Under the pieces are notes generated by a model. That model was not told the origin of the DNA. It ran no database searches and was given only the letters and a program-made list of their open reading frames with translations. Source: Phyllobacterium sophorae (GTDB lineage Bacteria; Pseudomonadota; Alphaproteobacteria; Rhizobiales; Rhizobiaceae). From it: 64,000 nucleotides of DNA. The translations under genes were made by a program, and so were the position numbers. Shown in pieces: positions 1 to 64,000 of the stretch (the first letter of the stretch is position 1; every line of letters starts with the position of its first letter). The stretch lies in the NCBI RefSeq assembly GCF_003010965.1, contig NZ_PGGM01000005.1:124001-188000 (forward strand), written 5' to 3'.

Positions 1-571
1 AATAGATCGGCAGGATCAGGAATGGCAGATAGGAATAGACAATCCCGATAAAAATCGCGGTGTTGGTATTGAGGATGTTGAGCGGCGTGTCGATGACGTG
101 CGCCCACATCAGGAACTGATTAAGCAGGCCTTCGGGCTTCAGGATACCGATCCAGGCATAGACGCGGATCAGGAAGCTGGTCCAGAACGGCAGGATGACC
201 AGCATCAGCAGCGTTGGCCGTATCGTCGCCGGGGCACGCGCCATACCATAGGCGATGGGATAGCCGACGATGAGCGTCAAGACCGTCGAGACGGCGGCGA
301 TCAACAGGCTTGACAGGTAGGCCTTGTAATAAAGCGGATCCTCGACAAGCCAGATGTAATTGTCCCACGAGAACTGTCCGAAGCTGTCCTTCAGCCCCTG
401 CCAGCCCGCCGACAGATCAAACGCCGGAGCATAGGGCGGGATCGACATCGCCACTTCCGACAAAGAAATTTTGAAGACGATGATGAAGGGAATGAGAAAG
501 AAGATCAGGAGCCAAAAATAGGGGACCGCTATGACCAGCCGGCTTGCAACGGACGCTATGAATTTCTGCAT
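1..571 (-). CDS. potH: Putrescine/spermidine ABC transporter permease (PotH-like), 3' end outside window
   Basis: The minus strand reads open from an ATG at 571 to the window edge, giving the first 190 residues. The protein starts MQKFIASVASRLVIAVPYFW, has a first membrane helix at about residues 12-35, then a periplasmic stretch, then helices at about 90-115 and 125-150, and reads FWTSFLIRVYAWIGIL, which is typical of PotB/PotH-type permeases. It lies 12 bp downstream of the ATPase gene in the same operon. PotH is one of the two inner-membrane permeases of a polyamine importer; the partner permease (PotI-like) would be expected just outside the window. Substrate is inferred from the family and from the puuA/puuB genes at 14-17 kb. 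Confidence 0.85.
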   Translation of the reverse strand, partial: MQKFIASVASRLVIAVPYFWLLIFFLIPFIIVFKISLSEVAMSIPPYAPAFDLSAGWQGLKDSFGQFSWDNYIWLVEDPLYYKAYLSSLLIAAVSTVLTLIVGYPIAYGMARAPATIRPTLLMLVILPFWTSFLIRVYAWIGILKPEGLLNQFLMWAHVIDTPLNILNTNTAIFIGIVYSYLPFLILPIY

Positions 572-583
572 GACATCGCCTCC

Positions 584-1750
584 TTACGACGTCAGCACGA
601 TACCGGCATCGGTATCGAAATTAACCCAGACCATATCGTCATAGCCGAGCGGGTCCTCGACCGTGCGCACCGCGTTCAGGCTCGCAGCCTTGATGATCCT
701 GCCGCTCTCAAGCTTCACGTGGAAAACGGTCATATCGCCGAAATAGGCGATATCCCACATTTCGCCATGGGCGGAATTGATCGACGGGTCTGCTGGCTGC
801 TTGCGGCTAATACGGATTTTCTCGGGTCTGATGGCAAAGCCCACGGGCTGGCCGACGGCACAGCTTTTCAAAGCGTCCGTGCGGATCGTGAAGTTTTCCG
901 GCTCGACGGCGATGTCGATTTTGCCGTTGGCCACCGCTGCGGCCGTACCTTCGAACATGTTCACATTGCCGATGAAGTCGGCGACAAATTTCGAGTTGGG
1001 AGCTTCGTAGACTTCGGCCGGCGTTGCCACCTGCATGACCTTGCCCTTGTCCATGACTGCGATCCGATCGGCCATGGTCATCGCCTCTTCCTGATCGTGG
1101 GTCACCACCACGAACGTCAGGCCGAGCTTCATCTGCAGGTCCATCAGTTCGAACTGGGTCTCCTCGCGCAGCTTCTTGTCCAGCGCGCCCAGCGGCTCGT
1201 CGAGCAGCAGGACCTTCGGCCGCTTGGCGACGGCGCGAGCAAGCGCCACACGCTGGCGCTGGCCGCCGGAGAGCTGATGCGGCTTGCGCTTGGCGAAGCG
1301 TTCCAGCTTGACGAGTTTGAGCATTTCGCCGACGCGCGCCTCGATGTCGCCCTTCTGCATGCCATCCTGCTTGAGTCCGAAGGCGATATTGCCTTCGACC
1401 GTCATGTGCGGGAACAGCGCATAGGACTGGAACATCATATTGACCGGACGCTTGTAGGGCGGGATGCCTCGCATATCCTGGCCATCGAGGAGGATGCGGC
1501 CAGCGGTCGGTTCCTCGAAGCCGGCAAGCATGCGCAGCAGCGTGGACTTGCCGCAACCTGAGGCACCCAGGAGCGCGAAGAACTCGCGATTGTATATATT
1601 CAGGGACAAGTCATCGACGGCTGTGAAATCGGCGAACTTCTTGGTGACGTTCTCGATGGCAATGAAGGGCTTTGCTTCGGGATCATTCCAAGGTGCGAAT
1701 TTGCGGCGAAAACTTCCCAATGATTTCATGATTTGCCCCGGTATTTCCAT
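584..1750 (-). CDS. potG: Putrescine/spermidine ABC transporter ATP-binding protein (PotG/PotA-like)
   Basis: 388 residues, usual length for PotG. Walker A GASGCGKST is at 62-70, the ABC signature LSGGQRQR at 160-167 and Walker B VLLLDEP at 180-186, followed by the H-loop VVVTHDQEEA. The C-terminal 130 residues form the TOBE-type regulatory domain found in CUT1/PotA ATPases. It energises polyamine import at the inner face of the cytoplasmic membrane. The gene sits between potF and potH on the minus strand; a strong hairpin separates it from potF. An internal ATG at 1729 is an alternative start. Exact substrate (putrescine versus spermidine) cannot be fixed from sequence alone. Confidence 0.9.
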   Translation of the reverse strand: MEIPGQIMKSLGSFRRKFAPWNDPEAKPFIAIENVTKKFADFTAVDDLSLNIYNREFFALLGASGCGKSTLLRMLAGFEEPTAGRILLDGQDMRGIPPYKRPVNMMFQSYALFPHMTVEGNIAFGLKQDGMQKGDIEARVGEMLKLVKLERFAKRKPHQLSGGQRQRVALARAVAKRPKVLLLDEPLGALDKKLREETQFELMDLQMKLGLTFVVVTHDQEEAMTMADRIAVMDKGKVMQVATPAEVYEAPNSKFVADFIGNVNMFEGTAAAVANGKIDIAVEPENFTIRTDALKSCAVGQPVGFAIRPEKIRISRKQPADPSINSAHGEMWDIAYFGDMTVFHVKLESGRIIKAASLNAVRTVEDPLGYDDMVWVNFDTDAGIVLTS

Positions 1751-1760
1751 TCACCATGTG

Positions 1761-1791
1761 AAAGACCCCGGCACTGGATGCCGGGGTCTTT
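1761..1791 (-). terminator. Perfect 13-bp hairpin between potF and potG
   Basis: Arms 1761-1773 and 1779-1791 are exact complements with a 5-nt loop. On the plus strand the hairpin is followed by TTTCTTT. On the minus strand, which is the transcribed one, only a short U run follows. It sits 9 bp downstream of the potF stop and 10 bp upstream of the potG start. It is probably a partial terminator or 3'-end stabiliser that lets the abundant binding protein be made in excess over the membrane components; that role is inferred. Confidence 0.7.
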
Positions 1792-1800
1792 TTCTTTGAG

Positions 1801-2892
1801 TTATTGGCCTGTGACCACTTTCGTCCACAGCCGTGTGACCACACGCTGCACCTTGGTATCATAGGGCGCCACGGTGAAAAGCTTGGCCAGCACCTCCGGT
1901 GTCGGATAGATCGCCGGGTCATCCAGGACGTCCTTGTTGATGAACTGCTGCGATGCCTTGTTGCCATTGGCGTAGAAGGTGAAATTGGAGGCCTTTGCAA
2001 TGACTTCCGGCTTCATCATGTAGTTGATGAATTCATGCGCTTCGGCGACGTGCGGAGCATCGGCCGGAATGGCCATGACGTCGAACCACATCTGCGCACC
2101 CTGCGGAGGAATGGAATAATCCACCGTTACGCCAGCCTTGGCTTCCGCAGCGCGGTCGCGGGCCTGGAAAATATCACCCGAGTAGCCGAGGGCCAGACAG
2201 ATGTCGCCATTGGCCAGGCCATTGATATATTCCGAAGAATGGAATTTACGCACATAGGGGCGGATGGTTTCCAGCAGCGCCCCGGCCTTGGCCAGTTCGT
2301 CAGGATCATGGCTGTCGGGATTAAGGCCGAGATAGGCGAGAGCGGAGGGCAGAACATCGGAAGCCGAATCGAGGATATGGATGCCGCAATCCTTGAACTT
2401 TGCCGCCAATTCCGGCTTGAACAGCACGTCCCACGTCGGTTTCTCGTCGGTTCCGAGGATAGCCTTCGCCTTGTCGACATTGTAGCCGAGACCTGTGGTG
2501 CCCCACATATAATCGACAGAGTACTCGTTGCCGGGGTCGTATTTCTGGATGCGCTCGCTGATCACGTCCCACATGTTGGAGAGGTTCGGCAACTTCGACT
2601 TGTCGAGTTTCTGGAACACGCCGGCAGCGATCTGGCGCTGCAGGAAGGATGCGGTTGGAACGACAACGTCGTAACCGGTGCCGCCGGCAAGAAGCTTGGT
2701 TTCAAGAATCTCGTTGGAGTCGAACGTGTCGTAGACGACCTTGATGCCCGTCTCCTTGGTGAAATCCGTCAGGATGGAATCATCGATATAATCCGACCAG
2801 TTATAGATATTGACAACACGCTCCTGTGCCCATGCCGAACTGGCGAGACCAAGTGTCAAAGTGGCCGTCAATAGAACAGATTTGATACCCAT
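1801..2892 (-). CDS. potF: Periplasmic polyamine-binding protein (PotF/PotD family)
   Basis: 363 residues with a clear Sec signal peptide (MGIKSVLLTATLTLGLASSA, cleavage near AWA-QE). The mature protein starts ERVVNIYNWSDYIDDSILTD, the hallmark of PotD/PotF binding proteins, and contains YDVVVPTASFL and YSIPPQGAQMWFD, which line the polyamine site in this family. It is the first gene of the minus-strand operon potF-potG-potH. It captures putrescine-like polyamines in the periplasm and delivers them to the permease. The putrescine catabolic genes 11 kb away support that substrate. Confidence 0.92.
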   Translation of the reverse strand: MGIKSVLLTATLTLGLASSAWAQERVVNIYNWSDYIDDSILTDFTKETGIKVVYDTFDSNEILETKLLAGGTGYDVVVPTASFLQRQIAAGVFQKLDKSKLPNLSNMWDVISERIQKYDPGNEYSVDYMWGTTGLGYNVDKAKAILGTDEKPTWDVLFKPELAAKFKDCGIHILDSASDVLPSALAYLGLNPDSHDPDELAKAGALLETIRPYVRKFHSSEYINGLANGDICLALGYSGDIFQARDRAAEAKAGVTVDYSIPPQGAQMWFDVMAIPADAPHVAEAHEFINYMMKPEVIAKASNFTFYANGNKASQQFINKDVLDDPAIYPTPEVLAKLFTVAPYDTKVQRVVTRLWTKVVTGQ

Positions 2893-3030
2893 TTATTTCT
2901 CCGTGCTGCCGGCACGCCAACTTCTGGCAATGCCCCATGGTTCCCGTTGTTACCCCACCTTTTTAGATTGCGAAGGGTTCGTCAACTGGCTTGAAGCAAC
3001 ACCTTTGTCTAAATTTGCGCAAATGCGAAG

Positions 3031-3975
3031 TTACGACGAGAGGATGGGCTGAGTCTGACGTTGGCGGCGGTATTCCCAGCCGAGGTGCAAGAGCAGCGCG
3101 CACAGGATGATAGCGCCGCCGACGATGGTGCGGGGTGCTGGAACCTCGTTGTGCAGAAGCCAGACCCAGACCGGGCCGAGCACCGGTTCGAGCGTGCTGA
3201 TCAGAGCGGCCAGTGCCGAAGGGATAAGGCGGGCGCCGCTGACGAAAAGCGCAAGGCCGAGGCCGAGATTGACTGCACCCAGCGCAAAAAGCAGACCGAA
3301 GTCGCGTGCGCTTGCGGAAAACCCTCCTGCCAGGAGCGATGCGACACAGGCCGCGATGAACACGCCGAGGAAAACCGCCGGCGTCATCCGCAGATGCGCC
3401 TTGCGGCGGGTAATGACAGTCGCCGACGCAAAGGAGACGGCGATCAACAGCGCCAGCATGTCGCCGATGGGCGAAACAGCGCCATCGAGTGAGTCCGATA
3501 CCATGATGGCAACACCGGCAATGACGACGGCGATGGCGATCCAGGTCGCGGCGCTCACCCGCTCGCGGAACAGCACCCACGAGATCAGGGCCGCAAGCAG
3601 CGGCACCCCGGCCTGCAGCAGCAGCACATTGGCGACGGTCGTATAGGATAGCGCGATGATGAAGGAGGATGAGGCGGTGGCGAAGCAGATGGCGACACCG
3701 AGACCAGCCAGCCCCATGTGCTGGAAGAGCCGCAACGTTCCGCGCGGGCCATCCCGGACCAGCATGAAGCATAGCAAGAACAATGCGGCAAAGAATGACC
3801 GCCAGAAAACAACCGTCCAGTTGTCGCTGACCTCGAGGAAGCGGGTCAGGGCTCCGCCGGTGCTCCAGGCAATCGCTGCACCCGCCACCAGCAAGCAGCC
3901 GATCGCTGCTTCCGAAGAGCTTTTTGCAGGGTCAGGCCCGGTGACAGGGGGCAGTGGAACGGCGGAGACACTCAT
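3031..3975 (-). CDS. EamA/DMT-superfamily transporter
   Basis: About 314 residues from the ATG at 3975 (an upstream ATG at 3999 would add 8). The sequence has ten predicted hydrophobic helices arranged as two EamA repeats, roughly residues 25-155 and 170-300, with the first starting GCLLVAGAAIAWSTGGALTR. Members of the drug/metabolite transporter superfamily export amino acids, metabolites or drugs across the inner membrane; substrate cannot be told here. The gene is monocistronic, upstream of the pot operon on the same strand with about 140 bp between. Neither start has a good ribosome binding site, so the exact N-terminus is uncertain. Confidence 0.85.
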   Translation of the reverse strand: MSVSAVPLPPVTGPDPAKSSSEAAIGCLLVAGAAIAWSTGGALTRFLEVSDNWTVVFWRSFFAALFLLCFMLVRDGPRGTLRLFQHMGLAGLGVAICFATASSSFIIALSYTTVANVLLLQAGVPLLAALISWVLFRERVSAATWIAIAVVIAGVAIMVSDSLDGAVSPIGDMLALLIAVSFASATVITRRKAHLRMTPAVFLGVFIAACVASLLAGGFSASARDFGLLFALGAVNLGLGLALFVSGARLIPSALAALISTLEPVLGPVWVWLLHNEVPAPRTIVGGAIILCALLLHLGWEYRRQRQTQPILSS

Positions 3976-4055
3976 GCGCGCACAATGCCAAGCCTGCATG
4001 CAAGGTCAAGACCGGATCACGACCTGATATTGTCGATTTCGCGCCACGTTGACGC

Positions 4056-4211
4056 TCACCCGGCCATCGTGCGGATCATACGCTCGATCCAATTGAAAAT
4101 CCTGTGGCTGCCGTTGCCGAAGCGAACGTAGAATTCATCTTCGGTCAGCGTGCGCGGATCGCGGCCCGCGACTTCCCGAAGGGCGAGTGTCCATAGCAAG
4201 CAAGGGTCCAT
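4056..4211 (-). CDS. Small hypothetical protein (51 aa)
   Basis: An ATG at 4211 opens a 51-codon frame ending TGA at 4056-4058. The product begins MDPCLLWTLALREVAGRDPR and ends WIERMIRTMAG; it contains LTEDEFYVRFGNGSHRIF. Composition (acidic/basic balance, few rare residues) looks like a real folded micro-protein rather than an antisense shadow, since no gene lies opposite it. It is divergent from the LysR gene at 4307. I do not recognise a family. No signal peptide or membrane segment is seen. Coding status is inferred from composition and position only. Confidence 0.55.
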   Translation of the reverse strand: MDPCLLWTLALREVAGRDPRTLTEDEFYVRFGNGSHRIFNWIERMIRTMAG

Positions 4212-4306
4212 GTTTATCTCCATTGAAAATCAACTTGCGGTGGATGCTTAAATTGATCAGAATTTTCGCGATTTCTACAACCGCAGCTGAAATGTGTTTT
4301 TCAAAA

Positions 4307-5176
4307 ATGAAAAATGACAATTGGGACGATCTGAAGTTCTTTCTGCATGTTGCGCGTGAGGGCGGGTTGTCTGGCGCGTCGGAGAAAACCGGTATCAGTC
4401 CGGCGACAATCGGCCGGCGCGTGCTGGCGCTGGAACGGCAGATGGGGCGCAATCTCTTCGTGCGGCGGCAGACCGGCTATTCGCTGACCAAGGACGGCCA
4501 GTCATTGCTGTCGCATGTGGTCGCGATGAACGAGGCCGCCCAGTCGATCAATGCCTGGAACGAAGACGTCCATGAACTGCCGGCGGTGCGCATTTCAGCG
4601 GGCAGCTGGATGTCCCATTTCATGGCGGTCAATCTGGACCAGCTTTGGACGCCGGACGACCCGTTCCGGATATGCTTCAAGACAGCGGAAATCCGGCTCG
4701 ATCTCGTGCATCGCGAGGCCGATATCGGCATTCGCAACCGTTTTCCCGAAAGCGACAATCTGGCGGCCAAACCGGTCGGAGACGTCGCCTACGCGCCCTA
4801 TTGCGCCAGTCATTTCAACATGGTGCGCGATTGCAACTGGGTGGGCATCGGCGCAGACGATGCCGTGACCCCATCCGCACGCTGGCTGCTGGCGCAAAAG
4901 GATTTGTGGGTGACGATCTGGGCCAACACGCCGCGCATGCTGCACGACCTTTTGCGCAGCGGAGCCGGACGCGGTGTCCTGCCCTGCTTCGTCGGCGATG
5001 CCGACGCCGCCTTGCTGCGCGCCGGAGGTGAGATCAAGGATCTCTATCACCGGCAATGGCTTGTCATGCACAATGACGACCGGCATCGTCCGGAAATCCG
5101 CACGCTGGTCGAACGGCTGGCTCAACTGATCGAAAAGCAGCAACCGCTTTTTCGCGGGCAGAGACCGCGGGCGTGA
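4307..5176 (+). CDS. LysR-family transcriptional regulator
   Basis: 289 residues from ATG 4307 (MKNDNWDDLKFFLHVAREGG); the open frame extends upstream to 4187 but that part is not LysR-like. The N-terminal winged helix-turn-helix spans about residues 5-65 (GLSGASEKTGISPATIGRRV then LALERQMGRNLFVRR). The remainder is a shortened effector-binding region. It belongs to the group of LysR proteins with a divergent effector domain, whose inducers are poorly known. Neighbours are the 51-aa orphan (divergent) and the cupin gene (convergent), so no target can be named from context. Confidence 0.85.
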   Translation: MKNDNWDDLKFFLHVAREGGLSGASEKTGISPATIGRRVLALERQMGRNLFVRRQTGYSLTKDGQSLLSHVVAMNEAAQSINAWNEDVHELPAVRISAGSWMSHFMAVNLDQLWTPDDPFRICFKTAEIRLDLVHREADIGIRNRFPESDNLAAKPVGDVAYAPYCASHFNMVRDCNWVGIGADDAVTPSARWLLAQKDLWVTIWANTPRMLHDLLRSGAGRGVLPCFVGDADAALLRAGGEIKDLYHRQWLVMHNDDRHRPEIRTLVERLAQLIEKQQPLFRGQRPRA

Positions 5177-5278
5177 GGTTGCTGAACAAGCGGCAAACGG
5201 TTTGGCGAGCACTTGACACAGAGGCAGCCGGAGGACCCTCTGCTCCCCCGGCAGTTCGTTTGCAATTTGCGATGCGCC

Positions 5279-5698
5279 TCACTCCTTGTCGTCGGTGGCG
5301 AGATTCGTTTCAGTGGAATCGACTACAAAGACTGCCAAAAGCCGTGCGGGTCGCGTATCGCTATCATTGGCGCTAACGCCATGATGGTCGCCGGGTACTT
5401 CAGCGAAGCTCTCGCCGGCTCGATATACTTTCTCCGGGCCGTCATTGACTTTGCTCCGGATCGCGCCCTCGAGGACCGTCGCGTAGATGAACGCAGAGTC
5501 GGGGTGGGTGTGTGCCGGCGATGAGCCACCGGGTTCATATTCGACCAGCACACCTTTCATGCTTTTACCCGGGACGTTCGGAAGCGCGTGATCGAAGACC
5601 AACGTGATTTTGGACTTGTCGCTCGAAACGTCATGGGCGAATGCTCCAGTCAGGGAAAGCGCCGTCAGTGCAACTCCGCACAGCAATCTATTGAACAT
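5279..5698 (-). CDS. Exported cupin-domain protein
   Basis: 139 residues from ATG 5698 (MFNRLLCGVALTALSLTGAF, signal peptide with cleavage after AFA). The frame is open further upstream, but the signal peptide and overlap with the preceding gene favour this start. The single cupin barrel contains the metal-binding pattern AHTHPDS in motif 1, a glutamate in VLEGAIRS and GDHHGVSAN in motif 2, so a metal site is likely. The gene overlaps the upstream oxidoreductase by 11 bp, which indicates translational coupling. Enzymatic role unknown; small periplasmic cupins of this type are often stress-linked. Confidence 0.8.
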   Translation of the reverse strand: MFNRLLCGVALTALSLTGAFAHDVSSDKSKITLVFDHALPNVPGKSMKGVLVEYEPGGSSPAHTHPDSAFIYATVLEGAIRSKVNDGPEKVYRAGESFAEVPGDHHGVSANDSDTRPARLLAVFVVDSTETNLATDDKE

Positions 5699-6464
5699 TG
5701 GATTTTTCCCTGGCTTGAGCTGCGGAATAGCTGAGCCAGTCCTCAAAACGGGTCGAGCCGATACGGGGATTGTCGCCCGGGTTAAGCGATTGATCATTCA
5801 ACTCGGTGCCAAAATACCGGGCGTGGACATCGGCAACAACTGTCCGCGGGTCGTCCGTGGCATGCAAGTATCGACGCACAATTTCGTCGAGGGGCAGCCG
5901 TTCCGGACCTGCGATTTCGATAGTGCCGTTCGCCGGCACGCCAATTGCAATTTTGGCCATGGCGTTTGCAACGTCATCCGACGCGATAGGCTGGAGAAGG
6001 GCCGGTGAGAGGCTGACTGTCTGCCCGACGGTGGCCGCCTGGGCAATGCCGCTCATGAATTCAAAGAACTGTGTCGAACGGACGATCGTGTAGGGAATAT
6101 TCGCGCTCTTGATCAGATTTTCCTGAGCCAGCTTCGCACGGAGGTAACCGCTCGCAGGAAGGCGGTCGGCGCCGACCACCGACAGCGCAACATGATGAGA
6201 CACGCTGGCGGCGGCTTCCGCAGCAAGCAGGTTGCGACCGGACTTTTCGAAAAACTCCAGCACGGCCTTGTCCTCGAATGAGGGCGAATTCGCCACATCC
6301 ACGACAACCTTCGCGCCCATGAGCGCTTCAACCAATCCCTCACCCGTGATGGTATTGACGCCCGAATTGGGTGACGCGGGCAAGACCTCATGCCCATGCT
6401 GGCGCAGGTTGTTGACCAGCTTCGTTCCAATGAGGCCAGTGCCTCCGATAACGACTATTTTCAT
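5688..6464 (-). CDS. NAD(P)-binding oxidoreductase, NmrA/atypical SDR family
   Basis: 258 residues. The N-terminus MKIVVIGGTGLIGTKLVNNL carries the GxxGxxG nucleotide-binding motif of atypical short-chain dehydrogenases. There is no YxxxK catalytic pair in the standard place; YLRAKLAQENLIKSANIPYT is the NmrA-like equivalent. Proteins of this type act as NAD(P)H-sensing regulators or quinone/other reductases. It forms a two-gene unit with the exported cupin. It is divergent from the winged-helix/TPR regulator at 6705, across a 240-bp intergenic region that must carry both promoters; regulation by that neighbour is plausible but only inferred. Confidence 0.82.
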   Translation of the reverse strand: MKIVVIGGTGLIGTKLVNNLRQHGHEVLPASPNSGVNTITGEGLVEALMGAKVVVDVANSPSFEDKAVLEFFEKSGRNLLAAEAAASVSHHVALSVVGADRLPASGYLRAKLAQENLIKSANIPYTIVRSTQFFEFMSGIAQAATVGQTVSLSPALLQPIASDDVANAMAKIAIGVPANGTIEIAGPERLPLDEIVRRYLHATDDPRTVVADVHARYFGTELNDQSLNPGDNPRIGSTRFEDWLSYSAAQAREKSNVQ

Positions 6465-6704
6465 GGCTAGATTTCCCTATGATACCGGCCGCATCAATTG
6501 CGATCGATTGCCATAGAGATTGCCCGCAAGATGACCGGGAGTCCTTGTGGGGACCTTGCATTGCAATTGACTTAACATTGTAAATTTGTCCAAGAGCCAA
6601 GCAGCGATCCGTTCGTGAGGCAGCGAGTGTGGTAGCAATAGCTCGCCACCGACCAGTCCAGCCCCCGGTTCCGTGCCCCGCAAATGGTCTTAAGGAGCGT
6701 CCCA

Positions 6705-8288
6705 GTGCAATTCGTGTTCGCGGACTACATTCTCAACACTGACAAACGGGAACTCACCAAGGGATCCGAGGTGGTTGCTATCGGCCCGAAAGTATTCGAC
6801 CTGCTGGTTCACCTGGTTGAGAATCGCGAGCGGGTCGTCAACAAGGATAGTTTGCTGGACTCGATATGGGGTGGCCGGATCGTTTCTGAGTCAACCATAA
6901 CCAGTCATATCAATGCGTTACGCAAGGCGCTCGGCGACAGCGGCGGGGAGCAGCGCTTGATCCGGACAGTCGCTCGCAAAGGCTTCCGGTTTATTGGCGA
7001 CGTCCGGGAAGTGCCATCGCCGGATACATTCAATCCCCCGGAGACGGAGCCCGCCGAGACGGACGAGCCATCTGGATTTGGCCTGGCCCTGCCCGACAAA
7101 CCCTCCATTGCCGTGTTGCCGTTCCAGAACTTGAGCGGCGATCCGGAGCAGGAATATTTCACTGAAGGCGTGGTCGAAGACATCATCGCCGCGCTGTCCC
7201 ATATCCGCTGGCTGTTCGTCATCGCGCGCAATTCGAGCTTCACATATAAAGGCCGGGCGGTTGACGTGAAGCAGGTTGGCCGCGAGCTGGGGGTGCGGTA
7301 CGTGCTTGAAGGCAGCGTGCGCAAGGCGGCAAACCGCGTGCGCATCACAGGGCAGCTCATCGATGCGACGACCGGCGGGCACCTCTGGGCGGACCGCTTC
7401 GAAGGCACTCTCGACGACATTTTCGAGCTTCAGGATCAGTTGGCCGCGAGTGTCGTTGGCGCGATCGCGCCCCAACTCGAGAGAGCGGAGATCGAACGCG
7501 CGAAACGAAAACCAACCGAAAGTCTCGACGCCTATGACTGCTATTTGCGTGGAATGGCGAAACTCCAAAAAGGGGCAAGGGAAGACGTCAACGACGCACT
7601 GCCGTTCTTCTATAAGGCCATGGAACTCGATCCGGATTTCGCGTCGGCCTACGCTATGGCGGCCTGGTGCTATTTCTGGCGCAAGGTCAACGGCTGGATG
7701 ACGGACCGGCGGCAAGAACTGGCCGAAGGCACCCGATTGGCCCGCCGGGCCATCGAATTGGGCAGAGATGATGCGGTGGCCCTGACGCGAAGCGGGCATG
7801 CGCTTGGCCATCTCATGGGTGACCTCGATGGCGGCATCGCATTGATCGACCGGGCGCTGATGCTCAATCCCAACCTTGCGGCCGCATGGTTCCTGGGCGG
7901 CTTCCTCAGAACCTGGCGCGGGGAACCAGACGGAGCCATCGAGCACTTCACGCGCGCAATGCGCTTGAGCCCGCTGGACCCGGAGATGTATCGAATGCAG
8001 GCAGGAATGGCCATGGCGCATTTGTTTGCCGGCCGGTTCGACACAGCCTCGTCATGGGCGGAAAAATCGTCCAGGGATTTGCCGAACTTCCTGATGGTCA
8101 TCGGCATTATCGCAGCAAGCCATGCCCTTGCCGGCCGTGCGGACAAAGCGCGGCAAGCAATGCAGCGCTTGCAGCAGCTCGATCCGGCGCTGCGCATATC
8201 CAACGTTACGGATTGGCTTCCGATACGCCGGCCGGAAGACCTCGCAATGTTCGTCGAGGGCTTGCGAAGAGGCGGGCTTCCGGAATGA
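6705..8288 (+). CDS. Winged-helix DNA-binding protein with TolB-like and TPR domains
   Basis: About 527 residues. I choose GTG 6705 because AAGGAG at 6692-6697 lies 7 nt upstream; an ATG at 6684 has no such site. An OmpR/ToxR-type winged helix occupies about residues 1-100 (VFDLLVHLVENRERVV, GGRIVSESTITSHINALRKA). Then comes a TolB-like segment (KPSIAVLPFQNLSGDPEQEY to DATTGGHLWADRFEG), and TPR repeats fill the C-terminal half. This architecture is common in rhizobia and often mis-annotated as adenylate cyclase; no cyclase catalytic domain is present here. It may control the divergent oxidoreductase-cupin pair; that is inference. Confidence 0.85.
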   Translation: MQFVFADYILNTDKRELTKGSEVVAIGPKVFDLLVHLVENRERVVNKDSLLDSIWGGRIVSESTITSHINALRKALGDSGGEQRLIRTVARKGFRFIGDVREVPSPDTFNPPETEPAETDEPSGFGLALPDKPSIAVLPFQNLSGDPEQEYFTEGVVEDIIAALSHIRWLFVIARNSSFTYKGRAVDVKQVGRELGVRYVLEGSVRKAANRVRITGQLIDATTGGHLWADRFEGTLDDIFELQDQLAASVVGAIAPQLERAEIERAKRKPTESLDAYDCYLRGMAKLQKGAREDVNDALPFFYKAMELDPDFASAYAMAAWCYFWRKVNGWMTDRRQELAEGTRLARRAIELGRDDAVALTRSGHALGHLMGDLDGGIALIDRALMLNPNLAAAWFLGGFLRTWRGEPDGAIEHFTRAMRLSPLDPEMYRMQAGMAMAHLFAGRFDTASSWAEKSSRDLPNFLMVIGIIAASHALAGRADKARQAMQRLQQLDPALRISNVTDWLPIRRPEDLAMFVEGLRRGGLPE

Positions 8289-8346
8289 CAGCCGGATACA
8301 AGCACCTTGTCCAAATTCAGGGCACGCGCCGCGCTCTACGCCTTAC

Positions 8347-9789
8347 TCATTGAAAATCAAACGCACTCAGCCCGGTCACCATCTCGTCCAGCCCCAGCGG
8401 GCGCGTCACCGGCGGTTCGGCGCGGGAGAGGCAGGCCGAGCGCTCGCACAGGCGGCAGGCGGGGCCGACCGGCGTCGAACCAACGAAACGCCCGAGCGGC
8501 GGTGCGCTGATGCTCCGGTTGCCGAGTGCGCTGCCATAGACCGTCTGGTCGGCATATTCGATGTCGCAGCCGAGAAGGATCGCCGTGCGGCGCGGGCGCT
8601 CGTTGAAAGCGCCCTGCGGTCCTTCCAGCGTGCGGGCGAGGGTCAGGAACTCGGCGCCGTCCGGCATCTCGACGGCCTCGACAAGGATCTGCCCAGGCTG
8701 GGCGAAGGCGGCGTGGACGGGAAGCTTCGGGCAATCGCCGCCAAAGCGCGATTGCGGATAGCCCTGCGCCCCTGCCCGGCGGAAACGGTTGCCGGCATGA
8801 TCGACCTCGAGCATGAAAAACGGAATATCGTTCTTGCCCGTAAGGGTTGTCAGGCGGTTGGCCGCCTGTTCGAACGAAACGTGGAAGCGCGACCGGAGAA
8901 CGTCAATATCGTAGCGTGCGCGGGTGGCAGCGGTCTGGAATGCCTGCCAAGGCATCATCAGCGCGTGCGCGGCATAACGCCCGAACTCAAAGCGGGCGAT
9001 GCGCCTCGCCTCATCGGAAGAGAGTTTCAGGTCCTGGATTTCGGCGGCGATGACCACCTGCATGCGCATGAGCACTGCTTCCATCGCCACTTCACGCAGC
9101 TGGTCGAAGGGTGACAGGCGTTCGGAGATGAACAGGCGCTGCGAATGGCGGTCATAGCGGCGGCGCCAGTTCGGCATGGTCGCCACGGGAAGAATGCGCA
9201 CAGATATGCCATGTTCGCTCTTCAGCCAGGCTTTGAGTGCTCCGAACAGATCGTCACCCGGCTTGATCAGGCTGGCGAAACTGTCGACCTCGCCTTCGAT
9301 GCGCGCAAAGTGGTTGGCGCGGCGCTCCAGCACCTCACGCACCTCATTCAGCGGCAGGCGCGTGGCAGACAGGGAGGGTGCGCGGCCATCCCTGGCGAGG
9401 AGTTCCGACAGATCGGAAAGCCGCTCCTGCTGTTCCTTGTAGGCACGATAGAGCTTGATGAAGCCGGTGGTCGCGTTAGGGGCCGCATCGCTGATTTCGA
9501 TGAGCTCCTGATCGCCCGGCAATTCGCCATTGAGCAGAGGATCGGAAAACATCTCTTTCAGTGCCGCCATGGAGGACCCGGTTTCCATCTGCAGCGTATC
9601 GAGCTCGATCTTGTAGGTGAAGGAGAGCTTAAGCAGCAGCTGGACGGTCAGCGGCCGCTGATTGCGTTCGATCAGGTTGAGATAGGACGGCGAAATGCCC
9701 AGCGCCTCAGCCATCGCCGTCTGGGTCAGACCGCGTTCGTTGCGAATGCGCCTGATGCGCGGTCCGGCGAAAATCTTGCCTTCGGCCAT
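8347..9789 (-). CDS. RamB-type XRE regulator with IrrE-like domain (short-chain acyl/acetate control)
   Basis: 480 residues. An XRE helix-turn-helix is at about 10-65 (RNERGLTQTAMAEALGISPS). A middle domain corresponds to the IrrE/ImmA-like fold (about 180-300), and the C-terminal region is cysteine-containing (ILLGCDIEYADQ, GPACRLCERSACLSR), as in short-chain fatty acyl regulators. The usual HExxH protease motif of IrrE is not seen; the region reads FDQLREVAMEAVLMRMQ. RamB relatives repress or activate glyoxylate-shunt genes in response to acetate metabolism. The gene is divergent from aceA across 260 bp with repeated TTTACA elements, which strongly suggests it controls aceA and itself. Confidence 0.85.
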   Translation of the reverse strand: MAEGKIFAGPRIRRIRNERGLTQTAMAEALGISPSYLNLIERNQRPLTVQLLLKLSFTYKIELDTLQMETGSSMAALKEMFSDPLLNGELPGDQELIEISDAAPNATTGFIKLYRAYKEQQERLSDLSELLARDGRAPSLSATRLPLNEVREVLERRANHFARIEGEVDSFASLIKPGDDLFGALKAWLKSEHGISVRILPVATMPNWRRRYDRHSQRLFISERLSPFDQLREVAMEAVLMRMQVVIAAEIQDLKLSSDEARRIARFEFGRYAAHALMMPWQAFQTAATRARYDIDVLRSRFHVSFEQAANRLTTLTGKNDIPFFMLEVDHAGNRFRRAGAQGYPQSRFGGDCPKLPVHAAFAQPGQILVEAVEMPDGAEFLTLARTLEGPQGAFNERPRRTAILLGCDIEYADQTVYGSALGNRSISAPPLGRFVGSTPVGPACRLCERSACLSRAEPPVTRPLGLDEMVTGLSAFDFQ

Positions 9790-9832
9790 GGGACTCCTCT
9801 ACCCTACGCGTTTCGGGGTATTCTTGACAAGA

Positions 9833-9883
9833 TTTACACAAAATTCTCTCAGATCGCAATATTACAATCTTTACAAATTTACA
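9833..9883. promoter_or_regulatory. Repeated TTTACA elements between the RamB-like gene and aceA
   Basis: TTTACA occurs at 9833-9838, 9870-9875 and 9878-9883 in an A+T-rich stretch, the last two only 8 bp apart. RamB operators in actinobacteria are A/T-rich with a central GCAAA-like core, so these are candidate sites for the adjacent XRE/IrrE-type regulator. Binding is inferred from position and repetition only. Confidence 0.4.
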
Positions 9884-10049
9884 ATTCCACTTTGTCAATC
9901 ACTAGACAGAATAACTCGATAAATTGGCATGAAACCGCGATATTTCTGGACCATATCGCGCCGCAATGTAAATTTAGTCATATCAACGCAGCCGCCAAAC
10001 TCCCTATCAGGCAGGTTGCGGCGGGACAAAACTCTTTGTGGAGACGATA

Positions 10050-11339
10050 ATGACTGATTTTTACAGCCTCGTACCAAATGCACCGGAGGGCCGCTATGAT
10101 GGTATCGAACGCCCCTATACACCTGACGATGTCAAGCGCCTGCGAGGCTCGGTTCAGATCAAATATACTCTCGCTGAGAACGGTGCCAACCGGCTCTGGA
10201 AGCTCATCCACGAAGATGGTTTCGTCAATGCGCTGGGCGCTCTCTCGGGCAACCAGGCTATGCAGATGGTTCGCGCAGGCCTCAAGGCAATCTATCTTTC
10301 CGGATGGCAGGTCGCGGCGGACGCAAACACAGCTTCAGCCATGTATCCTGATCAATCGCTCTACCCGGCCAATGCCGCGCCGGAGCTGGCCAAGCGCATA
10401 AACAAGACGCTGCAGCGCGCCGACCAGATCGAGACGGCGGAGGGCAAGGGCCTTTCGGTCGACACCTGGTTCGCGCCGATCGTTGCCGATGCGGAAGCCG
10501 GCTTCGGCGGCCCCCTCAACGCCTTCGAGATCATGAAGGCTTTCATCGAGGCAGGCGCTGCCGGTGTCCACTATGAAGACCAGCTCGCTTCGGAAAAGAA
10601 GTGCGGCCATTTGGGCGGCAAGGTGCTGATCCCGACGGCAGCGCATATTCGCAACCTGAATGCTGCGCGGCTGGCCGCCGACGTCATGGGGACGCCGACA
10701 CTGGTCATCGCCCGTACCGACGCGGAAGCCGCCAAGCTTCTGACCTCGGACATCGATGAACGGGACCAGCCCTTTGTCGATTACGATGCGGGCCGGACGA
10801 CAGAAGGCTTTTATCAGGTCAAGAACGGCCTTGAGTCCTGCATTGCCCGGGCGATAGCCTATGCGCCGCATGCGGATCTCATCTGGTGCGAGACATCGAA
10901 GCCCGACCTCGAACAGGCCAGGCGTTTTGCAGAAGGCGTGCGCAGGGAGCACCCGGACAAGCTGCTCGCCTATAATTGCTCGCCTTCCTTCAACTGGAAG
11001 AAGCATCTGGACGAGGCGACGATCGCCAAATTCCAGCGCGAGCTGGGCGCGATGGGTTACAAGTTCCAGTTCATCACGCTGGCCGGGTTCCACCAGCTCA
11101 ACTTCGGCATGTTCGAACTGGCTCGCGGCTACAAGGAACGCCAGATGTCGGCCTATTCGGAACTGCAGGAGGCGGAATTCGCCGCCGAGGTCAACGGCTA
11201 CACCGCGACCAAGCACCAGCGCGAAGTCGGCACCGGCTATTTCGATGCGGTTTCGCTGGCAATCACCGGCGGCCAGTCTTCGACCACGGCGATGAAGGAA
11301 TCGACCGAGACGGATCAGTTCCGCCCGGCTGCCGAGTAA
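10050..11339 (+). CDS. aceA: Isocitrate lyase
   Basis: 429 residues from ATG 10050 ([20 protein letters not shown]); a GTG 12 nt upstream is less likely. The active-site loop KKCGH is at 183-187 within [20 protein letters not shown], and the substrate-binding stretch [14 protein letters not shown] is present. The enzyme cleaves isocitrate to glyoxylate and succinate in the glyoxylate shunt, allowing growth on acetate and fatty acids. The length is typical of the proteobacterial AceA class. No malate synthase gene is adjacent. The divergent RamB-like gene is the likely regulator. A 77-residue conserved-looking gene follows after 97 bp. Confidence 0.97.
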
Positions 11340-11436
11340 GACCCAATACGGACAGGCGGCACGGCCCACATCTGCCGCCTTTCCATCCCGGACGATCAAG
11401 GGATCGTTCGCTGCAACGCCAGAAAAGGAGAAGATC

Positions 11437-11670
11437 ATGGCACCGCAGACACGCGTCAAGGAACGGGCCGAGGAGCAATCATCGGCCATGAATGCAGACC
11501 AGCAGGCTGTCATTCGCATGGTCGCCAATGACCTGCATCGCCTCAACCAATCCGTCATGAAGGCGGTCGACGCCGGCGTGTCCGTTGAACTGGTCCGATC
11601 CGCCCGCCATCATGGCGGCGACGGCAACTGGGGCGATCTGCTGATCCCGGTGGTCGTTACAAGGCAGTAG
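11437..11670 (+). CDS. Small hypothetical protein (77 aa) downstream of aceA
   Basis: 77 residues starting MAPQTRVKERAEEQSSAMNA, preceded by AAAAGGAGAAGATC, an excellent ribosome binding site. The middle is helical (NADQQAVIRMVANDLHRLNQ) and the end reads HHGGDGNWGDLLIPVVVTRQ. No signal peptide, membrane segment or metal site is evident. It lies 97 bp after aceA on the same strand and before a Rho-independent terminator at 11776-11810, so it may be co-transcribed with aceA. I do not recognise the family; an accessory role in acetate metabolism would be speculation. Confidence 0.75.
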   Translation: MAPQTRVKERAEEQSSAMNADQQAVIRMVANDLHRLNQSVMKAVDAGVSVELVRSARHHGGDGNWGDLLIPVVVTRQ

Positions 11671-11775
11671 ATCTGCTTTCGCAATTCCGGACGGAGAACC
11701 GGTTACCGCTTTTCCCGGGAAGAAGCTGCCGTGGCCTTCTCTGGTTTCGGTCTGGAACCAGCACGGCACGCAGAA

Positions 11776-11810
11776 CCGCTCGCAAGCAATTGCGGGCGGT
11801 TTTGCTTTTG
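11776..11810 (+). terminator. Rho-independent terminator after the aceA unit
   Basis: An 11-bp stem (11776-11786 with 11791-11801, one G-U pair), a GCAA tetraloop and a TTTTGCTTTT tail. The stretch from 11671 to here holds further small inverted repeats (for example CTGGTT with AACCAG), so a structured 3' UTR or processed small RNA is possible. Confidence 0.75.
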
Positions 11811-11821
11811 GTGATTGAAGT

Positions 11822-11859
11822 CACTGCGTGGTCCGGTGAGCCTTTCGAACCACGCAGTG
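11822..11859. repeat. Perfect 11-bp inverted repeat
   Basis: CACTGCGTGGT at 11822-11832 is mirrored by ACCACGCAGTG at 11849-11859 with a 16-nt spacer. It follows the terminator at 11776-11810 and lies 85 bp downstream of the minus-strand gene ending at 11944. There is no T-run on either side, so it is not a canonical terminator; it could be a protein site or an RNA hairpin. Confidence 0.6.
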
Positions 11860-11943
11860 CTAACCGGAGCGACCGACCCCACGCCCGTCTGCTCCGATAC
11901 GTCGTCCCTCCCAAATAACCGCTGTATCGCGTCTTCCCACAAG

Positions 11944-12186
11944 CTATTGCAGGAACAGCTCTTTTACAGCTTGCACCGATACAGTTTTTTCAATTTGCTG
12001 GTCCGCAGCATAGGCAAGCACCAATCCAACGATTGCTCGCGTCGTCTCCTCCGACTGCCATCCGGCTTCGGCCGCCTCGGCGGACAGGCAATCCATGACC
12101 CATGTGAATCTTTGACTCAGCGCGATCTGACAATCATAGGCCCGGCGAGGATAATCAGTCGGACGCAGCGGTTTTGCAATATTCAT
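11944..12186 (-). CDS. Hypothetical protein (80 aa)
   Basis: 80 residues from ATG 12186, preceded by GGAGGAGGC, a strong ribosome binding site. It starts MNIAKPLRPTDYPRRAYDCQ and continues with amphipathic helices (EAAEAGWQSEETTRAIVGLV). No signal peptide or membrane helix is evident. It looks like a small cytosolic protein of the kind common in rhizobial genomes; I do not recognise a family. It is isolated, with the tandem-repeat region upstream. Confidence 0.65.
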   Translation of the reverse strand: MNIAKPLRPTDYPRRAYDCQIALSQRFTWVMDCLSAEAAEAGWQSEETTRAIVGLVLAYAADQQIEKTVSVQAVKELFLQ

Positions 12187-12622
12187 GCCTCCTCCAATCC
12201 GCTAGACAACGAACCACTTGAGAATGGCAATTAACGCGACCTGCGTTTGCGTTAGTGGGACTTTAAAAGCCTCAGTTGCATTCGCTCACGCCTCTTGGCC
12301 TTCCGCAAGGCTGGCCTTTCGAGCCCCTTTGTCACGGTTAGAGCTTTGAGAAAGAAACCCATCAAATACCTTTCAGTATCGTGGCGTATTCTGACGATAT
12401 GGCTTCGATCGTGATACGGCCGAACTCCGTAGCTCGATCGTGATACGGCCGAACTCCGTAGCTCGCAAAATAGCAAACGTTCTGCACCTAAATCCTTCTC
12501 CCAAAAGAAAGAAATATAAAAACCACATATTTTTCAGTTATATTACAAGATTTCGAGTTTATGCTCAATTTTGTGTACGTCAATAGACAATAGTCATTAC
12601 AAAATTGTTCCGAATGTGGTTT
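12187..12622. other. A+T-rich intergenic region without a supported gene
   Basis: 436 bp whose right half (12470-12620) is strikingly A+T-rich compared with flanking genes. It contains the 29-bp tandem duplication at 12406-12463. A 74-codon minus-strand frame (12252-12476) covers it, but its N-terminal part is made of the duplicated DNA and it lacks coding character. Promoters for the 80-aa gene probably lie at its left edge. Confidence 0.6.
12406..12463. repeat. 29-bp exact tandem duplication
   Basis: Two head-to-tail identical copies, 12406-12434 and 12435-12463. Each copy holds the small inverted repeat TACGG/CCGTA and begins CGATCG. Being exact, the duplication looks recent (slippage) or selected as a double protein site. 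Confidence 0.85.
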
Positions 12623-12904
12623 CTAATCTATCAAATCACCCCAATCGGCGTCCCAAAGATCGAGATTTTCGATAATAACGATGACCTTCGCAAAACCGTA
12701 ATTCTGCCTCACATCCTCGGCCCGTTCGAGCGCGACCGGCACGTATGTCGCATACAAATACGTGCCTGCGCCGGTTTGACCGTTCTCATCCCAGAAAATA
12801 TCTGCGACTGTTTTTCCTCCATTTTCGAACACGAATACTTTGACTGCGTCATTATTTTCATAACTATCCAAAGTAAATCTTTTATATTTTGCAAAATGTG
12901 TCAT
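12623..12904 (-). CDS. Hypothetical protein (about 93 aa)
   Basis: From ATG 12904 the product starts MTHFAKYKRFTLDSYENNDA and contains VKVFVFENGGKTVADIFWDE and FAKVIVIIENLDLWDADWGD, alternating strands and acidic turns like a small alpha/beta protein. The frame is open to 12988, giving up to 121 residues, so the start is uncertain; no convincing ribosome binding site is seen at either ATG. The DNA is more A+T-rich than neighbouring genes, which suggests acquisition by transfer. It is divergent from the Crp/Fnr gene at 13064, which may regulate it. Function unknown. Confidence 0.6.
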   Translation of the reverse strand: MTHFAKYKRFTLDSYENNDAVKVFVFENGGKTVADIFWDENGQTGAGTYLYATYVPVALERAEDVRQNYGFAKVIVIIENLDLWDADWGDLID

Positions 12905-13063
12905 AATGAAACTCAGAGAAAATATCGCCGATCTTTCGGGAATATATTGATAGACAATGCGAGAATTGTCCATTGGCAGACAATGCATTGTGTCACTTTT
13001 TTATTTCGATATTTATACCATTTCATCACGCAGGATTCTCTGTTCCCGCGGGAAGGGAATAGG

Positions 13064-13783
13064 ATGCTAACTCCACAGTCTGCGTATGAGAACAGGCTTC
13101 TCAGGCATATGCGTGCAAGCGATTTGGATCTGCTCGCGCCGCATCTCGTGGCCCAGAAACTGCCGTTGAGACACATCGTCGAGAAATCGCAAACACCGGT
13201 TGCCGAGGTTTACTTCCTTGAATCCGGTCTGGCCTCGATTGTCGCCAAAATGCCCGACGGCCGTGATATTGAGGTCGGCATTTCCGGCAATGATGGAATG
13301 ACCAGCTCCGCGGTCGTTCTTGGCGGAATGCAATCGCCGCACGACAGCTACATACAGGTCGCTGGCGACGGTTACAGTATCGCTACCGTGCACCTTCAAC
13401 ATGCCATGGAGACGAGCAAGACATTGCGCAACTACCTGTTGCTCTATGTCCATACAATGATCGTTCAGACTGCATCGACGGCTTTGGCGAATGGCCAGGC
13501 CAGTGTTGCGGCGAGAATGGCCCGTTGGCTGCTCATGGTGCATGACCGCACACATGGCCCTGAAATCGTGCTGACGCACGAGTTTCTGGCGATCATGCTT
13601 GGAGTAAGGCGGCCATGGGTGACGGAAACACTGCACGTCCTGGAAGACAAGCGGCTGATCCGCGCCAAGCGCGGACTGATAACGATTGTAGATCGCGCAG
13701 GGCTCATTGCGGAGGCCGACGGCTTCTATGGGGTGGCCGAGAAAGAGTACAGGCGCCTTCTGGGTGTCAATCTGGCGCGATAA
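13064..13783 (+). CDS. Crp/Fnr-family transcriptional regulator
   Basis: 239 residues from ATG 13064; the open frame continues 153 codons upstream but that part is A+T-rich and antisense to the 93-aa gene. Residues 20-140 form a cyclic-nucleotide-binding-like barrel (VAEVYFLESGLASIVAKMPD) and residues 150-215 the Crp helix-turn-helix (LTHEFLAIMLGVRRPWVTET). No N-terminal cysteine cluster is present, so it is not an oxygen-sensing Fnr. This subgroup is abundant in Rhizobiales and its effectors are mostly unknown. It is monocistronic. Confidence 0.88.
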   Translation: MLTPQSAYENRLLRHMRASDLDLLAPHLVAQKLPLRHIVEKSQTPVAEVYFLESGLASIVAKMPDGRDIEVGISGNDGMTSSAVVLGGMQSPHDSYIQVAGDGYSIATVHLQHAMETSKTLRNYLLLYVHTMIVQTASTALANGQASVAARMARWLLMVHDRTHGPEIVLTHEFLAIMLGVRRPWVTETLHVLEDKRLIRAKRGLITIVDRAGLIAEADGFYGVAEKEYRRLLGVNLAR

Positions 13784-13905
13784 GCGCCTGGACAGGGGCT
13801 CGCGACCAGGCGTCGCGCGGCCATTCCACAATTTTCACCGCCCCGCCTCCCATCCCGTCATAATTTGTTCTATCATCCTGTCACCGCAACTCATTCTGGT
13901 GATTG

Positions 13906-15339
13906 ATGCCTTCCGAAACTCCTGAAAAGAAACCCGCACGGACGACCACCCGGCGGCGTACGCCCGCTTATGTCAAGGCAACTCGCGGCGTGAAAAACTG
14001 GCGTGAAGCTTCCGAGTGGCTGGCCTGGCGGGATATCGAAGACATCGAGTGCATCACGCCGGATCAGGCTGGAGTAGCGCGCGGCAAGATGATGCCGTCG
14101 AAGAAATTCACCTCCAATACATCGCTGGCCCTGCCCTCCGCGGTCTTCATGGCGACGATCTCCGGCTCCTATCCGGAAGACGGGCATGGTTTCTCCTATC
14201 CGGAAGACGATGGCGACCTGAAGCTGATGCCGGATCTATCCACGCTTTCGGAAGTGCCGTGGGAAAGCGACCCGACCGCGCAGGTCATCTGCGACCTCGT
14301 CAACAAGGACGGGCAAGCTGTGGAGTTCACGCCGCGCAATGTGCTGAAGCGCGTGATGGCCGCTTACAGCAAGAAGGGCCTGAAGGCGGTCGTCGCGCCG
14401 GAAATCGAGTTCTATCTTGTCAAGAAGAACCCGGATCCGGATTATCCACTCACCCCGCCAGTCGGGCGCTCAGGCCGCGCCATCGGCGGCGGTCAAGGCT
14501 ACTCCATCGCGGGCGTCAACGAATTCGACGAATTGATCGACGATATCTATCATTTCTCCGAAAGCCAGGGCCTCGAGATCGACACGCTGATCCATGAGGA
14601 GGGCGCGGCGCAGCTCGAAATCAATTTGCGTCACGGCGATCCGATCGAGCTTGCCGATCAGGTGTTCCTGTTCAAGCGCACCATCCGCGAGGCGGCGCTG
14701 AAGCACGACATGTACGCAACCTTCATGGCCAAGCCGATCCAGGGCCAGCCGGGATCGGCCATGCATATCCATCAGTCGATCATCGACAAGAAGACAGGGC
14801 GCAATATCTTCTCCAATCCCGATGGCACGGAGAGCGAGGCCTTCCGTTTTTTCATCGGCGGCATGCAAAAACACGTCCCGGCTTCGCTGGTGATGTTTGC
14901 GCCATATGTGAATTCCTACCGGCGATTGACGCCGGCGGCCTCCGCGCCTGTCAACGTCAAATGGGGCTATGACAACCGCACCACGGCCTTCCGCGTGCCG
15001 CGTTCCGACCCGGCAGCGCGGCGCGTCGAGAACCGCATTCCCTCCTCCGACGCCAACCCCTATCTGGCGCTGGCGGCCTCGCTCGCCTGCGGCCTTATCG
15101 GCATGAACAACAGGATCGAGCCCGATGCGCCGGCTTCGACGACAGTCAATGACAGCCTGATCGAGCTGCCGCGCGGACTGATCGAGGCAACGATCCTGTT
15201 CGAGCATGACAAGGATCTCATCGCCATGCTGGGCGAATCCTTCGCCATCACCTACGCCGCGATCAAACGCGCCGAGTTCGAGACCTTCATGGAGGTTATC
15301 AGCCCGTGGGAGCGCGAATTTCTGCTGCTCAATGTGTGA
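13906..15339 (+). CDS. puuA: Glutamine-synthetase-family protein, gamma-glutamylputrescine synthetase-like
   Basis: 477 residues from ATG 13906. The catalytic domain has the glutamine-synthetase signatures APEIEFYLVKK (metal-binding glutamate), GSAMHIHQSI (histidine loop) and FRVPRSDPAARRVENRIPSS (nucleotide/phosphate binding). The N-terminus is extended and basic (KKPARTTTRRRTP). PuuA ligates glutamate to putrescine with ATP, the first step of the gamma-glutamylated putrescine pathway. The PuuB-like oxidase follows after 227 bp and the pot importer is 11 kb away, so putrescine is the likely substrate; other amines (as for IpuC/GlnA-like enzymes) cannot be excluded. Confidence 0.85.
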   Translation: MPSETPEKKPARTTTRRRTPAYVKATRGVKNWREASEWLAWRDIEDIECITPDQAGVARGKMMPSKKFTSNTSLALPSAVFMATISGSYPEDGHGFSYPEDDGDLKLMPDLSTLSEVPWESDPTAQVICDLVNKDGQAVEFTPRNVLKRVMAAYSKKGLKAVVAPEIEFYLVKKNPDPDYPLTPPVGRSGRAIGGGQGYSIAGVNEFDELIDDIYHFSESQGLEIDTLIHEEGAAQLEINLRHGDPIELADQVFLFKRTIREAALKHDMYATFMAKPIQGQPGSAMHIHQSIIDKKTGRNIFSNPDGTESEAFRFFIGGMQKHVPASLVMFAPYVNSYRRLTPAASAPVNVKWGYDNRTTAFRVPRSDPAARRVENRIPSSDANPYLALAASLACGLIGMNNRIEPDAPASTTVNDSLIELPRGLIEATILFEHDKDLIAMLGESFAITYAAIKRAEFETFMEVISPWEREFLLLNV

Positions 15340-15350
15340 TGCTGCAGCCT

Positions 15351-15529
15351 TATCTCCCTTTGCGGGGAGAAAGCGATTTCAGCATCTTAGCCTGGCTAAG
15401 TGCCAGAAATCGCAAGAGAGGGGGTAGTGCTCCGCACATAGAGACAAATCCCCTCACTTGGATTTTCCAAGGATTTAGCAAAGAAGCTAAATCCAAGAAA
15501 ATCCTTTCTCTCCCACATGGGGAGAGATA
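15351..15529. repeat. RIME-like rhizobial intergenic mosaic element
   Basis: About 180 bp between puuA and puuB. The ends are inverted repeats: TATCTCCC...GGGGAGA at the left and TCTCTCCC...GGGGAGAGATA at the right. Inside, GGATTTAGC and GCTAAATCC form a 9-bp stem around AAAGAA, extended by further pairing of flanking GGATTTT and AAAATCC. This matches the general layout of RIME-type elements described in rhizobia. Whether it terminates or stabilises the puuA transcript is unknown. Confidence 0.75.
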
Positions 15530-15566
15530 GAGCAGCGCCAGTATTTCCAGATCGGAATGCACAATA

Positions 15567-16853
15567 ATGCACTATCAGTCCCCCATCTCCCCCGGCATCT
15601 CCTGGTACGAAACCACCATCGATGATCGCATCGAATACCCGGCGCTGGACGGATCGCGGAGCGCCGACGTCGTTATCGTGGGTGGCGGTTTCACCGGCCT
15701 GTCGGCCGCCGTACATCTGGCGTCGGCGGGTGTCGACGTCGTCCTGCTTGAGGCCTGGCGCTTTGGCGATGGCGCTTCGGGGCGCAATGGCGGGCAGCTT
15801 GGCACCGGACAGCGCGCCTGGGCGGAAGACCTCGAAGCGCAATATGGCTTCACGCGCGCCAAGGCGCTGTTCGATCTGGCCGAGGACGCCAAGGCACATC
15901 TGCTTGAATTTGCCGGAACCCACAGGATCGATATCGAATATGTGCCGGGCCAGATGTCTGTCGTGCACAAGAAGCGTTACCTGAAGGACTATCAGCGCCA
16001 CGCCGAGCTGATGGCCACGCGTTTCGGCTATCCGCACATCCACTACATGGACGCGAACGAGACCGCCGAGCGCCTGGGCTCCACGCGCTATCTCGGCGGC
16101 ACCTACGATAAGGGCACCGGCCATATCCAGCCGATGAAACTGGTCGTCGGAACCGCCAAGGCTGCGGCACAGGCAGGTGCGCATCTTTACGAGAACACCA
16201 AGGTAACCTCCATCAAATCGGAAAATGGCCGGGTGATTGTCACGACGCCATTCGGCAATGTGACGGCAGCGAAGGGCCTGATCGCGGTCAATGCCTATGG
16301 CGGCAATCTCGAACCCATCAGCGCGTCGCATGTCATGCCGATCCGCTCGTTCATCGGCGCAACGGTGCCGCTGGCCGACGACAGTCCGGTGCTGCCTGGC
16401 GGCGAGAGCGTCGACGATTCCCGCTTCGTCGTGCGCTATTTCCGCCGTTCGAAGGACGGACGGCTGCTATTCGGCGGGCGCGAGGCCTATACGGCGGACA
16501 ATCCGCTCGATATCAGCACGCATATCCGCCGCCAGATCGCCGAAATCTACCCGGCGCTCGCCAATGTCGAGATCACCCAGGCCTGGGGCGGTTCTGTCGG
16601 CATTACCCTGCCGCGCCAGCCTTTCGTGCGCGAGGTCATGCCCAATGTGATCTCGGCAGGCGGCTATTCCGGGCATGGGGTGATGCTGTCGAACTTCGTC
16701 GGCAAGCTCTACGCCGAGACGGTGGCGGGCAATCGCGACCGGTTGAAATTGCTGGAGGAGCTGAAAATCCCGGCCTTCCCGGGGGGGCGTAAGTTCCGGG
16801 CGCCGCTGCTGTTCCTGGCACTCAGCTGGTATGCGCTGGTGGACAGGATTTGA
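15567..16853 (+). CDS. puuB: FAD-dependent oxidoreductase, gamma-glutamylputrescine oxidase-like
   Basis: 428 residues, typical for the DAO family. The Rossmann motif VVIVGGGFTGLSAAVHLA is at about 34-51, followed by the second flavin contact DGASGRNGGQLGTG, and the C-terminal FAD motif reads AGGYSGHGVMLSNF. PuuB oxidises gamma-glutamylputrescine to gamma-glutamyl-aminobutyraldehyde, releasing ammonia and peroxide. It lies 227 bp after puuA with the RIME-like element between. The aldehyde dehydrogenase of the pathway (PuuC) is not adjacent; the aldehyde dehydrogenase at 24-25.4 kb could be unrelated. Confidence 0.87.
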   Translation: MHYQSPISPGISWYETTIDDRIEYPALDGSRSADVVIVGGGFTGLSAAVHLASAGVDVVLLEAWRFGDGASGRNGGQLGTGQRAWAEDLEAQYGFTRAKALFDLAEDAKAHLLEFAGTHRIDIEYVPGQMSVVHKKRYLKDYQRHAELMATRFGYPHIHYMDANETAERLGSTRYLGGTYDKGTGHIQPMKLVVGTAKAAAQAGAHLYENTKVTSIKSENGRVIVTTPFGNVTAAKGLIAVNAYGGNLEPISASHVMPIRSFIGATVPLADDSPVLPGGESVDDSRFVVRYFRRSKDGRLLFGGREAYTADNPLDISTHIRRQIAEIYPALANVEITQAWGGSVGITLPRQPFVREVMPNVISAGGYSGHGVMLSNFVGKLYAETVAGNRDRLKLLEELKIPAFPGGRKFRAPLLFLALSWYALVDRI

Positions 16854-17143
16854 TGGGGTAACTGCAAAAATCGGCGTTGAAAGCAAATAAGCCAATAAAT
16901 ACAACGCTCATTTTAGTACAAAAGCATTAGGTCAACAGCAACAATTCATCCTGAACGAACACAAAAATACACTGTTTGATTTATACGCAAACAAAGAGTA
17001 TTCTACATACGTACGTATTCTCCAGTATAAATGTGGCGAATCACGCAGATAACAGCAAAACAAATTAATGAGATTTACTATTGCAGGGTCAAAGAGCCCC
17101 GCGATGGGGTTTGCCCTGCGATAGGATCAGGGAGGGTAACGTT

Positions 17144-18493
17144 ATGGCTACTCAGAATGTATTGGATGCATTTTATATGGGCCTGCTGGGCGTAGGGAAT
17201 GCAACACCCCAAATCGGCACGGCACGGGGCGACACACAGGCGTTTCTTCTGACTTTGAATTCCAATCACTATTATCAGGGTCTCGACGGCAATGACACCA
17301 TTACCGGCGGACCCGGAAACGACTACATCGAGGGTGGGGGCGGCGCGGATATCATTCTCGCCGATCTTGGCGGTAACAGCGACACACTTGGATATTTCAA
17401 TTCCGACGCTGGCGTTAATGTGACACTCAGCTTGCTGGGTGGCATCCAGAGTGCGTCCGGCGGACATGCGCAAGGTGATACTGCGGTCGCCGGTTTCGAA
17501 AATCTCGTCGGCTCGACTTTCGGCGACACGCTAACGGGCAATGACGCGCCGAATGTGATTTTCGGTATGGCTGGCGACGACATCATCAACGGCATGGGCG
17601 GCAACGACTCATCATTGAGTGGCCAACAGGGCAATGACACGATCGACGGCGGCGGCGGTAATGACACGCTGTATGGCGGCAGTAATGATGACACGCTTCG
17701 TGGCGGTATCGGTAATGACACGCTCAATGGCGACGCTAACAATGATCGGCTCGAAGGAGGCGCCGATAGTGACCAGCTCTTTGGCGGAGATGGTGATGAC
17801 ACGCTGATCGGTGGTCCTGGCGGTGATCTCGTCCAGGGGGGGACTGGCAATAATACGGTCAGCTACGAGACTTCACTGACGGGAGTAAACGTCAGCTTCA
17901 ACTCAGGAGGCGGAACCGTCAGCGGTGGCGACGCCGAAGGCGACACCATCTTTCAGTGCATTAACATCATCGGCAGCGGGTACGGAGACGACCTCAGAGG
18001 CGATCAATTCAGCAATATTATTAGTGGTCTTGCCGGGAACGACGAGCTTCATGGCAGAAGTGGCAGCGATACGCTTAACGGTGGCGATGGTGACGACCGC
18101 CTGTGGGGAGACAACAATAATGATACGTTGAATGGAGGCAATGGCAATGACATCCTGCGCGGCGGCGGGCAAGCGGACATAATGAATGGCAATGCTGGAG
18201 CAGACACCTACACATTCGACAGTTGGGCCGAGTTGAGCAACAGCGGTAGCACCACGACGCCAACCATATACATGGATAATCTCGACAAGATCGATTTTTC
18301 TGCAGTCGATTACTCTGGGCTACCCGGACAGCAGCACCTGGTGTTCAGGGATCATGTTACGGGGGGTATATCCTGGGTTGAGTCTGGTTCAGGATACGAC
18401 GTCACGATATGGGCGAGCAACCTAACCGTCCAAGGCGAGATAAGGATCGAAGATCCCAGCCATACGCTGAGTCAAAGCGATTTTATCTTGTAG
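17144..18493 (+). CDS. RTX-type calcium-binding repeat protein, probably type I secreted
   Basis: 449 residues from ATG 17144 with GGGAGG 9 nt upstream. After a short N-terminal part, GGxGxDxLx nonapeptides occur in three blocks (about residues 47-75, 155-250 and 290-365; for example GGDGDDTLIGGPGGD). The blocks are separated by beta-rich linkers such as DTVSY-like segments. There is no Sec signal peptide, and the protein ends SQSDFIL, an acidic-then-hydrophobic tail typical of type I secretion substrates. No catalytic domain is recognisable, so it may be a structural or adhesion protein. No secretion genes are adjacent; the nearest are at 56-60 kb. Confidence 0.88.
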   Translation: MATQNVLDAFYMGLLGVGNATPQIGTARGDTQAFLLTLNSNHYYQGLDGNDTITGGPGNDYIEGGGGADIILADLGGNSDTLGYFNSDAGVNVTLSLLGGIQSASGGHAQGDTAVAGFENLVGSTFGDTLTGNDAPNVIFGMAGDDIINGMGGNDSSLSGQQGNDTIDGGGGNDTLYGGSNDDTLRGGIGNDTLNGDANNDRLEGGADSDQLFGGDGDDTLIGGPGGDLVQGGTGNNTVSYETSLTGVNVSFNSGGGTVSGGDAEGDTIFQCINIIGSGYGDDLRGDQFSNIISGLAGNDELHGRSGSDTLNGGDGDDRLWGDNNNDTLNGGNGNDILRGGGQADIMNGNAGADTYTFDSWAELSNSGSTTTPTIYMDNLDKIDFSAVDYSGLPGQQHLVFRDHVTGGISWVESGSGYDVTIWASNLTVQGEIRIEDPSHTLSQSDFIL

Positions 18494-18530
18494 GTCGCTT
18501 CGACACTCCAAGCTTCTGTAGCGCAAAGAA

Positions 18531-18560
18531 GAAACCTGTTTAAACAACAGGTTTCTCTTA
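18531..18560. terminator. Bidirectional terminator between the RTX gene and the FabH-like gene
   Basis: A perfect 10-bp stem, GAAACCTGTT (18531-18540) with AACAGGTTTC (18546-18555), loop TAAAC, followed by TCTTATCTT on the plus strand and TTCTTT on the minus strand. It sits between two convergent genes. Confidence 0.8.
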
Positions 18561-18564
18561 TCTT

Positions 18565-19689
<1,125 letters not shown>

Positions 19690-19828
19690 GGCGCTTCCAG
19701 AATTTCTCACTCAAGAAAAGCGATAAAGATTCCCTGCGTTTCACGCAAGGTATCCCGCGTTGTCATCAAGGGTTCACGCCGCGGTCATAGCCTTTGTTCA
19801 GCATTCATCAACCACCGGGGATCTGGCC

Positions 19829-21433
19829 ATGACGCTAAGCAATGCAACCGATGCCGGCCTGCTGAAAAGTGAACATCCGCTTGAGAAGCCAAAAAGCCTG
19901 GGCAACCTGCCCAACTACGCCGTAATCGCAATCCTGATTGCCGGCCTTTTCTATGTGGGCTATTCGCTGACGCAGGATCTGACCAGTGCCGTCGCCGTTC
20001 CGTGGATTTTGCTCGGACTGGCACTTGTCACGGCTCTCGGTTTCGAATTCGTCAACGGTTTTCACGATACCGCAAACGCCGTCGCAACGGTGATCTACAC
20101 CAACTCCATGCCCGCCGAGATCGCTGTCATCTGGTCCGGTTTCTTCAATTTTCTCGGCGTCCTGACCGCGAGCGGCGCGGTTGCCTTCGGCATCATTTCC
20201 CTGCTCCCCGTCGAACTCATCATGCAGGTTGGTTCCAGCGCCGGTCTGGCCATGGTGTTTTCGCTGCTGACGGCGGCGATCCTGTGGAACCTCGGCACCT
20301 GGTATCTCGGCCTGCCGGCCTCCAGTTCGCACACTCTGATCGGTTCTATCGTCGGTGTCGGCCTTGCCAATCAGTTTCTGGCACCGGCCGGGACGGCCAC
20401 CAGCGGCGTCGACTGGTCGAAAGCCACCGAAGTTGGCATGTCGCTGCTGATTTCGCCGCTTTTTGGCTTTGGTGCGGCTGCCTTGCTGCTGCTGGCAATG
20501 AAGCTCTTCATCAAGAACAAGGCGCTTTATGAGGCGCCGAAGGGAAGTACCCCGCCGCCATTGTGGATTCGCGCGTTGCTGATTTTCACCTGCACAGGTG
20601 TGAGTTTTGCACATGGGTCGAACGATGGCCAGAAAGGGATGGGCCTTATCATGCTTATCCTGATCGGTGTTGTACCGACCGCTTTCGCACTAAACCGTAC
20701 GCCAGACGTCAACTATCTGGACGCATACAAGTCCGCCGCCACGCAGGCCGGCGCTGCGCTGAAGAAGTATGAAAAGCCCGGGGTCGTCGTGACCGATGCA
20801 AAGGCCGTGGTCAGCGAGGCGGTTCGCAACAAGACGTGGAGCGATCAGACAACGGTCGCTATCCAGCAGTTCATCACCGAGACCAATGCAAACATTTCGC
20901 CCTATGGATCCGCCGCCAATGTACCCGTCGGCATGGTCAGCAATACGCGCAATGACATGTATCTCACGGGTGAGGCGCTGAAACTGATCGACAAGAAAAA
21001 ACTACTGCCGATGGACGCGGCGGACCTTGCGACGATCAAGACCTATCACCAGGCGATCGACAATGCGACTAAGTTCATCCCGACCTGGGTCAAGGTGGCG
21101 GTGGCGCTGGCACTTGGCCTCGGAACAATGGTCGGTTGGAAGCGTATCGTCATCACCGTCGGCGAGAAGATCGGCAAGACGCACCTCACCTATGGTCAGG
21201 GGGCTTCGGCCGAGCTGGTGGCCATGGGCACGATCTTCACCGCGGATACACTCGGGCTGCCGGTCAGCACCACGCACATATTGTCATCCGGCGTCGCCGG
21301 CTCGATGGTCGCCAATGGTTCCGGACTGCAGATGTCGACGGTACGCAATCTGCTGATGGCATGGGTACTGACTTTGCCAGTCTCGATCGCGCTGTCCTTC
21401 ACGTTGTTCGTGATTTTGCGGAATCTGATCTAG
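19829..21433 (+). CDS. pit: Low-affinity inorganic phosphate transporter, PiT family
   Basis: 534 residues from ATG 19829. The two signature repeats of PiT proteins are present: GFEFVNGFHDTANAVATVIY in the N-terminal half, and a degenerate second copy (ASAELVAMGTIFTADTLGLP, VSTTHILSSGVAGSM) in the C-terminal half. GSNDGQKGMGL marks the junction. About ten membrane helices flank a hydrophilic central loop (residues about 290-415). It imports phosphate (or metal-phosphate) by cation symport. A strong terminator follows at 21454. The gene is monocistronic; no phoU-like partner is adjacent. Confidence 0.93.
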   Translation: MTLSNATDAGLLKSEHPLEKPKSLGNLPNYAVIAILIAGLFYVGYSLTQDLTSAVAVPWILLGLALVTALGFEFVNGFHDTANAVATVIYTNSMPAEIAVIWSGFFNFLGVLTASGAVAFGIISLLPVELIMQVGSSAGLAMVFSLLTAAILWNLGTWYLGLPASSSHTLIGSIVGVGLANQFLAPAGTATSGVDWSKATEVGMSLLISPLFGFGAAALLLLAMKLFIKNKALYEAPKGSTPPPLWIRALLIFTCTGVSFAHGSNDGQKGMGLIMLILIGVVPTAFALNRTPDVNYLDAYKSAATQAGAALKKYEKPGVVVTDAKAVVSEAVRNKTWSDQTTVAIQQFITETNANISPYGSAANVPVGMVSNTRNDMYLTGEALKLIDKKKLLPMDAADLATIKTYHQAIDNATKFIPTWVKVAVALALGLGTMVGWKRIVITVGEKIGKTHLTYGQGASAELVAMGTIFTADTLGLPVSTTHILSSGVAGSMVANGSGLQMSTVRNLLMAWVLTLPVSIALSFTLFVILRNLI

Positions 21434-21453
21434 AAGCATGCCCAGAAACAAAT

Positions 21454-21480
21454 TGGCCGGCTTTCGCCGGCCACTTTTTT
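21454..21480 (+). terminator. Rho-independent terminator of pit
   Basis: A stem of GGCCGGC with GCCGGCC (21455-21461 and 21466-21472, plus a closing T-A pair), TTTC loop, then CTTTTTT. It also abuts the end of the convergent vapC-like gene (stop at 21479). Confidence 0.85.
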
Positions 21481-21880
21481 ACCAGATTCGGGCAACCCAA
21501 CCTTTGTGATTGGCAAGCGCGTCGAATGTCGTGTCCGCAGAAACTAATGGCAGATCATGATGGATGGCCGTTGCAGCAAGCATCCGGTCGAATGGATCGC
21601 GATGTGCCCAGTCCATCACCGCAGCGGCCAGACTTATTTCCGGCGTGAGCGTTGCAACTTGCGCTCCTGCTTCGTCCAGCAAAATTATTAGCCGGTCTAA
21701 GAAAGGTTCCATCTCTGGCCATTTGCCAAGGTGGACTTTCTGACCGATTTCGAAAAAGCTGACTGGAGAAACAAAAACCACGTCAGCCTGTTCGATGATG
21801 GATGCAGATTTTGTGGACAATCTTGGGTTTCTATTGAGGGTCCATGCCCACGTATGGGTATCGAGAAGAACCGAGTTCAC
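21479..21880 (-). CDS. vapC: PIN-domain toxin, VapC family
   Basis: About 133 residues from a GTG at 21880 (VNSVLLDTHTWAW), which overlaps the antitoxin stop as GTGA; an upstream ATG at 21895 is possible. The PIN acidic residues are visible in LLDTHTW, FEIGQK, HRDPFDRML and VSADTTFD. PIN toxins are Mg-dependent RNases, often cutting initiator tRNA or rRNA. It is the second gene of a bicistronic toxin-antitoxin module; the 4-bp overlap fits coupled translation with the antitoxin made first. All expected catalytic residues look present, so it is probably active. Confidence 0.88.
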   Translation of the reverse strand: MNSVLLDTHTWAWTLNRNPRLSTKSASIIEQADVVFVSPVSFFEIGQKVHLGKWPEMEPFLDRLIILLDEAGAQVATLTPEISLAAAVMDWAHRDPFDRMLAATAIHHDLPLVSADTTFDALANHKGWVARIW

Positions 21881-22110
21881 TCGCCGCCTTCCCAAAGTTT
21901 AAGTTCCTCCTCGGACATGGGCTCAAAGAAATCAGGACCATCACCGAGCAGCTGCCCTTCCAATATTCCGATCTTGAAACGGCTCTTGGGAATGGGAACG
22001 ATCTTGACGACCGGATTCTTGCCTTTGGCGATGATGACCTCTTCACCCGCCAAGGCTGCGTCGATCAGTTTCGAAAGATTGGTCTTGGCTGCGTGAACTG
22101 TGACCTGCAT
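21877..22110 (-). CDS. vapB: Antitoxin of Phd/YefM type paired with the PIN toxin
   Basis: 77 residues, starting MQVTVHAAKTNLSKLIDAAL and continuing AGEEVIIAKGKNPVVKIVPI, the standard Phd/YefM DNA-binding fold. The C-terminal part (GPDFFEPMSEEELKLWEGGE) is acidic and would wrap the toxin. The complex normally represses its own promoter. A perfect 19-bp palindrome 12-30 bp upstream of its ATG is the likely operator. Confidence 0.88.
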   Translation of the reverse strand: MQVTVHAAKTNLSKLIDAALAGEEVIIAKGKNPVVKIVPIPKSRFKIGILEGQLLGDGPDFFEPMSEEELKLWEGGE

Positions 22111-22121
22111 TATCCTGCTCC

Positions 22122-22140
22122 ATTAGCTAACTTAGCTAAT
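22122..22140. promoter_or_regulatory. Perfect 19-bp palindromic operator of the toxin-antitoxin pair
   Basis: ATTAGCTAA-C-TTAGCTAAT is an exact inverted repeat, and each half itself contains the self-complementary octamer TTAGCTAA. It starts 11 bp upstream of the antitoxin ATG. Autorepression by the antitoxin or toxin-antitoxin complex is the expected use. Confidence 0.8.
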
Positions 22141-22189
22141 ACCATTGATTTCCGATATCTTCCATCAAAAATTCACGCAGCCATGGGCC

Positions 22190-23032
22190 TTAAGCCTCCG
22201 GATAATCCGCCCCTACGGTAACTTTCTCCCAGGCATCGAAATCGCGCTGCAGCTCGCCGATCTTGTTGCGGGCGTTCTGAAGTGCCTGCTTGCCGAGCAA
22301 CAGACGCAGCGGCGGATCCTTGGCTTCGACCGCCTGGACAATTGCCTTGGCGGCACGGACCGGATCGCCCGGCTGATTGCCGCTTATGTCCCGTATCATC
22401 TGGGCGCGCTGACCCGAGGTGGAACGGTAGTCCTCTATCGTCGAAGGGACCTCGTTGGCGGACCGGCCGGCCCAATCCGTGCGGAAGGGACCCGGCTCGA
22501 CGATAAGCACTTTGAGGCCAAGCGGCGCGACTTCCTTTGACAGGGCTTCCGACAGGGCTTCGACGCTGAACTTGGTTGCCGTGTAGAAGCTGACGGCCGG
22601 GTTCGCCACAAGTCCGCCTTGCGAGGAAATGTTGACAATTGTTCCCGAACGCTGCTGGCGCAAGGTGGGCAGGACAGCGCGCGTCATGTTGGCAAGGCCC
22701 CAGACATTGATCTCGAACATCTTGCGGACTTCATCCATTTCGCTCTCTTCGAACGAGCCAAAATATCCAATGCCGGCATTGTTGACGAGCACGTCGATGC
22801 GTCCGAAGCGTTCCACCGCGGCCTTGACGGCGCTTTCAATGTCTTCGGCCTTCGTCACGTCGAGCTGCAGGATAAGGCCATTGTCTTCATGTCCCTTGGC
22901 GAGGTCCTCGATCTGCGCCGTATTGCGGGCGGTAACGACGGTCGGATAACCGAGTTCCAGTGTATGGCGCGCGAGTTCGCGGCCAAAACCGGTTGAACAG
23001 CCAGTGATGAACCAGACAGGTTTCGATGTCAT
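22190..23032 (-). CDS. Short-chain dehydrogenase/reductase
   Basis: 280 residues from ATG 23032 (MTSKPVWFITGCSTGFGREL), a classical SDR. The TGxxxGxG motif is TGCSTGFG, NNAG appears in DVLVNNAGIGYFG, the catalytic Ser in IVNISSQGG and YTATK supplies Tyr/Lys. The segment TARNT after the second strand suggests NADP preference. Substrate is unknown; the sequence type (GxSTGFGRE) is widespread as an uncharacterised oxidoreductase. It follows another SDR gene on the same strand, but a hairpin terminator separates them, so it may be its own unit. Confidence 0.87.
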   Translation of the reverse strand: MTSKPVWFITGCSTGFGRELARHTLELGYPTVVTARNTAQIEDLAKGHEDNGLILQLDVTKAEDIESAVKAAVERFGRIDVLVNNAGIGYFGSFEESEMDEVRKMFEINVWGLANMTRAVLPTLRQQRSGTIVNISSQGGLVANPAVSFYTATKFSVEALSEALSKEVAPLGLKVLIVEPGPFRTDWAGRSANEVPSTIEDYRSTSGQRAQMIRDISGNQPGDPVRAAKAIVQAVEAKDPPLRLLLGKQALQNARNKIGELQRDFDAWEKVTVGADYPEA

Positions 23033-23096
23033 GATAGTGTCCTTGAGAGGTGGGAGCGCCACGGGGTCGCACGGGCCAGGACAGCGCTATGGGAAA

Positions 23097-23125
23097 ATCG
23101 GGCTACCCGAACAATGTAGCCCGAT
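23097..23125 (-). terminator. Rho-independent terminator after the second SDR gene
   Basis: A 9-bp stem ATCGGGCTA/TAGCCCGAT with an 11-nt loop; on the minus strand it is followed by TTTTCCC. It lies 35 bp past the stop of the gene at 23160-23909. Confidence 0.7.
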
Positions 23126-23159
23126 CCGATCCTGTTTCAAGGGTGAAGCCGCACTTCAC

Positions 23160-23909
23160 TCAAATGCAGCGGCCGCCATCGACCTCAAGCGCAACACCGG
23201 TGATAAAATCAGCCTCGCTGGAGGCAAGCCATAGCGCGGCATTGGCGATATCGAGCGGCGTGGAAAGCCGGCCAAGCGGTACGGTTGCCTTGAACTGCGC
23301 ACGCTTTTCCGGCGTGTCCTCACCCATGAACAGGCCAAGCATCGGCGTTTCACCGGCCACGGGACAGAGGCAATTGACCCGGATGTTCCTCGGGGCAAGT
23401 TCGATCGCCATGGACTTGGTAGCGCTGATGGCCCAGCCTTTCGACGCGTTGTACCATGTAAGACCGGGACGCGGACGCAGCCCGGCCGTCGAGGCGGTGG
23501 TGATGATGGACCCGCCCCCCTGCATTTCCATGATCGGCACCACGGCGAGCGCCGAATAGTAAATCGCCTTCATGTTGACTCCGGCGATGAGGTCAAAAGT
23601 GCTTTCATCGACATCGAGCATCGAGCCGTTGCGGTGGGTGAAGCCGGCATTGTTGACCATGATGTCGATGCGGCCGAATTCATCCATCGCGGTCTGCACC
23701 ATGGCATCCACTTCCTCCTTGCGCGAGACATCCGCATGAACCGCAATGGCTCCCTTGCCAATATCCCCGGCAACCTTCTGCGCACCCTTCAGATTGAGAT
23801 CGGCGACAAGAACCCTGGCGCCCTCTTCGGCAAAGCGCTTGGCCATCCCCTCGCCAAAACCTGATGCTGCGCCGGTGATGATTGCTGTCTTGCCTGCCAA
23901 ACGGGTCAT
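23160..23909 (-). CDS. Short-chain dehydrogenase/reductase (FabG-like)
   Basis: 249 residues, standard SDR length. TGAASGFG at the nucleotide site, DIMVNNAGFTH, ITTASTAG with the catalytic Ser, and YNASKGW with Tyr/Lys. The end reads GVALEVDGGRCI, a common C-terminus of this family. The aspartate in VADLN after the second beta strand favours NAD. It lies 44 bp downstream of the aldehyde dehydrogenase gene on the same strand, so the two probably act in one oxidation pathway (alcohol to aldehyde to acid); substrate unknown. Confidence 0.87.
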   Translation of the reverse strand: MTRLAGKTAIITGAASGFGEGMAKRFAEEGARVLVADLNLKGAQKVAGDIGKGAIAVHADVSRKEEVDAMVQTAMDEFGRIDIMVNNAGFTHRNGSMLDVDESTFDLIAGVNMKAIYYSALAVVPIMEMQGGGSIITTASTAGLRPRPGLTWYNASKGWAISATKSMAIELAPRNIRVNCLCPVAGETPMLGLFMGEDTPEKRAQFKATVPLGRLSTPLDIANAALWLASSEADFITGVALEVDGGRCI

Positions 23910-23953
23910 GTTTTCTCCTCATACATGCTGGTGATGGATGTCATGGTTTGCGA

Positions 23954-25429
23954 TCAATCGTGACGGAAGATGATCGTTTTGGTTGCGGACATGTCGTAGA
24001 GCGCCTCGAAGCCCTTCTCGCGGCCATGACCGGATTTCTTGAAGCCGCCAAACGGCAATTCGATGCCGCCGCCCGCACCATAGGCGTTGACGAAAACCTG
24101 ACCGGCCCGAATGCGTTTGGCGACGCGATGCTGTCGCGCACCATCCTTGGTCCACACTCCCGCAACCAGGCCATATTCAGTACTGTTTGCGAGCCGGATC
24201 GCATCCTGTTCATCGTTGAAAGCGAACAGCGAAAGCACCGGTCCAAAAACTTCCTCCTGCGCAATGATGGCCGAGGGGTCGACTGCGCCAAAGAGCACCG
24301 GCGCAACATAGAAGCCGGCGGCAGGTGCATTGCTATCTATGGAACCGCGCCCGGCCACATCGATTCCTGCCTCCGCCGCTGCCCTGACATAATTCTCCAC
24401 ACGGCGCTTTTGTGCAGGGTTGATCATGGCGCCGAGATCAAGATCGGCATCGTGGGGGCCGGCAACGAGTTTGTTGAACCTTTCCCCGAGCGCTGTGGCG
24501 ACCTCGTCATAAATGGGGCGTTCGATGAGGATGCGACTGCCCGCCGAGCAGGTCTGGCCGCCATTCTGGATGATTGCATTGACGAGTACGGGCAGCGCTC
24601 GTTCGATATCGGTATCGGCGAAGACGATTTGCGGCGACTTGCCGCCGAGTTCCATGGTGACGCCGCGATTGTTGGTGGCCGCTGCCTGCTGGATCGCCGT
24701 GCCGGTCGTGGGGGAGCCGGTGAAGGTCACATAATCGATACCGGGGTGCGACGACAGGGCGGCGCCCGCCTCGCGGCCATAGCCGGTGATGACGTTGAGC
24801 ACACCATCGGGGAAACCGGCGTCGACGGCAAGTTCGCCGATGCGGATCGTGGAGAGCGATGCGTCTTCCGCAGGCTTGACGACCAGCGTATTGCCCATGG
24901 CAAGCGCCGCACCCACCACCCGCGCCATGATCTGCATCGGATAATTCCAGGGAATGATGCCCGCAACAACGCCATGCGGTTCGCGTAAAGTCAGGGCCGT
25001 ATACCCATCGAGAAATGGAATGGTGTCGCCATGAATCTTGTCGCCCGCCCCGCCATAGAATTCATAATAGCGCATGGCCGCCGCCACATCGGCCCGGCCC
25101 TGGCGTATCGGCTTGCCGGTATCGCGCGACTCGAGTGCCGCCAATTCATCGCCATGCTGCTCTATCAACCGACCAAGGCGCGTCAGCAGCCGCCCGCGCT
25201 CTACCGCAGTCATCCTCGACCACGGGCCATGATCGAAGGCTTCGCGCGCTGCACTGACTGCCCGGTCGACATCCCCGGCACTGCCGGCCGGAATGGTTGC
25301 AAACGCCAGACCATCCGACGGACACAAAACAGTGATCGTTTCTTGCGAGAGTGCAGCAACACGCCGGCCATTGATGATGTTCAGGAAATTCTTATCCTGT
25401 GCGATAATTCTGGATAGATTTTGTACCAT
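23954..25429 (-). CDS. Aldehyde dehydrogenase family protein
   Basis: 491 residues from ATG 25429, with AGGAAG upstream. The catalytic glutamate lies in TMELGGKSPQIVF, the nucleophilic cysteine in NGGQTCSAGSRILI, and the cofactor region in PWNYPMQIMARVVG and TGSPTTGTAI. It oxidises an aldehyde to the acid with NAD(P). The closest-looking families are betaine/gamma-aminobutyraldehyde-type enzymes, but substrate cannot be assigned. It heads a minus-strand unit with the SDR gene 44 bp downstream and is divergent from zwf. Confidence 0.9.
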   Translation of the reverse strand: MVQNLSRIIAQDKNFLNIINGRRVAALSQETITVLCPSDGLAFATIPAGSAGDVDRAVSAAREAFDHGPWSRMTAVERGRLLTRLGRLIEQHGDELAALESRDTGKPIRQGRADVAAAMRYYEFYGGAGDKIHGDTIPFLDGYTALTLREPHGVVAGIIPWNYPMQIMARVVGAALAMGNTLVVKPAEDASLSTIRIGELAVDAGFPDGVLNVITGYGREAGAALSSHPGIDYVTFTGSPTTGTAIQQAAATNNRGVTMELGGKSPQIVFADTDIERALPVLVNAIIQNGGQTCSAGSRILIERPIYDEVATALGERFNKLVAGPHDADLDLGAMINPAQKRRVENYVRAAAEAGIDVAGRGSIDSNAPAAGFYVAPVLFGAVDPSAIIAQEEVFGPVLSLFAFNDEQDAIRLANSTEYGLVAGVWTKDGARQHRVAKRIRAGQVFVNAYGAGGGIELPFGGFKKSGHGREKGFEALYDMSATKTIIFRHD

Positions 25430-25585
25430 GACTGCTTCCTGTTCGTTGCAATGGTATTGGAAAGGACGTGAATTGGAAATGCATTTTGACGCAGTTCGCG
25501 TATCAGGACTGGTCATTTTAAATCGATTAGATTATACAACCCAGCATCTTCGGACGCGCAGTTCAGGCATAGCGAGATTGTTCTC

Positions 25586-27058
25586 ATGACAAGTCAGATT
25601 ATCCCGGTTGATCCTTTTGATTGTATTGTTTTCGGTGGTACCGGCGACCTCGCCGAGCGCAAGCTGATTCCGGCATTGTACCAGCGTCAGCGCGATGGCC
25701 AGCTCTCGGAACCAACACGCATCATCGGCGCATCGCGTTCGGCCATGTCGAATGCTGATTACCGGAAGTTTGCCGAAGCGGCGATCCGGGAACATGTAAA
25801 GGCCGACGAAATCGACGAAAAGCAGCTCGACAAGTTTCTGGAGCGTCTTTCCTATGTCGCTGTCGATGCAACGTCTGACAATGGCTGGGAAGAGCTCAAG
25901 GCCGAAGTCGGCAACGATACAAAGAAAATCAGGGCATTCTATCTCGCGGTCAACCCTTCGCTGTTCGGCGATATCACCGGCCGCCTGAAGGGCTACAAGC
26001 TGGTTCACGATCACACACGCATCATCGTCGAAAAGCCGATCGGCCGCGATCTTGATTCCGCAATCGCCCTCAATGATACAATCGGACACGTCTTCCACGA
26101 ACAGCAGATTTTCCGCATCGATCACTATCTTGGCAAAGAGACAGTGCAGAACCTGATGGCATTGCGTTTTGCCAATGCGCTCTATGAGCCGTTGTGGAAC
26201 TCAGCGCATATCGACCATGTGCAGATCACCGTGGCGGAAGCGGTCGGGCTCGAAAACCGTGCCGGCTATTACGATACGGCCGGAGCACTGCGCGATATGG
26301 TTCAGAACCATATGCTGCAGCTTCTCTGCCTCGTGGCGATGGAACCGCCGTCATCGATGGATGCCGACGCGGTGCGCGATGAAAAGCTGAAAGTGCTGCG
26401 GTCGTTGAGCCCGATCAATTCCAAAAATTACGAGGAGCTTACCGTACGCGGCCAGTATCGAGCAGGTGCCTCGGCGGGAGGCGCGGTCAAGGGCTATCTG
26501 GAAGAACTTGGGCACAAGAGCAATACCGAAACCTTTGTTGCGATCAAAGCCGAAATCGCCAATTGGCGCTGGGCCGGCGTGCCGTTCTACCTGCGCACCG
26601 GCAAGCGCCTGGCGACACGCGCTTCCGAAATCGTCGTTTCGTTCAAACCCATTCCGCATTCCATCTTCGGCGAAAGCGCCGGCCGGGTCGTGGCCAACCA
26701 GCTGGTTATCCGGCTGCAGCCGGACGAAGGCGTCAAGCAGTGGATGATGATCAAGGATCCGGGCCCCGGTGGCATGCGCCTGCGCCACGTACCGCTCGAT
26801 ATGAGCTTCGCCGAATCTTTCCAGGCGCGCAGCCCCGACGCCTATGAACGGCTGATCATGGACGTGGTGCGTGGCAACCAGACATTGTTCATGCGACGCG
26901 ACGAAGTGGTCGCCGCCTGGACCTGGGTGGATCCGATCCTCAAGGCCTGGGCCGAAAACGATCAGCCACCCTACGGCTACACCGCCGGAACCTGGGGCCC
27001 TTCGGCATCGATCGCGCTCATCGAGCGCGACGGCCGCACCTGGCACGAAGCATCATAG
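25586..27058 (+). CDS. zwf: Glucose-6-phosphate 1-dehydrogenase
   Basis: 490 residues. The N-terminal nucleotide motif is FGGTGDLAERKLIPALY, the active-site signature is RIDHYLGKETVQNLMALRFA, and EKPIGRD supplies conserved substrate contacts. It oxidises glucose-6-phosphate to 6-phosphogluconolactone with NADP, entering the Entner-Doudoroff route. It is the first gene of zwf-pgl-edd, the standard order in rhizobia, with 11 bp to pgl. The divergent aldehyde dehydrogenase promoter shares the 156-bp upstream region. Confidence 0.97.
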   Translation: MTSQIIPVDPFDCIVFGGTGDLAERKLIPALYQRQRDGQLSEPTRIIGASRSAMSNADYRKFAEAAIREHVKADEIDEKQLDKFLERLSYVAVDATSDNGWEELKAEVGNDTKKIRAFYLAVNPSLFGDITGRLKGYKLVHDHTRIIVEKPIGRDLDSAIALNDTIGHVFHEQQIFRIDHYLGKETVQNLMALRFANALYEPLWNSAHIDHVQITVAEAVGLENRAGYYDTAGALRDMVQNHMLQLLCLVAMEPPSSMDADAVRDEKLKVLRSLSPINSKNYEELTVRGQYRAGASAGGAVKGYLEELGHKSNTETFVAIKAEIANWRWAGVPFYLRTGKRLATRASEIVVSFKPIPHSIFGESAGRVVANQLVIRLQPDEGVKQWMMIKDPGPGGMRLRHVPLDMSFAESFQARSPDAYERLIMDVVRGNQTLFMRRDEVVAAWTWVDPILKAWAENDQPPYGYTAGTWGPSASIALIERDGRTWHEAS

Positions 27059-27069
27059 AAATTGGTGGC

Positions 27070-27774
27070 ATGGCAATGAAACACGAATTGCACAGTTTCG
27101 CAGATGGTGATGCGTTGGCCGAGGCCTTGGCCGCGGCCATCGCCGGACGCCTCGCCGAAGCCTGCAATGCACGCGGTCAGGCTGTCCTCGCCGTGTCAGG
27201 GGGCACAACGCCGGCCCGCTTCTTCAAGGCGCTCTCGCACAAGAAGCTGCCCTGGGACCGCATAACGGTGACGCTGGTGGACGAGCGCTTCGTGCCGCCT
27301 TCCAGCGACCGCTCGAACCAGAAACTCGTCACCGGCACACTTCTGCAGAATGAAGCGGCCAAGGCGAAATTCGCCGGCCTCTACAATGACGCGCCGGATG
27401 CCGAGGAAGGTGCTAAAATAGCGGCTGAGGCAATTGCAAGGCTTGGACAGCCGTTCGATGCGGTCATTCTCGGCATGGGCGGCGACGGACATACTGCATC
27501 GTTCTTCCCCGGCGGCGACCGCCTCATCGATGCGATTTCGCCGGAGCAGCCGGCGCTTGTCCTGCCGATGCATGCCGGGGGCGCTGGCGAGCCACGACTG
27601 ACGCTGACGCTGCCGGTAATCGTCAAGGCGCGGTTCGTCGCGCTGCATATTGAAGGCGCTGCCAAGAAAGCTGTTCTCGAGGAAGCGCTCGGCGACGGCG
27701 AGACGGCGGATATGCCGATCCGCGCGGTGCTGCGGCATGAGCCGATCGCGCTTGAAATTTTCTGGGCGCCCTGA
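27070..27774 (+). CDS. pgl: 6-phosphogluconolactonase
   Basis: 234 residues, DevB/NagB-fold type. LAVSGGTTPARFFKALS and ILGMGGDGHTASFFPGG are the phosphate-binding and catalytic signatures; TLVDERFVPPSSDRSN is also conserved. It hydrolyses 6-phosphogluconolactone to 6-phosphogluconate. A second ATG 6 nt downstream (MKHELHSF) could be the start. It lies between zwf and edd, 67 bp before the latter. Confidence 0.95.
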   Translation: MAMKHELHSFADGDALAEALAAAIAGRLAEACNARGQAVLAVSGGTTPARFFKALSHKKLPWDRITVTLVDERFVPPSSDRSNQKLVTGTLLQNEAAKAKFAGLYNDAPDAEEGAKIAAEAIARLGQPFDAVILGMGGDGHTASFFPGGDRLIDAISPEQPALVLPMHAGGAGEPRLTLTLPVIVKARFVALHIEGAAKKAVLEEALGDGETADMPIRAVLRHEPIALEIFWAP

Positions 27775-27841
27775 AGCCTGGAGTGTGTGATCCATCCGGA
27801 CAGCTCCCAACGTCCGGATAGACGCCTAGAGGAGATGTAAG

Positions 27842-29665
27842 ATGACCGTCCTGCAACGGGTGAAAAGCATTACCCATCGCATCTGCGAACAGTCGAAGCC
27901 GACGCGCGATGTCTATCTCGACCATCTGCGCGAGGCGGCATCGCGCAAGCCCAAACGCTCGGCGCTAGCCTGCGCCAATCTCGCCCATGGATTTGCCGCC
28001 TGCAGCCCTTCCGACAAGGCGGCGCTGGCCGGCGACGTGGTGCCCAACCTTGGCATCATCACCTCGTATAATGACATGCTGTCGGCACACCAGCCGTTCG
28101 AGACCTATCCTCAACTGATCAAGGCAGCCGCCAAGGAAGCTGGCGGCGTAGCGCAGGTTGCGGGCGGTGTGCCAGCCATGTGCGATGGCGTGACCCAAGG
28201 GCAGCCGGGCATGGAGCTTTCCCTGTTCTCGCGCGACGTGATCGCCATGGCGACGGCCATCGGCCTGTCACATGACATGTTCGACGCTGCAGTCTATCTC
28301 GGTGTCTGCGACAAGATCGTGCCGGGGCTGACCATTGGCGCTTTGACCTTCGGTCACCTGCCGGCTGTATTCATTCCGGCAGGCCCGATGACCACCGGGT
28401 TGCCCAATGACGAGAAGGCGAAAACCCGCCAGCTCTATGCGGAAGGCAAGGTCGGCCGCGATGAACTGCTGGAATCCGAGTCCAAATCCTATCACGGCCC
28501 GGGCACCTGTACATTTTACGGCACAGCCAACTCCAACCAGATGCTGATGGAAATCATGGGCCTGCATATGCCGGGCTCCTCGTTCATCAACCCGGGCACC
28601 CCCTTGCGCGACGCACTGACTCGCGAGGCGGCAAAGCGCGCGCTCGCCATCACCGCACTCGGCAATGAATACACGCCTGTCGGCGAAATGATCGATGAAC
28701 GGACCATCGTCAATGGCGTTGTCGGCCTGCATGCCACTGGCGGCTCGACCAATCACACCATGCATCTTGTCGCCATGGCGGCCGCTGCAGGCATCAAACT
28801 GACCTGGCAGGACATATCCGACCTCTCCGATGTGGTACCGCTGCTGGCCCGCGTCTATCCGAACGGTCTTGCCGATGTGAACCATTTCCATGCGGCGGGC
28901 GGCATGGGCTACATCATCCGGGAGCTACTTGATGCCGGCCTGTTGCATGAAGACGTGAAGACCGTATGGGGTGGAACTGAGGGTCTGCGCGCCTATACGA
29001 TCGAACCGAAACTCGGCGAGAACGGGACCGTGGTGCGCGAACCGGTCGCTGCGGAAAGTGCCGACAAGAAGGTGCTTTCAACCTGCAAGCAGCCGTTCCA
29101 GGTTACCGGCGGCCTGAAAATGCTGAAAGGCAATCTCGGTACGGCGGTGATCAAGACATCGGCGGTCAAGGCGGACCGGCATATCATAGAAGCGCCGGCC
29201 ATCGTCTTCGACAGCCAGGCGGCGCTGCAGGATGCATTCAAGGCGGGTAAGCTCAATCGGGACTTTGTCGCGGTGGTGCGCTTTCAGGGACCCCGCGCCA
29301 ATGGCATGCCCGAACTGCACAAGCTGACCCCTGCGCTCGGCGTGCTGCAGGACCGCGGTCACATGGTGGCACTGGTCACGGACGGGCGCATGTCAGGCGC
29401 CTCCGGCAAGGTTCCGGCAGCGATCCACGTGACACCGGAAGCGCTCGATGGCGGCATCATCGGCAAGATCCGTGACGGCGATGTCGTCAGGCTCGATGCC
29501 GAGATCGGTACGCTCGACGTGCTGGAGGATCCTGAGGTTCTCGCAGCCCGCCCGACGCCGGAAGTGGATATCAGCCACAACAGCTATGGGATGGGGCGCG
29601 AACTTTTCGCGGCGTTCCGCAACGTGGTCGGCAAAGCCGAGAACGGGGCATCGGTTTTCGGGTGA
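27842..29665 (+). CDS. edd: Phosphogluconate dehydratase
   Basis: 607 residues with GAGGAGATGTAAG just upstream. Signatures of the IlvD/Edd iron-sulfur dehydratases: [20 protein letters not shown] with a cluster cysteine, [17 protein letters not shown] with the second, and [20 protein letters not shown] with the third. [20 protein letters not shown] closes the active site. It converts 6-phosphogluconate to KDPG. The KDPG aldolase gene (eda) is not in the window. Confidence 0.97.
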
Positions 29666-29764
29666 TGGATTAGAGCGGTTTGCCCTCATATGGGATCATT
29701 CCGCCGGAGAGAGTTCGCGGACAATATCGAGGGATTTGGCGAGGCCAATGCCTTTCCATCGGTG

Positions 29765-29786
29765 CCGCGCCGGCAAACCGGCGCGG
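29765..29786 (+). terminator. Hairpin downstream of edd
   Basis: A perfect 9-bp G+C-rich stem (CCGCGCCGG with CCGGCGCGG, loop CAAA), 100 bp after the edd stop. It has only a weak T-rich tail (TGCTGGTTCT), so intrinsic termination is probable but not certain. Confidence 0.5.
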
Positions 29787-29832
29787 TGCTGGTTCTAGGC
29801 GGAAGGACGTGACGATCAGGACTTACCCCGGA

Positions 29833-30322
29833 TCACACGATCTGGATGGAACCGGCATGTGACGAAACGCAGGCCCTGAACGTGTCCACAGTGTACCCTT
29901 CCAGCTTTGTGCAGCCATTCCAATTATTGAGAACAACACCGCTTCCGTCCGAGGCCTGCAACACACCGTTCAACACATCCTGTGCGCTGCCATAAAAGGT
30001 TGCGGCTGAACTTCAGCACGTCATTGCCATTGACGAAATCGGTGATCGTGTCATCGCGGAAACCCCAGACATTTATCGTATCAAACATCCCAAAGGTCCC
30101 ATGGGATAGCCAGCCAAACTCGTAATACGCGCCCGGCGAACCGGGCTGCGACCATCCACTGGGCGTATCTGTGCTGATGCCGGGAAACAACACATTCGCG
30201 AGCCCCCTTATCCAGCCGGGGACATCAAGCAGATTCAGTTTCAGTGCAAGATTGACGTTCTGATACTGCGCATCTCCTCCTCGAAAATAACATTTGTCAA
30301 AATCAGGGCAACGACCAGCCAT
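29833..30322 (-). pseudogene. Frameshifted remnant of an RTX/T1SS-like protein C-terminus
   Basis: The minus strand codes for FDTINVWGFRDDTITDFVNG and NDVLKFSRN, then loses frame near 29994-30002. One frame over it continues TFYGSAQDVLNGVLQASDGS, GVVLNNWNGCTKLEGYTVDT and FRACVSSHAGSIQIV, ending TGA at 29833-29835. Together they resemble the C-terminal module of secreted RTX-type proteins (ITDF...GNDVL...). A single-base indel would restore the frame. The 5' part (from about 30322) has no clear start or signal, so the gene is probably also truncated. The lesion could be a sequencing error. Confidence 0.6.
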
Positions 30323-30323
30323 T

Positions 30324-30348
30324 GCCGGTTTGCAAAACGCAAACCGGC
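30324..30348. repeat. 10-bp perfect inverted repeat upstream of the pseudogene
   Basis: GCCGGTTTGC (30324-30333) and GCAAACCGGC (30339-30348) around AAAAC. There is no T-run on either strand. The rest of the 30323-30618 stretch is A+T-rich and shows no gene or other motif. Confidence 0.55.
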
Positions 30349-30618
30349 TCGTTCATCTGCGAATGGAAATTACGCGAACAGAAAAGCGCTCAGGCGTTAA
30401 TGGACGTCCCCACTCCTCCGGCTTCCCTCACAGCTCCTCCAAGCCAAACGTGAGTTCGAAAGCCGACAAACAATGCACATTGCCCAATATCTTGGCAAGA
30501 CATTGAATCTATTAGTATTTTTACCCGTTTTAGTTGAAAAAAATTGTATTGAGTTGCGTTTTGCGCAGATCGTGAGCAAAAAAACTGACGAAAAAATGCG
30601 CGGCTGGTCTTGGGCCTT

Positions 30619-31581
30619 TTAGTAGGTTGTGCGCCGCTCGTCCGAGGGAGAACGCCCGAACTGCGCCCGGTAACTTTGGGCGAAATAGGAATGCGACGTG
30701 AAGCCCGTTGCCAATGCGACATCGAGAATGGGGGAATGGGTCTGACGCAAAAGTTCGCGCGCGCGCTCCAGCCGCAGGCTCATGTAGTAACGGCCCGGTG
30801 TCATGTTGAGATGGCGCAGGAACAGACGCTCCACCTGCCGGACCGACAAGCCAACCGCCTTGGCGAGCCGCACCGCCGATTTCGGTTGTTCCAGATTGTC
30901 GGCCATGAGCTCGACGATCTTGCGCAGCTTTTCCGACTTGCCGGTAAGGTCGCGCTCCGGCCCGATGCGCTGGCGGTCGGTCTGCGAGCGGATGCGCTCA
31001 TGGTGAAACTGGTTCGCCACTTCATTGGCGAGTGCGGGGCTGAAATCCTGCTTTATGATTTCGAGCATCAGGTCGATCGACGTCGTGCCGCCAGCGCAGG
31101 TATAGCGCTTGCGGTCGATCTCGAAGACATTGCCGGTGCAATCGATCTGCGGAAACCGTTCCTGAAATCCGGCGCGGTTTTCCCAGTGGATGGTGCAGCG
31201 GTGACCCTCAAGCTGGCCGGCCTCGGCGAGAATGTAGCTGCCGATATTGAGACCGCCAAGCGATGCACCCCGGCGTCCGAGACTGCGCAGGGTCGCGATG
31301 ACTTTCGGCTTTTCTGCGAATTCGGTCGTCAACCCGGCACATATGAAGAAGATATCAGCCGAAGGAAGGTCTGCCAGCGCGTATTGTACGTTGATCTGCA
31401 AACCATTCGAAGCGGTCACTGCTGAGCCGCTGGCAGAAACGGTGATCCAGGAATAGAACGGCTGCTCCGACATGCGATTGGCGGTGCGCATGGTGTCGAT
31501 AGCCGCCGCGAGGCTGAACATCGGGAATCTGTCGACGAGCAGAAAGGCGAAGGTTCTGGTGGCTTTCAGAGCTTCAGGCAT
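30619..31581 (-). CDS. GlxA-family AraC-type regulator
   Basis: 320 residues. The N-terminal 190 residues are a DJ-1/PfpI-like (GATase1) domain (FLLVDRFPMFSLAAAIDTMR, FFICAGLTTEFAE, LGGLNIGSYILAEAGQL) and the C-terminal 100 residues are an AraC double helix-turn-helix (LAKAVGLSVRQVERLFLRHL, ILDVALATGFTSHSYFAQSY). Proteins of this build (GbdR, CdhR, SouR) control choline, carnitine, glycine betaine and sarcosine catabolism. The nearby orphan sarcosine-oxidase beta gene fits such a role. It is 24 bp downstream of folD on the same strand. Confidence 0.87.
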   Translation of the reverse strand: MPEALKATRTFAFLLVDRFPMFSLAAAIDTMRTANRMSEQPFYSWITVSASGSAVTASNGLQINVQYALADLPSADIFFICAGLTTEFAEKPKVIATLRSLGRRGASLGGLNIGSYILAEAGQLEGHRCTIHWENRAGFQERFPQIDCTGNVFEIDRKRYTCAGGTTSIDLMLEIIKQDFSPALANEVANQFHHERIRSQTDRQRIGPERDLTGKSEKLRKIVELMADNLEQPKSAVRLAKAVGLSVRQVERLFLRHLNMTPGRYYMSLRLERARELLRQTHSPILDVALATGFTSHSYFAQSYRAQFGRSPSDERRTTY

Positions 31582-31605
31582 GCGCTTTTCTAACCGGATT
31601 CCCCA

Positions 31606-32505
31606 TTAGAAGCGAGGCAGAGTCTTGCCTGCCGAGCGATAGGCAGCAACGAGCGTATTGGCCATGAGCATGGCAATCGTCATTGGCCCGACGCCGCCCG
31701 GAACCGGCGTGACGGCCGCGGCGACGGTGGATGCATCGGCAAAATCCACATCGCCGACGAGGCGCGTCTTGCCCTCACCCTTTTCCGGCGCAGGAATGCG
31801 ATTGATTCCCACATCAATGACAGTTGCGCCAGGTTTTACCCACTCGGCCTTGACCATTTGCGGCCTGCCGACCGCAGCAACCAGAATATCGGCATTGCGG
31901 CAGATGCTGGCGAGATCCTTGGTTTTACTGTGCGCGATAGTGACTGTCGCATTGTGTGCAAGCAACAAGTTGAACATCGGCTTGCCGACGATGTTGGAGC
32001 GGCCGATGACGACAGCATTGAGGCCGGAGAGATCGCGGCCGAGAATGCGTTCGATCAGAAGCATCGAGCCAGCCGGCGTGCAGGGCACGAATGCAGTTTC
32101 GATCTCACCCGTACCGAGCTTGCCAACATTGATGAAATGGAAGCCGTCGACATCCTTGTCCGGCGAGATCGTCTGGATGATGCGGCCTGAATCGATGTGT
32201 TTCGGCAAGGGCAACTGCACAAGAATGCCGTGGATCAGCGGATCGGCATTGAGCTTTTCAACGAGCGCGACCAGTTCGTTCTCGGAAGTCTCTTCCGACA
32301 AAGTATATTGGACGGAGTGAAAGCCGCATTCACGCGCCTTCCTGCCCTTTGACGCAACATAGACCTGACTGGCAGGGTCTTCGCCGACGATCACGACCGC
32401 AATGCCGGGAGTGATGCCGCTGGTTTCAATCAGGTCAGCGGCGGATGCCTTGACCTTCGAGACCACGTCCTCGGCAATCTCCTTGCCATTGATCGTCACT
32501 GCCAT
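31606..32505 (-). CDS. folD: Bifunctional methylenetetrahydrofolate dehydrogenase/cyclohydrolase
   Basis: 299 residues from ATG 32505, preceded by AGGAG; the frame is open further upstream but without homology. [16 protein letters not shown] contains the catalytic lysine, [13 protein letters not shown] and [15 protein letters not shown] are the two family signatures. The enzyme interconverts methylene-, methenyl- and formyl-tetrahydrofolate. Position beside a sarcosine-oxidase-type gene is meaningful because sarcosine demethylation yields methylene-THF. It is followed by the GlxA-type regulator. Confidence 0.96.
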
Positions 32506-32720
32506 GTGCTGCTCCTGAAAATCAACCCTTGGGGGATCAATCAACATACTGTTGATTTTGCGGCCGAATAATACCGTCAAAACGGCGTTCACTGACGCAA
32601 TAGCGAAAGCGGTACTCAAGGGCAATGCGATGATGTGCCTCAACGATCGATCTTAGGGGCTTGGCGAAGGCAAAAAAGCCAAGCATGATCGATAAACTTC
32701 ATCCGAATCCGGAATCTCTC

Positions 32721-33974
32721 ATGCGTTATTCAGCTTTCAACCTTCTTAAGAACGCCCTCAACGGCAACAAGGACTGGAAGCCCGCCTGGCGCAAACCCGA
32801 ACCGAAACCATCCTATGATGTGGTGATCATAGGCGGCGGCCACGGCCTTGCCACTGCCTACTACCTCGCCAAGGAACATGGCATCCGCAATATAGCGGTG
32901 GTGGAAAAAGGCTGGCTCGGCTCCGGCAATATCGGCCGCAATACAACGGCGATCCGCTCGAACTATCTGCTGACCGAGAACCAGCACTTCTACGAAGCCT
33001 CGATGAAAATGTGGGAGACCTTGTCCCACGATCTCAACTATAATGTGATGTTCTCGCAGCGCGGCGTGGTCAATCTCGCTCACACCCTGCCCCAACTGGA
33101 CGTCTATGCGCGGCGTGGCAACCAGATGCGATTGAATGGCATCGACTGCGAGCTTATGAATCCGCAACAAATCAAGAAACTGATCCCCGGACTCGATATC
33201 AGCGATTCGGCACGCTTTCCCATTCTCGGGGGCCTGATGCAGCGCAGTGCCGGTACCGCGCGGCACGATGCCGTCGTCTGGGGTTATGCCCGCGCCGCCG
33301 ACCAGCGCGGCGTCGACATCATCGAGAATTGCGAAGTGACCAGCTTTTTGAAAGATGGCGATACTGTTACCGGAGTCATGACGACGCGCGGTCCAATAAA
33401 AGCGAAGAAGGTCGCGTGTGCTGTTGCAGGCCACACCAGCGAACTCATGCGCCGCGCGGGTATTGATCGCCTTCCGCTCGAATCGCATGTACTGCAGGCG
33501 TTCGTCTCCGAAGCGCTGAAGCCGGTCGTCGATACGGTGGCGACTTTTGGCGGTGGACACCTCTATTTCAGCCAGTCGGACAAGGGCGGCCTGGTCTTTG
33601 GCGGCGATATCGACGGCTACAATTCTTATGCCCAGCGCGGCAACCTGCCGGTCGTCGAGGATGTGATGAGCGAATTCGTCGCGCTCATTCCGGCACTGGC
33701 ACGCGTCAAGCTCCTGCGATCCTGGGGCGGCATCATGGATATGTCGATGGATGGCTCTCCGATCATCACCACCGGCCCATTGCCGGGCATGTATCTGAAT
33801 ACGGGCTGGTGCTATGGCGGATTCAAGGCGACGCCAATTTCAGGCAAATGCTTCGCCTGGACCATCGCCAAGGACGAGCCGCACCCGCTCTCCGCGCCGT
33901 TTACGCTGGACCGGTTCTACCGTGGTTATGTGATTGACGACAAGGGGCAAGGCCCAACGCCAAGGTTGCATTAG
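32721..33974 (+). CDS. soxB: Sarcosine oxidase beta-subunit-like FAD oxidoreductase (orphan)
   Basis: 417 residues from ATG 32721 (MRYSAFNLLKNALNGNKDWK), the typical SoxB length and start; ATG 32685 is an alternative. FAD contacts: DVVIIGGGHGLATAYYL near residue 35, then EKGWLGSGNIGRNTTAIRSN. The histidine in GTARHDAVVWGYAR matches the covalent-FMN site of heterotetrameric sarcosine oxidase. LRSWGGIMDMSMDGSPII and GWCYGGFKATP are also family-typical. Oddly the Rossmann loop reads GGGHG where SoxB proteins usually read GGGGHG. No soxD, soxA or soxG is adjacent, so subunit partners and real substrate are uncertain. Confidence 0.8.
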   Translation: MRYSAFNLLKNALNGNKDWKPAWRKPEPKPSYDVVIIGGGHGLATAYYLAKEHGIRNIAVVEKGWLGSGNIGRNTTAIRSNYLLTENQHFYEASMKMWETLSHDLNYNVMFSQRGVVNLAHTLPQLDVYARRGNQMRLNGIDCELMNPQQIKKLIPGLDISDSARFPILGGLMQRSAGTARHDAVVWGYARAADQRGVDIIENCEVTSFLKDGDTVTGVMTTRGPIKAKKVACAVAGHTSELMRRAGIDRLPLESHVLQAFVSEALKPVVDTVATFGGGHLYFSQSDKGGLVFGGDIDGYNSYAQRGNLPVVEDVMSEFVALIPALARVKLLRSWGGIMDMSMDGSPIITTGPLPGMYLNTGWCYGGFKATPISGKCFAWTIAKDEPHPLSAPFTLDRFYRGYVIDDKGQGPTPRLH

Positions 33975-34003
33975 GTCCACCGCGCGCCGTTATTCTTCCG
34001 CGA

Positions 34004-36238
34004 CTAACTGGCTTGCCGGTCAGCGCGAAGCCGCAGAACTTCGCGGATTTCGGCAATATCGGCCAGCATTTCCTCGATATTGGAATTGTCGTGATGCCGC
34101 GGCGTGAGCAAATCGGCATGAGCATACAAGAACTCGGCAACCGCGATCTGGTCGGCGACCGCTTGCGCTGCCACGCCGGCTTCAATCACGCCCAAGTCGG
34201 TCTCGTCCGAGAGAATGGCCCGAGTCTGCGCGCGTCTGATGGCAGCGCCGAGACGAGATTCCGACGATGCGGCCGGTGCAGGCTCTCCGCCTTCGGCATG
34301 CCCGGTGCGCTTGCCGCCGGAGGGTGGTGCCGGATCGACGGGGGCATCGTCTTCGGGATCAACGGGACGGTTGCCGGCGCGAAAGCTCTCGATCATGCCC
34401 AGCAGCACGGCGATGCCGAGACCCGTGAAGAGACCGCCCAGCAACCCGGCTATCGCCACGAGCTTGCGCGAGCCGCCAGTGCTTTCAAGTGCGGGACGCG
34501 CCGGCGAGATCACCCGTATGTTCGTGGTGTTCATGCCCTCGAGTTCGCCGGTCTCCTTGGCGCGCAGCAGGAACGCTTCATAGACTTCGCGCTTGGCGGT
34601 GACTTCCCGTTCGAGTTCGCGCAGCTGGACCATATCCTCGTTGGTGCTGGCCGTACGCGCCTTCAATTGTGCCAACCGCGCGGCCAGATCCTGCTCCTGC
34701 TGCACCGAGCGCTTGAGCTCGACCTGCACCGAAGAGGCAATCCGGTTGAGTTCATTGCGGATTTCGTTGCGGATGCCGTCGACTTGCGACTGCGCCTGGA
34801 TGAGCTGCGGATGGCGCGGCCCCAGTTTTGTGGCAAGACCGTCGGCTTGCTGTTTCAACGCGCCATATTGCGAGCGCAGCGCGACGATGACGCCTGAACG
34901 GAATTCCTCCGGTAGCGTATTGCCACCGCCAAGAACGCCTTCAACCGAGGCGCTGCGAATGGAGGCAGCCTGTGCATTGAGCCGGATCGTCTGGTTGCGT
35001 GCTGTCGTGAGCTCATCGTTGGTGCGGGAAATCTCATCGTCGCTGATCAGACGCCCTTGCACATCGACAAGATCATTGTCTGCCTTGTATTTCTGCACGG
35101 CATTTTCAGCCTCTTCGACGCCGGTGCGCAGATCGTTGAGGCGCGCGGTCAGGGATTCTGTTGCCTGGCGGGCGGTATCTGATTGAATATTGCCCTGCTC
35201 CTCGCGGAACACGTCGGATACCGTATTGGCGATGACGGCCGCTTTTTCCGGGTCGCGCGATTTGACGGTGATATTGAAGATGAAATTCTTGGTGCTGCGC
35301 TCGACCTCGAGATGATCATAGAGGTTGCGCAGGAGCAAGGTCTCCCGCGTCGTCGCGTCCGGGGTGCTGTCGGTTGAGAACAGGTCCCGTACAGAGGCGA
35401 GGATGCCTCTGTCGCTCAGATCACCGTTGAATTCCGGATCTTTGGCCAGACCTGTACGGTCGATCACCTTGGTCAGGACACTGCTCGACTGGATTACACG
35501 CAGCTGGCTTTCAGCAATGGCCAGAGAGGCGTCGACAGGAAGCTGGCTCGACGATATTTCCTTGTCTACGATCTTGAGGTCGCGCGGATCGACCAGCACC
35601 TCGACCGTCGATGCATAGAGCTTGGGCAACGTCATGGCATAGCCGGCGCCAAGCAGCGTGCCGAGGATCGTGGTTGCAACGATAAGCGACTTGGAACGGC
35701 CAACGCGATTGAGGACAACGCGCGGGTCGACAAGCGGCTTCCATTCGTCGCTTTGCACTTCGATCTGCCGTATTTCTGTCCGGCGGGGCTGCGGCCGGTC
35801 AACCGGCATTGGCGCGACAGGTTCGGGCGCGACAGGTTGGGCAATGGCCGGTATCTCCGCCGGTGTTGGGGCCGGTTCATCCGGCAATGGCGGAGGCGTT
35901 TGGCGCAGCGGTATGACATGTTCATCGGCATCAACGCGCCGGTTGAGTTCCGCCTTGATTGCCGCCATGTCCGCACGCATGCGGTCAATCGCTTCCTGCT
36001 CGGCTTCTTCGGGCGTCAGACCTTCAGAAAAAGCCGTCAGCGCAGGCTGGATTTCGCTGCCAGCAGCGAGACGCAAGGCGCGCATGCGATGATAATGGTC
36101 GAGACTGTCTTCGTTACGTACAGGCGTTGTAACGGGTTCGGGGTCGACATGCGTCTCCCCCGCTGGCCCCGGCTGACTGGCAAACGAGAGAAGCGAGCGC
36201 CGCGGCCGCTTTGGCATCTCGTTTTCACGATTACTCAT
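34004..36238 (-). CDS. Polysaccharide chain-length determinant (Wzz/GumC-like), no kinase domain
   Basis: 744 residues. A long, proline-rich cytoplasmic N-terminus (about 1-180) precedes the first membrane helix (LIVATTILGTLLGAGYAM). Then comes the Wzz domain, a long coiled-coil periplasmic region (about 330-560, with repeated RTNDELTTARNQTIRLNAQ-type heptads), and a second helix near 610 (LVAIAGLLGGLFTGLGIAVL). The cytoplasmic C-terminus of about 110 residues has no Walker motifs or tyrosine cluster, so the BY-kinase of ExoP is absent. It sets chain length or couples polymerisation to export. It is divergent from the flippase gene across 275 bp. Confidence 0.87.
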   Translation of the reverse strand: MSNRENEMPKRPRRSLLSFASQPGPAGETHVDPEPVTTPVRNEDSLDHYHRMRALRLAAGSEIQPALTAFSEGLTPEEAEQEAIDRMRADMAAIKAELNRRVDADEHVIPLRQTPPPLPDEPAPTPAEIPAIAQPVAPEPVAPMPVDRPQPRRTEIRQIEVQSDEWKPLVDPRVVLNRVGRSKSLIVATTILGTLLGAGYAMTLPKLYASTVEVLVDPRDLKIVDKEISSSQLPVDASLAIAESQLRVIQSSSVLTKVIDRTGLAKDPEFNGDLSDRGILASVRDLFSTDSTPDATTRETLLLRNLYDHLEVERSTKNFIFNITVKSRDPEKAAVIANTVSDVFREEQGNIQSDTARQATESLTARLNDLRTGVEEAENAVQKYKADNDLVDVQGRLISDDEISRTNDELTTARNQTIRLNAQAASIRSASVEGVLGGGNTLPEEFRSGVIVALRSQYGALKQQADGLATKLGPRHPQLIQAQSQVDGIRNEIRNELNRIASSVQVELKRSVQQEQDLAARLAQLKARTASTNEDMVQLRELEREVTAKREVYEAFLLRAKETGELEGMNTTNIRVISPARPALESTGGSRKLVAIAGLLGGLFTGLGIAVLLGMIESFRAGNRPVDPEDDAPVDPAPPSGGKRTGHAEGGEPAPAASSESRLGAAIRRAQTRAILSDETDLGVIEAGVAAQAVADQIAVAEFLYAHADLLTPRHHDNSNIEEMLADIAEIREVLRLRADRQAS

Positions 36239-36513
36239 CCGTACCTGAACTCCAAAACCGCTGCCTGGCCCGATTCAATAGCGGACCGAACGATCCACGG
36301 TTAATTCAACCTAAAGTTCTATGGAAAATAAATGGTTAATTGTCGGCACAGCAAGAACCAAAGCACTTGCGTGTTGAGCACCCTGCATATCACAGCTTGG
36401 AGTCGACAACACCAGCCGTTAAGCCTTTTCATATAGAAATCCGCAAAATTGATGTCTGATGCAAAAGGGCGGAACAGTCCAGTACTTCTGGCGTACTCCA
36501 ACAGGAAAAGAAA

Positions 36514-37767
36514 TTGGTTGCACGCCACTTGAAAGCCAATGCGGGACTTATCCGCGATTACTTCTCGGTGATCAGCGGATCGGCAGGACGGCTTGTCATT
36601 TCGCTCGCCTATTTCGTCGCGCTCGCCAATACGCTGTCGATCGCCGAGTTCGGGCTGTTTGCCACCGCATCGGCGACCGGCGTGGTGTTGTCGCGCCTCG
36701 TATCCTTCGGCTTTGTCTCGCCGCTTTACCGCATATCCACCGTCAAGCCGCAACTGATCGGCGCCTATACCGGCGGGTTTCTGGCAGCGGTCGTCGTGTC
36801 ACTGCCGATCTTCATTGTGGCGGCCTATCTGACCCATCTGGCATTCTTTGGCGCCGATCTGGCGCTTGGCACCTATGCCGTCATCGTCGCGGCGGAAGCG
36901 CTGTTGTGGCGGTCGCTGGAAGTGGTGGTTATCGTCAATAATGGTCTCAACCGTTTTGGCCGCGCGGCCCTTCTGGTTATCATTGGCACGGCATTGCGCG
37001 CTGCCGCCGCCGTCCTCTTTGCCTTCTCGGCAGTGACGACGCTCGCCGCATGGGGCTGGTGGTATGCGGCGGCCAATGGACTGGCGTTGATAATTGCGGT
37101 TGTGTTCTTCTATCCAAGGGTACGGCTGCGGCTCGTCCCGCAGCTTTATCGCAGAAGGCTGGCGGATTCCTTTGCGGTCACGGGCGCAGAAGTGCTGTTT
37201 TATGTTCAATCGGAGCTCGACAAAGTGCTTGTCCTGGCCGTTGGCGGGCCGCAGACTGCCGGTGTCTACGCAATTATCATGCGCCTCGTCGATCTTACCG
37301 CCCTGCCCGTGCGTTCTTTCAACATGATGCTTGTGCAGAAGCTGATGCGAACGCCCGACATGCTCAAATCAATGAAGATTCGTGGCGGCCTTGAGGCGGG
37401 CGTCTTTCTGGTGTCGACGCTTGGCCTGGCGGCGCTTGCCGTGTTTCTGTATATATTCCCGCGGGCGCTGGGTGCGAACGTCGCTTCCGTGATTTCACTG
37501 TTGCCACTGGTCCTTCTGGTGCCTGGGCTGCGCAATCTCATTGAATATCAGGCGGAGCTGCTCTATGCGCGCGGTCAGTCCGGATTGCGCGCGATCAATC
37601 TCGCGCTGCTGGGACTGGCGAAAGCGGGGCTGCTTTCGTGGATTCTCGTGACATTTCTCGACACCCACGACTGGATGATCTGGCTGAACGCGATGTTCGC
37701 GGTGCTTTACCTGTTGTCGGCATCCCTGACCTATCGCGCGATCAAAAAGCCCGCGCGCCGGGTCTGA
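36514..37767 (+). CDS. Polysaccharide flippase-like membrane protein (Wzx/MOP family)
   Basis: 417 residues starting with TTG 36514 (no in-frame ATG nearby), preceded by AGGAAAAG. About 12 hydrophobic helices in the MOP-exporter pattern, opening LIRDYFSVISGSAGRLVISL. Wzx proteins flip lipid-linked repeat units to the periplasmic side. It is divergent from the Wzz-like gene and convergent with the DUF6492 gene. The last residues (AIKKPARRV) are cytosolic and basic. Export substrate unknown. Confidence 0.83.
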   Translation: MVARHLKANAGLIRDYFSVISGSAGRLVISLAYFVALANTLSIAEFGLFATASATGVVLSRLVSFGFVSPLYRISTVKPQLIGAYTGGFLAAVVVSLPIFIVAAYLTHLAFFGADLALGTYAVIVAAEALLWRSLEVVVIVNNGLNRFGRAALLVIIGTALRAAAAVLFAFSAVTTLAAWGWWYAAANGLALIIAVVFFYPRVRLRLVPQLYRRRLADSFAVTGAEVLFYVQSELDKVLVLAVGGPQTAGVYAIIMRLVDLTALPVRSFNMMLVQKLMRTPDMLKSMKIRGGLEAGVFLVSTLGLAALAVFLYIFPRALGANVASVISLLPLVLLVPGLRNLIEYQAELLYARGQSGLRAINLALLGLAKAGLLSWILVTFLDTHDWMIWLNAMFAVLYLLSASLTYRAIKKPARRV

Positions 37768-37812
37768 GAATTTAACCAGCTGGCTCATCAGCCAAAAATT
37801 CAAAACTTTGGG

Positions 37813-38673
37813 CTACGCCAGCAGTTTGCGGATGCGCGCCGTATCATCGCCAATGAATGACTGCATGCCTATCGCAACCTGTTCCGGAGTCATGGCTCCT
37901 ACGAAGGCGACGAATTCTGCATCCGTCGGAGCCGGGGCAAACCAGTAAACCCGGCAAAACTCGGCGCCGTCGTGATAGTGTCCCGCAGCCATCAGGACTT
38001 CATCGGCATAGCGGCCGTAGATCATGCATTCGGAAAAGCGCCGCGATCGGCCGATCGCCGCGATCCAGTGGCGGCCGCTCACCTCCTCGATATGCTTGCA
38101 CATTGTCAGCAAAGTATCACGCCGCCAGGCAATGAGGGTCCCGATATAGTCATGACCGGCAGGGTTGACCGGACAGATGCCCAGCACCTTTCCGGCATGT
38201 TCCGACCAGATCCGCTGATCGCCGGGCACGGGTCGCAACAGATCGCCGTCACGCCGGAACAGCCGCAGATCCTTGCCGTGCCAGACCGATGTGCAATCGA
38301 ATGGCTTGAGAAAAGCGACATCGGAATCGACGTAGAAGAACGCGTCTTCCTCCGCATGTGCTGCGATGGCGATGCGCCGGAATTGCTGCACATGCCAGCC
38401 GCGCAAAGGCAGGGTTCGCGGCGAGATCCAGACACGGCGGCGGCCAAAATTGCTGGGATCGGGAAAGGACTTGATCCAGCCTGGCAAGAGATCGTTCTCA
38501 TCGATCACGACGCGGTGCGGGCCCTCAAGTTGCCGGAACAGCGCCACGTCACGATGCTCGACAAGGATGTAGTGGTTGGTGAACCCCGTGACAAAACGGT
38601 CGATCGTCTCGCAGAGCAGCCTGCAACGCTCGAAATCCGGCGCATAACTCGCCGTGACAAGTGCCGTTCTCAT
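37813..38673 (-). CDS. DUF6492-type glycosyltransferase-like protein
   Basis: 286 residues from ATG 38673, which shares one base with the preceding stop (TAATG). It begins MRTALVTASYAPDFERCRLL and has YVDSDVAFLKPFD, a DxD-type nucleotide-sugar/metal motif, with HYILVEHRDVALFRQL before it. Family members lie in capsule/EPS loci and are thought to be GT-A-like transferases, but activity is unproven. It is the last gene of the minus-strand trio GT4-WecG-DUF6492 with coupled starts. Confidence 0.75.
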   Translation of the reverse strand: MRTALVTASYAPDFERCRLLCETIDRFVTGFTNHYILVEHRDVALFRQLEGPHRVVIDENDLLPGWIKSFPDPSNFGRRRVWISPRTLPLRGWHVQQFRRIAIAAHAEEDAFFYVDSDVAFLKPFDCTSVWHGKDLRLFRRDGDLLRPVPGDQRIWSEHAGKVLGICPVNPAGHDYIGTLIAWRRDTLLTMCKHIEEVSGRHWIAAIGRSRRFSECMIYGRYADEVLMAAGHYHDGAEFCRVYWFAPAPTDAEFVAFVGAMTPEQVAIGMQSFIGDDTARIRKLLA

Positions 38674-39449
38674 TATGCGCCCCTGCTGCCCTTTAGCTTT
38701 GCCCGCATGACGCGTAGCAGAAAAAGCGGATTGCCGACAATATAGCGGCGCCAGAGGCGTGCCGGTTCCTGCGCGAGGCGATAGAGCCATTCAAGGCGGA
38801 GCTTCTGTACAAGGCGCGGTGCGCGCGGCACGGCACCGGCTCTGAAATCGAACAACGCCCCGACACCGAAGGCCAGCAGGCAATGTTCGGCCGTAAGGTG
38901 CTTCGCCATGAACATTTCCTGTCTGGGAACGCCCATGGCCACAAGAAGGATATGGGGGTGAAAATTCTTCAGGATCTCCAGAATGCGCGGCTCGTCTGCC
39001 GTCCTGAAAAACCCGTCGCTTATGACGCGGAACTCATGCTGTGGCGCCAACTGTCTGAAACTTGACGCCGCCTTTTCCACAACATCCGGTCGTGCGCCAA
39101 TCAGGCCGACGCGCAAGGGATTGATCTGCGCCTGCAACAGGGCCGGCGTGAAATCCGTGCCATTGAGATTGGCCGGAAACGGTGCGCCATGCAGCAGCTT
39201 TGAAGCGATATCGACACCCACGCCGTCGGGCAAGACCAGAAAACGTGCGAGTGCCTGGCGGAAATCGTCATTTTCGTGCGCGAGATTTGCGTTGTGGGCG
39301 TTCAACCAGGTGATGAGAGCGAAACGCTTGCCGGCAATCATGGCGTGCATTGTCTCAATGGCCCCGTCCCATGGCAACGCAACGACCGGTACGCCAAGAA
39401 TGGCCCGACGCGGCAAATCCGTCTCACCAGACCGGCCATATGCGCTCAT
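38673..39449 (-). CDS. WecG/TagA/CpsF-family glycosyltransferase
   Basis: 258 residues. Conserved blocks: TWLNAHNANLAHEND, LPDGVGVDIASKLL, LNGTDFTPALLQ, VGLIGARPDVVEKAAS and LLVAMGVPRQEMFMAKHL. Family members transfer N-acetylmannosamine or ManNAcA (or other sugars) to an undecaprenyl-diphosphate-linked sugar at the inner membrane. It overlaps the GT4 gene by 4 bp (ATGA) and the DUF6492 gene by 1 bp, indicating one translationally coupled operon. Confidence 0.9.
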   Translation of the reverse strand: MSAYGRSGETDLPRRAILGVPVVALPWDGAIETMHAMIAGKRFALITWLNAHNANLAHENDDFRQALARFLVLPDGVGVDIASKLLHGAPFPANLNGTDFTPALLQAQINPLRVGLIGARPDVVEKAASSFRQLAPQHEFRVISDGFFRTADEPRILEILKNFHPHILLVAMGVPRQEMFMAKHLTAEHCLLAFGVGALFDFRAGAVPRAPRLVQKLRLEWLYRLAQEPARLWRRYIVGNPLFLLRVMRAKLKGSRGA

Positions 39450-40639
39450 GCCGCAACACGTCCACTGGTGAGTTGGGTTTCGAGCCGGCTCAGACCAAGC
39501 AGCATCTGCTGGTCGAGCCGTGCAAGCTGAGCGGCACGAAATGCTTCGCCTGAACGGGTCAGGTCCTCACCAGAACGGACCCGTGCGACCATGGCGTTGA
39601 TCGCTTGCGCAAAGCGGACAGGATCGTCGGCGACGACGCAATTGTCGGGGAGATCAGCGATGCCGCGTATGGAGAGCGCGGTCGCAACACTCGGCAAGCC
39701 CATTTCGAATGTTTCGATCGTCTTGAGCTGCACACCGCTTCCGGCGCGACTGATCAATGGAATGACCGCACAACTGCGGACGAAATCAACAGCGTCGGGC
39801 ACACGCCCGGCGAAATTGACATTCGGCCATGCAGCCTTCAGATCGGCTGGCGTACTGCCGGCGACGGTAATCGCGATATTCTTTTCCAGGTGCGGCGCGA
39901 CCTCATGCAGGAACCATTCAAGGCCAATGCGGTTGGGCTGCCATGTCCACGTTCCGATCAGGCCAAGATCGCGTTGGATCTTGCGCCCGGTCATCTTCGC
40001 CGTGTCGGCGCCGGTTACGAGGGGAAGTGCGGCGGCGCGGCCGGTTCCCGTCAGTCCCAGCGCGTCAATATCTTCGTCGGCAAGGGTGAAGACAAATGAC
40101 GCCTTGCCGCATAGCCGCCTCTCGAGCTTGGCCAGCAGGTTGGACTCACGGTTGAACAGATATTTCTGGATGGGGCTCGTTGCGGCATCGGCATTTTCCC
40201 GTGCGGAACGATGCTCGACATTGTGGGCGATGAAAACTTGAGGCTTGTCGTTGAAACAATCCTCGAAGGCACCCGCCAGCGGCACGCCATTCAGCACATA
40301 GGCATCGAAGGGCCCGGCAGAGGCGATGGCCCTGCGCAACCTTTCCCTCGAGATGATGCGCAGTTTCACCGATGAGACGGTGAGCCCCGCCAGGACGGCC
40401 TTGCCCAGCCAGCGCAACTTTTGCGAAAGGTTTGCCGTATCATTGCGCACATCCACTTCGCCAAGGACAATAGTGCTGCCGGGATCGAGAGGCGCGCTGC
40501 CCGGCCAGGTAAAGCCAATTACGGTTACACGAGCACCGGCGCGCACCAGACCGTCGATGATAGCCTTGTTGGCGATCTCATAGCCTGTGGTCGGCTTCCC
40601 GTCGGGAACCAGGGATGTTACGAACAGCAGATGCGCCAT
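39446..40639 (-). CDS. Glycosyltransferase family 4-like protein
   Basis: 397 residues, GT-B fold. The N-terminal acceptor domain starts MAHLLFVTSLVPDGKPTTGY, and the C-terminal donor domain has GLIGTWTWQPNRIGLEWFLH and SRAGSGVQLKTIETFEMGLP, where the glycine loop and ExxE-like motif bind the nucleotide sugar. It probably adds a sugar to the growing lipid-linked repeat unit. It heads the minus-strand trio and is divergent from the GT2 gene across 148 bp. Confidence 0.85.
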   Translation of the reverse strand: MAHLLFVTSLVPDGKPTTGYEIANKAIIDGLVRAGARVTVIGFTWPGSAPLDPGSTIVLGEVDVRNDTANLSQKLRWLGKAVLAGLTVSSVKLRIISRERLRRAIASAGPFDAYVLNGVPLAGAFEDCFNDKPQVFIAHNVEHRSARENADAATSPIQKYLFNRESNLLAKLERRLCGKASFVFTLADEDIDALGLTGTGRAAALPLVTGADTAKMTGRKIQRDLGLIGTWTWQPNRIGLEWFLHEVAPHLEKNIAITVAGSTPADLKAAWPNVNFAGRVPDAVDFVRSCAVIPLISRAGSGVQLKTIETFEMGLPSVATALSIRGIADLPDNCVVADDPVRFAQAINAMVARVRSGEDLTRSGEAFRAAQLARLDQQMLLGLSRLETQLTSGRVAA

Positions 40640-40787
40640 TTGAACCTTGAATTGAGTTTACCACCTGGGCTCGGTACCCTGTGGGGACAAATTACCCATT
40701 ATTGGATTTGATCGCAGAATGTAATGAAATGTTGAACAACCTGCTCCTATAAGTTGCAAGCATAGCTAACGGGTAAATATTCCGGTG

Positions 40788-41786
40788 ATGAACCTGGACA
40801 ACCTTCACGCCAATATCAGCGTTGTTGCGCAATCGCCGGACCTTGATCCGGAGTCGGTGGACGTTGTCGTGACGCTACCGACATTCAAGCGGCCGGAGCA
40901 TTTGCTGAAGACGCTGGCGTCGTTGAAGGCGCAGGTGACCAAGCGCCGCTTTGCGATTATCGTCATGGAGAACGAGGCGGAGAAACGCGAAGGTGCCGAG
41001 GCAGCGAAACAGCTGTTCGAGATCGGCGAATACACAGGCCTGTTGATCATCGCCCATGACCGCGGAAATTGTAATGCTTACAATGCCGGATGGCTCACGG
41101 CCCTGAAGATGTTTCCAAATTTCTCGTCTTTGCTCGTGATCGACGACGACGAGATTGCGGATGCCAGCTGGATTGAAAACATGTGCATCACGCGGCAGAG
41201 CTATGGCGTGGATTTTGTCGGCGGGCCGCAGCTTCCGGTCTTTGCCAGGCAGGAGCATGCCATATGGTCGGCGCATCCGGTTTTCAGCCCGCACTACACG
41301 CAAACCGGCATTGTACCGATCATCTATTCATCCGGAAATCTTCTGATTGGCCGCAATGTCCTGGAAGCAATGCCGTTTCCGTTTCTCGACCTCACCTTCA
41401 ATTTCATGGGCGGCGGCGATTCGGATTTCATCAGCCGCAGCGTGGTCAAGGGCTTCACCATCGCCTGGTGTGCCGAAGCGCCGGTCTACGAAACCATCCC
41501 GGCGCGGCGCGTCGAGGCCGACTGGATCAGGGCGCGCGCCCTGCGCAATGGGGTGATCTCAACCCTGATCGAAAAACGCAAGCGGGCGGATGAACCCTTT
41601 GGCGCAGCGAAAACGGTTGCGAAAAGCCTGGTGTTACTCGCCCTCTCGCCGTTTCGAGCCGTGGTGAAGGTGGCGCAGACAGGCTCGCTGTCCATCGGAA
41701 TCTATCAGGTCTATATTGGCCTCGGCCGCGTTCTGGCGGAATTCGGATATTCCAATGAGCAGTATCGACAACCTGAAAAGAACTGA
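40788..41786 (+). CDS. Glycosyltransferase family 2 protein
   Basis: 332 residues from ATG 40788 (a GTG codon precedes it in frame). The GT-A core has VVVTLPTFKRPEHLLKTLAS, the DxD-type motif LLVIDDDEIADASWI, and GGGDSDFISRSVVKGF as a likely catalytic-base segment. The C-terminus is hydrophobic-amphipathic and may associate with the membrane. It overlaps the next gene (polymerase-like) by about 32 bp. Confidence 0.87.
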   Translation: MNLDNLHANISVVAQSPDLDPESVDVVVTLPTFKRPEHLLKTLASLKAQVTKRRFAIIVMENEAEKREGAEAAKQLFEIGEYTGLLIIAHDRGNCNAYNAGWLTALKMFPNFSSLLVIDDDEIADASWIENMCITRQSYGVDFVGGPQLPVFARQEHAIWSAHPVFSPHYTQTGIVPIIYSSGNLLIGRNVLEAMPFPFLDLTFNFMGGGDSDFISRSVVKGFTIAWCAEAPVYETIPARRVEADWIRARALRNGVISTLIEKRKRADEPFGAAKTVAKSLVLLALSPFRAVVKVAQTGSLSIGIYQVYIGLGRVLAEFGYSNEQYRQPEKN

Positions 41787-43059
41787 CGCACCGGCGATAC
41801 CAATGCGACTGGCCGCCAGCCTCGCCGCGGCGTCCATTCTGTGCGTCCTGCTGATTTCTTTTCGCCCTTTCCAGCCTGCGAGCACGGCCATCGCCGGCAG
41901 CGGTGGCGATCTCGTCAATCAGCTCGGATTCGGCGCACTCGGCGGCCTATCCCTGCTCGGCATGCTGGTGTTCGCCAATCCGCGCACCCTTTTTACGCTC
42001 ATCAGTCCCATGTGGATCATCATGTTCGGCTTCCTCTTCCTGTCGACCTTTGTGGCGATCGATCCTGGGGCGGCGCAACGTGCGGTCGTTTTCACGCTGA
42101 TCGGCGTGCTGTGCGTCGTTGCCGTACTGGCACTGCCGCGTGATGCGGATGGGTTTTCGCTGGCGCTGGCCATAGCGGCCTTTGCAGTGCTTGCGCTATC
42201 CTATGCCGGTCTCCTCATCGTTCCAGATCTGGCAAAACACACCACCAGCGAGATTGAGGCCGAACACGCTGGGCTTTGGCGCGGCATCTTTGCGCACAAG
42301 AACATTGCCGGGCCGGTGATGGCGGCCTTCTCGTTCGGCGGCATCTATCTGATCCGTCGCAGCTGGCGACGTATGGGGATCGCGCTTCTGCTGCTCGCGC
42401 TGTGGTTTGTTGCGCATACCGGTTCCAAGACTGCTACGGCGCTCGTGCCAATCGTAATATTTCTCGTCCTGTTTCCGGGCCTGTTCGGCTTGCGCATGGT
42501 CGCTGCGCTCCTCATCGGCATCGCACTAGCTGGCTTTTTCTTCTTCACGATCGGCTCGATGTTCTTCCCCGCGTCGCACGATCTCCTCGTCCAGATGGGC
42601 GCGGACGCAACTTTTACAGGCCGCACTTCCATTTGGCAGTTTGCACTGGAAAAGCTCGCTGCAACGCCGTGGCGGGGCTATGGCTTTGAAAGCTTCTGGG
42701 AAGCGCCCGTCGTGCGGCAGGCCGAGAACCCGAGCTATTATCTCGATTGGGATGTGCGCGGTATCGTCCACGCCCATAATGGCTACCTCGACATCGCTGT
42801 CGCCATGGGCTTTCCCGCGATGATCTGCGCCCTCATCGTGCTCGTGTTGCAGCCGCTTTTCGACTATGCCCGCTGCTTGCGCAAGCGGGAGAACGTATTC
42901 ATGGCGGACTTTTTCATGATGTGCCTGACTTTCTCGCTGATGAACGCCTTTCTCGAGAGCTTCTTCTTCCGCCGCGCCGACCCGGTCTGGCTGCTGGTGG
43001 TCATGGCATGCTTCGGATTGCGGATGACTGCGCGTATTCCCATCGCAACGCGCGTGTAA
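41755..43059 (+). CDS. O-antigen ligase/Wzy polymerase-like (ExoQ-type) membrane protein
   Basis: 434 residues from ATG 41755 (ATG 41803 is an alternative; the upstream frame overlaps the GT2 gene). About ten hydrophobic helices with a large periplasmic loop. Wzy_C/ExoQ signatures: FTGRTSIWQFALEKLAATPW, RGYGFESFWEA and HAHNGYLDIAVAMGFPA. It joins oligosaccharide repeat units or ligates chains on the periplasmic side of the inner membrane. It completes a Wzx/Wzy/Wzz set with the flippase and chain-length genes nearby. Confidence 0.88.
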   Translation: MSSIDNLKRTDAPAIPMRLAASLAAASILCVLLISFRPFQPASTAIAGSGGDLVNQLGFGALGGLSLLGMLVFANPRTLFTLISPMWIIMFGFLFLSTFVAIDPGAAQRAVVFTLIGVLCVVAVLALPRDADGFSLALAIAAFAVLALSYAGLLIVPDLAKHTTSEIEAEHAGLWRGIFAHKNIAGPVMAAFSFGGIYLIRRSWRRMGIALLLLALWFVAHTGSKTATALVPIVIFLVLFPGLFGLRMVAALLIGIALAGFFFFTIGSMFFPASHDLLVQMGADATFTGRTSIWQFALEKLAATPWRGYGFESFWEAPVVRQAENPSYYLDWDVRGIVHAHNGYLDIAVAMGFPAMICALIVLVLQPLFDYARCLRKRENVFMADFFMMCLTFSLMNAFLESFFFRRADPVWLLVVMACFGLRMTARIPIATRV

Positions 43060-43129
43060 ATCGTTATTGCCCTGTTGACCCGGCGCACCACGGCGGACCA
43101 AAGTGCCGGCAAACAAGCGGGAGAATAGA

Positions 43130-43945
43130 ATGGTCGATAATGTAGTGCTCGTCGGATGCGGCAATATGGGTTTTGCCATGCTCAAAGGCTGGCTGGATGC
43201 AGGCATATTGAAGCCGGACCAGGTTTATGTCGTCGAGCCGACCGATGCTTTGCGCGAACGTGCAGCAACGCTTGGCGTCCATGCCCACGCCGATGCCGGC
43301 AGGCTTGAAACGGACCTGTCACCCCGTGTCATTCTCATCGCGGTAAAGCCGCAGGTGATGCGCGATGTCTTGCCCGCCTATGAGCGCTTTGCTGACAAGA
43401 CAACTTTTGTCAGCGTCGCTGCCGGTATAAAGGTCGCGCTCTTCGAACAGTATCTCGGCGATAAGGCCGCGATAATCCGTACTATTCCCAATACGCCCGC
43501 TGCGATCGGCAAGGGCATGATCGTCACTTTCCGCAATGCGCATGTAAGCGGCAGCGATGCCGGGTTTGTCGATACCTTGCTGAAGACAAGCGGTGAAGTT
43601 GCCGCAGTGGATGACGAGAGCTTGATCGATGTGGCAACGGCTGTTTCCGGCTCCGGCCCGGCCTATGTGTTCCATTTCATCGAATGCCTGACCGAGGCTG
43701 CCGTTGTGGCGGGCCTGGAGCGGAAGACTGCGGAACTGCTGGCGATGCAGACTGTCTACGGCGCCGGCGTCCTGGCGGCCTCCAGCGAGGACACGCCTAC
43801 GAAACTTCGCGAACAGGTGACGAGCCCCAAAGGTACGACCGCTGCCGCCTTGGACGTGTTGATGGGTCACGACGAGCTCAAGCGCCTGATGATAAGGGCC
43901 ATATCCAAGGCACACCAGCGCGCCATAGAGCTTGGAAGCCATTGA
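43130..43945 (+). CDS. proC: Pyrroline-5-carboxylate reductase
   Basis: 271 residues from ATG 43130, with GGGAG upstream. The Rossmann motif VLVGCGNMGFAMLKGW is at the N-terminus, IIRTIPNTPAAIGKGM follows, and the P5CR signature is seen in TAVSGSGPAYVFHFIECLTE and LREQVTSPKGTTAAALDVL. It makes proline from pyrroline-5-carboxylate with NAD(P)H. It lies 37 bp upstream of ureD; whether they are co-transcribed is unclear. Confidence 0.95.
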   Translation: MVDNVVLVGCGNMGFAMLKGWLDAGILKPDQVYVVEPTDALRERAATLGVHAHADAGRLETDLSPRVILIAVKPQVMRDVLPAYERFADKTTFVSVAAGIKVALFEQYLGDKAAIIRTIPNTPAAIGKGMIVTFRNAHVSGSDAGFVDTLLKTSGEVAAVDDESLIDVATAVSGSGPAYVFHFIECLTEAAVVAGLERKTAELLAMQTVYGAGVLAASSEDTPTKLREQVTSPKGTTAAALDVLMGHDELKRLMIRAISKAHQRAIELGSH

Positions 43946-43982
43946 ACTTTCGCGATTTCACCCATTGGTCTGGCGTCTTGAG

Positions 43983-44816
43983 ATGAATGATCATTCTTCC
44001 CTCGACCTGACCTTTGAAGCCAGACCACAGCGTGCGTACGGCTCGGCGCGGCTTGCTGTCAAACCAGTCAATGGCCGCACGCGTATCGGTACGCTTTACC
44101 AGGAAGGTTGCGCCAAGATCCGCTTGCCGGATACCGATGACCTTTCGCTGGAAGCGGTAATGATCAATACGTCGGGCGGCCTTACGGGCGGCGACGAGAT
44201 GCGCTGGCAATTCGCGGTTGCGGACGATTGCAGAGCGCAGATCACCACGCAGGCCTGTGAACGCATCTACAGGGCATCCGCCGGCGTCGCGGATGTTGCA
44301 AGCGCACTCGAAGCGGGAGAGCAAGCCTCGGTCGCCTGGCTGCCGCAGGAAACGATCCTGTTCGAAGGATCGGCGCTGAAACGGACCCTTACCGTCGATC
44401 TTGCGGAGACCAGCCGCGCGCTCATTGTCGAGCCGGTGGTTTTCGGGCGCAAGGCCATGGGTGAAGACGTGCGGAACTGCACCTTCCGCGATCGCTGGCG
44501 TATCCGGCGGGGTGGAAAGCTGATCCATGCCGAAGACTTCCTGATTGGTCCGGATGCGGCCTCGATGCTGGGCCGTGCGGCGATGTTTGGGGGAATGCGA
44601 ACCATGGCCACGATCTTGTTGCTCGATGCGGATGCCGAACGATATCTCGAGCCCAGCCGAAAAATAATTGGAACAAAAGGCGGTGCTACCAGCTGGTCTG
44701 GCAAGCTTCTTGCGAGGGTGATCGATGGTGACGCCTATTCGCTGAGGAAGAGGCTGGTGCCGCTGATCGAACTGCTGAACAAAAAGGCAGGCGTGCCTAA
44801 AGTATGGTCAATTTAA
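43983..44816 (+). CDS. ureD: Urease accessory protein UreD
   Basis: 277 residues from ATG 43983 (MNDHSSLDLTFEARPQRAYG); the frame extends to 43932 but would then overlap the end of proC. Conserved blocks: MINTSGGLTGGDEMRWQFAV, QITTQACERIYRASAG and WLPQETILFEGSALKR. UreD is the scaffold of the UreDFG complex that carbamylates and nickel-loads apo-urease. First gene of ureDABC-EFG. Confidence 0.95.
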   Translation: MNDHSSLDLTFEARPQRAYGSARLAVKPVNGRTRIGTLYQEGCAKIRLPDTDDLSLEAVMINTSGGLTGGDEMRWQFAVADDCRAQITTQACERIYRASAGVADVASALEAGEQASVAWLPQETILFEGSALKRTLTVDLAETSRALIVEPVVFGRKAMGEDVRNCTFRDRWRIRRGGKLIHAEDFLIGPDAASMLGRAAMFGGMRTMATILLLDADAERYLEPSRKIIGTKGGATSWSGKLLARVIDGDAYSLRKRLVPLIELLNKKAGVPKVWSI

Positions 44817-44849
44817 GCTGCGACCAAAGAGTGATGCCCAAGGGAAAAA

Positions 44850-45152
44850 ATGAATCTGACGCCGCGTGAAAAAGACAAGCTCCTCATCTCCATGGCGGCC
44901 ATGGTGGCACGCCGCCGCCTCGAGCGCGGTGTCAAGCTCAATCACCCGGAAGCCATTGCCCTGATTAGCGATTTTGTCGTCGAGGGAGCACGCGATGGCC
45001 GCTCCGTCGCCGACCTGATGGAAGCTGGCGCGCATGTTCTCACCCGCGATCAGGTAATGGAGGGCATCCCGGAGATGATTCACGATATCCAGGTCGAGGC
45101 GACATTTCCTGACGGGACCAAGCTTGTCACCGTACACGAACCCATCCGCTAG
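44850..45152 (+). CDS. ureA: Urease gamma subunit
   Basis: 100 residues: [59 protein letters not shown]. This is the full-length gamma subunit, separate from beta as in most proteobacteria. It is part of the structural (alpha-beta-gamma)3 urease. The stop is 9 bp before the ureB ATG. Confidence 0.97.
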
Positions 45153-45161
45153 GTGACCAGC

Positions 45162-45467
45162 ATGATCCCAGGTGAAATCATTACGGCCAAGGGCGAGATC
45201 GAGCTCAATACCGGCGCGAGCAATCTAACGCTGAAAGTGGCAAATACCGGCGACCGTCCGGTGCAGGTCGGGTCGCACTACCATTTCTTCGAAACCAATT
45301 CGGCGCTGGCGTTCGAGCGCGACAAGGCGCGCGGCATGCGTCTCGACATTGCCGCCGGAACCGCGGTCCGGTTCGAGCCGGGACAGGAGCGCGATGTCAC
45401 GCTCGTGCCACTTGGCGGGAACCGGACCGTCTATGGGTTTCAGCAGAAGATCATGGGAAAGCTTTGA
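45162..45467 (+). CDS. ureB: Urease beta subunit
   Basis: 101 residues from ATG 45162 ([18 protein letters not shown]). Conserved [11 protein letters not shown] and [20 protein letters not shown]. Normal length. After ureB the operon is interrupted by a 650-bp stretch that holds a minus-strand secreted-protein gene before ureC. Confidence 0.97.
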
Positions 45468-45556
45468 CCGGCCCGCTTGATTTCATACCGCAATGCGACC
45501 GGGAATGTGCCGATCGCAACGCATACGCCAAAAGCTGTTGGAGCGGGGCCCGCAGG

Positions 45557-45940
45557 TCAGCTTGGCTTCTTCGTGACGAGGGTCAAAAGGCCCTTGGCAT
45601 CGAGACTGGCGATGACCACAGCCGCGGAAGTCAAACCCTTTTCCTTCAGTGCCGCTGCAACTTCCGGCGACTTGTCGATCGAGCTGCGCAGTTTCTCCAC
45701 GTCCGTGTCGCTACGCTTGGCGATAGCTTCATTGACCTGGTTCTTGGTCGCTTCTGGCAATTCGTTGATGTCGACGATGTTGATCGTCGTAATCTGCGTT
45801 GCGCCCGGCTGGGCGGGCGTTTCGCTCTTGCCAGCGGGCTGCTGGGCATCGGGAGCCTGCGGCGCTGCGGACTGCGCGTAGGCAACGGAAGTTGCCAGCG
45901 GGAATGCCGCACAGAGCGCGAGGACTATCATCTTTCGCAT
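45557..45940 (-). CDS. Small exported hypothetical protein, inverted inside the urease operon
   Basis: 127 residues from ATG 45940 (an in-frame ATG at 45955 adds five). Signal peptide MRKMIVLALCAAFPLATSVA with cleavage near AYA-QS. A low-complexity linker follows (APQAPDAQQPAGKSETPAQP), then a compact domain (INIVDINELPEATKNQVNEA, SLDAKGLLTLVTKKPS). It is transcribed against the urease operon, between ureB and ureC. No family recognised and no urease link known; its transcript would be antisense to the ureB-ureC mRNA. Confidence 0.7.
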   Translation of the reverse strand: MRKMIVLALCAAFPLATSVAYAQSAAPQAPDAQQPAGKSETPAQPGATQITTINIVDINELPEATKNQVNEAIAKRSDTDVEKLRSSIDKSPEVAAALKEKGLTSAAVVIASLDAKGLLTLVTKKPS

Positions 45941-46115
45941 CGTTGTTCCTTTCACATGATTGGCGAACGATCATCTACTGATGATGCGCGCACTTCACAT
46001 GCCGAATTCGATCTGAAGCGGTCGCTGATCGGGTTATTCCAAGGCAATGTCGCGGCAGAAATGTGGCAAGAGCCCGCAGTCGCCCATGGCACAATTCACC
46101 CAAGAGGGAAGTTTC

Positions 46116-47828
46116 ATGCCCGCTAAAATCACTCGTTCCGCCTATGCCCGGATGTTCGGCCCAACCACCGGCGACAAGGTTCGCCTTGCCGATACCGAGC
46201 TCTTTATCGAGGTGGAAAAAGACTTCACCGTCTATGGCGAAGAGGTGAAATTCGGTGGCGGCAAAGTCATTCGCGACGGCATGGGCCAGAGCCAGGTGGC
46301 TCGCGCAGATGGTGCTGTCGATACTGTGATTACCAATGCGCTGATCGTCGATCACAGCGGCATCTACAAGGCCGACGTGGGCCTGAAGGACGGGTTGATC
46401 GTTGCCATCGGCAAGGCGGGCAATCCCGACACACAGCCGGGCGTGACCATTATCATCGGCCCTGGCACGGAGATCATCGCCAGCGAGGGAAAGATACTTA
46501 CCGCCGGAGGGATGGACGCGCATATTCATTTCATCTGCCCGCAGCAGATCGAGGAAGCGCTGATGTCCGGCATCACCACCATGTTCGGTGGCGGCACAGG
46601 TCCGGCACATGGAACATTGGCAACCACCTGCACGCCTGGGCCGTGGCACATGGGACGGATGATCCAGTCTTTTGATGCGATCCCGATGAATATCGGCCTC
46701 TCCGGCAAGGGCAACGCGTCGCTGCCGAATGCACTGGAGGAAATGATCCTCGGCGGCGCATGCTCGCTCAAGCTGCATGAGGACTGGGGCACGACACCCG
46801 CTGCGATCGACAATTGCCTGTCAGTTGCTGACCAATACGACGTTCAGGTAATGATCCACACCGACACGCTGAACGAGAGCGGCTTTGTCGAGGACACGGT
46901 TGCCGCATTCAAGGGCCGTACCATCCACGCCTTTCACACGGAAGGCGCCGGCGGCGGGCATGCACCAGACATCATCAAGATCTGCGGCCTGCCGAATGTC
47001 ATACCCTCGTCGACCAATCCGACGCGGCCCTATACCAAGAACACCATTGCCGAACATCTCGACATGCTGATGGTCTGTCATCATCTGTCCTCCTCTATCC
47101 CGGAAGACGTGGCCTTTGCCGAGAGCCGCATCCGCAAGGAAACGATCGCGGCCGAGGATCTCCTGCACGATATCGGCGCGTTTTCGATCATCTCTTCCGA
47201 CAGCCAGGCGATGGGACGGGTCGGGGAAGTGCTGATCCGCACCTGGCAGACTGCCGACAAGATGAAGCGCCAGCGCGGGAGTCTGCCACAGGAGACAGGT
47301 GACAACGACAATTTCCGCGTGAAGCGCTATATCGCCAAATACACCATCAACCCGGCTATCGCACAGGGCGTTTCGCGGCATGTTGGCTCCATCGAGGTTG
47401 GCAAACGTGCCGATGTCGTGCTTTGGAATCCGGCCTTCTTCGGTGTGAAACCAGACATGGTCCTGATTGGCGGCTCGATCGCCGCCGCGCCGATGGGCGA
47501 TCCGAATGCGTCGATCCCGACGCCACAGCCGGTACACTATCGCTATATGTTCGGTGCCTATGGCAAGAATGTCAGCAATTCGTCGGTGACATTCGTCAGC
47601 AAGGCTTCGGTTGAAGCCGGTTTGCGCCAGTCGCTTGGCATCGACAAGCAGTTGATCGGGGTCGAGAACACGCGGGGCGGCATTTCCAAGGCCTCGATGA
47701 TCCACAATGATGCGACCCCGCATGTGGAGGTCGACCCGGAGACCTATGAAGTGCGCGCCGATGGTGAACTGTTGACCTGCGAACCCGCGACGGTATTGCC
47801 GATGGCGCAACGCTATTTCCTGTTTTGA
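46116..47828 (+). CDS. ureC: Urease alpha subunit
   Basis: 570 residues from ATG 46116 with GAGGGA upstream. Nickel ligands and catalytic residues are all present by the usual numbering +2: His136 and His138 (DAHIHF), carbamylated Lys219 ([10 protein letters not shown]), His248 (MIHTD), His274 (FHTEG), flap Cys321/His322 (MVCHHL) and Asp362 (SSDSQAMGR). It hydrolyses urea to ammonia and carbamate. The start follows the inserted inverted gene by 175 bp; a separate promoter is possible. Confidence 0.98.
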
Positions 47829-47838
47829 GGACAATGCA

Positions 47839-48351
47839 ATGAAAGACCATTTTCGGCGCCTCGCCTATTACAACAGATGGGCCAATGGGCGAATTTACGC
47901 GGCTGTCGCGACACTCGACCCGGAAGACTATTTCGCGGACCGGCGCGCCTTCTTCAAATCCGTCCACGGCACGCTCAACCACATTCTGGCGATCGACAAA
48001 TTATGGTTCGGGCGTTTTACCGGCAACCTTTATGCCATTCCATCGCTCGACGTTATCCTGCACGACAACTTCGGCGACCTCCATGCCGCCCGCATTGCGC
48101 TCGATGATCACATCGTCGGCGTGATCGAGGGCATGAATGAAGCATCGCTCACGGGAGTCTTTCGCTGGATCACCACCGAAGGTGAGCCCTATATCTCAAC
48201 GCTCGATCGCTGCCTGACACAGATTTTCAACCACCAGACCCATCATCGCGGGCAGGTGCATACGCTGCTGTCACAATTGACCGGCCACGCGCCGCCAATC
48301 GATTTCTTCCTGTGCATGAACCACGATTTCAACCCGGAAAACCCAAAATGA
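47839..48351 (+). CDS. DinB-family metal-binding protein within the urease operon
   Basis: 170 residues: [40 protein letters not shown] and [20 protein letters not shown]. The three histidine positions of DinB/YfiT four-helix bundles are present, so a divalent metal site is likely. Its stop overlaps the ureE start by 4 bp, so it is translated with the urease accessory genes. DinB proteins are often thiol-dependent (bacillithiol/mycothiol) transferases in other phyla; here a nickel-related role is possible but unproven. Confidence 0.85.
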
Positions 48352-48839
48352 AGCGAGTGACGGATCACGGCCACGCCGGACATTATCACGGCACGGCGTT
48401 CGATCATGTGGTGCTTGCCCATGACGAGCGGCATTTGCGCCGCAAGGTGCTGACCTTATCAAGGGGCGAGCAAATCCTTGTCGATCTGCCTGATGCGATC
48501 GCGTTCGGCCATGGCGATGTGCTCATTCTCGAAGACGGGCGGATGGCAGAGATCATTGCGGCCAATGAGTCGCTCTACGAAATCACTCCTCGCAGCCGGC
48601 AGCATTTAACGGAACTGGCCTGGCACCTCGGCAACCGGCATCTGCCGGCTCAACTCGAAGAGAATCGCATCGTCATTTTGAGAGATCACGTCATAAAAGG
48701 GATGCTGGAAGGGCTCGGCGCCAAAGTTATCGAGATCACCGCTCCATTCCATCCGCTGCGCGGAGCCTATCACAGCGGGCACGGCCATTCGCATGGGCAT
48801 GACGATCATGAGCACCACCATCATCACGCCGATGACTGA
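48348..48839 (+). CDS. ureE: Urease accessory protein UreE (nickel metallochaperone)
   Basis: 163 residues from ATG 48348, overlapping the DinB stop (ATGA). The central UreE fold has [20 protein letters not shown] and [20 protein letters not shown]; the C-terminus is histidine-rich ([20 protein letters not shown]), the extra nickel-binding tail found in many UreE proteins. It delivers nickel to the UreDFG-urease complex. Confidence 0.95.
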
Positions 48840-49500
48840 CCTTGACCCAAACGCGGCGCTTTTGCGCCTGATGACGTGGCTCTCCCCGGCCTTCCCGGTC
48901 GGGGCGTTTTCCTATAGCCACGGGATCGAGCGGGCCGTGCATGACGGACTGATCCATGACAAGACCTCACTGCAGAACTGGCTGTACGATTTGATGCACC
49001 ACGGTTCGGTGTGGAATGACGCTGTTCTGTTTGCGGCAAGCTGGCGGGCGTCGGACAGCGGTGTCGATTTCCAGCACATCGCCGAACTCGGCGAAGCCAT
49101 GGCGGGTTCGAAAGAACGGCATATGGAAACCATGCTCCAAGGCAACGCATTCCTGCATGCCATACGGCATTGGGGCGTAAAAGAATCCGCCTTCGCCGAT
49201 GACATGCCCTACCCCGTCGCCGTCGCCGCCATTGCTGCCAGCAACGGCGTTTCGCTGAAGCCTGCGCTAGCGGCGTTTCTGCATGCGGTTCTTTCGAACC
49301 TTATTCAGGGTGCTGTCCGTCTAATACCGCTCGGTCAAAGCCACGGCGTCGCCCTGATGGCAGCGATGGAAATGCAGATCATAACGATCGCTGCGCAGGC
49401 GGCAGATTCGAATCTTGATGATCTCGGCTCAGCGACCATCATGTCCGACATCATGGCCATGCAACATGAAACACAATATTCGAGGGTATTTCGCTCATGA
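48832..49500 (+). CDS. ureF: Urease accessory protein UreF
   Basis: 222 residues from ATG 48832, overlapping ureE by 8 bp. [20 protein letters not shown] is the UreF signature; the all-helical remainder includes [20 protein letters not shown]. It modulates the UreG GTPase in nickel insertion. The stop overlaps the ureG ATG by 4 bp. Confidence 0.94.
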
Positions 49501-50120
49501 TTTCGCAAAACGGACCGCTCAGGGTTGGCATTGGCGGGCCAGTCGGCTCCGGCAAGACCACTGTCACCGAGATGCTGTGCAAGGCGTTGCGTGACCGCTA
49601 TTCCATTGCTGTCGTCACCAACGACATTTATACCAAGGAAGACGCGCTGATCCTCAACCGGCTGCAGGCGCTGCCCGAAGACCGCATCATGGGCGTGGAA
49701 ACAGGGGGCTGTCCGCATACCGCCATTCGCGAGGATGCAACCATCAACCTGCAGGCAATCGCCGAGATGAACAAGCGGCATCCAGATCTCGATATCGTCT
49801 TCATCGAGTCGGGCGGCGACAATCTGGCGGCAACCTTCTCGCCCGATCTCGCCGACCTGACGATCTATGTGATTTCCGTCTGCCAGGGCGAGAAAATACC
49901 GCGCAAGGGCGGGCCCGGCATCACCCGGTCAGACCTGCTGATCATCAACAAGAAGGATCTGGCGCCATATGTCGGGGCAAATCTCGACGTTATGGACGCC
50001 GATACCAGGATTCAGCGCGGCGCCAAGCCCTATGTCTTTACCGACATGCTGCGCAGGAACGGCCTCGACGAAGTCATTGCTTTCATCGAGGCAGCAGGTG
50101 GCTTACGCCAAGCGGCTTAG
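49497..50120 (+). CDS. ureG: Urease accessory GTPase UreG
   Basis: 207 residues. P-loop GPVGSGKTT at 14-22, [12 protein letters not shown], the nickel-binding motif [11 protein letters not shown] and the guanine motif [12 protein letters not shown]. It powers nickel delivery in the UreDFG complex. Its last 18 bp overlap the end of the convergent flavin-oxidoreductase gene. Confidence 0.97.
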
Positions 50121-51131
50121 GGGTGCGGCTTCAGGTCGCTTGATCATGACCTCGGCAAGAATCTCGTAGGAGCGTATTCGCGCCGTGTGATCAAAGATCT
50201 GTCCTGTCACCATAATTTCATCCGCACCCGTGCGCTGGATAAAATCCTCGACACCGGCTTTGACGGTCTCCGGTGAGCCGACCACACTGCATGACAGCGC
50301 CTGGCGCAAGATCGCCTTGGCATGCAGGTCCAGGGTTTCCTCATAGCCTTCCATGGGCGCAGGGAGCTGGCCGGGGTTACCCGTACGCAAGTTGACGAAA
50401 GCCTGCTGTTGCGAGCTTTGCAGCAGCTTCGCCTCGGCATCGGTCTCGGCCGCAAAGACATTGAGGCCCAGCATTACATAAGGCTTGTCGAGGTATTCGG
50501 ACGGCTCGAACCGGGTGCGGTAGATCTCGATGGCGCGCTCCATTTCCGCCGGGGCAAAATGCGACGCAAAGGCATAGGGCAAGCCGAGCGCCGCTGCGAG
50601 CTGCGCACCGAACAGGCTCGAGCCCAGTATCCACACCGGCACCTTGAGCCCCGCTCCAGGCACGGCGACAACGCGCTGGCCAGGTTCGGGATCGCGGAAA
50701 TAGCCCAGCAGTTCAACCACATCCTGCGGGAAACCGTTAATGTCCTGATCCAGATTGCGCCGCAGGGCCTGGGCGGTGATCTGATCCGTACCGGGTGCGC
50801 GGCCAACGCCGAGATCAATCCGGTCCGGATGAAGAGAGGCAAGTGTACCGAAGGCTTCGGCGACCATCAGCGGGGAATGGTTTGGCAGCATGATACCGCC
50901 CGCACCGAGGCGAATCTTCGAGGTGCCCGCGGCCACGTGGGCAATCACCACAGCCGTCGCGGCGCTGGCAATTCCGCGCATACTATGGTGCTCGGCGAGC
51001 CACAGGCGATTATAACCGAGGCGTTCTGCATGTTGCGCAAGATCGAGCGAGTTGCGGAGAGATTGCCCGGCATTGCTGCCAGCGGTAATCGGTGAAAGGT
51101 CGAGGACAGATAAAGGGATCATTGGCTTCAT
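50103..51131 (-). CDS. LLM-class flavin-dependent oxidoreductase
   Basis: 342 residues from ATG 51131 ([20 protein letters not shown]); further ATGs at 51122 and 51143. Luciferase-like signatures: [40 protein letters not shown] and [16 protein letters not shown] barrel with flavin from a partner reductase is expected. This is the YhbW/LuxAB-related group of unknown substrate. Convergent with ureG; tails overlap by 18 bp. Confidence 0.9.
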
Positions 51132-51221
51132 ATAGGCAAGCACCTATCGCGCACAATGAGCGCAGGCGATTTCATGATTCACAAATATTGAAGCTTGATT
51201 GAATGGGAGAGATTGCGAGAG

Positions 51222-51419
51222 CTAGACAGGGCGTGACGATTGCAGACGCAGTTCGAGACCAGCGACAGCACGGGTTTCCTGCGACAATTGCTCATTGGCC
51301 TCGCGAATTGCGGTTTCGATAAAGTAGGCGATCATTTCGAAACCTTCATTGTCTGCAACCGTGCACAATTTCGAGAGCTCCGTTTTCAGTGCTTCCAGTG
51401 TTTTTGCTCTCTTGCTCAT
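51222..51419 (-). CDS. Small hypothetical protein (65 aa)
   Basis: 65 residues from ATG 51419, with GGGAGAG 7-13 nt upstream. It starts MSKRAKTLEALKTELSKLCT and contains FEMIAYFIETAIREANEQL, two amphipathic helices with no signal peptide. The frame is open to 51506 but the better ribosome site is at 51419. Function unknown; the small helical type is common in Rhizobiales. Confidence 0.7.
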   Translation of the reverse strand: MSKRAKTLEALKTELSKLCTVADNEGFEMIAYFIETAIREANEQLSQETRAVAGLELRLQSSRPV

Positions 51420-51761
51420 GCTGTTCTCTCCCATATCCCGTGAACCGCAATGGTGAACTACCCCTCGCACCAAACGTTCTCGCATCAGTGTGCAGGCAAT
51501 AGCCATGCGACCAATGTGCTTATCAACAAATTCCGCGATACTTTCGTGGAAAATTTTGTCGATGGTTAATTGTGCTTGCTGATCGCGATATGACTTTATA
51601 TCTCACATTAATAGCAAAACAACTGGTTTGAAAAGCCCAGACATTGCTTCAAATATCTGTGATCCTGCAGCGCTTCTATCAAATTTTGTTAAAATTTTAC
51701 AAAACTATACGTAAGTGCCTGGATGTGTTCAATATTTAATTTGACCATCGAACAATCCCTG
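51420..51761. other. A+T-rich intergenic region, no supported gene
   Basis: 342 bp, clearly lower in G+C than flanks (for example TAAAATTTTACAAAAC around 51690). No ORF with coding character, repeat or strong hairpin was seen. It probably carries the promoter of the 65-aa gene at its left end. Confidence 0.6.
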
Positions 51762-52121
51762 CTAGAAATTTGAAAGTTGAACTTTCGCTTTTCCGCATAA
51801 AGCTCTCGAGCCTGTCTCTTCTGCCTTGTCGATTATTCCCGAGGCCAGATCAGAGACAATTTCGACCGCTATATCTTCCGGCAGTCCGGTCTCCTTCATT
51901 CCCGCCCTCATGGCAGCTTCACTGGCTTCGTCAGTTCCGCAGATATAGGCCCGTGCTTCGAGCACGGCCGCCTGTTGAAACCTTTCATTGCTGACGTCAG
52001 TACTCTCCGTAGATGCCTCCGTTTGGTTCTTGATATTGAATGCATGCACCGGAGCCACTGCAGCAGTAGACGCTATGAGCGCCGCAGCCAGAATGGGGAT
52101 AGATGATCTATAAAATTGCAT
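51762..52121 (-). CDS. Small exported hypothetical protein (119 aa)
   Basis: 119 residues from ATG 52121 with GGGAGGGG upstream; the frame is open to 52184. Signal peptide MQFYRSSIPILAAALIASTA with cleavage near VHA-FN. The mature part is acidic and has two cysteines (ARAYICGTDEAS and GSRALCGKAKV) that may pair. EKVAIE-like helices are predicted (LPEDIAVEIVSDLASGIIDK). Periplasmic location expected, function unknown. Confidence 0.7.
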   Translation of the reverse strand: MQFYRSSIPILAAALIASTAAVAPVHAFNIKNQTEASTESTDVSNERFQQAAVLEARAYICGTDEASEAAMRAGMKETGLPEDIAVEIVSDLASGIIDKAEETGSRALCGKAKVQLSNF

Positions 52122-52263
52122 TGCCCGCCCCTCCCGATCACACTTAGAGGCCCCAGCGGTTATCGCTATTTTTGCCTCGTTCATGGATTATTAACGGATT
52201 GGGGACTGGTTCCGTTCCCTATGCATAGTCAACAGCCCGTGATTGGAGCGTGACGGACGGCAA

Positions 52264-52302
52264 ATGCTGCAATGCACCAAACGCAATGCTGCTATGCAAT
52301 AT
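52264..52302 (+). promoter_or_regulatory. Twin palindrome-like boxes upstream of the small RNA
   Basis: Box 1 ATGCTGC-AAT-GCACCAA (52264-52280) and box 2 ATGCTGC-TAT-GCAATAT (52286-52302) start 22 bp apart. A TATATT element follows at 52307-52312. The same pair with the same spacing precedes the DUF1127 gene at 55972-56010. The shape (imperfect dyads about two helix turns apart) suggests a LysR-type activator. Confidence 0.7.
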
Positions 52303-52318
52303 TGTCTATATTAAATCA

Positions 52319-52466
52319 GTCGAGTTGAGTTATTCTCAGATCAGGAATTTTCGACAGCGTCACCTCCTCCCGGCTCTGTCGAAACGGATGGCCTCTTCTC
52401 CTCCCAGAAGGCCCTCCATAACCAACGAAACCCACCGCACCTCCTCCCGCGGTGGGTTTTGTTGTT
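52319..52466 (+). ncRNA. Cuckoo/CcsR-type small RNA with three CCTCCTCCC loops
   Basis: Three hairpins in about 115 nt present an anti-Shine-Dalgarno loop. H1: TCGACAG (52351-52357) with CTGTCGA (52376-52382), inner pairs enclosing loop ACCTCCTCCC. H2: GGCCT/AGGCC (52390-52394 with 52409-52413), loop containing CTCCTCCC. H3, the terminator: AACCCACCGC (52429-52438) with GCGGTGGGTT (52449-52458), loop again ACCTCCTCCC, then TTGTTGTTT. This matches the cuckoo RNA family of alphaproteobacteria (CcsR1-4 in Rhodobacter, stress-induced). The 5' end near 52319 is inferred from a TATATT box; no ORF lies here. Confidence 0.82.
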
Positions 52467-52546
52467 TCAGGCACCTTCACTCGACTTCGTCCGATGGGAC
52501 TGCATCGGCCTCGCCAAACCCCTCCCAGTGGTTATCCCTTGACGCG

Positions 52547-52575
52547 AAAACGCCGCCCTCAAATCGAAGGCGGCG
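52547..52575 (-). terminator. Rho-independent terminator of the lipoprotein gene
   Basis: CGCCGCC (52551-52557) with GGCGGCG (52569-52575), followed on the minus strand by TTTTCGCG. It is 20 bp past the stop of the lipoprotein gene. Confidence 0.75.
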
Positions 52576-52594
52576 CTAAAGAACGGGTATCTGG

Positions 52595-52789
52595 TTACTG
52601 TGCAGCCGCGGGCTTCGCCGCGTCCTTTGCGGCAGCTTCAGCCGTTGCCCGCGTCGTCAAGGATTTGGGTGGCGGAACATAATAGGTGTCCTTGGCCGGC
52701 GAGGGTCCCGAGGCGGTTACCTTTGGTCCTGTGGTACAGCCCGCAAGAAGAACGAGGGACAGGGCAACCAGGGGCAGTGCAGTTCGCAT
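52595..52789 (-). CDS. Small putative lipoprotein
   Basis: 64 residues from ATG 52789. MRTALPLVALSLVLLAGCTT is a lipoprotein signal with lipobox LAGC; the mature part is short, Ala/Pro/Lys-rich (ATAEAAAKDAAKPAAAQ). Membrane-anchored small protein of unknown role. The gene is 81 bp downstream of the glycerate kinase gene on the same strand. Confidence 0.75.
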   Translation of the reverse strand: MRTALPLVALSLVLLAGCTTGPKVTASGPSPAKDTYYVPPPKSLTTRATAEAAAKDAAKPAAAQ

Positions 52790-52870
52790 TCGATTTTCCT
52801 TTGCATGGAGGGAATCGGTTTCCGGTTGACCATCCAATCGTGGCGATACCACGTCAATCCGGGCAAACGT

Positions 52871-54127
52871 TCAGCGAATTAAGATGGCGCGCAAATCATT
52901 GACGTTTGTGCCGGTGGGACCCGGCACGAACAGGTCGTCGATCGCGTTGAACGCGGTCCAGGCATCGTTGCTGTTGAGATAGGCCGAAGCGTCGTGACCC
53001 TTTGCCAGCAGCCGCGCAATGCTGGTGCTGTCCGCAAACGCACCGGCATTGTCTTCAGATCCGTCTATCCCATCGGTGTCGGCCGCGAAGGCGCTGATGC
53101 CATCCGCCCCGTCGATATCGAGGGCAAGCGACAAAAGAAATTCGCTGTTGCGACCGCCCTTGCCCTTACCACGGACGGTCACGGTCGTTTCCCCGCCAGA
53201 AAGAATCACGACTGGCCTTGTAAATGGCTGGTTCTTCAACAGAACCTGTTTGGCGAGCGCCGCATGAACATGGGCGACTTCGCGCGCTTCGCCTTCGATG
53301 GCATCTGACAGGATAACCGCTTCGACGCCCAGGTCGCGCGCTGCCTTGGCAGTTGCTTCCAACGAGACCGCGGCGGAAGCAATCAGATGATGTTCATGCC
53401 CGGCAAAGAGAGCGTCGGAAGGTTTGGGAGCATCGGCTTTGTCCGAATGTAGACGTGCCAGCGCTGCCTTCGGCAAATCGAGATTGTAACGCTCGACAAT
53501 CCGAAGAGCATCTTCCCGCGTCGTTTCGTCGGTGACCGTCGGGCCAGAAGCGACAAACGCCGGATTGTCCCCCGGAATATCGGAAACAATCAAAGAAAAT
53601 ACCTGGGCAGGATGGGCCGCAGCGGCGAGCCGCCCGCCTTTGATCGTGGAGAGATGTTTGCGCACCGCATTCATTGCCGAGATTGGGGCGCCCGATGCGA
53701 GCAGAACCTTGTTGACCGCTATCTCGTCTTCCAGCGTCATGCCTTCCGGCGGCGACGGCAGCAACGCCGAACCGCCGCCCGAAATCAGCGCCACAACCAG
53801 GTCGTCTGCGGTAAGACCGGACACGGTTTCAAGCAGACGTTTTGAGGCAACAAGGCCGGCAGCGTCCGGAACCGGATGGGACGCTTCGATAATTTCTATG
53901 TATTTGCACGCTGCGCCGAAGCCATAACGGGTAACAACGACGCCTTCGAGCGGGCCGTCCCAAACCTTCTCGAACGCGCTGGCCATCTGCGCCGAACCCT
54001 TGCCGGCTCCGATCACAATCGTCCGGCCTTTCGGCTTTGGTGGAAGATGCGCGGCAATCGTCAGCTCCGGATCAGCTGCATCGACAGCGGCCTGAAAGAG
54101 TTTTTTGAAGAATTCCTTATCCTGCAT
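52871..54127 (-). CDS. Glycerate 2-kinase, MOFRL/TtuD type
   Basis: 418 residues from ATG 54127. TIVIGAGKGSAQMASAFEKV and LISGGGSALLPSPPEGMTLE in the N-terminal DUF4147 domain, VILSGGETTVTVRGKGKGGR in the C-terminal MOFRL domain, and FAADTDGIDGSEDNAGAFAD before the end. It phosphorylates D-glycerate to 2-phosphoglycerate; older annotations call it hydroxypyruvate reductase. Starts 5 bp after the Dabb stop. Confidence 0.92.
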   Translation of the reverse strand: MQDKEFFKKLFQAAVDAADPELTIAAHLPPKPKGRTIVIGAGKGSAQMASAFEKVWDGPLEGVVVTRYGFGAACKYIEIIEASHPVPDAAGLVASKRLLETVSGLTADDLVVALISGGGSALLPSPPEGMTLEDEIAVNKVLLASGAPISAMNAVRKHLSTIKGGRLAAAAHPAQVFSLIVSDIPGDNPAFVASGPTVTDETTREDALRIVERYNLDLPKAALARLHSDKADAPKPSDALFAGHEHHLIASAAVSLEATAKAARDLGVEAVILSDAIEGEAREVAHVHAALAKQVLLKNQPFTRPVVILSGGETTVTVRGKGKGGRNSEFLLSLALDIDGADGISAFAADTDGIDGSEDNAGAFADSTSIARLLAKGHDASAYLNSNDAWTAFNAIDDLFVPGPTGTNVNDLRAILIR

Positions 54128-54132
54128 CGGTC

Positions 54133-54444
54133 TCAAACTTCCATATCAAAAACGATAACACCTTCAGCACCGCCCACAGTCGACGACACGATATTCCTGG
54201 CTATCGTCTGGTGTTCGGCATCAACGAGGTAGGCGTCTCGAGCGGCGCCATCGGCAAAGTCGAGGATAAACCCTTCGGAGAAGCCCTTGTCCATCCCGGT
54301 TTCTGGACTGACATTCTCACCCCATTGAATCGCGTTTGCACCTGGCAGCTTTGCACAGAGGGCCTCAAGGGCAAGGTAGATGGATTGCCGCTCACTCGCC
54401 GGCACATCGTCACGAAAACGGAGAAATACACAATGGCGGATCAC
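54133..54444 (-). CDS. Dabb (stress-responsive A/B barrel) domain protein
   Basis: 103 residues from a GTG at 54444 (VIRHCVFLRFRDDVPASERQ), the usual domain length; AAGAAGAGG lies upstream. The frame is open 37 codons further but without homology. The dimeric ferredoxin-like barrel is suggested by HCVFLRFRD and GFILDFADGAARDAYLVDAE. Function unknown; the name reflects stress induction of plant homologues. Probably co-transcribed with the glycerate kinase. Confidence 0.8.
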   Translation of the reverse strand: MIRHCVFLRFRDDVPASERQSIYLALEALCAKLPGANAIQWGENVSPETGMDKGFSEGFILDFADGAARDAYLVDAEHQTIARNIVSSTVGGAEGVIVFDMEV

Positions 54445-54564
54445 GGGCGGGGCCTCTTCTTTATTGCAAAGGGGGTAACTTCCGGTGCGCATCCTGACGA
54501 GATTGCCGGAAATTGCGAGTGCTATTTCCACCCGCCCTAAAAATAACACCGGCAAATCGCCTGA

Positions 54565-55875
54565 CTATACCGATTTGGATAGAAGCTGTTCCACGGACAA
54601 GGCCATAGCAAGGAGCCGGCGGTCCGCGCCATGCTGCGCTATCAGCATCAATCCGGCGGGCAATTGCATGCCCGGCATGGGCAGGCTGATCGCGGTAAGG
54701 TCGAACTGGTTGGCGATCTGCGTGTAGCGCAGAAGCTGAGATTCCGTTTCCTTGTAGAAGGCGTCATCATCCATGACCGGGGCGATCAAGGGTGCCACAA
54801 TCGGTACGGTTGGCATCGCAAACAGGTCAAAATTGCCGATGCGTTCATCCATTTGCCGAACGAGCGCCTGCCGCTTCTGCATCACGCTGATGTAATCCGA
54901 CTCCGAAACACTCAACCGGCGCAGAAGCGGCCGCCTTACCCGCTGGTCGACATCCAGTGTGTCATCGTGCAGCCAGGAGGCATGAACCCGGCTGCCTTCA
55001 ATGCCTGCAATCGAACCGACCGAAGTGGCGTCAGCCATTGCATCGATCAGATCGTCGATTGAGCATTCGATGATGAGAGCCCCCGCCTTCTCGCAGGCCT
55101 TCAGGGTCTCGTCGAAACCATGGGCAACCGGTTTCTCAAGCGAGTCAAGCAACTGGCTGCGAGGCACGCCGATGCGCAAGCCGTTCAGCGAGACCGGTTC
55201 AGGAAGGCCAACCGCCTCCCCCGCCATGATGGAGTCGGCTACCGCGCAATCAGAAACGGAACGCGCTAGGGGGCCGATGGAATCGAGGCTTGGTGACAAG
55301 GGAAACGCGCCTTGCAGTGGTATGCGCCTTGCTGTGGGCTTGAACCCCGCAACCCCGTTCAGTGCTGCCGGAATGCGGACCGAGCCACCGGTATCCGATC
55401 CGATAGAGATTTCGCTCGTACCTTCCGCCACCGAGATGCCCGCGCCAGTCGATGACCCGCCGGCAATCCGGCGCGGATCAACGGCATTCCCTGCAACGGG
55501 ATAGTGCGGATTGAGCCCGACGGCGGTGAAGGCGAATTCAGTCATGATCGTCTTCCCGATGATGATTGCCCCTGCTGCCCGCAATCTTTCGACAACGACT
55601 GCATCGATGGTTGCGGGCGCTGCAGTTTGCCGAATGATCGAACCGGCCAGTGTCGGTTCACCGGCGACATCGAACAGATCCTTGATCGAGACAATCCTGC
55701 CGTCGAGCGGCCCGCGCAGCGCCGCGTCCGCCATGCGCTTGTCGGCCGCATCCGCCTCAAGACGTGCGGTCTCAAAGTACAGCTTGACAAAAACGCGCTC
55801 ATCAGCGGCGCGTGCAGATAGTCGCGTCAGGATTTGTTCGAGCCTGTCGCGTGCAGATGATTTGTGTTGGGGCAC
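54565..55875 (-). CDS. Amidase-signature family protein
   Basis: 436 residues from a GTG at 55875 with AGGATA upstream; an ATG at 55950 is an alternative. The catalytic lysine is in GRIVSIKDLFDVAGEPTLAG, the cis-serine in GSDTGGSVRIPAALNGVAG and the nucleophile in AGGSSTGAGISVAEGTSEIS. It hydrolyses carboxamides; substrate unknown. Next to glycerate kinase and Dabb genes on the minus strand. A link to the urease operon (amide to ammonia) is possible but not shown. Confidence 0.87.
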   Translation of the reverse strand: MPQHKSSARDRLEQILTRLSARAADERVFVKLYFETARLEADAADKRMADAALRGPLDGRIVSIKDLFDVAGEPTLAGSIIRQTAAPATIDAVVVERLRAAGAIIIGKTIMTEFAFTAVGLNPHYPVAGNAVDPRRIAGGSSTGAGISVAEGTSEISIGSDTGGSVRIPAALNGVAGFKPTARRIPLQGAFPLSPSLDSIGPLARSVSDCAVADSIMAGEAVGLPEPVSLNGLRIGVPRSQLLDSLEKPVAHGFDETLKACEKAGALIIECSIDDLIDAMADATSVGSIAGIEGSRVHASWLHDDTLDVDQRVRRPLLRRLSVSESDYISVMQKRQALVRQMDERIGNFDLFAMPTVPIVAPLIAPVMDDDAFYKETESQLLRYTQIANQFDLTAISLPMPGMQLPAGLMLIAQHGADRRLLAMALSVEQLLSKSV

Positions 55876-55971
55876 TTTTCTATCCTGAGAGGGGTCGATA
55901 TCAGCCGATCTTTTATAGCCGGAAGCGGTCCGGAAATGAAAGCCTGTCAAACCCGGGGCCGCGCCGGCCGA

Positions 55972-56010
55972 TTGCTGCTATGCAGCAACATCAATGCTGC
56001 CTTGCAACAA
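55972..56010 (+). promoter_or_regulatory. Twin palindrome boxes upstream of the DUF1127 gene
   Basis: Box 1 TTGCTGC-TAT-GCAGCAA (55972-55988) is a perfect 7-3-7 dyad; box 2 ATGCTGC-CTT-GCAACAA (55994-56010) is near-perfect. The starts are 22 bp apart, exactly as upstream of the small RNA at 52264. A shared regulator is the simplest reading. Confidence 0.75.
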
Positions 56011-56086
56011 CGGCAATTTTCAATCGATACAACTCACTGCATATTTTGTTTCAGGGAGGGCAAAAAAACATAAAGGGGTATGAACC

Positions 56087-56230
56087 ATGAGCCTTCGCCA
56101 CCGTATTCAAAAGTACCGTCAGTACCGGCAGAACCTGCACGAACTGCGCCTTTGCACCGATCGCAATCTTGCCGATCTTGGCATTGCCCGCACCGATATT
56201 CGCCGGATCGCCTGGCAAGCCTGCAATTAA
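56087..56230 (+). CDS. DUF1127 small basic protein (47 aa)
   Basis: 47 residues from ATG 56087: MSLRHRIQKYRQYRQNLHEL, then RLCTDRNLADLGIARTDIRR, the DUF1127 signature (L..L....L.DIG..R.dI). Arg-rich, likely RNA- or small-RNA-interacting. In Rhodobacter a DUF1127 protein is encoded with the CcsR (cuckoo) RNAs and promotes their processing, and in Brucella, from memory, small proteins of this kind are VtlR targets. Here the twin boxes upstream are shared with the sRNA locus 3.8 kb away. Confidence 0.9.
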   Translation: MSLRHRIQKYRQYRQNLHELRLCTDRNLADLGIARTDIRRIAWQACN

Positions 56231-56247
56231 CTGCACAATGGAATTCA

Positions 56248-56284
56248 GACAAATGGCGTTCGCGACCCGCGGCCGCCATTTGTC
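56248..56284. repeat. 11-bp perfect inverted repeat between the DUF1127 and HlyD genes
   Basis: GACAAATGGCG (56248-56258) with CGCCATTTGTC (56274-56284), 15-nt spacer. It sits between convergent genes and has no T-run on either strand; it probably ends or protects both transcripts. Confidence 0.6.
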
Positions 56285-56300
56285 AGAGGGATGACCCGGG

Positions 56301-57644
56301 TCAGGATTCTCTGAAGGCGCGTGACATACTGTCGATCACCGGCTTTGCAAGATATTCGAAGAATGTACGTTCGTGAGTCTGGATGAGAATATCCGCCGGC
56401 ATTCCGGGCGTTGGCGTAAAGCCATGGATCCGGGCAAGCTCGTCCGCAGGAATACTGACACGCGCCAGATAGACCTCCTGCTTCTGGTTGCTTGTGGCGT
56501 CAGTTACGGAATCGGCTGACACATAGTCGACCCGGCCGTTGATGATCGGCGTCGTGCGCTGGTTGAGCGCGCTCAGGCGCACATGTGCCACCTGGCCTTC
56601 CTTGACCTCATCGATCTGCATGCGGGGGATCTGCGCCTCTATGATGAGCGGTACACCTGCGGGAAGAATCTCGATGATCGGCTTTCCGCTTTCGATGACC
56701 CCGCCCGGCGTATGATAATAGAGACGGATGATCGTGCCCGAAACGGGAGCCTTGACCACGGTGCGGCTCAGAATATCTTCCGCCTGGCGCGACTGCTCGC
56801 GTACGGTGTCGAGTTCGGCTTCGGCGCTCTGGACCTCATCAAGCGCCGCCTGCTTTTCGGTATCCTTCGTCTGTATCATTTCTTTCTGGAATTTCTCGAT
56901 CTGCGCGTTGACTTCCTGGATTTCTGCGTCAAGCCGCGCAATCGTGCCGTTGCCATCCGCTATGGCGCGTTCGAGAACGCTGACCTCAGAGCGGGCCATG
57001 AGCCCTTTTCTATAGAGCGAATACTTGGCCTCATACTCGTCATTGAGCAGAAGGACCTGTTTACGTGTTGCATCAATCTGCGCATTACGCCCGATGCGGC
57101 GGAATTCCAGCGCCGAGATATTGCGCTGCATCATCTGGAGTTCATTGGCATATTTTGCATGGGCCGCATTGAAATTGTCGCTCTGGCTATCGTTGACGGC
57201 ACGTATCTCCGGATTGGCCATATTCTCCAGGATGATCTTCGGCGGCTGATAGCGATCTTCGCCGTGGACAATGGCATGAAGCCGGGCGAGGATTGCTTCA
57301 AGACGCGCCTGGCGCAGGAACAGCTGTTGCGAATTGGCGCGCGGCGCTGTCTCGTCAAGGTGGACAAGGTCATCACCTTCCTTGACACGGTCACCTTCTC
57401 GGACCAGCAGCTCCTTGATAATTCCGCCTTCCAGATGCTGAACGACCTTGTTCTTGCCTGTGGCTACAAAGCTGCCCGGCGCGATGACTGCAGCTGCAAG
57501 TTGTGCGGTTGCAGCCCACGTGCCGAAGCCGCCAAAGCAGACGAAGATCAGCACTATCCCGAATTTTGTATAGGGCCTGATTGATCTTGGAACGCCGTCG
57601 TACCATTCCAGGTTATTCATTATGTTTGATGCGGCCATCGCCAT
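56301..57644 (-). CDS. Type I secretion membrane-fusion protein (HlyD/PrtE family)
   Basis: 447 residues. One N-terminal membrane helix (FGIVLIFVCFGGFGTWAA at about 28-45), then the lipoyl/barrel half, a long coiled-coil hairpin (about 100-290), then the second lipoyl half (VVKAPVSGTIIRLYYHTPGG) and beta-barrel (VRLSALNQRTTPIINGRVDY). It links the inner-membrane ABC exporter to an outer-membrane TolC-like channel, which is not encoded here. Starts 4 bp after the ABC gene in the same operon. Confidence 0.92.
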   Translation of the reverse strand: MAMAASNIMNNLEWYDGVPRSIRPYTKFGIVLIFVCFGGFGTWAATAQLAAAVIAPGSFVATGKNKVVQHLEGGIIKELLVREGDRVKEGDDLVHLDETAPRANSQQLFLRQARLEAILARLHAIVHGEDRYQPPKIILENMANPEIRAVNDSQSDNFNAAHAKYANELQMMQRNISALEFRRIGRNAQIDATRKQVLLLNDEYEAKYSLYRKGLMARSEVSVLERAIADGNGTIARLDAEIQEVNAQIEKFQKEMIQTKDTEKQAALDEVQSAEAELDTVREQSRQAEDILSRTVVKAPVSGTIIRLYYHTPGGVIESGKPIIEILPAGVPLIIEAQIPRMQIDEVKEGQVAHVRLSALNQRTTPIINGRVDYVSADSVTDATSNQKQEVYLARVSIPADELARIHGFTPTPGMPADILIQTHERTFFEYLAKPVIDSMSRAFRES

Positions 57645-57648
57645 TCAC

Positions 57649-59799
57649 CTATTCGGCGGCTCGGATGATTGGAACCGAATCCGCCTCTTTGTTCTTGCGT
57701 GAGAGTGCTTCCATCACTGTTGCCCGCGTACCGAACATCGTCACCGTGCCGTTGCTCAGAACCATGATCTTGTCGACACAGTTGAGCAGAGCCGGCCGCT
57801 GGGTGATCGTCACGACGGTTATCTTGTGCTTCTTTGCATGAAACAGGGCTTTGGTAAGGGCGGCATCGCCCTGGGAGTCGAGATTGGAGTTGGGCTCATC
57901 GAGCACAACGAGGGTCGGATTGCCGAAGAATGCCCGCGCCAGCGCAATGCGCTGCTTCTGGCCTCCGGACAAAGGTGCGCCATCGGCAGCAACGACGGTC
58001 TCATAGCCTTGCGGAAAGCCTGCAATCAGTTCGTGAACGTCCGCCAGCACCGCAGCGTCAAAAATCGACTGGTCGCTTACATCGTCGCGCATCCGGGCGA
58101 TATTTGCCTTGATCGTACCGGGGAAGAGCTGCACATCCTGTGGAAGATAGCCGATGTTTTCACCGAACTGCCGCTGATCCCAGTTTCGCAAGTCCATCAG
58201 ATCAAGACGAACGCTTCCAGAAGTCGGCAAGATCGATCCAACCAGCATTTTGCCGAGGGTGGTCTTCCCGGCACCTGAATTGCCGATGATCGCCATGGAC
58301 TCGCCGGGCATCAGCGTGAAGGAAATACCGTTCAAAATGACTTTCTTATTGGGGGGCGGAACGTAGAGAATTCGATCCACGTCAAGTCGGCCCTGCGGGT
58401 CCGGCAAGCGCAAGCGTTCAAAGTTCAATGGCGAAGTCTGCAAAAGATTGCGGATACGGCCAAAAGCCGAACGGAATTGGATGAAATTGTTCCAGCCCTC
58501 GATCGCGCCTTCGATCGGCGCGAGCGCACGACCGGCAATAATCGACGCGGCGATGACCATACCACCCGTCAGCTGCCCGTCGATCGCCAGATGTGCACCC
58601 CAACCAAGCATGGCGACCTGCGTGAGCAAGCGCGAGCATTTGGATATGGTGGCGAAGACGATGTTACGATCCTGGGCTTTGACCTGCGAACGCAATGACC
58701 CTGCCATGTCGCGGCCCCAAATGCGTACCGCTTCCGGAATCATCGCCAGCGCATTGATAATCTGGGAGTTCCTCGACATGGAGTCGAGATGCAGCATGGC
58801 CCGGCTCTGATAATTGGTCGCCTCGGCAAAGGAAGCGGCGGTTGCCCGCTGATTGATGAAGGCAATGACGATGAGAATGAGTGACGAGACCACGACGATA
58901 TAGCCAAGGTGTGGATGCACCAGGAAAACTGCCAAGAGAAAAATCGGTGCAATCGGCGCGTCAAAAAATGACAGCAGCGTGCCCGAAGTCAGGAAGGCGC
59001 GCAGCTGCTGCAGATCGCCGAGCACCTGATAGTCTTTTCCGTTGCCGTTGAGCGAAGCGCGCGCTGCAGCGCTCAAGATCGGCGCACCCAGTTGCACCGC
59101 GACCTCGACTGCCGTGCGCATAAGAATGAAGCGGCGTATCGCATCGAGCACGACCTGAACAACGACGGCTCCGACAATGACAAGCGTCAGCATGATCAGC
59201 GTATCGGTCGAACGGCTGGTAAGGACGCGGTCGGATATCTGGAAAAGATAGATCGGGATTGCCAGGACGAGGACGTTCAGAAAGACCGTGAAACCCATGA
59301 CGATGACAAGGTTCTTACGGACGGCCCTGACGCCATTGTTGAAGCTGTCGCTGAAGCTGACCGCTGCAGTACGCTTGTGAAAGCCGCCGCCATGGCCGGT
59401 TTCCCGAATCCTGAGCGGCCCGCGATCACCTTCAATGACCTTCCCGACTTCTGCAGCAGCGGTGTTCGCGGCTGTGGATTGGAAGTGGGGAGCGCTCGCA
59501 GCCTTTGCCGGCTCCTCTACCGCGGTGTCCACCGAATCGGCCGGGGTCTCGCCAACCACCAATTCACTCGCCGCAGGTTCGACCATGTTCAGGATGGGCG
59601 TTGCATCCGCAGTTGCCGCTTCGGCGACTTTTACTGGCAATGGCGGGACAGGCAGGTCGGTATCCGTCTCCTGCCGAAACAGCATGGTAATCGTGCTTTC
59701 CATTTCGGCCAGCAGTTCATCGAGTTCTTCGCGGGCAGCCATTGCCTGCGGCGCGTTCGAGGATGTGGACCGCACTTCGGCCTGCTCGTCATATTTCAT
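57649..59799 (-). CDS. Type I secretion permease/ATPase (PrtD family)
   Basis: 716 residues. About 160 extra N-terminal residues, acidic and disordered with an opening coiled coil (REELDELLAEMESTITMLFR), precede six membrane helices (LVIVMGFTVFLNVLVLAIPI onward). The ATPase domain has Walker A GNSGAGKTT, signature LSGGQKQR and Walker B LVVLDEPNSNLDS. PrtD relatives are usually near 580 residues, so the extension is unusual. It exports unfolded substrates directly to the medium with the HlyD partner. Likely substrates are the two upstream gene products. Confidence 0.92.
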   Translation of the reverse strand: MKYDEQAEVRSTSSNAPQAMAAREELDELLAEMESTITMLFRQETDTDLPVPPLPVKVAEAATADATPILNMVEPAASELVVGETPADSVDTAVEEPAKAASAPHFQSTAANTAAAEVGKVIEGDRGPLRIRETGHGGGFHKRTAAVSFSDSFNNGVRAVRKNLVIVMGFTVFLNVLVLAIPIYLFQISDRVLTSRSTDTLIMLTLVIVGAVVVQVVLDAIRRFILMRTAVEVAVQLGAPILSAAARASLNGNGKDYQVLGDLQQLRAFLTSGTLLSFFDAPIAPIFLLAVFLVHPHLGYIVVVSSLILIVIAFINQRATAASFAEATNYQSRAMLHLDSMSRNSQIINALAMIPEAVRIWGRDMAGSLRSQVKAQDRNIVFATISKCSRLLTQVAMLGWGAHLAIDGQLTGGMVIAASIIAGRALAPIEGAIEGWNNFIQFRSAFGRIRNLLQTSPLNFERLRLPDPQGRLDVDRILYVPPPNKKVILNGISFTLMPGESMAIIGNSGAGKTTLGKMLVGSILPTSGSVRLDLMDLRNWDQRQFGENIGYLPQDVQLFPGTIKANIARMRDDVSDQSIFDAAVLADVHELIAGFPQGYETVVAADGAPLSGGQKQRIALARAFFGNPTLVVLDEPNSNLDSQGDAALTKALFHAKKHKITVVTITQRPALLNCVDKIMVLSNGTVTMFGTRATVMEALSRKNKEADSVPIIRAAE

Positions 59800-59829
59800 G
59801 CTTCTCGCTCCCTCCGCGCATCATCGTTC

Positions 59830-61851
59830 CTATGCGAGAACCGTTTGCATGACATCGACCGAGTGGGTGGTGTCCGGAACGTGAATAGGAGCGGCGTGGT
59901 CGTTTGTTGCCGGCGCGTCCGTTTCATGGTCGAGAAACGCCACCACTTCATTTGCCAGCGGCTGACTTTGGCCGGTCGCAGGTATTGCGGTTTGGGAAAC
60001 GATAATTTCGGCTTGGATCAATATGGCGTCAGAATAAACGGCACCTCCCACATAGGACGTGCCCTCCCCGTGCGTATCGTCATCGACGATCACGGCGACG
60101 TTGATCAAAGCGTTCGAGCCCGTGCTGATATCCCATACTGTATCGGATGAAGCGGTCAGGATCCCGTCTTCAAAGTGTGCAACGTAGTCCGCATCACCGA
60201 GGATATTGACCTGTTCGATATAGTTCAGATCGTAGACATTGCCGGATATGAAAAGAACGCTCAGGCCTTCGAACCCTTGGAAATTCTGATCATGGTGGAA
60301 ACCATCGGGCATTTTATAATCGCCATTCGCAAGCCCGTTCATAGCCTGCAGATAATGGTCCGGAAGACCGCTCACCCAATTGATGGTGTCCCCATTCTGG
60401 ATACTGGCGGCGTTCCACAACAGGTTATCGCTTGTCGACAAAGCGCCATCGTAATTGTTCGCGGCGCCACCCGACGTGAATGTGTCGTTGTCGAACAGGA
60501 TATTGGTCTGGAAGATGAAATTGCCATCGTAATAATCGCCGCCGATGAGCACGAGATCATAGGAAGTGCAAAGGTCGGCAAAGGAAGCCGAATTGATTGC
60601 CATGTTTCCGCCGGTAATGATTGTGGTATAGGCACCGGTCGCCGAAAGCACATGCATGTCATTGTCGGAAATGAAGCTGTACTGGGAGATCCAATCCATC
60701 TGGATCAGATCGCCGCTGATGAGCGTAATCTGCCAGTTTTGCGGAAATGCTGAAGCGTTGCCGGAGGCATCCGCCGATTGCAGGTCGTCAACCTGATGAA
60801 CGAAGTTGGCAATGTTCATTGCATTGGTCGATGGCTGACACATTGACTGCTGAGCCGAAAAACCGTTCTGGAACGTGTCCACATCGCTAAATGCATTGGT
60901 CTGAATGACAACATCAATGCGGCAGTAGTTGCCTGCGACGGCAAAATGCGCGCTGACGGTATCGAGACTTTGCAGGACCACCTCATTTACCATGAGGTTG
61001 GCGCCGGCCTGAACCGTTATGGAGCCTACAATGTCGGTCCCATTGATCACCGCCGGCTGGCTTGTCACCGTCGCCTGTGAACTGCTGTGATCGGTTTGCT
61101 TGATGGCTTCCGGGATTGCATCGATCAAACTCGGTGGACCTGCCACTTGCGAACCATTGACAAAGAGACCATCGATCGTGGGCGCGGAGACCACCGTTAC
61201 ACCAGGCGTCTGGGCCAGCGGTCCTGTCGCTGCTGCGTGGATAAACGCCGACTGATTTGCGAAGAATTGGGCCAACTCAACCCCAGAAGCCGGGATGGAA
61301 GCTGACGAAAACGGCTCCGAAATGGAAAAAGCATTGGCGGACAAATGCGCAAAGGCCGCATCATCAACAAAGTCGATATTAACGGGGGCGTGGTCACCCA
61401 TGATCACGACGTCGTTGTCTTGCATATGATTGGTTTGCTTCAGGACAAGCGATGTCTCGGAAGGGCCTGGCCCAACGAACGGTTCCTGCTCGACACTATG
61501 TGGATTTGGATGATGTGAGCTTGAAGCGTGGTGCTTCGGCAGGGGCTGCGGGGACCTGTGTCCTGAGATATCCATTTCAATCGTATCGATATCTACCCAT
61601 GGCATGGCCGGCTGACCAAGCGGCGACCACACGGGCGGAGCGTAGTGTATATCCGGTTCAAATGATCCGGGATTCAAATACTGGGTCGGATTGGTTTGAA
61701 CTGAAAGGATGTCATTGAAGTCCGGCTCCTTCGCTGGCGTCGTTTCGAATTCACGGTATTCGAACCGTGCTCTCGCAGCCTCAATGGATGTATGAAAATA
61801 GCCTATGAAGTGAGCAATCGATTCTGAAATCTGATCACCAAAACCGAGCAT
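59830..61851 (-). CDS. Large hypothetical protein with internal Q-x-N...D-x-D repeats, probable T1SS substrate
   Basis: 673 residues, no Sec signal peptide or membrane helix. Residues 1-130 are variable and His/Pro-rich. A motif QTN followed by DxD recurs: 139-147, 307-327 (VVIQTNAFSDVDTF), 380-400 (WISQYSFISDNDMHV), 438-458 (FIFQTNILFDNDTF) and 537-557 (YIEQVNILGDADYV). Between them are beta-rich spacers (NGDTINWVSGLPDHYLQAMN). No catalytic signature is seen. It sits 30 bp upstream of the exporter ATPase gene in one operon, so secretion by that system is the best inference. Calcium binding by the DxD elements is possible. Confidence 0.78.
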   Translation of the reverse strand: MLGFGDQISESIAHFIGYFHTSIEAARARFEYREFETTPAKEPDFNDILSVQTNPTQYLNPGSFEPDIHYAPPVWSPLGQPAMPWVDIDTIEMDISGHRSPQPLPKHHASSSHHPNPHSVEQEPFVGPGPSETSLVLKQTNHMQDNDVVIMGDHAPVNIDFVDDAAFAHLSANAFSISEPFSSASIPASGVELAQFFANQSAFIHAAATGPLAQTPGVTVVSAPTIDGLFVNGSQVAGPPSLIDAIPEAIKQTDHSSSQATVTSQPAVINGTDIVGSITVQAGANLMVNEVVLQSLDTVSAHFAVAGNYCRIDVVIQTNAFSDVDTFQNGFSAQQSMCQPSTNAMNIANFVHQVDDLQSADASGNASAFPQNWQITLISGDLIQMDWISQYSFISDNDMHVLSATGAYTTIITGGNMAINSASFADLCTSYDLVLIGGDYYDGNFIFQTNILFDNDTFTSGGAANNYDGALSTSDNLLWNAASIQNGDTINWVSGLPDHYLQAMNGLANGDYKMPDGFHHDQNFQGFEGLSVLFISGNVYDLNYIEQVNILGDADYVAHFEDGILTASSDTVWDISTGSNALINVAVIVDDDTHGEGTSYVGGAVYSDAILIQAEIIVSQTAIPATGQSQPLANEVVAFLDHETDAPATNDHAAPIHVPDTTHSVDVMQTVLA

Positions 61852-61963
61852 TATGATGGTCCCCGCTAAATTTCACGGCAATCCGCCACCTTGCTGACAA
61901 AGAGGTCTGCGCAAAGATTGCGCAGACCAATGTCAATTCAGGCAGAATGCCTGCGTGTTACCG

Positions 61964-62857
61964 TCACTCGCTGTCGCCACTGATGGTGGTGTGCGTGTAG
62001 GTTCCGTTGATAACGGTAGCGTCGAAAGCGTTCTGCTGCAGATTGGCGCCGAGAACTATTTCCTGCGTAAACGCTGTCGATGTAATGTTGGCTGCAGCAC
62101 TTGCTGCACTGGAACCAGCCAAGTCGTCGTCGGCATGTGCGCCGCCGCCGTCGTTGCCAAACCAGCTGTCCCAACCACCATCGCCACCAGCTCCGATACC
62201 ATCACCCGCTGTCGCAGCACCCCCGGTTGCATTCAGCGTTACGCTGCCCGAGTTGTCTTGGCTGACGTGAGCGAGCTCGTCATTGTCGACCAGATCTGCC
62301 ACCTGGTTAACAGCAAATCCGGTGTTCGTACCCGCACCGTTAAACGCGCTGTTGAAGATGTTCGAGAAGTCGACATCGTTGCCCGGATCGAAGTTGATGC
62401 TGCCGGAGTCAGTGATAAACATGTTGTCGAAATTGGTATTAATCAGATCGAGATCTGCAAAATCATTGTCAGTAGGCAGATACCCATCCAAGTTCACGCC
62501 AACATCAACAGTCACGGTCGTCTCCGACGTGTTGGTATTGGTATTGTGGTTATCACTTTCATTCAGGTTGGCATTCAGATTACCATTGGCATTCAGATTG
62601 CCATTGCCATTGAGGTTACCATTGCCGTTGAGGTTACCGTTGCCATTCCAGTTCGAATTGTCCGAACTTGAATGCTGATCCTGGCTTTGGCCTTGCCCCT
62701 GTCCTTGCCCCTGCCCCTGAGCCTCCAGTTGCCCCTGAGCTTGCCCCTGTAACTGAAGGGCCAGTGCGGCAGCCACCGCTGATGCATCGGCATCTGCACT
62801 CGCTGACGGATCGCCACCCGGGTGGAAATTGTAGTTGTTGTTCTTACCGTTACTCAT
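61964..62857 (-). CDS. Low-complexity Gln/Gly- and Asn/Gly-repeat protein, probable T1SS substrate
   Basis: 297 residues from ATG 62857 (MSNGKNNNYNFHPGGDPSAS). After an Ala-rich helix (AVAAALALQLQGQAQGQL) comes a Gln-Gly tract, then hexapeptide repeats of the type GNLNGN (residues about 70-95), then a Thr/Asn-rich link and a folded-looking acidic C-terminal half (DVGVNLDGYLPTDNDFADLD, ANITSTAFTQEIVLGANLQQ). No Sec signal. It is first in the operon with the 673-aa and exporter genes. Composition recalls surface-fibre or biofilm-matrix proteins; that is inference. Confidence 0.75.
   Translation of the reverse strand: MSNGKNNNYNFHPGGDPSASADADASAVAAALALQLQGQAQGQLEAQGQGQGQGQGQSQDQHSSSDNSNWNGNGNLNGNGNLNGNGNLNANGNLNANLNESDNHNTNTNTSETTVTVDVGVNLDGYLPTDNDFADLDLINTNFDNMFITDSGSINFDPGNDVDFSNIFNSAFNGAGTNTGFAVNQVADLVDNDELAHVSQDNSGSVTLNATGGAATAGDGIGAGGDGGWDSWFGNDGGGAHADDDLAGSSAASAAANITSTAFTQEIVLGANLQQNAFDATVINGTYTHTTISGDSE
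62576..62647. repeat. 18-bp tandem coding repeat (four units)
   Basis: Four 18-bp units (62576-62593, 62594-62611, 62612-62629, 62630-62647) encode the GNLNGN-type hexapeptides. Units differ at a few bases; units 3 and 4 are nearly identical. The adjacent Q-G tract (about 62690-62755) is built of 6-12-bp CCTTGCCCCTG-like units. Both are prone to slippage. Confidence 0.8.
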
Positions 62858-63534
62858 AAAAAGCCCTCCGATTTTATTGTGGTCGGAGCCAGCAAGAACC
62901 TCTATGCATTTCAAACGAGGTTATATTGCGAGCGCCGCATGCTTTTTTTTGAAAACAGACGTCATTTATTTACATAGCACCAGCGTGATTCTGGATACTA
63001 TTTGCCAATGGTGTTCAATTTTGTTTTTTTCACGGGATTACTACTTGGACATCCCCACACACAACTATGCGCCCAAGCCTTGTAACGTTAATCCCAAAGC
63101 GGCCAGACGTTAAGCTACCAATTCTGTTTAGGTGCGGGATTAGGCTGTGATCAGCGGGTATTCACCTCTGAAGTCAAAAAAATGCAATCGTTTCAAGAGC
63201 ATTTCGGAGCGGGCGCCTTGGAACCTGATTTCGAAGGATTAAAAAGCCTTGCTGCCCATAGTTAATATTGTCGAGAAAACCAGCCGGAGGACCGAGTGTT
63301 TAATGCTCTGGCGCGAGCTTCGAGGACCTCATAAACCCAATTAAATGCTAGGTTTTTGCCTGGTCACGGCCACGTCACGCGCGATTTATTAATTCTTTGG
63401 TAATCAACACGGATAGTTGGGTTTAGGCAGCGCATAAAAACTGAATAGAAAGAACTTACCCAAATAAAAAACAATAAGAGAACACAAATCCGGAGAGAAA
63501 ATACTTCTCTCAATAAAGGGTATAGGGGAAAATT
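62858..63534. other. 677-bp intergenic region between the secretion operon and the divergent regulator
   Basis: No gene with coding character was found. It is A+T-rich, with ACGTTAA at 63085-63091 repeated at 63107-63113 (22 bp apart, same orientation). Long 5' leaders or several operators for a complex promoter are plausible. A TATAGGGGAAAATT ribosome site ends it at the downstream start. Confidence 0.6.
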
Positions 63535-64000
63535 ATGAGTGGAACAACACAGCGTACAGTATCGAACCATCTTCAACTTGGGTCGAAGAATGACAATGAA
63601 ACAAAATTCAGGACTGGCATCTTCATTTATGCCGAATCTGGCGTCGTTTTTCAGGGATTGGTCCAATCACTAGAGAGAACATTCCCGGATCTCAAAGTCA
63701 GCTTGTCGAGCAAACTTGCAGAGTCCGATGAAACTGACGCTGAAACGGGCCTTGTACTTGTGCATGCCCACGCAGGTTTCGTCTTCGATCTCCCTGATTG
63801 TGTAGCGCGATGCAAGCAACGTTTCCCGAACGCTTCCATCACGCTCATGATTGATGAAAACAATGCCGGTATCCATGAATTCAACACCTTGTTTGACAGC
63901 AAACTCGTGCAGGGGCTTCTTCCCTTCAGTCTGAAACTCGATATCTGGCTGGCCGTGGTTTGGCTTTTGTTGAATGGCGGTGAATATTATCCGTCCACCA
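63535..64000 (+). CDS. Response-regulator-like protein, 3' end outside window (possible LuxR/CsgD-type regulator)
   Basis: 155 residues visible from ATG 63535 with AGGGGAA upstream. After a polar start (MSGTTQRTVSNHLQLGSKND) a receiver-like alpha/beta domain follows: TGIFIYAESGVVFQGLVQSL, TGLVLVHAHAGFVFDLPDCV and ASITLMIDENNAG. The conserved phospho-acceptor aspartate is not evident. The frame runs off the window before any DNA-binding domain; a LuxR-type C-terminus is expected but unseen. It is divergent from the type I secretion operon, so it is the candidate controller. Confidence 0.6.
   Translation, partial: MSGTTQRTVSNHLQLGSKNDNETKFRTGIFIYAESGVVFQGLVQSLERTFPDLKVSLSSKLAESDETDAETGLVLVHAHAGFVFDLPDCVARCKQRFPNASITLMIDENNAGIHEFNTLFDSKLVQGLLPFSLKLDIWLAVVWLLLNGGEYYPST

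Follow-up and report, generated by a model that had tools for sequence, protein, structure and literature searches.

Paired boxes upstream of the ar14 sRNA and a DUF1127 gene of Phyllobacterium sophorae: a probable composite of LsrB and PhaR sites

The window analysed here, a 64,000-nucleotide stretch of the Phyllobacterium sophorae genome, contains an ar14 sRNA and a gene for a small, arginine-rich DUF1127 protein, each preceded by a pair of boxes (Table 1), which raises the question whether the boxes of a pair are copies of one site or belong to two regulators. The first-pass annotation considered the pairs identical, composed of boxes of the form WTGCTGC-N3-GCANNAA and perhaps controlled by a VtlR/LsrB-like LysR protein. 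Its box starts (52264/52286 and 55972/55994) and the 22-bp spacing are exact, and the box at 55972 is a perfect dyad, TTGCTGC-TAT-GCAGCAA. The proposed form is matched without mismatches at 52264, 55972 and 55994, but the box at 52286 ends with GCAATAT and is one base off.

Table 1. Positions of the features in the window.
Feature	Positions	Strand	Basis or description
Distal box, ar14 promoter (52264 box)	52262..52282	+	PhaR/AniA-type palindrome AAATGCTGCAATGCACCAAAC, predicted
TGCA-N6-GCAA spanning both ar14 boxes	52273..52286	+	Sequence reading
Proximal box, ar14 promoter (52286 box)	52283..52299	+	LsrB/VtlR-type core GCAATGCTGCTATGCAA, predicted
ar14 sRNA	52345..52464	+	Rfam RF02344, 81.8 bits against gathering 58.8; fold z -8.4
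Four ORFs between sRNA and DUF1127	52595..55950	-	Pfam for three of them
Small ORF	52595-52852	-	No Pfam match
DUF4147/MOFRL ORF	52871-54136	-	
Dabb ORF	54133-54555	-	
Amidase ORF	54565-55950	-	
Distal box, DUF1127 promoter (55972, perfect dyad)	55970..55990	+	PhaR-type, hybrid, predicted
Proximal box, DUF1127 promoter (55994)	55991..56012	+	Hybrid, weak fit to both matrices
DUF1127 gene, solo, 47 aa, MSLRHRIQKYRQYRQ...	56087..56230	+	Pfam PF06568, 39.2 bits, cut-off 23.3

Both genes are of the proposed kinds, the sRNA being of the DUF1127-linked anti-Shine-Dalgarno kind (Rfam ar14) and the gene belonging to DUF1127 (PF06568). The sRNA folds into three hairpins whose loops carry the anti-Shine-Dalgarno sequence CTCCTCCC; the third hairpin is terminator-like and is followed by a U-rich stretch. 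A simple scan of positions 52200-52500 found no sigma-70 promoter, and the -35/-10 elements and start sites are placed by the family alignment alone. Relative to the 5' end of ar14 obtained in this way, the proximal box is centred ~51 bp upstream and the distal box at about -73; the alignment places the boxes upstream of -35, an activator position. The suggestion that sRNA and gene are split is correct for the window, where 3.6 kb separates them and each has boxes of its own, but the genome also has two unsplit DUF1127-ar14 operons (C7 and C22). The gene-then-sRNA order of the CcaF1-CcsR type of operon is found at C7 and C22 and not in the window.

A chance repeat of a TGC-rich word would be in line with the frequency of TGCTGC words as single boxes in the genome (84+79 matches with at most one mismatch against 23+17 for the control), and with the six of 30 fetched family sites of a looser pair that have neither DUF1127 nor anti-Shine-Dalgarno loops. 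This explanation is ruled out by the rarity of the pair, by shuffling, and by its conservation in the family and linkage to DUF1127/ar14. The core pair (two copies of TGCTGCN3GCA at 22-bp spacing, at most three mismatches) has four matches at two places in the window against 0.23 expected, and none of 100 shuffles reaches four. Across the 6.35-Mb genome the exact pair occurs solely at the two window sites, and there are 19 matches with at most three mismatches against eight for a reversed control pattern. At one mismatch or fewer the pair is present in 42 of 151 genomes of the Rhizobiaceae (GTDB family), where the reversed pattern has two matches. The pair is not widespread in unrelated DNA: among the matches listed for named relatives, its strict form precedes an unsplit DUF1127-ar14 operon or a solo ar14 at 77 of 78 readable sites (80 of at least 117 stretches given), while the looser form has a DUF1127 ORF downstream at 24 of the 30 fetched places, and ar14 is present at 13 of the 20 of these loci that were scanned. 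The strict pattern itself fixes part of the conservation in the alignment, the independent part being confined to the left arm of the distal box, whose columns it does not include. The spacing is 22 bp in 49 and 21 bp in four of 61 relative promoters with both elements, among the matches listed; such near-rigid spacing is also expected from a single tetrameric LysR protein.

Two candidate regulators are encoded in the genome. The LsrB orthologue at C44:39067-39963 lies beside a thioredoxin reductase gene and an ar15/AbcR sRNA (match to PDB 9hh1, 484.7 bits). The PhaR gene at C11:77620 (E 1e-29; TIGR01848, 143.8 against 109.45 bits) carries a PhaR-matrix site of 22.4 in its own upstream region. 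The LsrB matrix was made from 30 sites outside the twin arrangement, 15 from operon promoters of PhaR-less genomes and 15 abcR1-promoter consensus sites behind lsrB, the latter being the distinct ones of 17 from 30 loci (an ar15-like loop word follows 15 of the 17 and is absent in G019 and G121). Its leave-one-out scores have a minimum of 11.4 and a median of 21.8. The PhaR matrix comprises 17 S. meliloti sites from DNA fragments whose EMSA binding is rated 'Efficient' (PMC12542648, Table 3), with a minimum of 11.0 and a median of 19.5.

By these matrices the ar14 boxes are not identical. The distal box has the highest PhaR score of all positions in the 64 kb (22.0), contains TGCAATGCACCA, an exact match to the consensus TGCRNYGCASMA from PMC6201568, and keeps the R-N-Y centre of YGCRNYGCR (AAT), while its LsrB score of 7.6 lies below that of the known sites (at least 11.4). 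The proximal box has the highest LsrB score of the 64 kb (22.9) and a PhaR score of 11.5, and exact GCANNGCWGCYATGCA is found at four places in the genome, this box among them. An exact match to the LsrB core at C11:221827 is more likely a terminator, with a longer hairpin GGCCTGCATGGCTGCCATGCAGGCC just past a 461-aa ORF. In the DUF1127 promoter the distal box scores 15.7 for PhaR, second in the 64 kb, and 10.7 for LsrB, again below the minimum; the proximal box, with 14.7, is next after the ar14 site for LsrB and falls within the range of LsrB sites, and is third for PhaR (13.9). These two boxes are hybrids and were counted against a composite reading. The boxes at 52286 (TAT), 55972 (TAT) and 55994 (CTT) each have one mismatch to the R-N-Y centre, and the published LsrB/VtlR box GCAT-N3-TG-N3-T is matched with one mismatch in the ar14 promoter (GCAATGCTGCTAT) and two in the DUF1127 promoter (TCAATGCTGCCTT). 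For the nine remaining DUF1127 matches of the genome, besides C7, C22 and the window gene, PhaR scores in the 330 bp preceding the domain match do not exceed 10.3, and the LsrB core is absent there at up to one mismatch.

All four window boxes exceed the PhaR minimum and rank 1, 2, 3 and 5 in the 64 kb (a non-box position, 57116, with 12.6, ranks above the 52286 box), as expected if PhaR alone occupied both boxes, the likeness to LsrB being incidental, in a manner comparable to the two palindromes of S. meliloti phaP1/phaP2. Similarly, the solo DUF1127 promoters of four relatives in the genus retain a PhaR-type box (best scores 12.6-19.3) and have the LsrB core with one or two mismatches. This reading is nevertheless unlikely, as the proximal ar14 box is the window's best LsrB site, the boxes occupy the activator position, and the S. 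meliloti ar14 promoter is described as bound and activated by LsrB (PMC10746234).

A strong candidate for the regulator of the twin-box promoters is an LsrB/VtlR protein, which the genome encodes, and the original proposal stands to this extent, although the distal ar14 box is not of the LsrB type by matrix. Such activation of ar14 (NfeR1), abcR1 and DUF1127 genes is not new, having been published for other species (PMC10746234, PMC8844928, PMC12595884, PMC7486931). The main rival explanation goes further and assigns both boxes to LsrB alone, a LysR tetramer on two dyads, separated by two helical turns, that serve as recognition and activation sites as in the related OxyR, with no role for PhaR. 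The spacing is nearly fixed at 22/21 bp. LsrB shares an ancestor with OxyR and was expected to form tetramers, with dimers observed in the absence of DNA (PMC11975290). Moreover, the LsrB motif TGCA-N6-GCAT of the NfeR1 promoter, from which the window's TGCA-N6-GCAA differs by one base, covers the inner arms of both boxes, and S. meliloti LsrB was recovered with a promoter fragment holding this motif (PMC10746234). However, among 51 relative promoters the leave-one-out minimum for LsrB is reached by one distal box (median 6.2) and by all 51 proximal boxes (median 19.2); these promoters were selected for resemblance to the LsrB core and for a PhaR score of at least 14, so that the proximal result is partly by construction and the distal failure is not. 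In PhaR-less genomes the LsrB core is kept but a distal box is lacking, none of 17 abcR1-type promoters has one nearby, and the distal box matches a PhaR site in its two arms and its R-N-Y centre. LsrB acting alone is thus weakened and appears doubtful.

The twin boxes are instead probably, judging from their sequences, a composite promoter with an LsrB activator site and a PhaR repressor site rather than a duplicated site. The PhaR part is in line with the distal boxes of 73 different relative promoters, many of them from Mesorhizobium and non-independent, which have a median PhaR score of 21.3 among the matches listed. Without selection for PhaR, 51 of 65 promoters of PhaR-containing genomes with an LsrB core (at most one mismatch) have a PhaR box of at least 14 in the 22-bp register, among the matches listed. 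LsrB half-sites resemble PhaR cores, five of the 17 abcR1-type LsrB sites scoring at least 14 for PhaR, and overlapping PhaR calls are therefore ambiguous; away from the LsrB site, a PhaR score of at least 11 is found in one of these 17 promoters, 142 bp off.

The count anchored on DUF1127 covers 112 promoter regions in 99 of 151 genomes, with 90 of the 134 PhaR-containing genomes represented; PhaR absence was checked with a second query. Among the matches listed, a PhaR score of at least 14 lies within 250 bp of operon-type DUF1127 genes in 81 of 90 PhaR-containing genomes (nine have no PhaR-type box) against two of nine PhaR-less ones. The latter two are drafts (G031 and G110) whose congeners have PhaR, and dropping both gives none of seven. 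The background is four matches in 598,487 positions of unselected DNA. With the drafts dropped, the LsrB core is kept in all 15 PhaR-less promoters among the matches listed. Presence of LsrB or PhaR does not discriminate among the 42 twin-box genomes, as 41 have each and G031 has neither. On a tree of 70 LsrB proteins, which left out both drafts and had the box trait of G000, G056 and G072 entered by hand, PhaR absence represents at least three changes. A test of independent pairs for loss of PhaR and of the box gave two pairs (starred branches) or three (all), in the same direction and not significant, and with so few pairs the association cannot reach significance by this test. Taken across the Rhizobiaceae, a composite switch of PhaR (PHB) and LsrB (redox) on the ar14/DUF1127 module, whose PhaR half disappears together with PhaR, is suggested somewhat less firmly, yet is on balance favoured.

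A PhaR-affected protein of S. meliloti may belong to the same module. SMc02051 is raised on removal of phaR from a phbC mutant, with log2 changes of 1.51 and 4.63 and a PhaR-like box at -85, PhaR binding being listed as 'not evaluated' (PMC12542648). In G071 the same 21-mer precedes a DUF1127 gene that has ar14 immediately upstream, which suggests that SMc02051 is a DUF1127 protein beside ar14.

In the composite switch proposed from sequence anatomy, conservation, matrix scores and co-distribution with phaR, the redox-responsive LysR activator LsrB (VtlR) would bind the proximal box, and PhaR (AniA), which binds DNA and associates with PHB granules, would occupy the distal box two helical turns upstream. 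Without PHB, PhaR would sit beside and partly over the LsrB site and keep the promoter low; on PHB accumulation it would be drawn to PHB, leaving LsrB free to recruit RNA polymerase. Joint production of the ar14 sRNA and the DUF1127 protein would then coincide with LsrB activity and ongoing carbon storage. What we infer is that both regulators bind the window promoters and oppose each other, along with this physiological logic.

Phosphate and carbon phenotypes have been linked to small DUF1127 proteins. In rhizobia and their relatives, LsrB/VtlR and PhaR are both global regulators, which the papers cited here treat separately; if one promoter reads both, ar14 and DUF1127 proteins would be an output joining the states of redox, nitrogen and carbon storage. 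Carbon storage would then be signalled, alongside oxidative state, by an sRNA that blocks translation globally and by its partner protein, and SMc02051, an unexplained PhaR-affected protein, would gain identity and context. In S. meliloti, ar14 silences ntrBC and two transporter mRNAs (PMC10746234).

The closest known system is the S. meliloti nfeR1 promoter, which likewise drives an sRNA with three anti-Shine-Dalgarno motifs and has a TGCA-N6-GCAT region, an activator upstream of -35 and a second regulator, NtrC, opposing LsrB from a nearby site (PMC10746234). The available portion of that paper does not mention PhaR, and AniA appears solely in a reference title. NtrC represses PnfeR1 from TGC-N11-GCA at -116 to -100 (PMC10746234), and another regulator such as NtrC, whose motif is likewise built from TGC and GCA, could similarly own the distal box of the window; this is very unlikely, as that box is TGC-N3-GCA at about -73. 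In the VtlR regulons of Brucella and Agrobacterium (abcR, DUF1127, vrsA), one LysR regulator also drives sRNA and DUF1127 genes, and the VtlR box CAATGCAGCCATGCA resembles CAATGCTGCTATGCA of the window, but a single box is described, and neither a PHB link nor ar14 is mentioned in the available portions (PMC12595884, PMC7486931). The PhaR/AniA regulon of S. meliloti and Bradyrhizobium shares the palindrome TGC-RNY-GCA and includes repression of another sRNA, mmgR, as well as the changed SMc02051 with its listed PhaR box (PMC12542648, PMC6201568); there, however, SMc02051 is an uncharacterized small protein, and the available portion of PMC12542648 leaves DUF1127, LsrB and NfeR1 unmentioned. 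The CcaF1-CcsR operon of Rhodobacter sphaeroides also combines a DUF1127 protein with a homologous sRNA group, but in a single operon (PMC12501420), whereas the window has separate promoters.

The ar14 sRNA of the window, which folds into three hairpins whose loops carry the anti-Shine-Dalgarno sequence CTCCTCCC (z -8.4), is separated from a gene for a 47-aa DUF1127 protein by four ORFs on the opposite strand. Each is preceded by a twin box, for which the first-pass annotation gave the box starts and the 22-bp spacing exactly; its 17-base form holds for three boxes, the proximal ar14 box being off at the last base. The pair stands well above chance within the window, and the proposed genome-wide search finds no other exact pair in the 6.35 Mb (49 contigs) of the genome. 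The window also contains a match to the Rfam family 5_ureB_sRNA, upstream of urease accessory ORFs.

Features of the window and related DUF1127 promoters
Feature	Position or locus	Strand	Remark
5_ureB_sRNA	46268-46557	-	102.5 bits
ar14 distal box	52264		matrix frame 52262
ar14 proximal box	52286		matrix frame 52283
ar14 sRNA	52345-52464	+	81.8 bits; gathering score 58.8
DUF1127 distal box	55972		matrix frame 55970
DUF1127 proximal box	55994		matrix frame 55991
DUF1127 match	56087-56230	+	47-aa protein
DUF1127 promoters with PhaR-type core inside LsrB arm	G045 L363; G071 L360; G103 L371; G138 L365		other family genomes

The pair (at most one mismatch) is found in 42 of 151 genomes of the GTDB family, and a reversed-pattern control gives 2 matches. 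A DUF1127 ORF follows 24 of the 30 sites fetched, the other six having neither DUF1127 nor anti-Shine-Dalgarno loops. A stricter consensus matched at least 117 stretches of the named-genome collection; among the 80 matches listed, 78 are titled Hyphomicrobiales, one 'Bacterium' only (L172) and one Pseudorhodobacter (L166). A DUF1127 start lies 84-114 bp downstream in 67 of these 80 (counting L113, which a contig end cuts and which reads 60 bp), 10 lead directly into the loops of a solo ar14, and 2 are lost at contig ends. L166, from Pseudorhodobacter antarcticus, is the sole listed match titled outside Hyphomicrobiales, the 'Bacterium' apart, and its downstream DNA has neither DUF1127 nor the loops. 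Eight of the ten solo loci are of Phyllobacterium type: seven loci named Phyllobacterium and one 'Rhizobiales bacterium', all with the twin box before solo ar14, and the window genome is accordingly Phyllobacterium-like. A solo DUF1127 gene of the window's MSLR type follows about 3.7-3.9 kb further on in L118, L159, L167 and L171, the four of the eight with at least 4 kb of downstream DNA. The other two are from Mesorhizobium (L146, L158), where a window-like solo ar14 has the twin box directly upstream and all further copies listed for the genus form operons.

Across much of the family, DUF1127-ar14 operons ordinarily have the twin box as their promoter, and the window has two twin boxes because sRNA and gene stand apart there. 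The earlier description of the two as split applies to the window, although two unsplit operons persist on contigs C7 and C22 of the same genome, which has one further solo ar14 on C44. In genome G071, ar14 lies just upstream of a DUF1127 gene that has its own box.

LsrB was recovered with the S. meliloti NfeR1 promoter, gel-shifts it and activates it via TGCA-N6-GCAT at about -72 to -57 (PMC10746234). It also activates abcR1 (PMC8844928). In Brucella, VtlR positively controls abcR2 together with three DUF1127 genes (PMC12595884); in Agrobacterium its positively controlled targets are abcR1, atu1667 and vrsA, and the box is GCAT-N3-TG-N3-T (PMC7486931). The window genome has an lsrB gene, adjoining those for thioredoxin reductase and ar15 sRNA, whose product matches the LsrB structure 9hh1. 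The LsrB part of the idea that a LysR protein reads the boxes is therefore sound and largely known; what does not hold is their equivalence, since the two boxes differ in LsrB and PhaR scores. For LsrB, a matrix was trained on 15 operon promoters from genomes lacking PhaR together with 15 distinct sites of abcR1 type; it places its top window site at 52283 (22.9) and the next separate one at 55991 (14.7). A perfect palindrome on another contig (C11:221827-221843, GCATGGCWGCCATGCA) fits the LsrB core; it directly follows a 461-aa ORF and is probably a terminator hairpin rather than an LsrB site.

PhaR was taken up as a rival reader because the site TTGCTGCATTGCAGCAA lies upstream of the genome's own phaR gene. 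With a matrix of 17 sites from fragments rated 'Efficient' in EMSA (PMC12542648 Table 3), the window's four boxes take ranks 1, 2, 3 and 5 in 64 kb (22.0 at 52262), rank 4 being the non-box position 57116 (12.6). The median PhaR score is 21.3 at the distal boxes of 73 different promoters, versus 19.5 at the training sites. Conservation is high in the distal box's left arm, a part left free by every search pattern. Among 65 LsrB-core promoters of relatives with PhaR, 51 score at least 14 for PhaR in the 22-bp register; in these the LsrB matrix passes 1 distal box and all 51 proximal boxes, the latter partly by construction. A LysR tetramer, with the period of the OxyR operator as the yardstick, could also account for the 22-bp period. 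What is new here, and can be tested, is PhaR as a candidate second reader of the twin-box promoter.

Promoters were also gathered free of the motif, through the DUF1127 protein (112 regions, 99 genomes). Of the 90 genomes with PhaR, 81 show a PhaR score of 14 or more no farther than 250 bp from the start codon, as do 2 of the 9 without. Both of the latter are drafts whose congeners possess PhaR: G031 (96% complete, lsrB also missing) and G110 (68% complete). With these dropped, the score is reached in 0 of 7 PhaR-less genomes and 0 of 15 promoters. The association cannot reach significance, as a tree built from 70 LsrB proteins requires at least 3 changes for PhaR absence and gives only 2-3 independent pairs. 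The LsrB core is retained in all 15 of these PhaR-less promoters versus 65 of 94 others. In unselected DNA of the 80 named loci the score arises 4 times in 598,487 positions. Where both elements occur (61 promoters), the PhaR box precedes the LsrB frame by 22 bp in 49 and by 21 bp in 4, overlaps it in 6 and lies elsewhere in 2. In four genomes (see table) the PhaR-type core (13.8-16.7) falls within the right arm of the LsrB site (GCATGGGTGCGATGCAGCAT) and not at the 22-bp upstream position. The C22 operon (L025) has a strong PhaR-type box (22.5), and the C7 operon (L024) matches the LsrB core exactly, its PhaR scores going no higher than 10.2; these sequences hint at a possible division of labour between operon copies.

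Known LsrB targets of abcR1 type served as a control. The LsrB consensus stands behind lsrB in 17 of 30 loci, and 5 of these 17 sites reach at least 14 with the PhaR matrix, owing to the likeness of the LsrB right arm to a PhaR core, so overlapping PhaR calls need careful reading. Outside the LsrB site a score of at least 11 occurs in only 1 of the 17, and a second, PhaR-type box is thus not general among LsrB targets. The abcR-type promoter beside lsrB on C44 (ar15; L037/L099) has the consensus GCATGGGTGCGTTGCACAAATG, with a right arm scoring 14.9 for PhaR.

In Sinorhizobium, the phaR study names SMc02051 as one of the proteins that change notably (log2 1.51 and 4.63, module 1), with a candidate PhaR-like box, CATGGGTGCGATGCAGCATTA, at -85 (PMC12542648). 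It flanks the C14/sm7 sRNA, which sits in the SMc02051/tig interval (PMC2780559, PMC2573895), and is labelled 'DUF1137' (PMC8343143), perhaps by mistake for DUF1127. In G071, a 21-mer identical to CATGGGTGCGATGCAGCATTA precedes a DUF1127 gene that has ar14 directly upstream. The sm7 neighbour, the label and the 21-mer together point strongly to SMc02051 as ar14's DUF1127 partner. Among the papers listed (20 of 77 for PhaR/AniA), from a mostly open-access collection, titles and abstract openings gave no link of PhaR/AniA to DUF1127, LsrB or NfeR1, nor of polyhydroxybutyrate to DUF1127.

Most likely, LsrB activates from the proximal box and PhaR on the distal box opposes it. LsrB would act from just upstream of the -35, PhaR, overlapping the inner LsrB motif, would counter it, and PHB would draw PhaR off and end the opposition. 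This division of the boxes is clear at ar14 and blurred at DUF1127, where both are hybrid; the DUF1127 promoters of four relatives in the genus retain a PhaR-type box (12.6-19.3), with the LsrB core 1-2 mismatches off. The role proposed for PhaR resembles that of NtrC, a similar antagonist at the S. meliloti nfeR1 promoter (PMC10746234).
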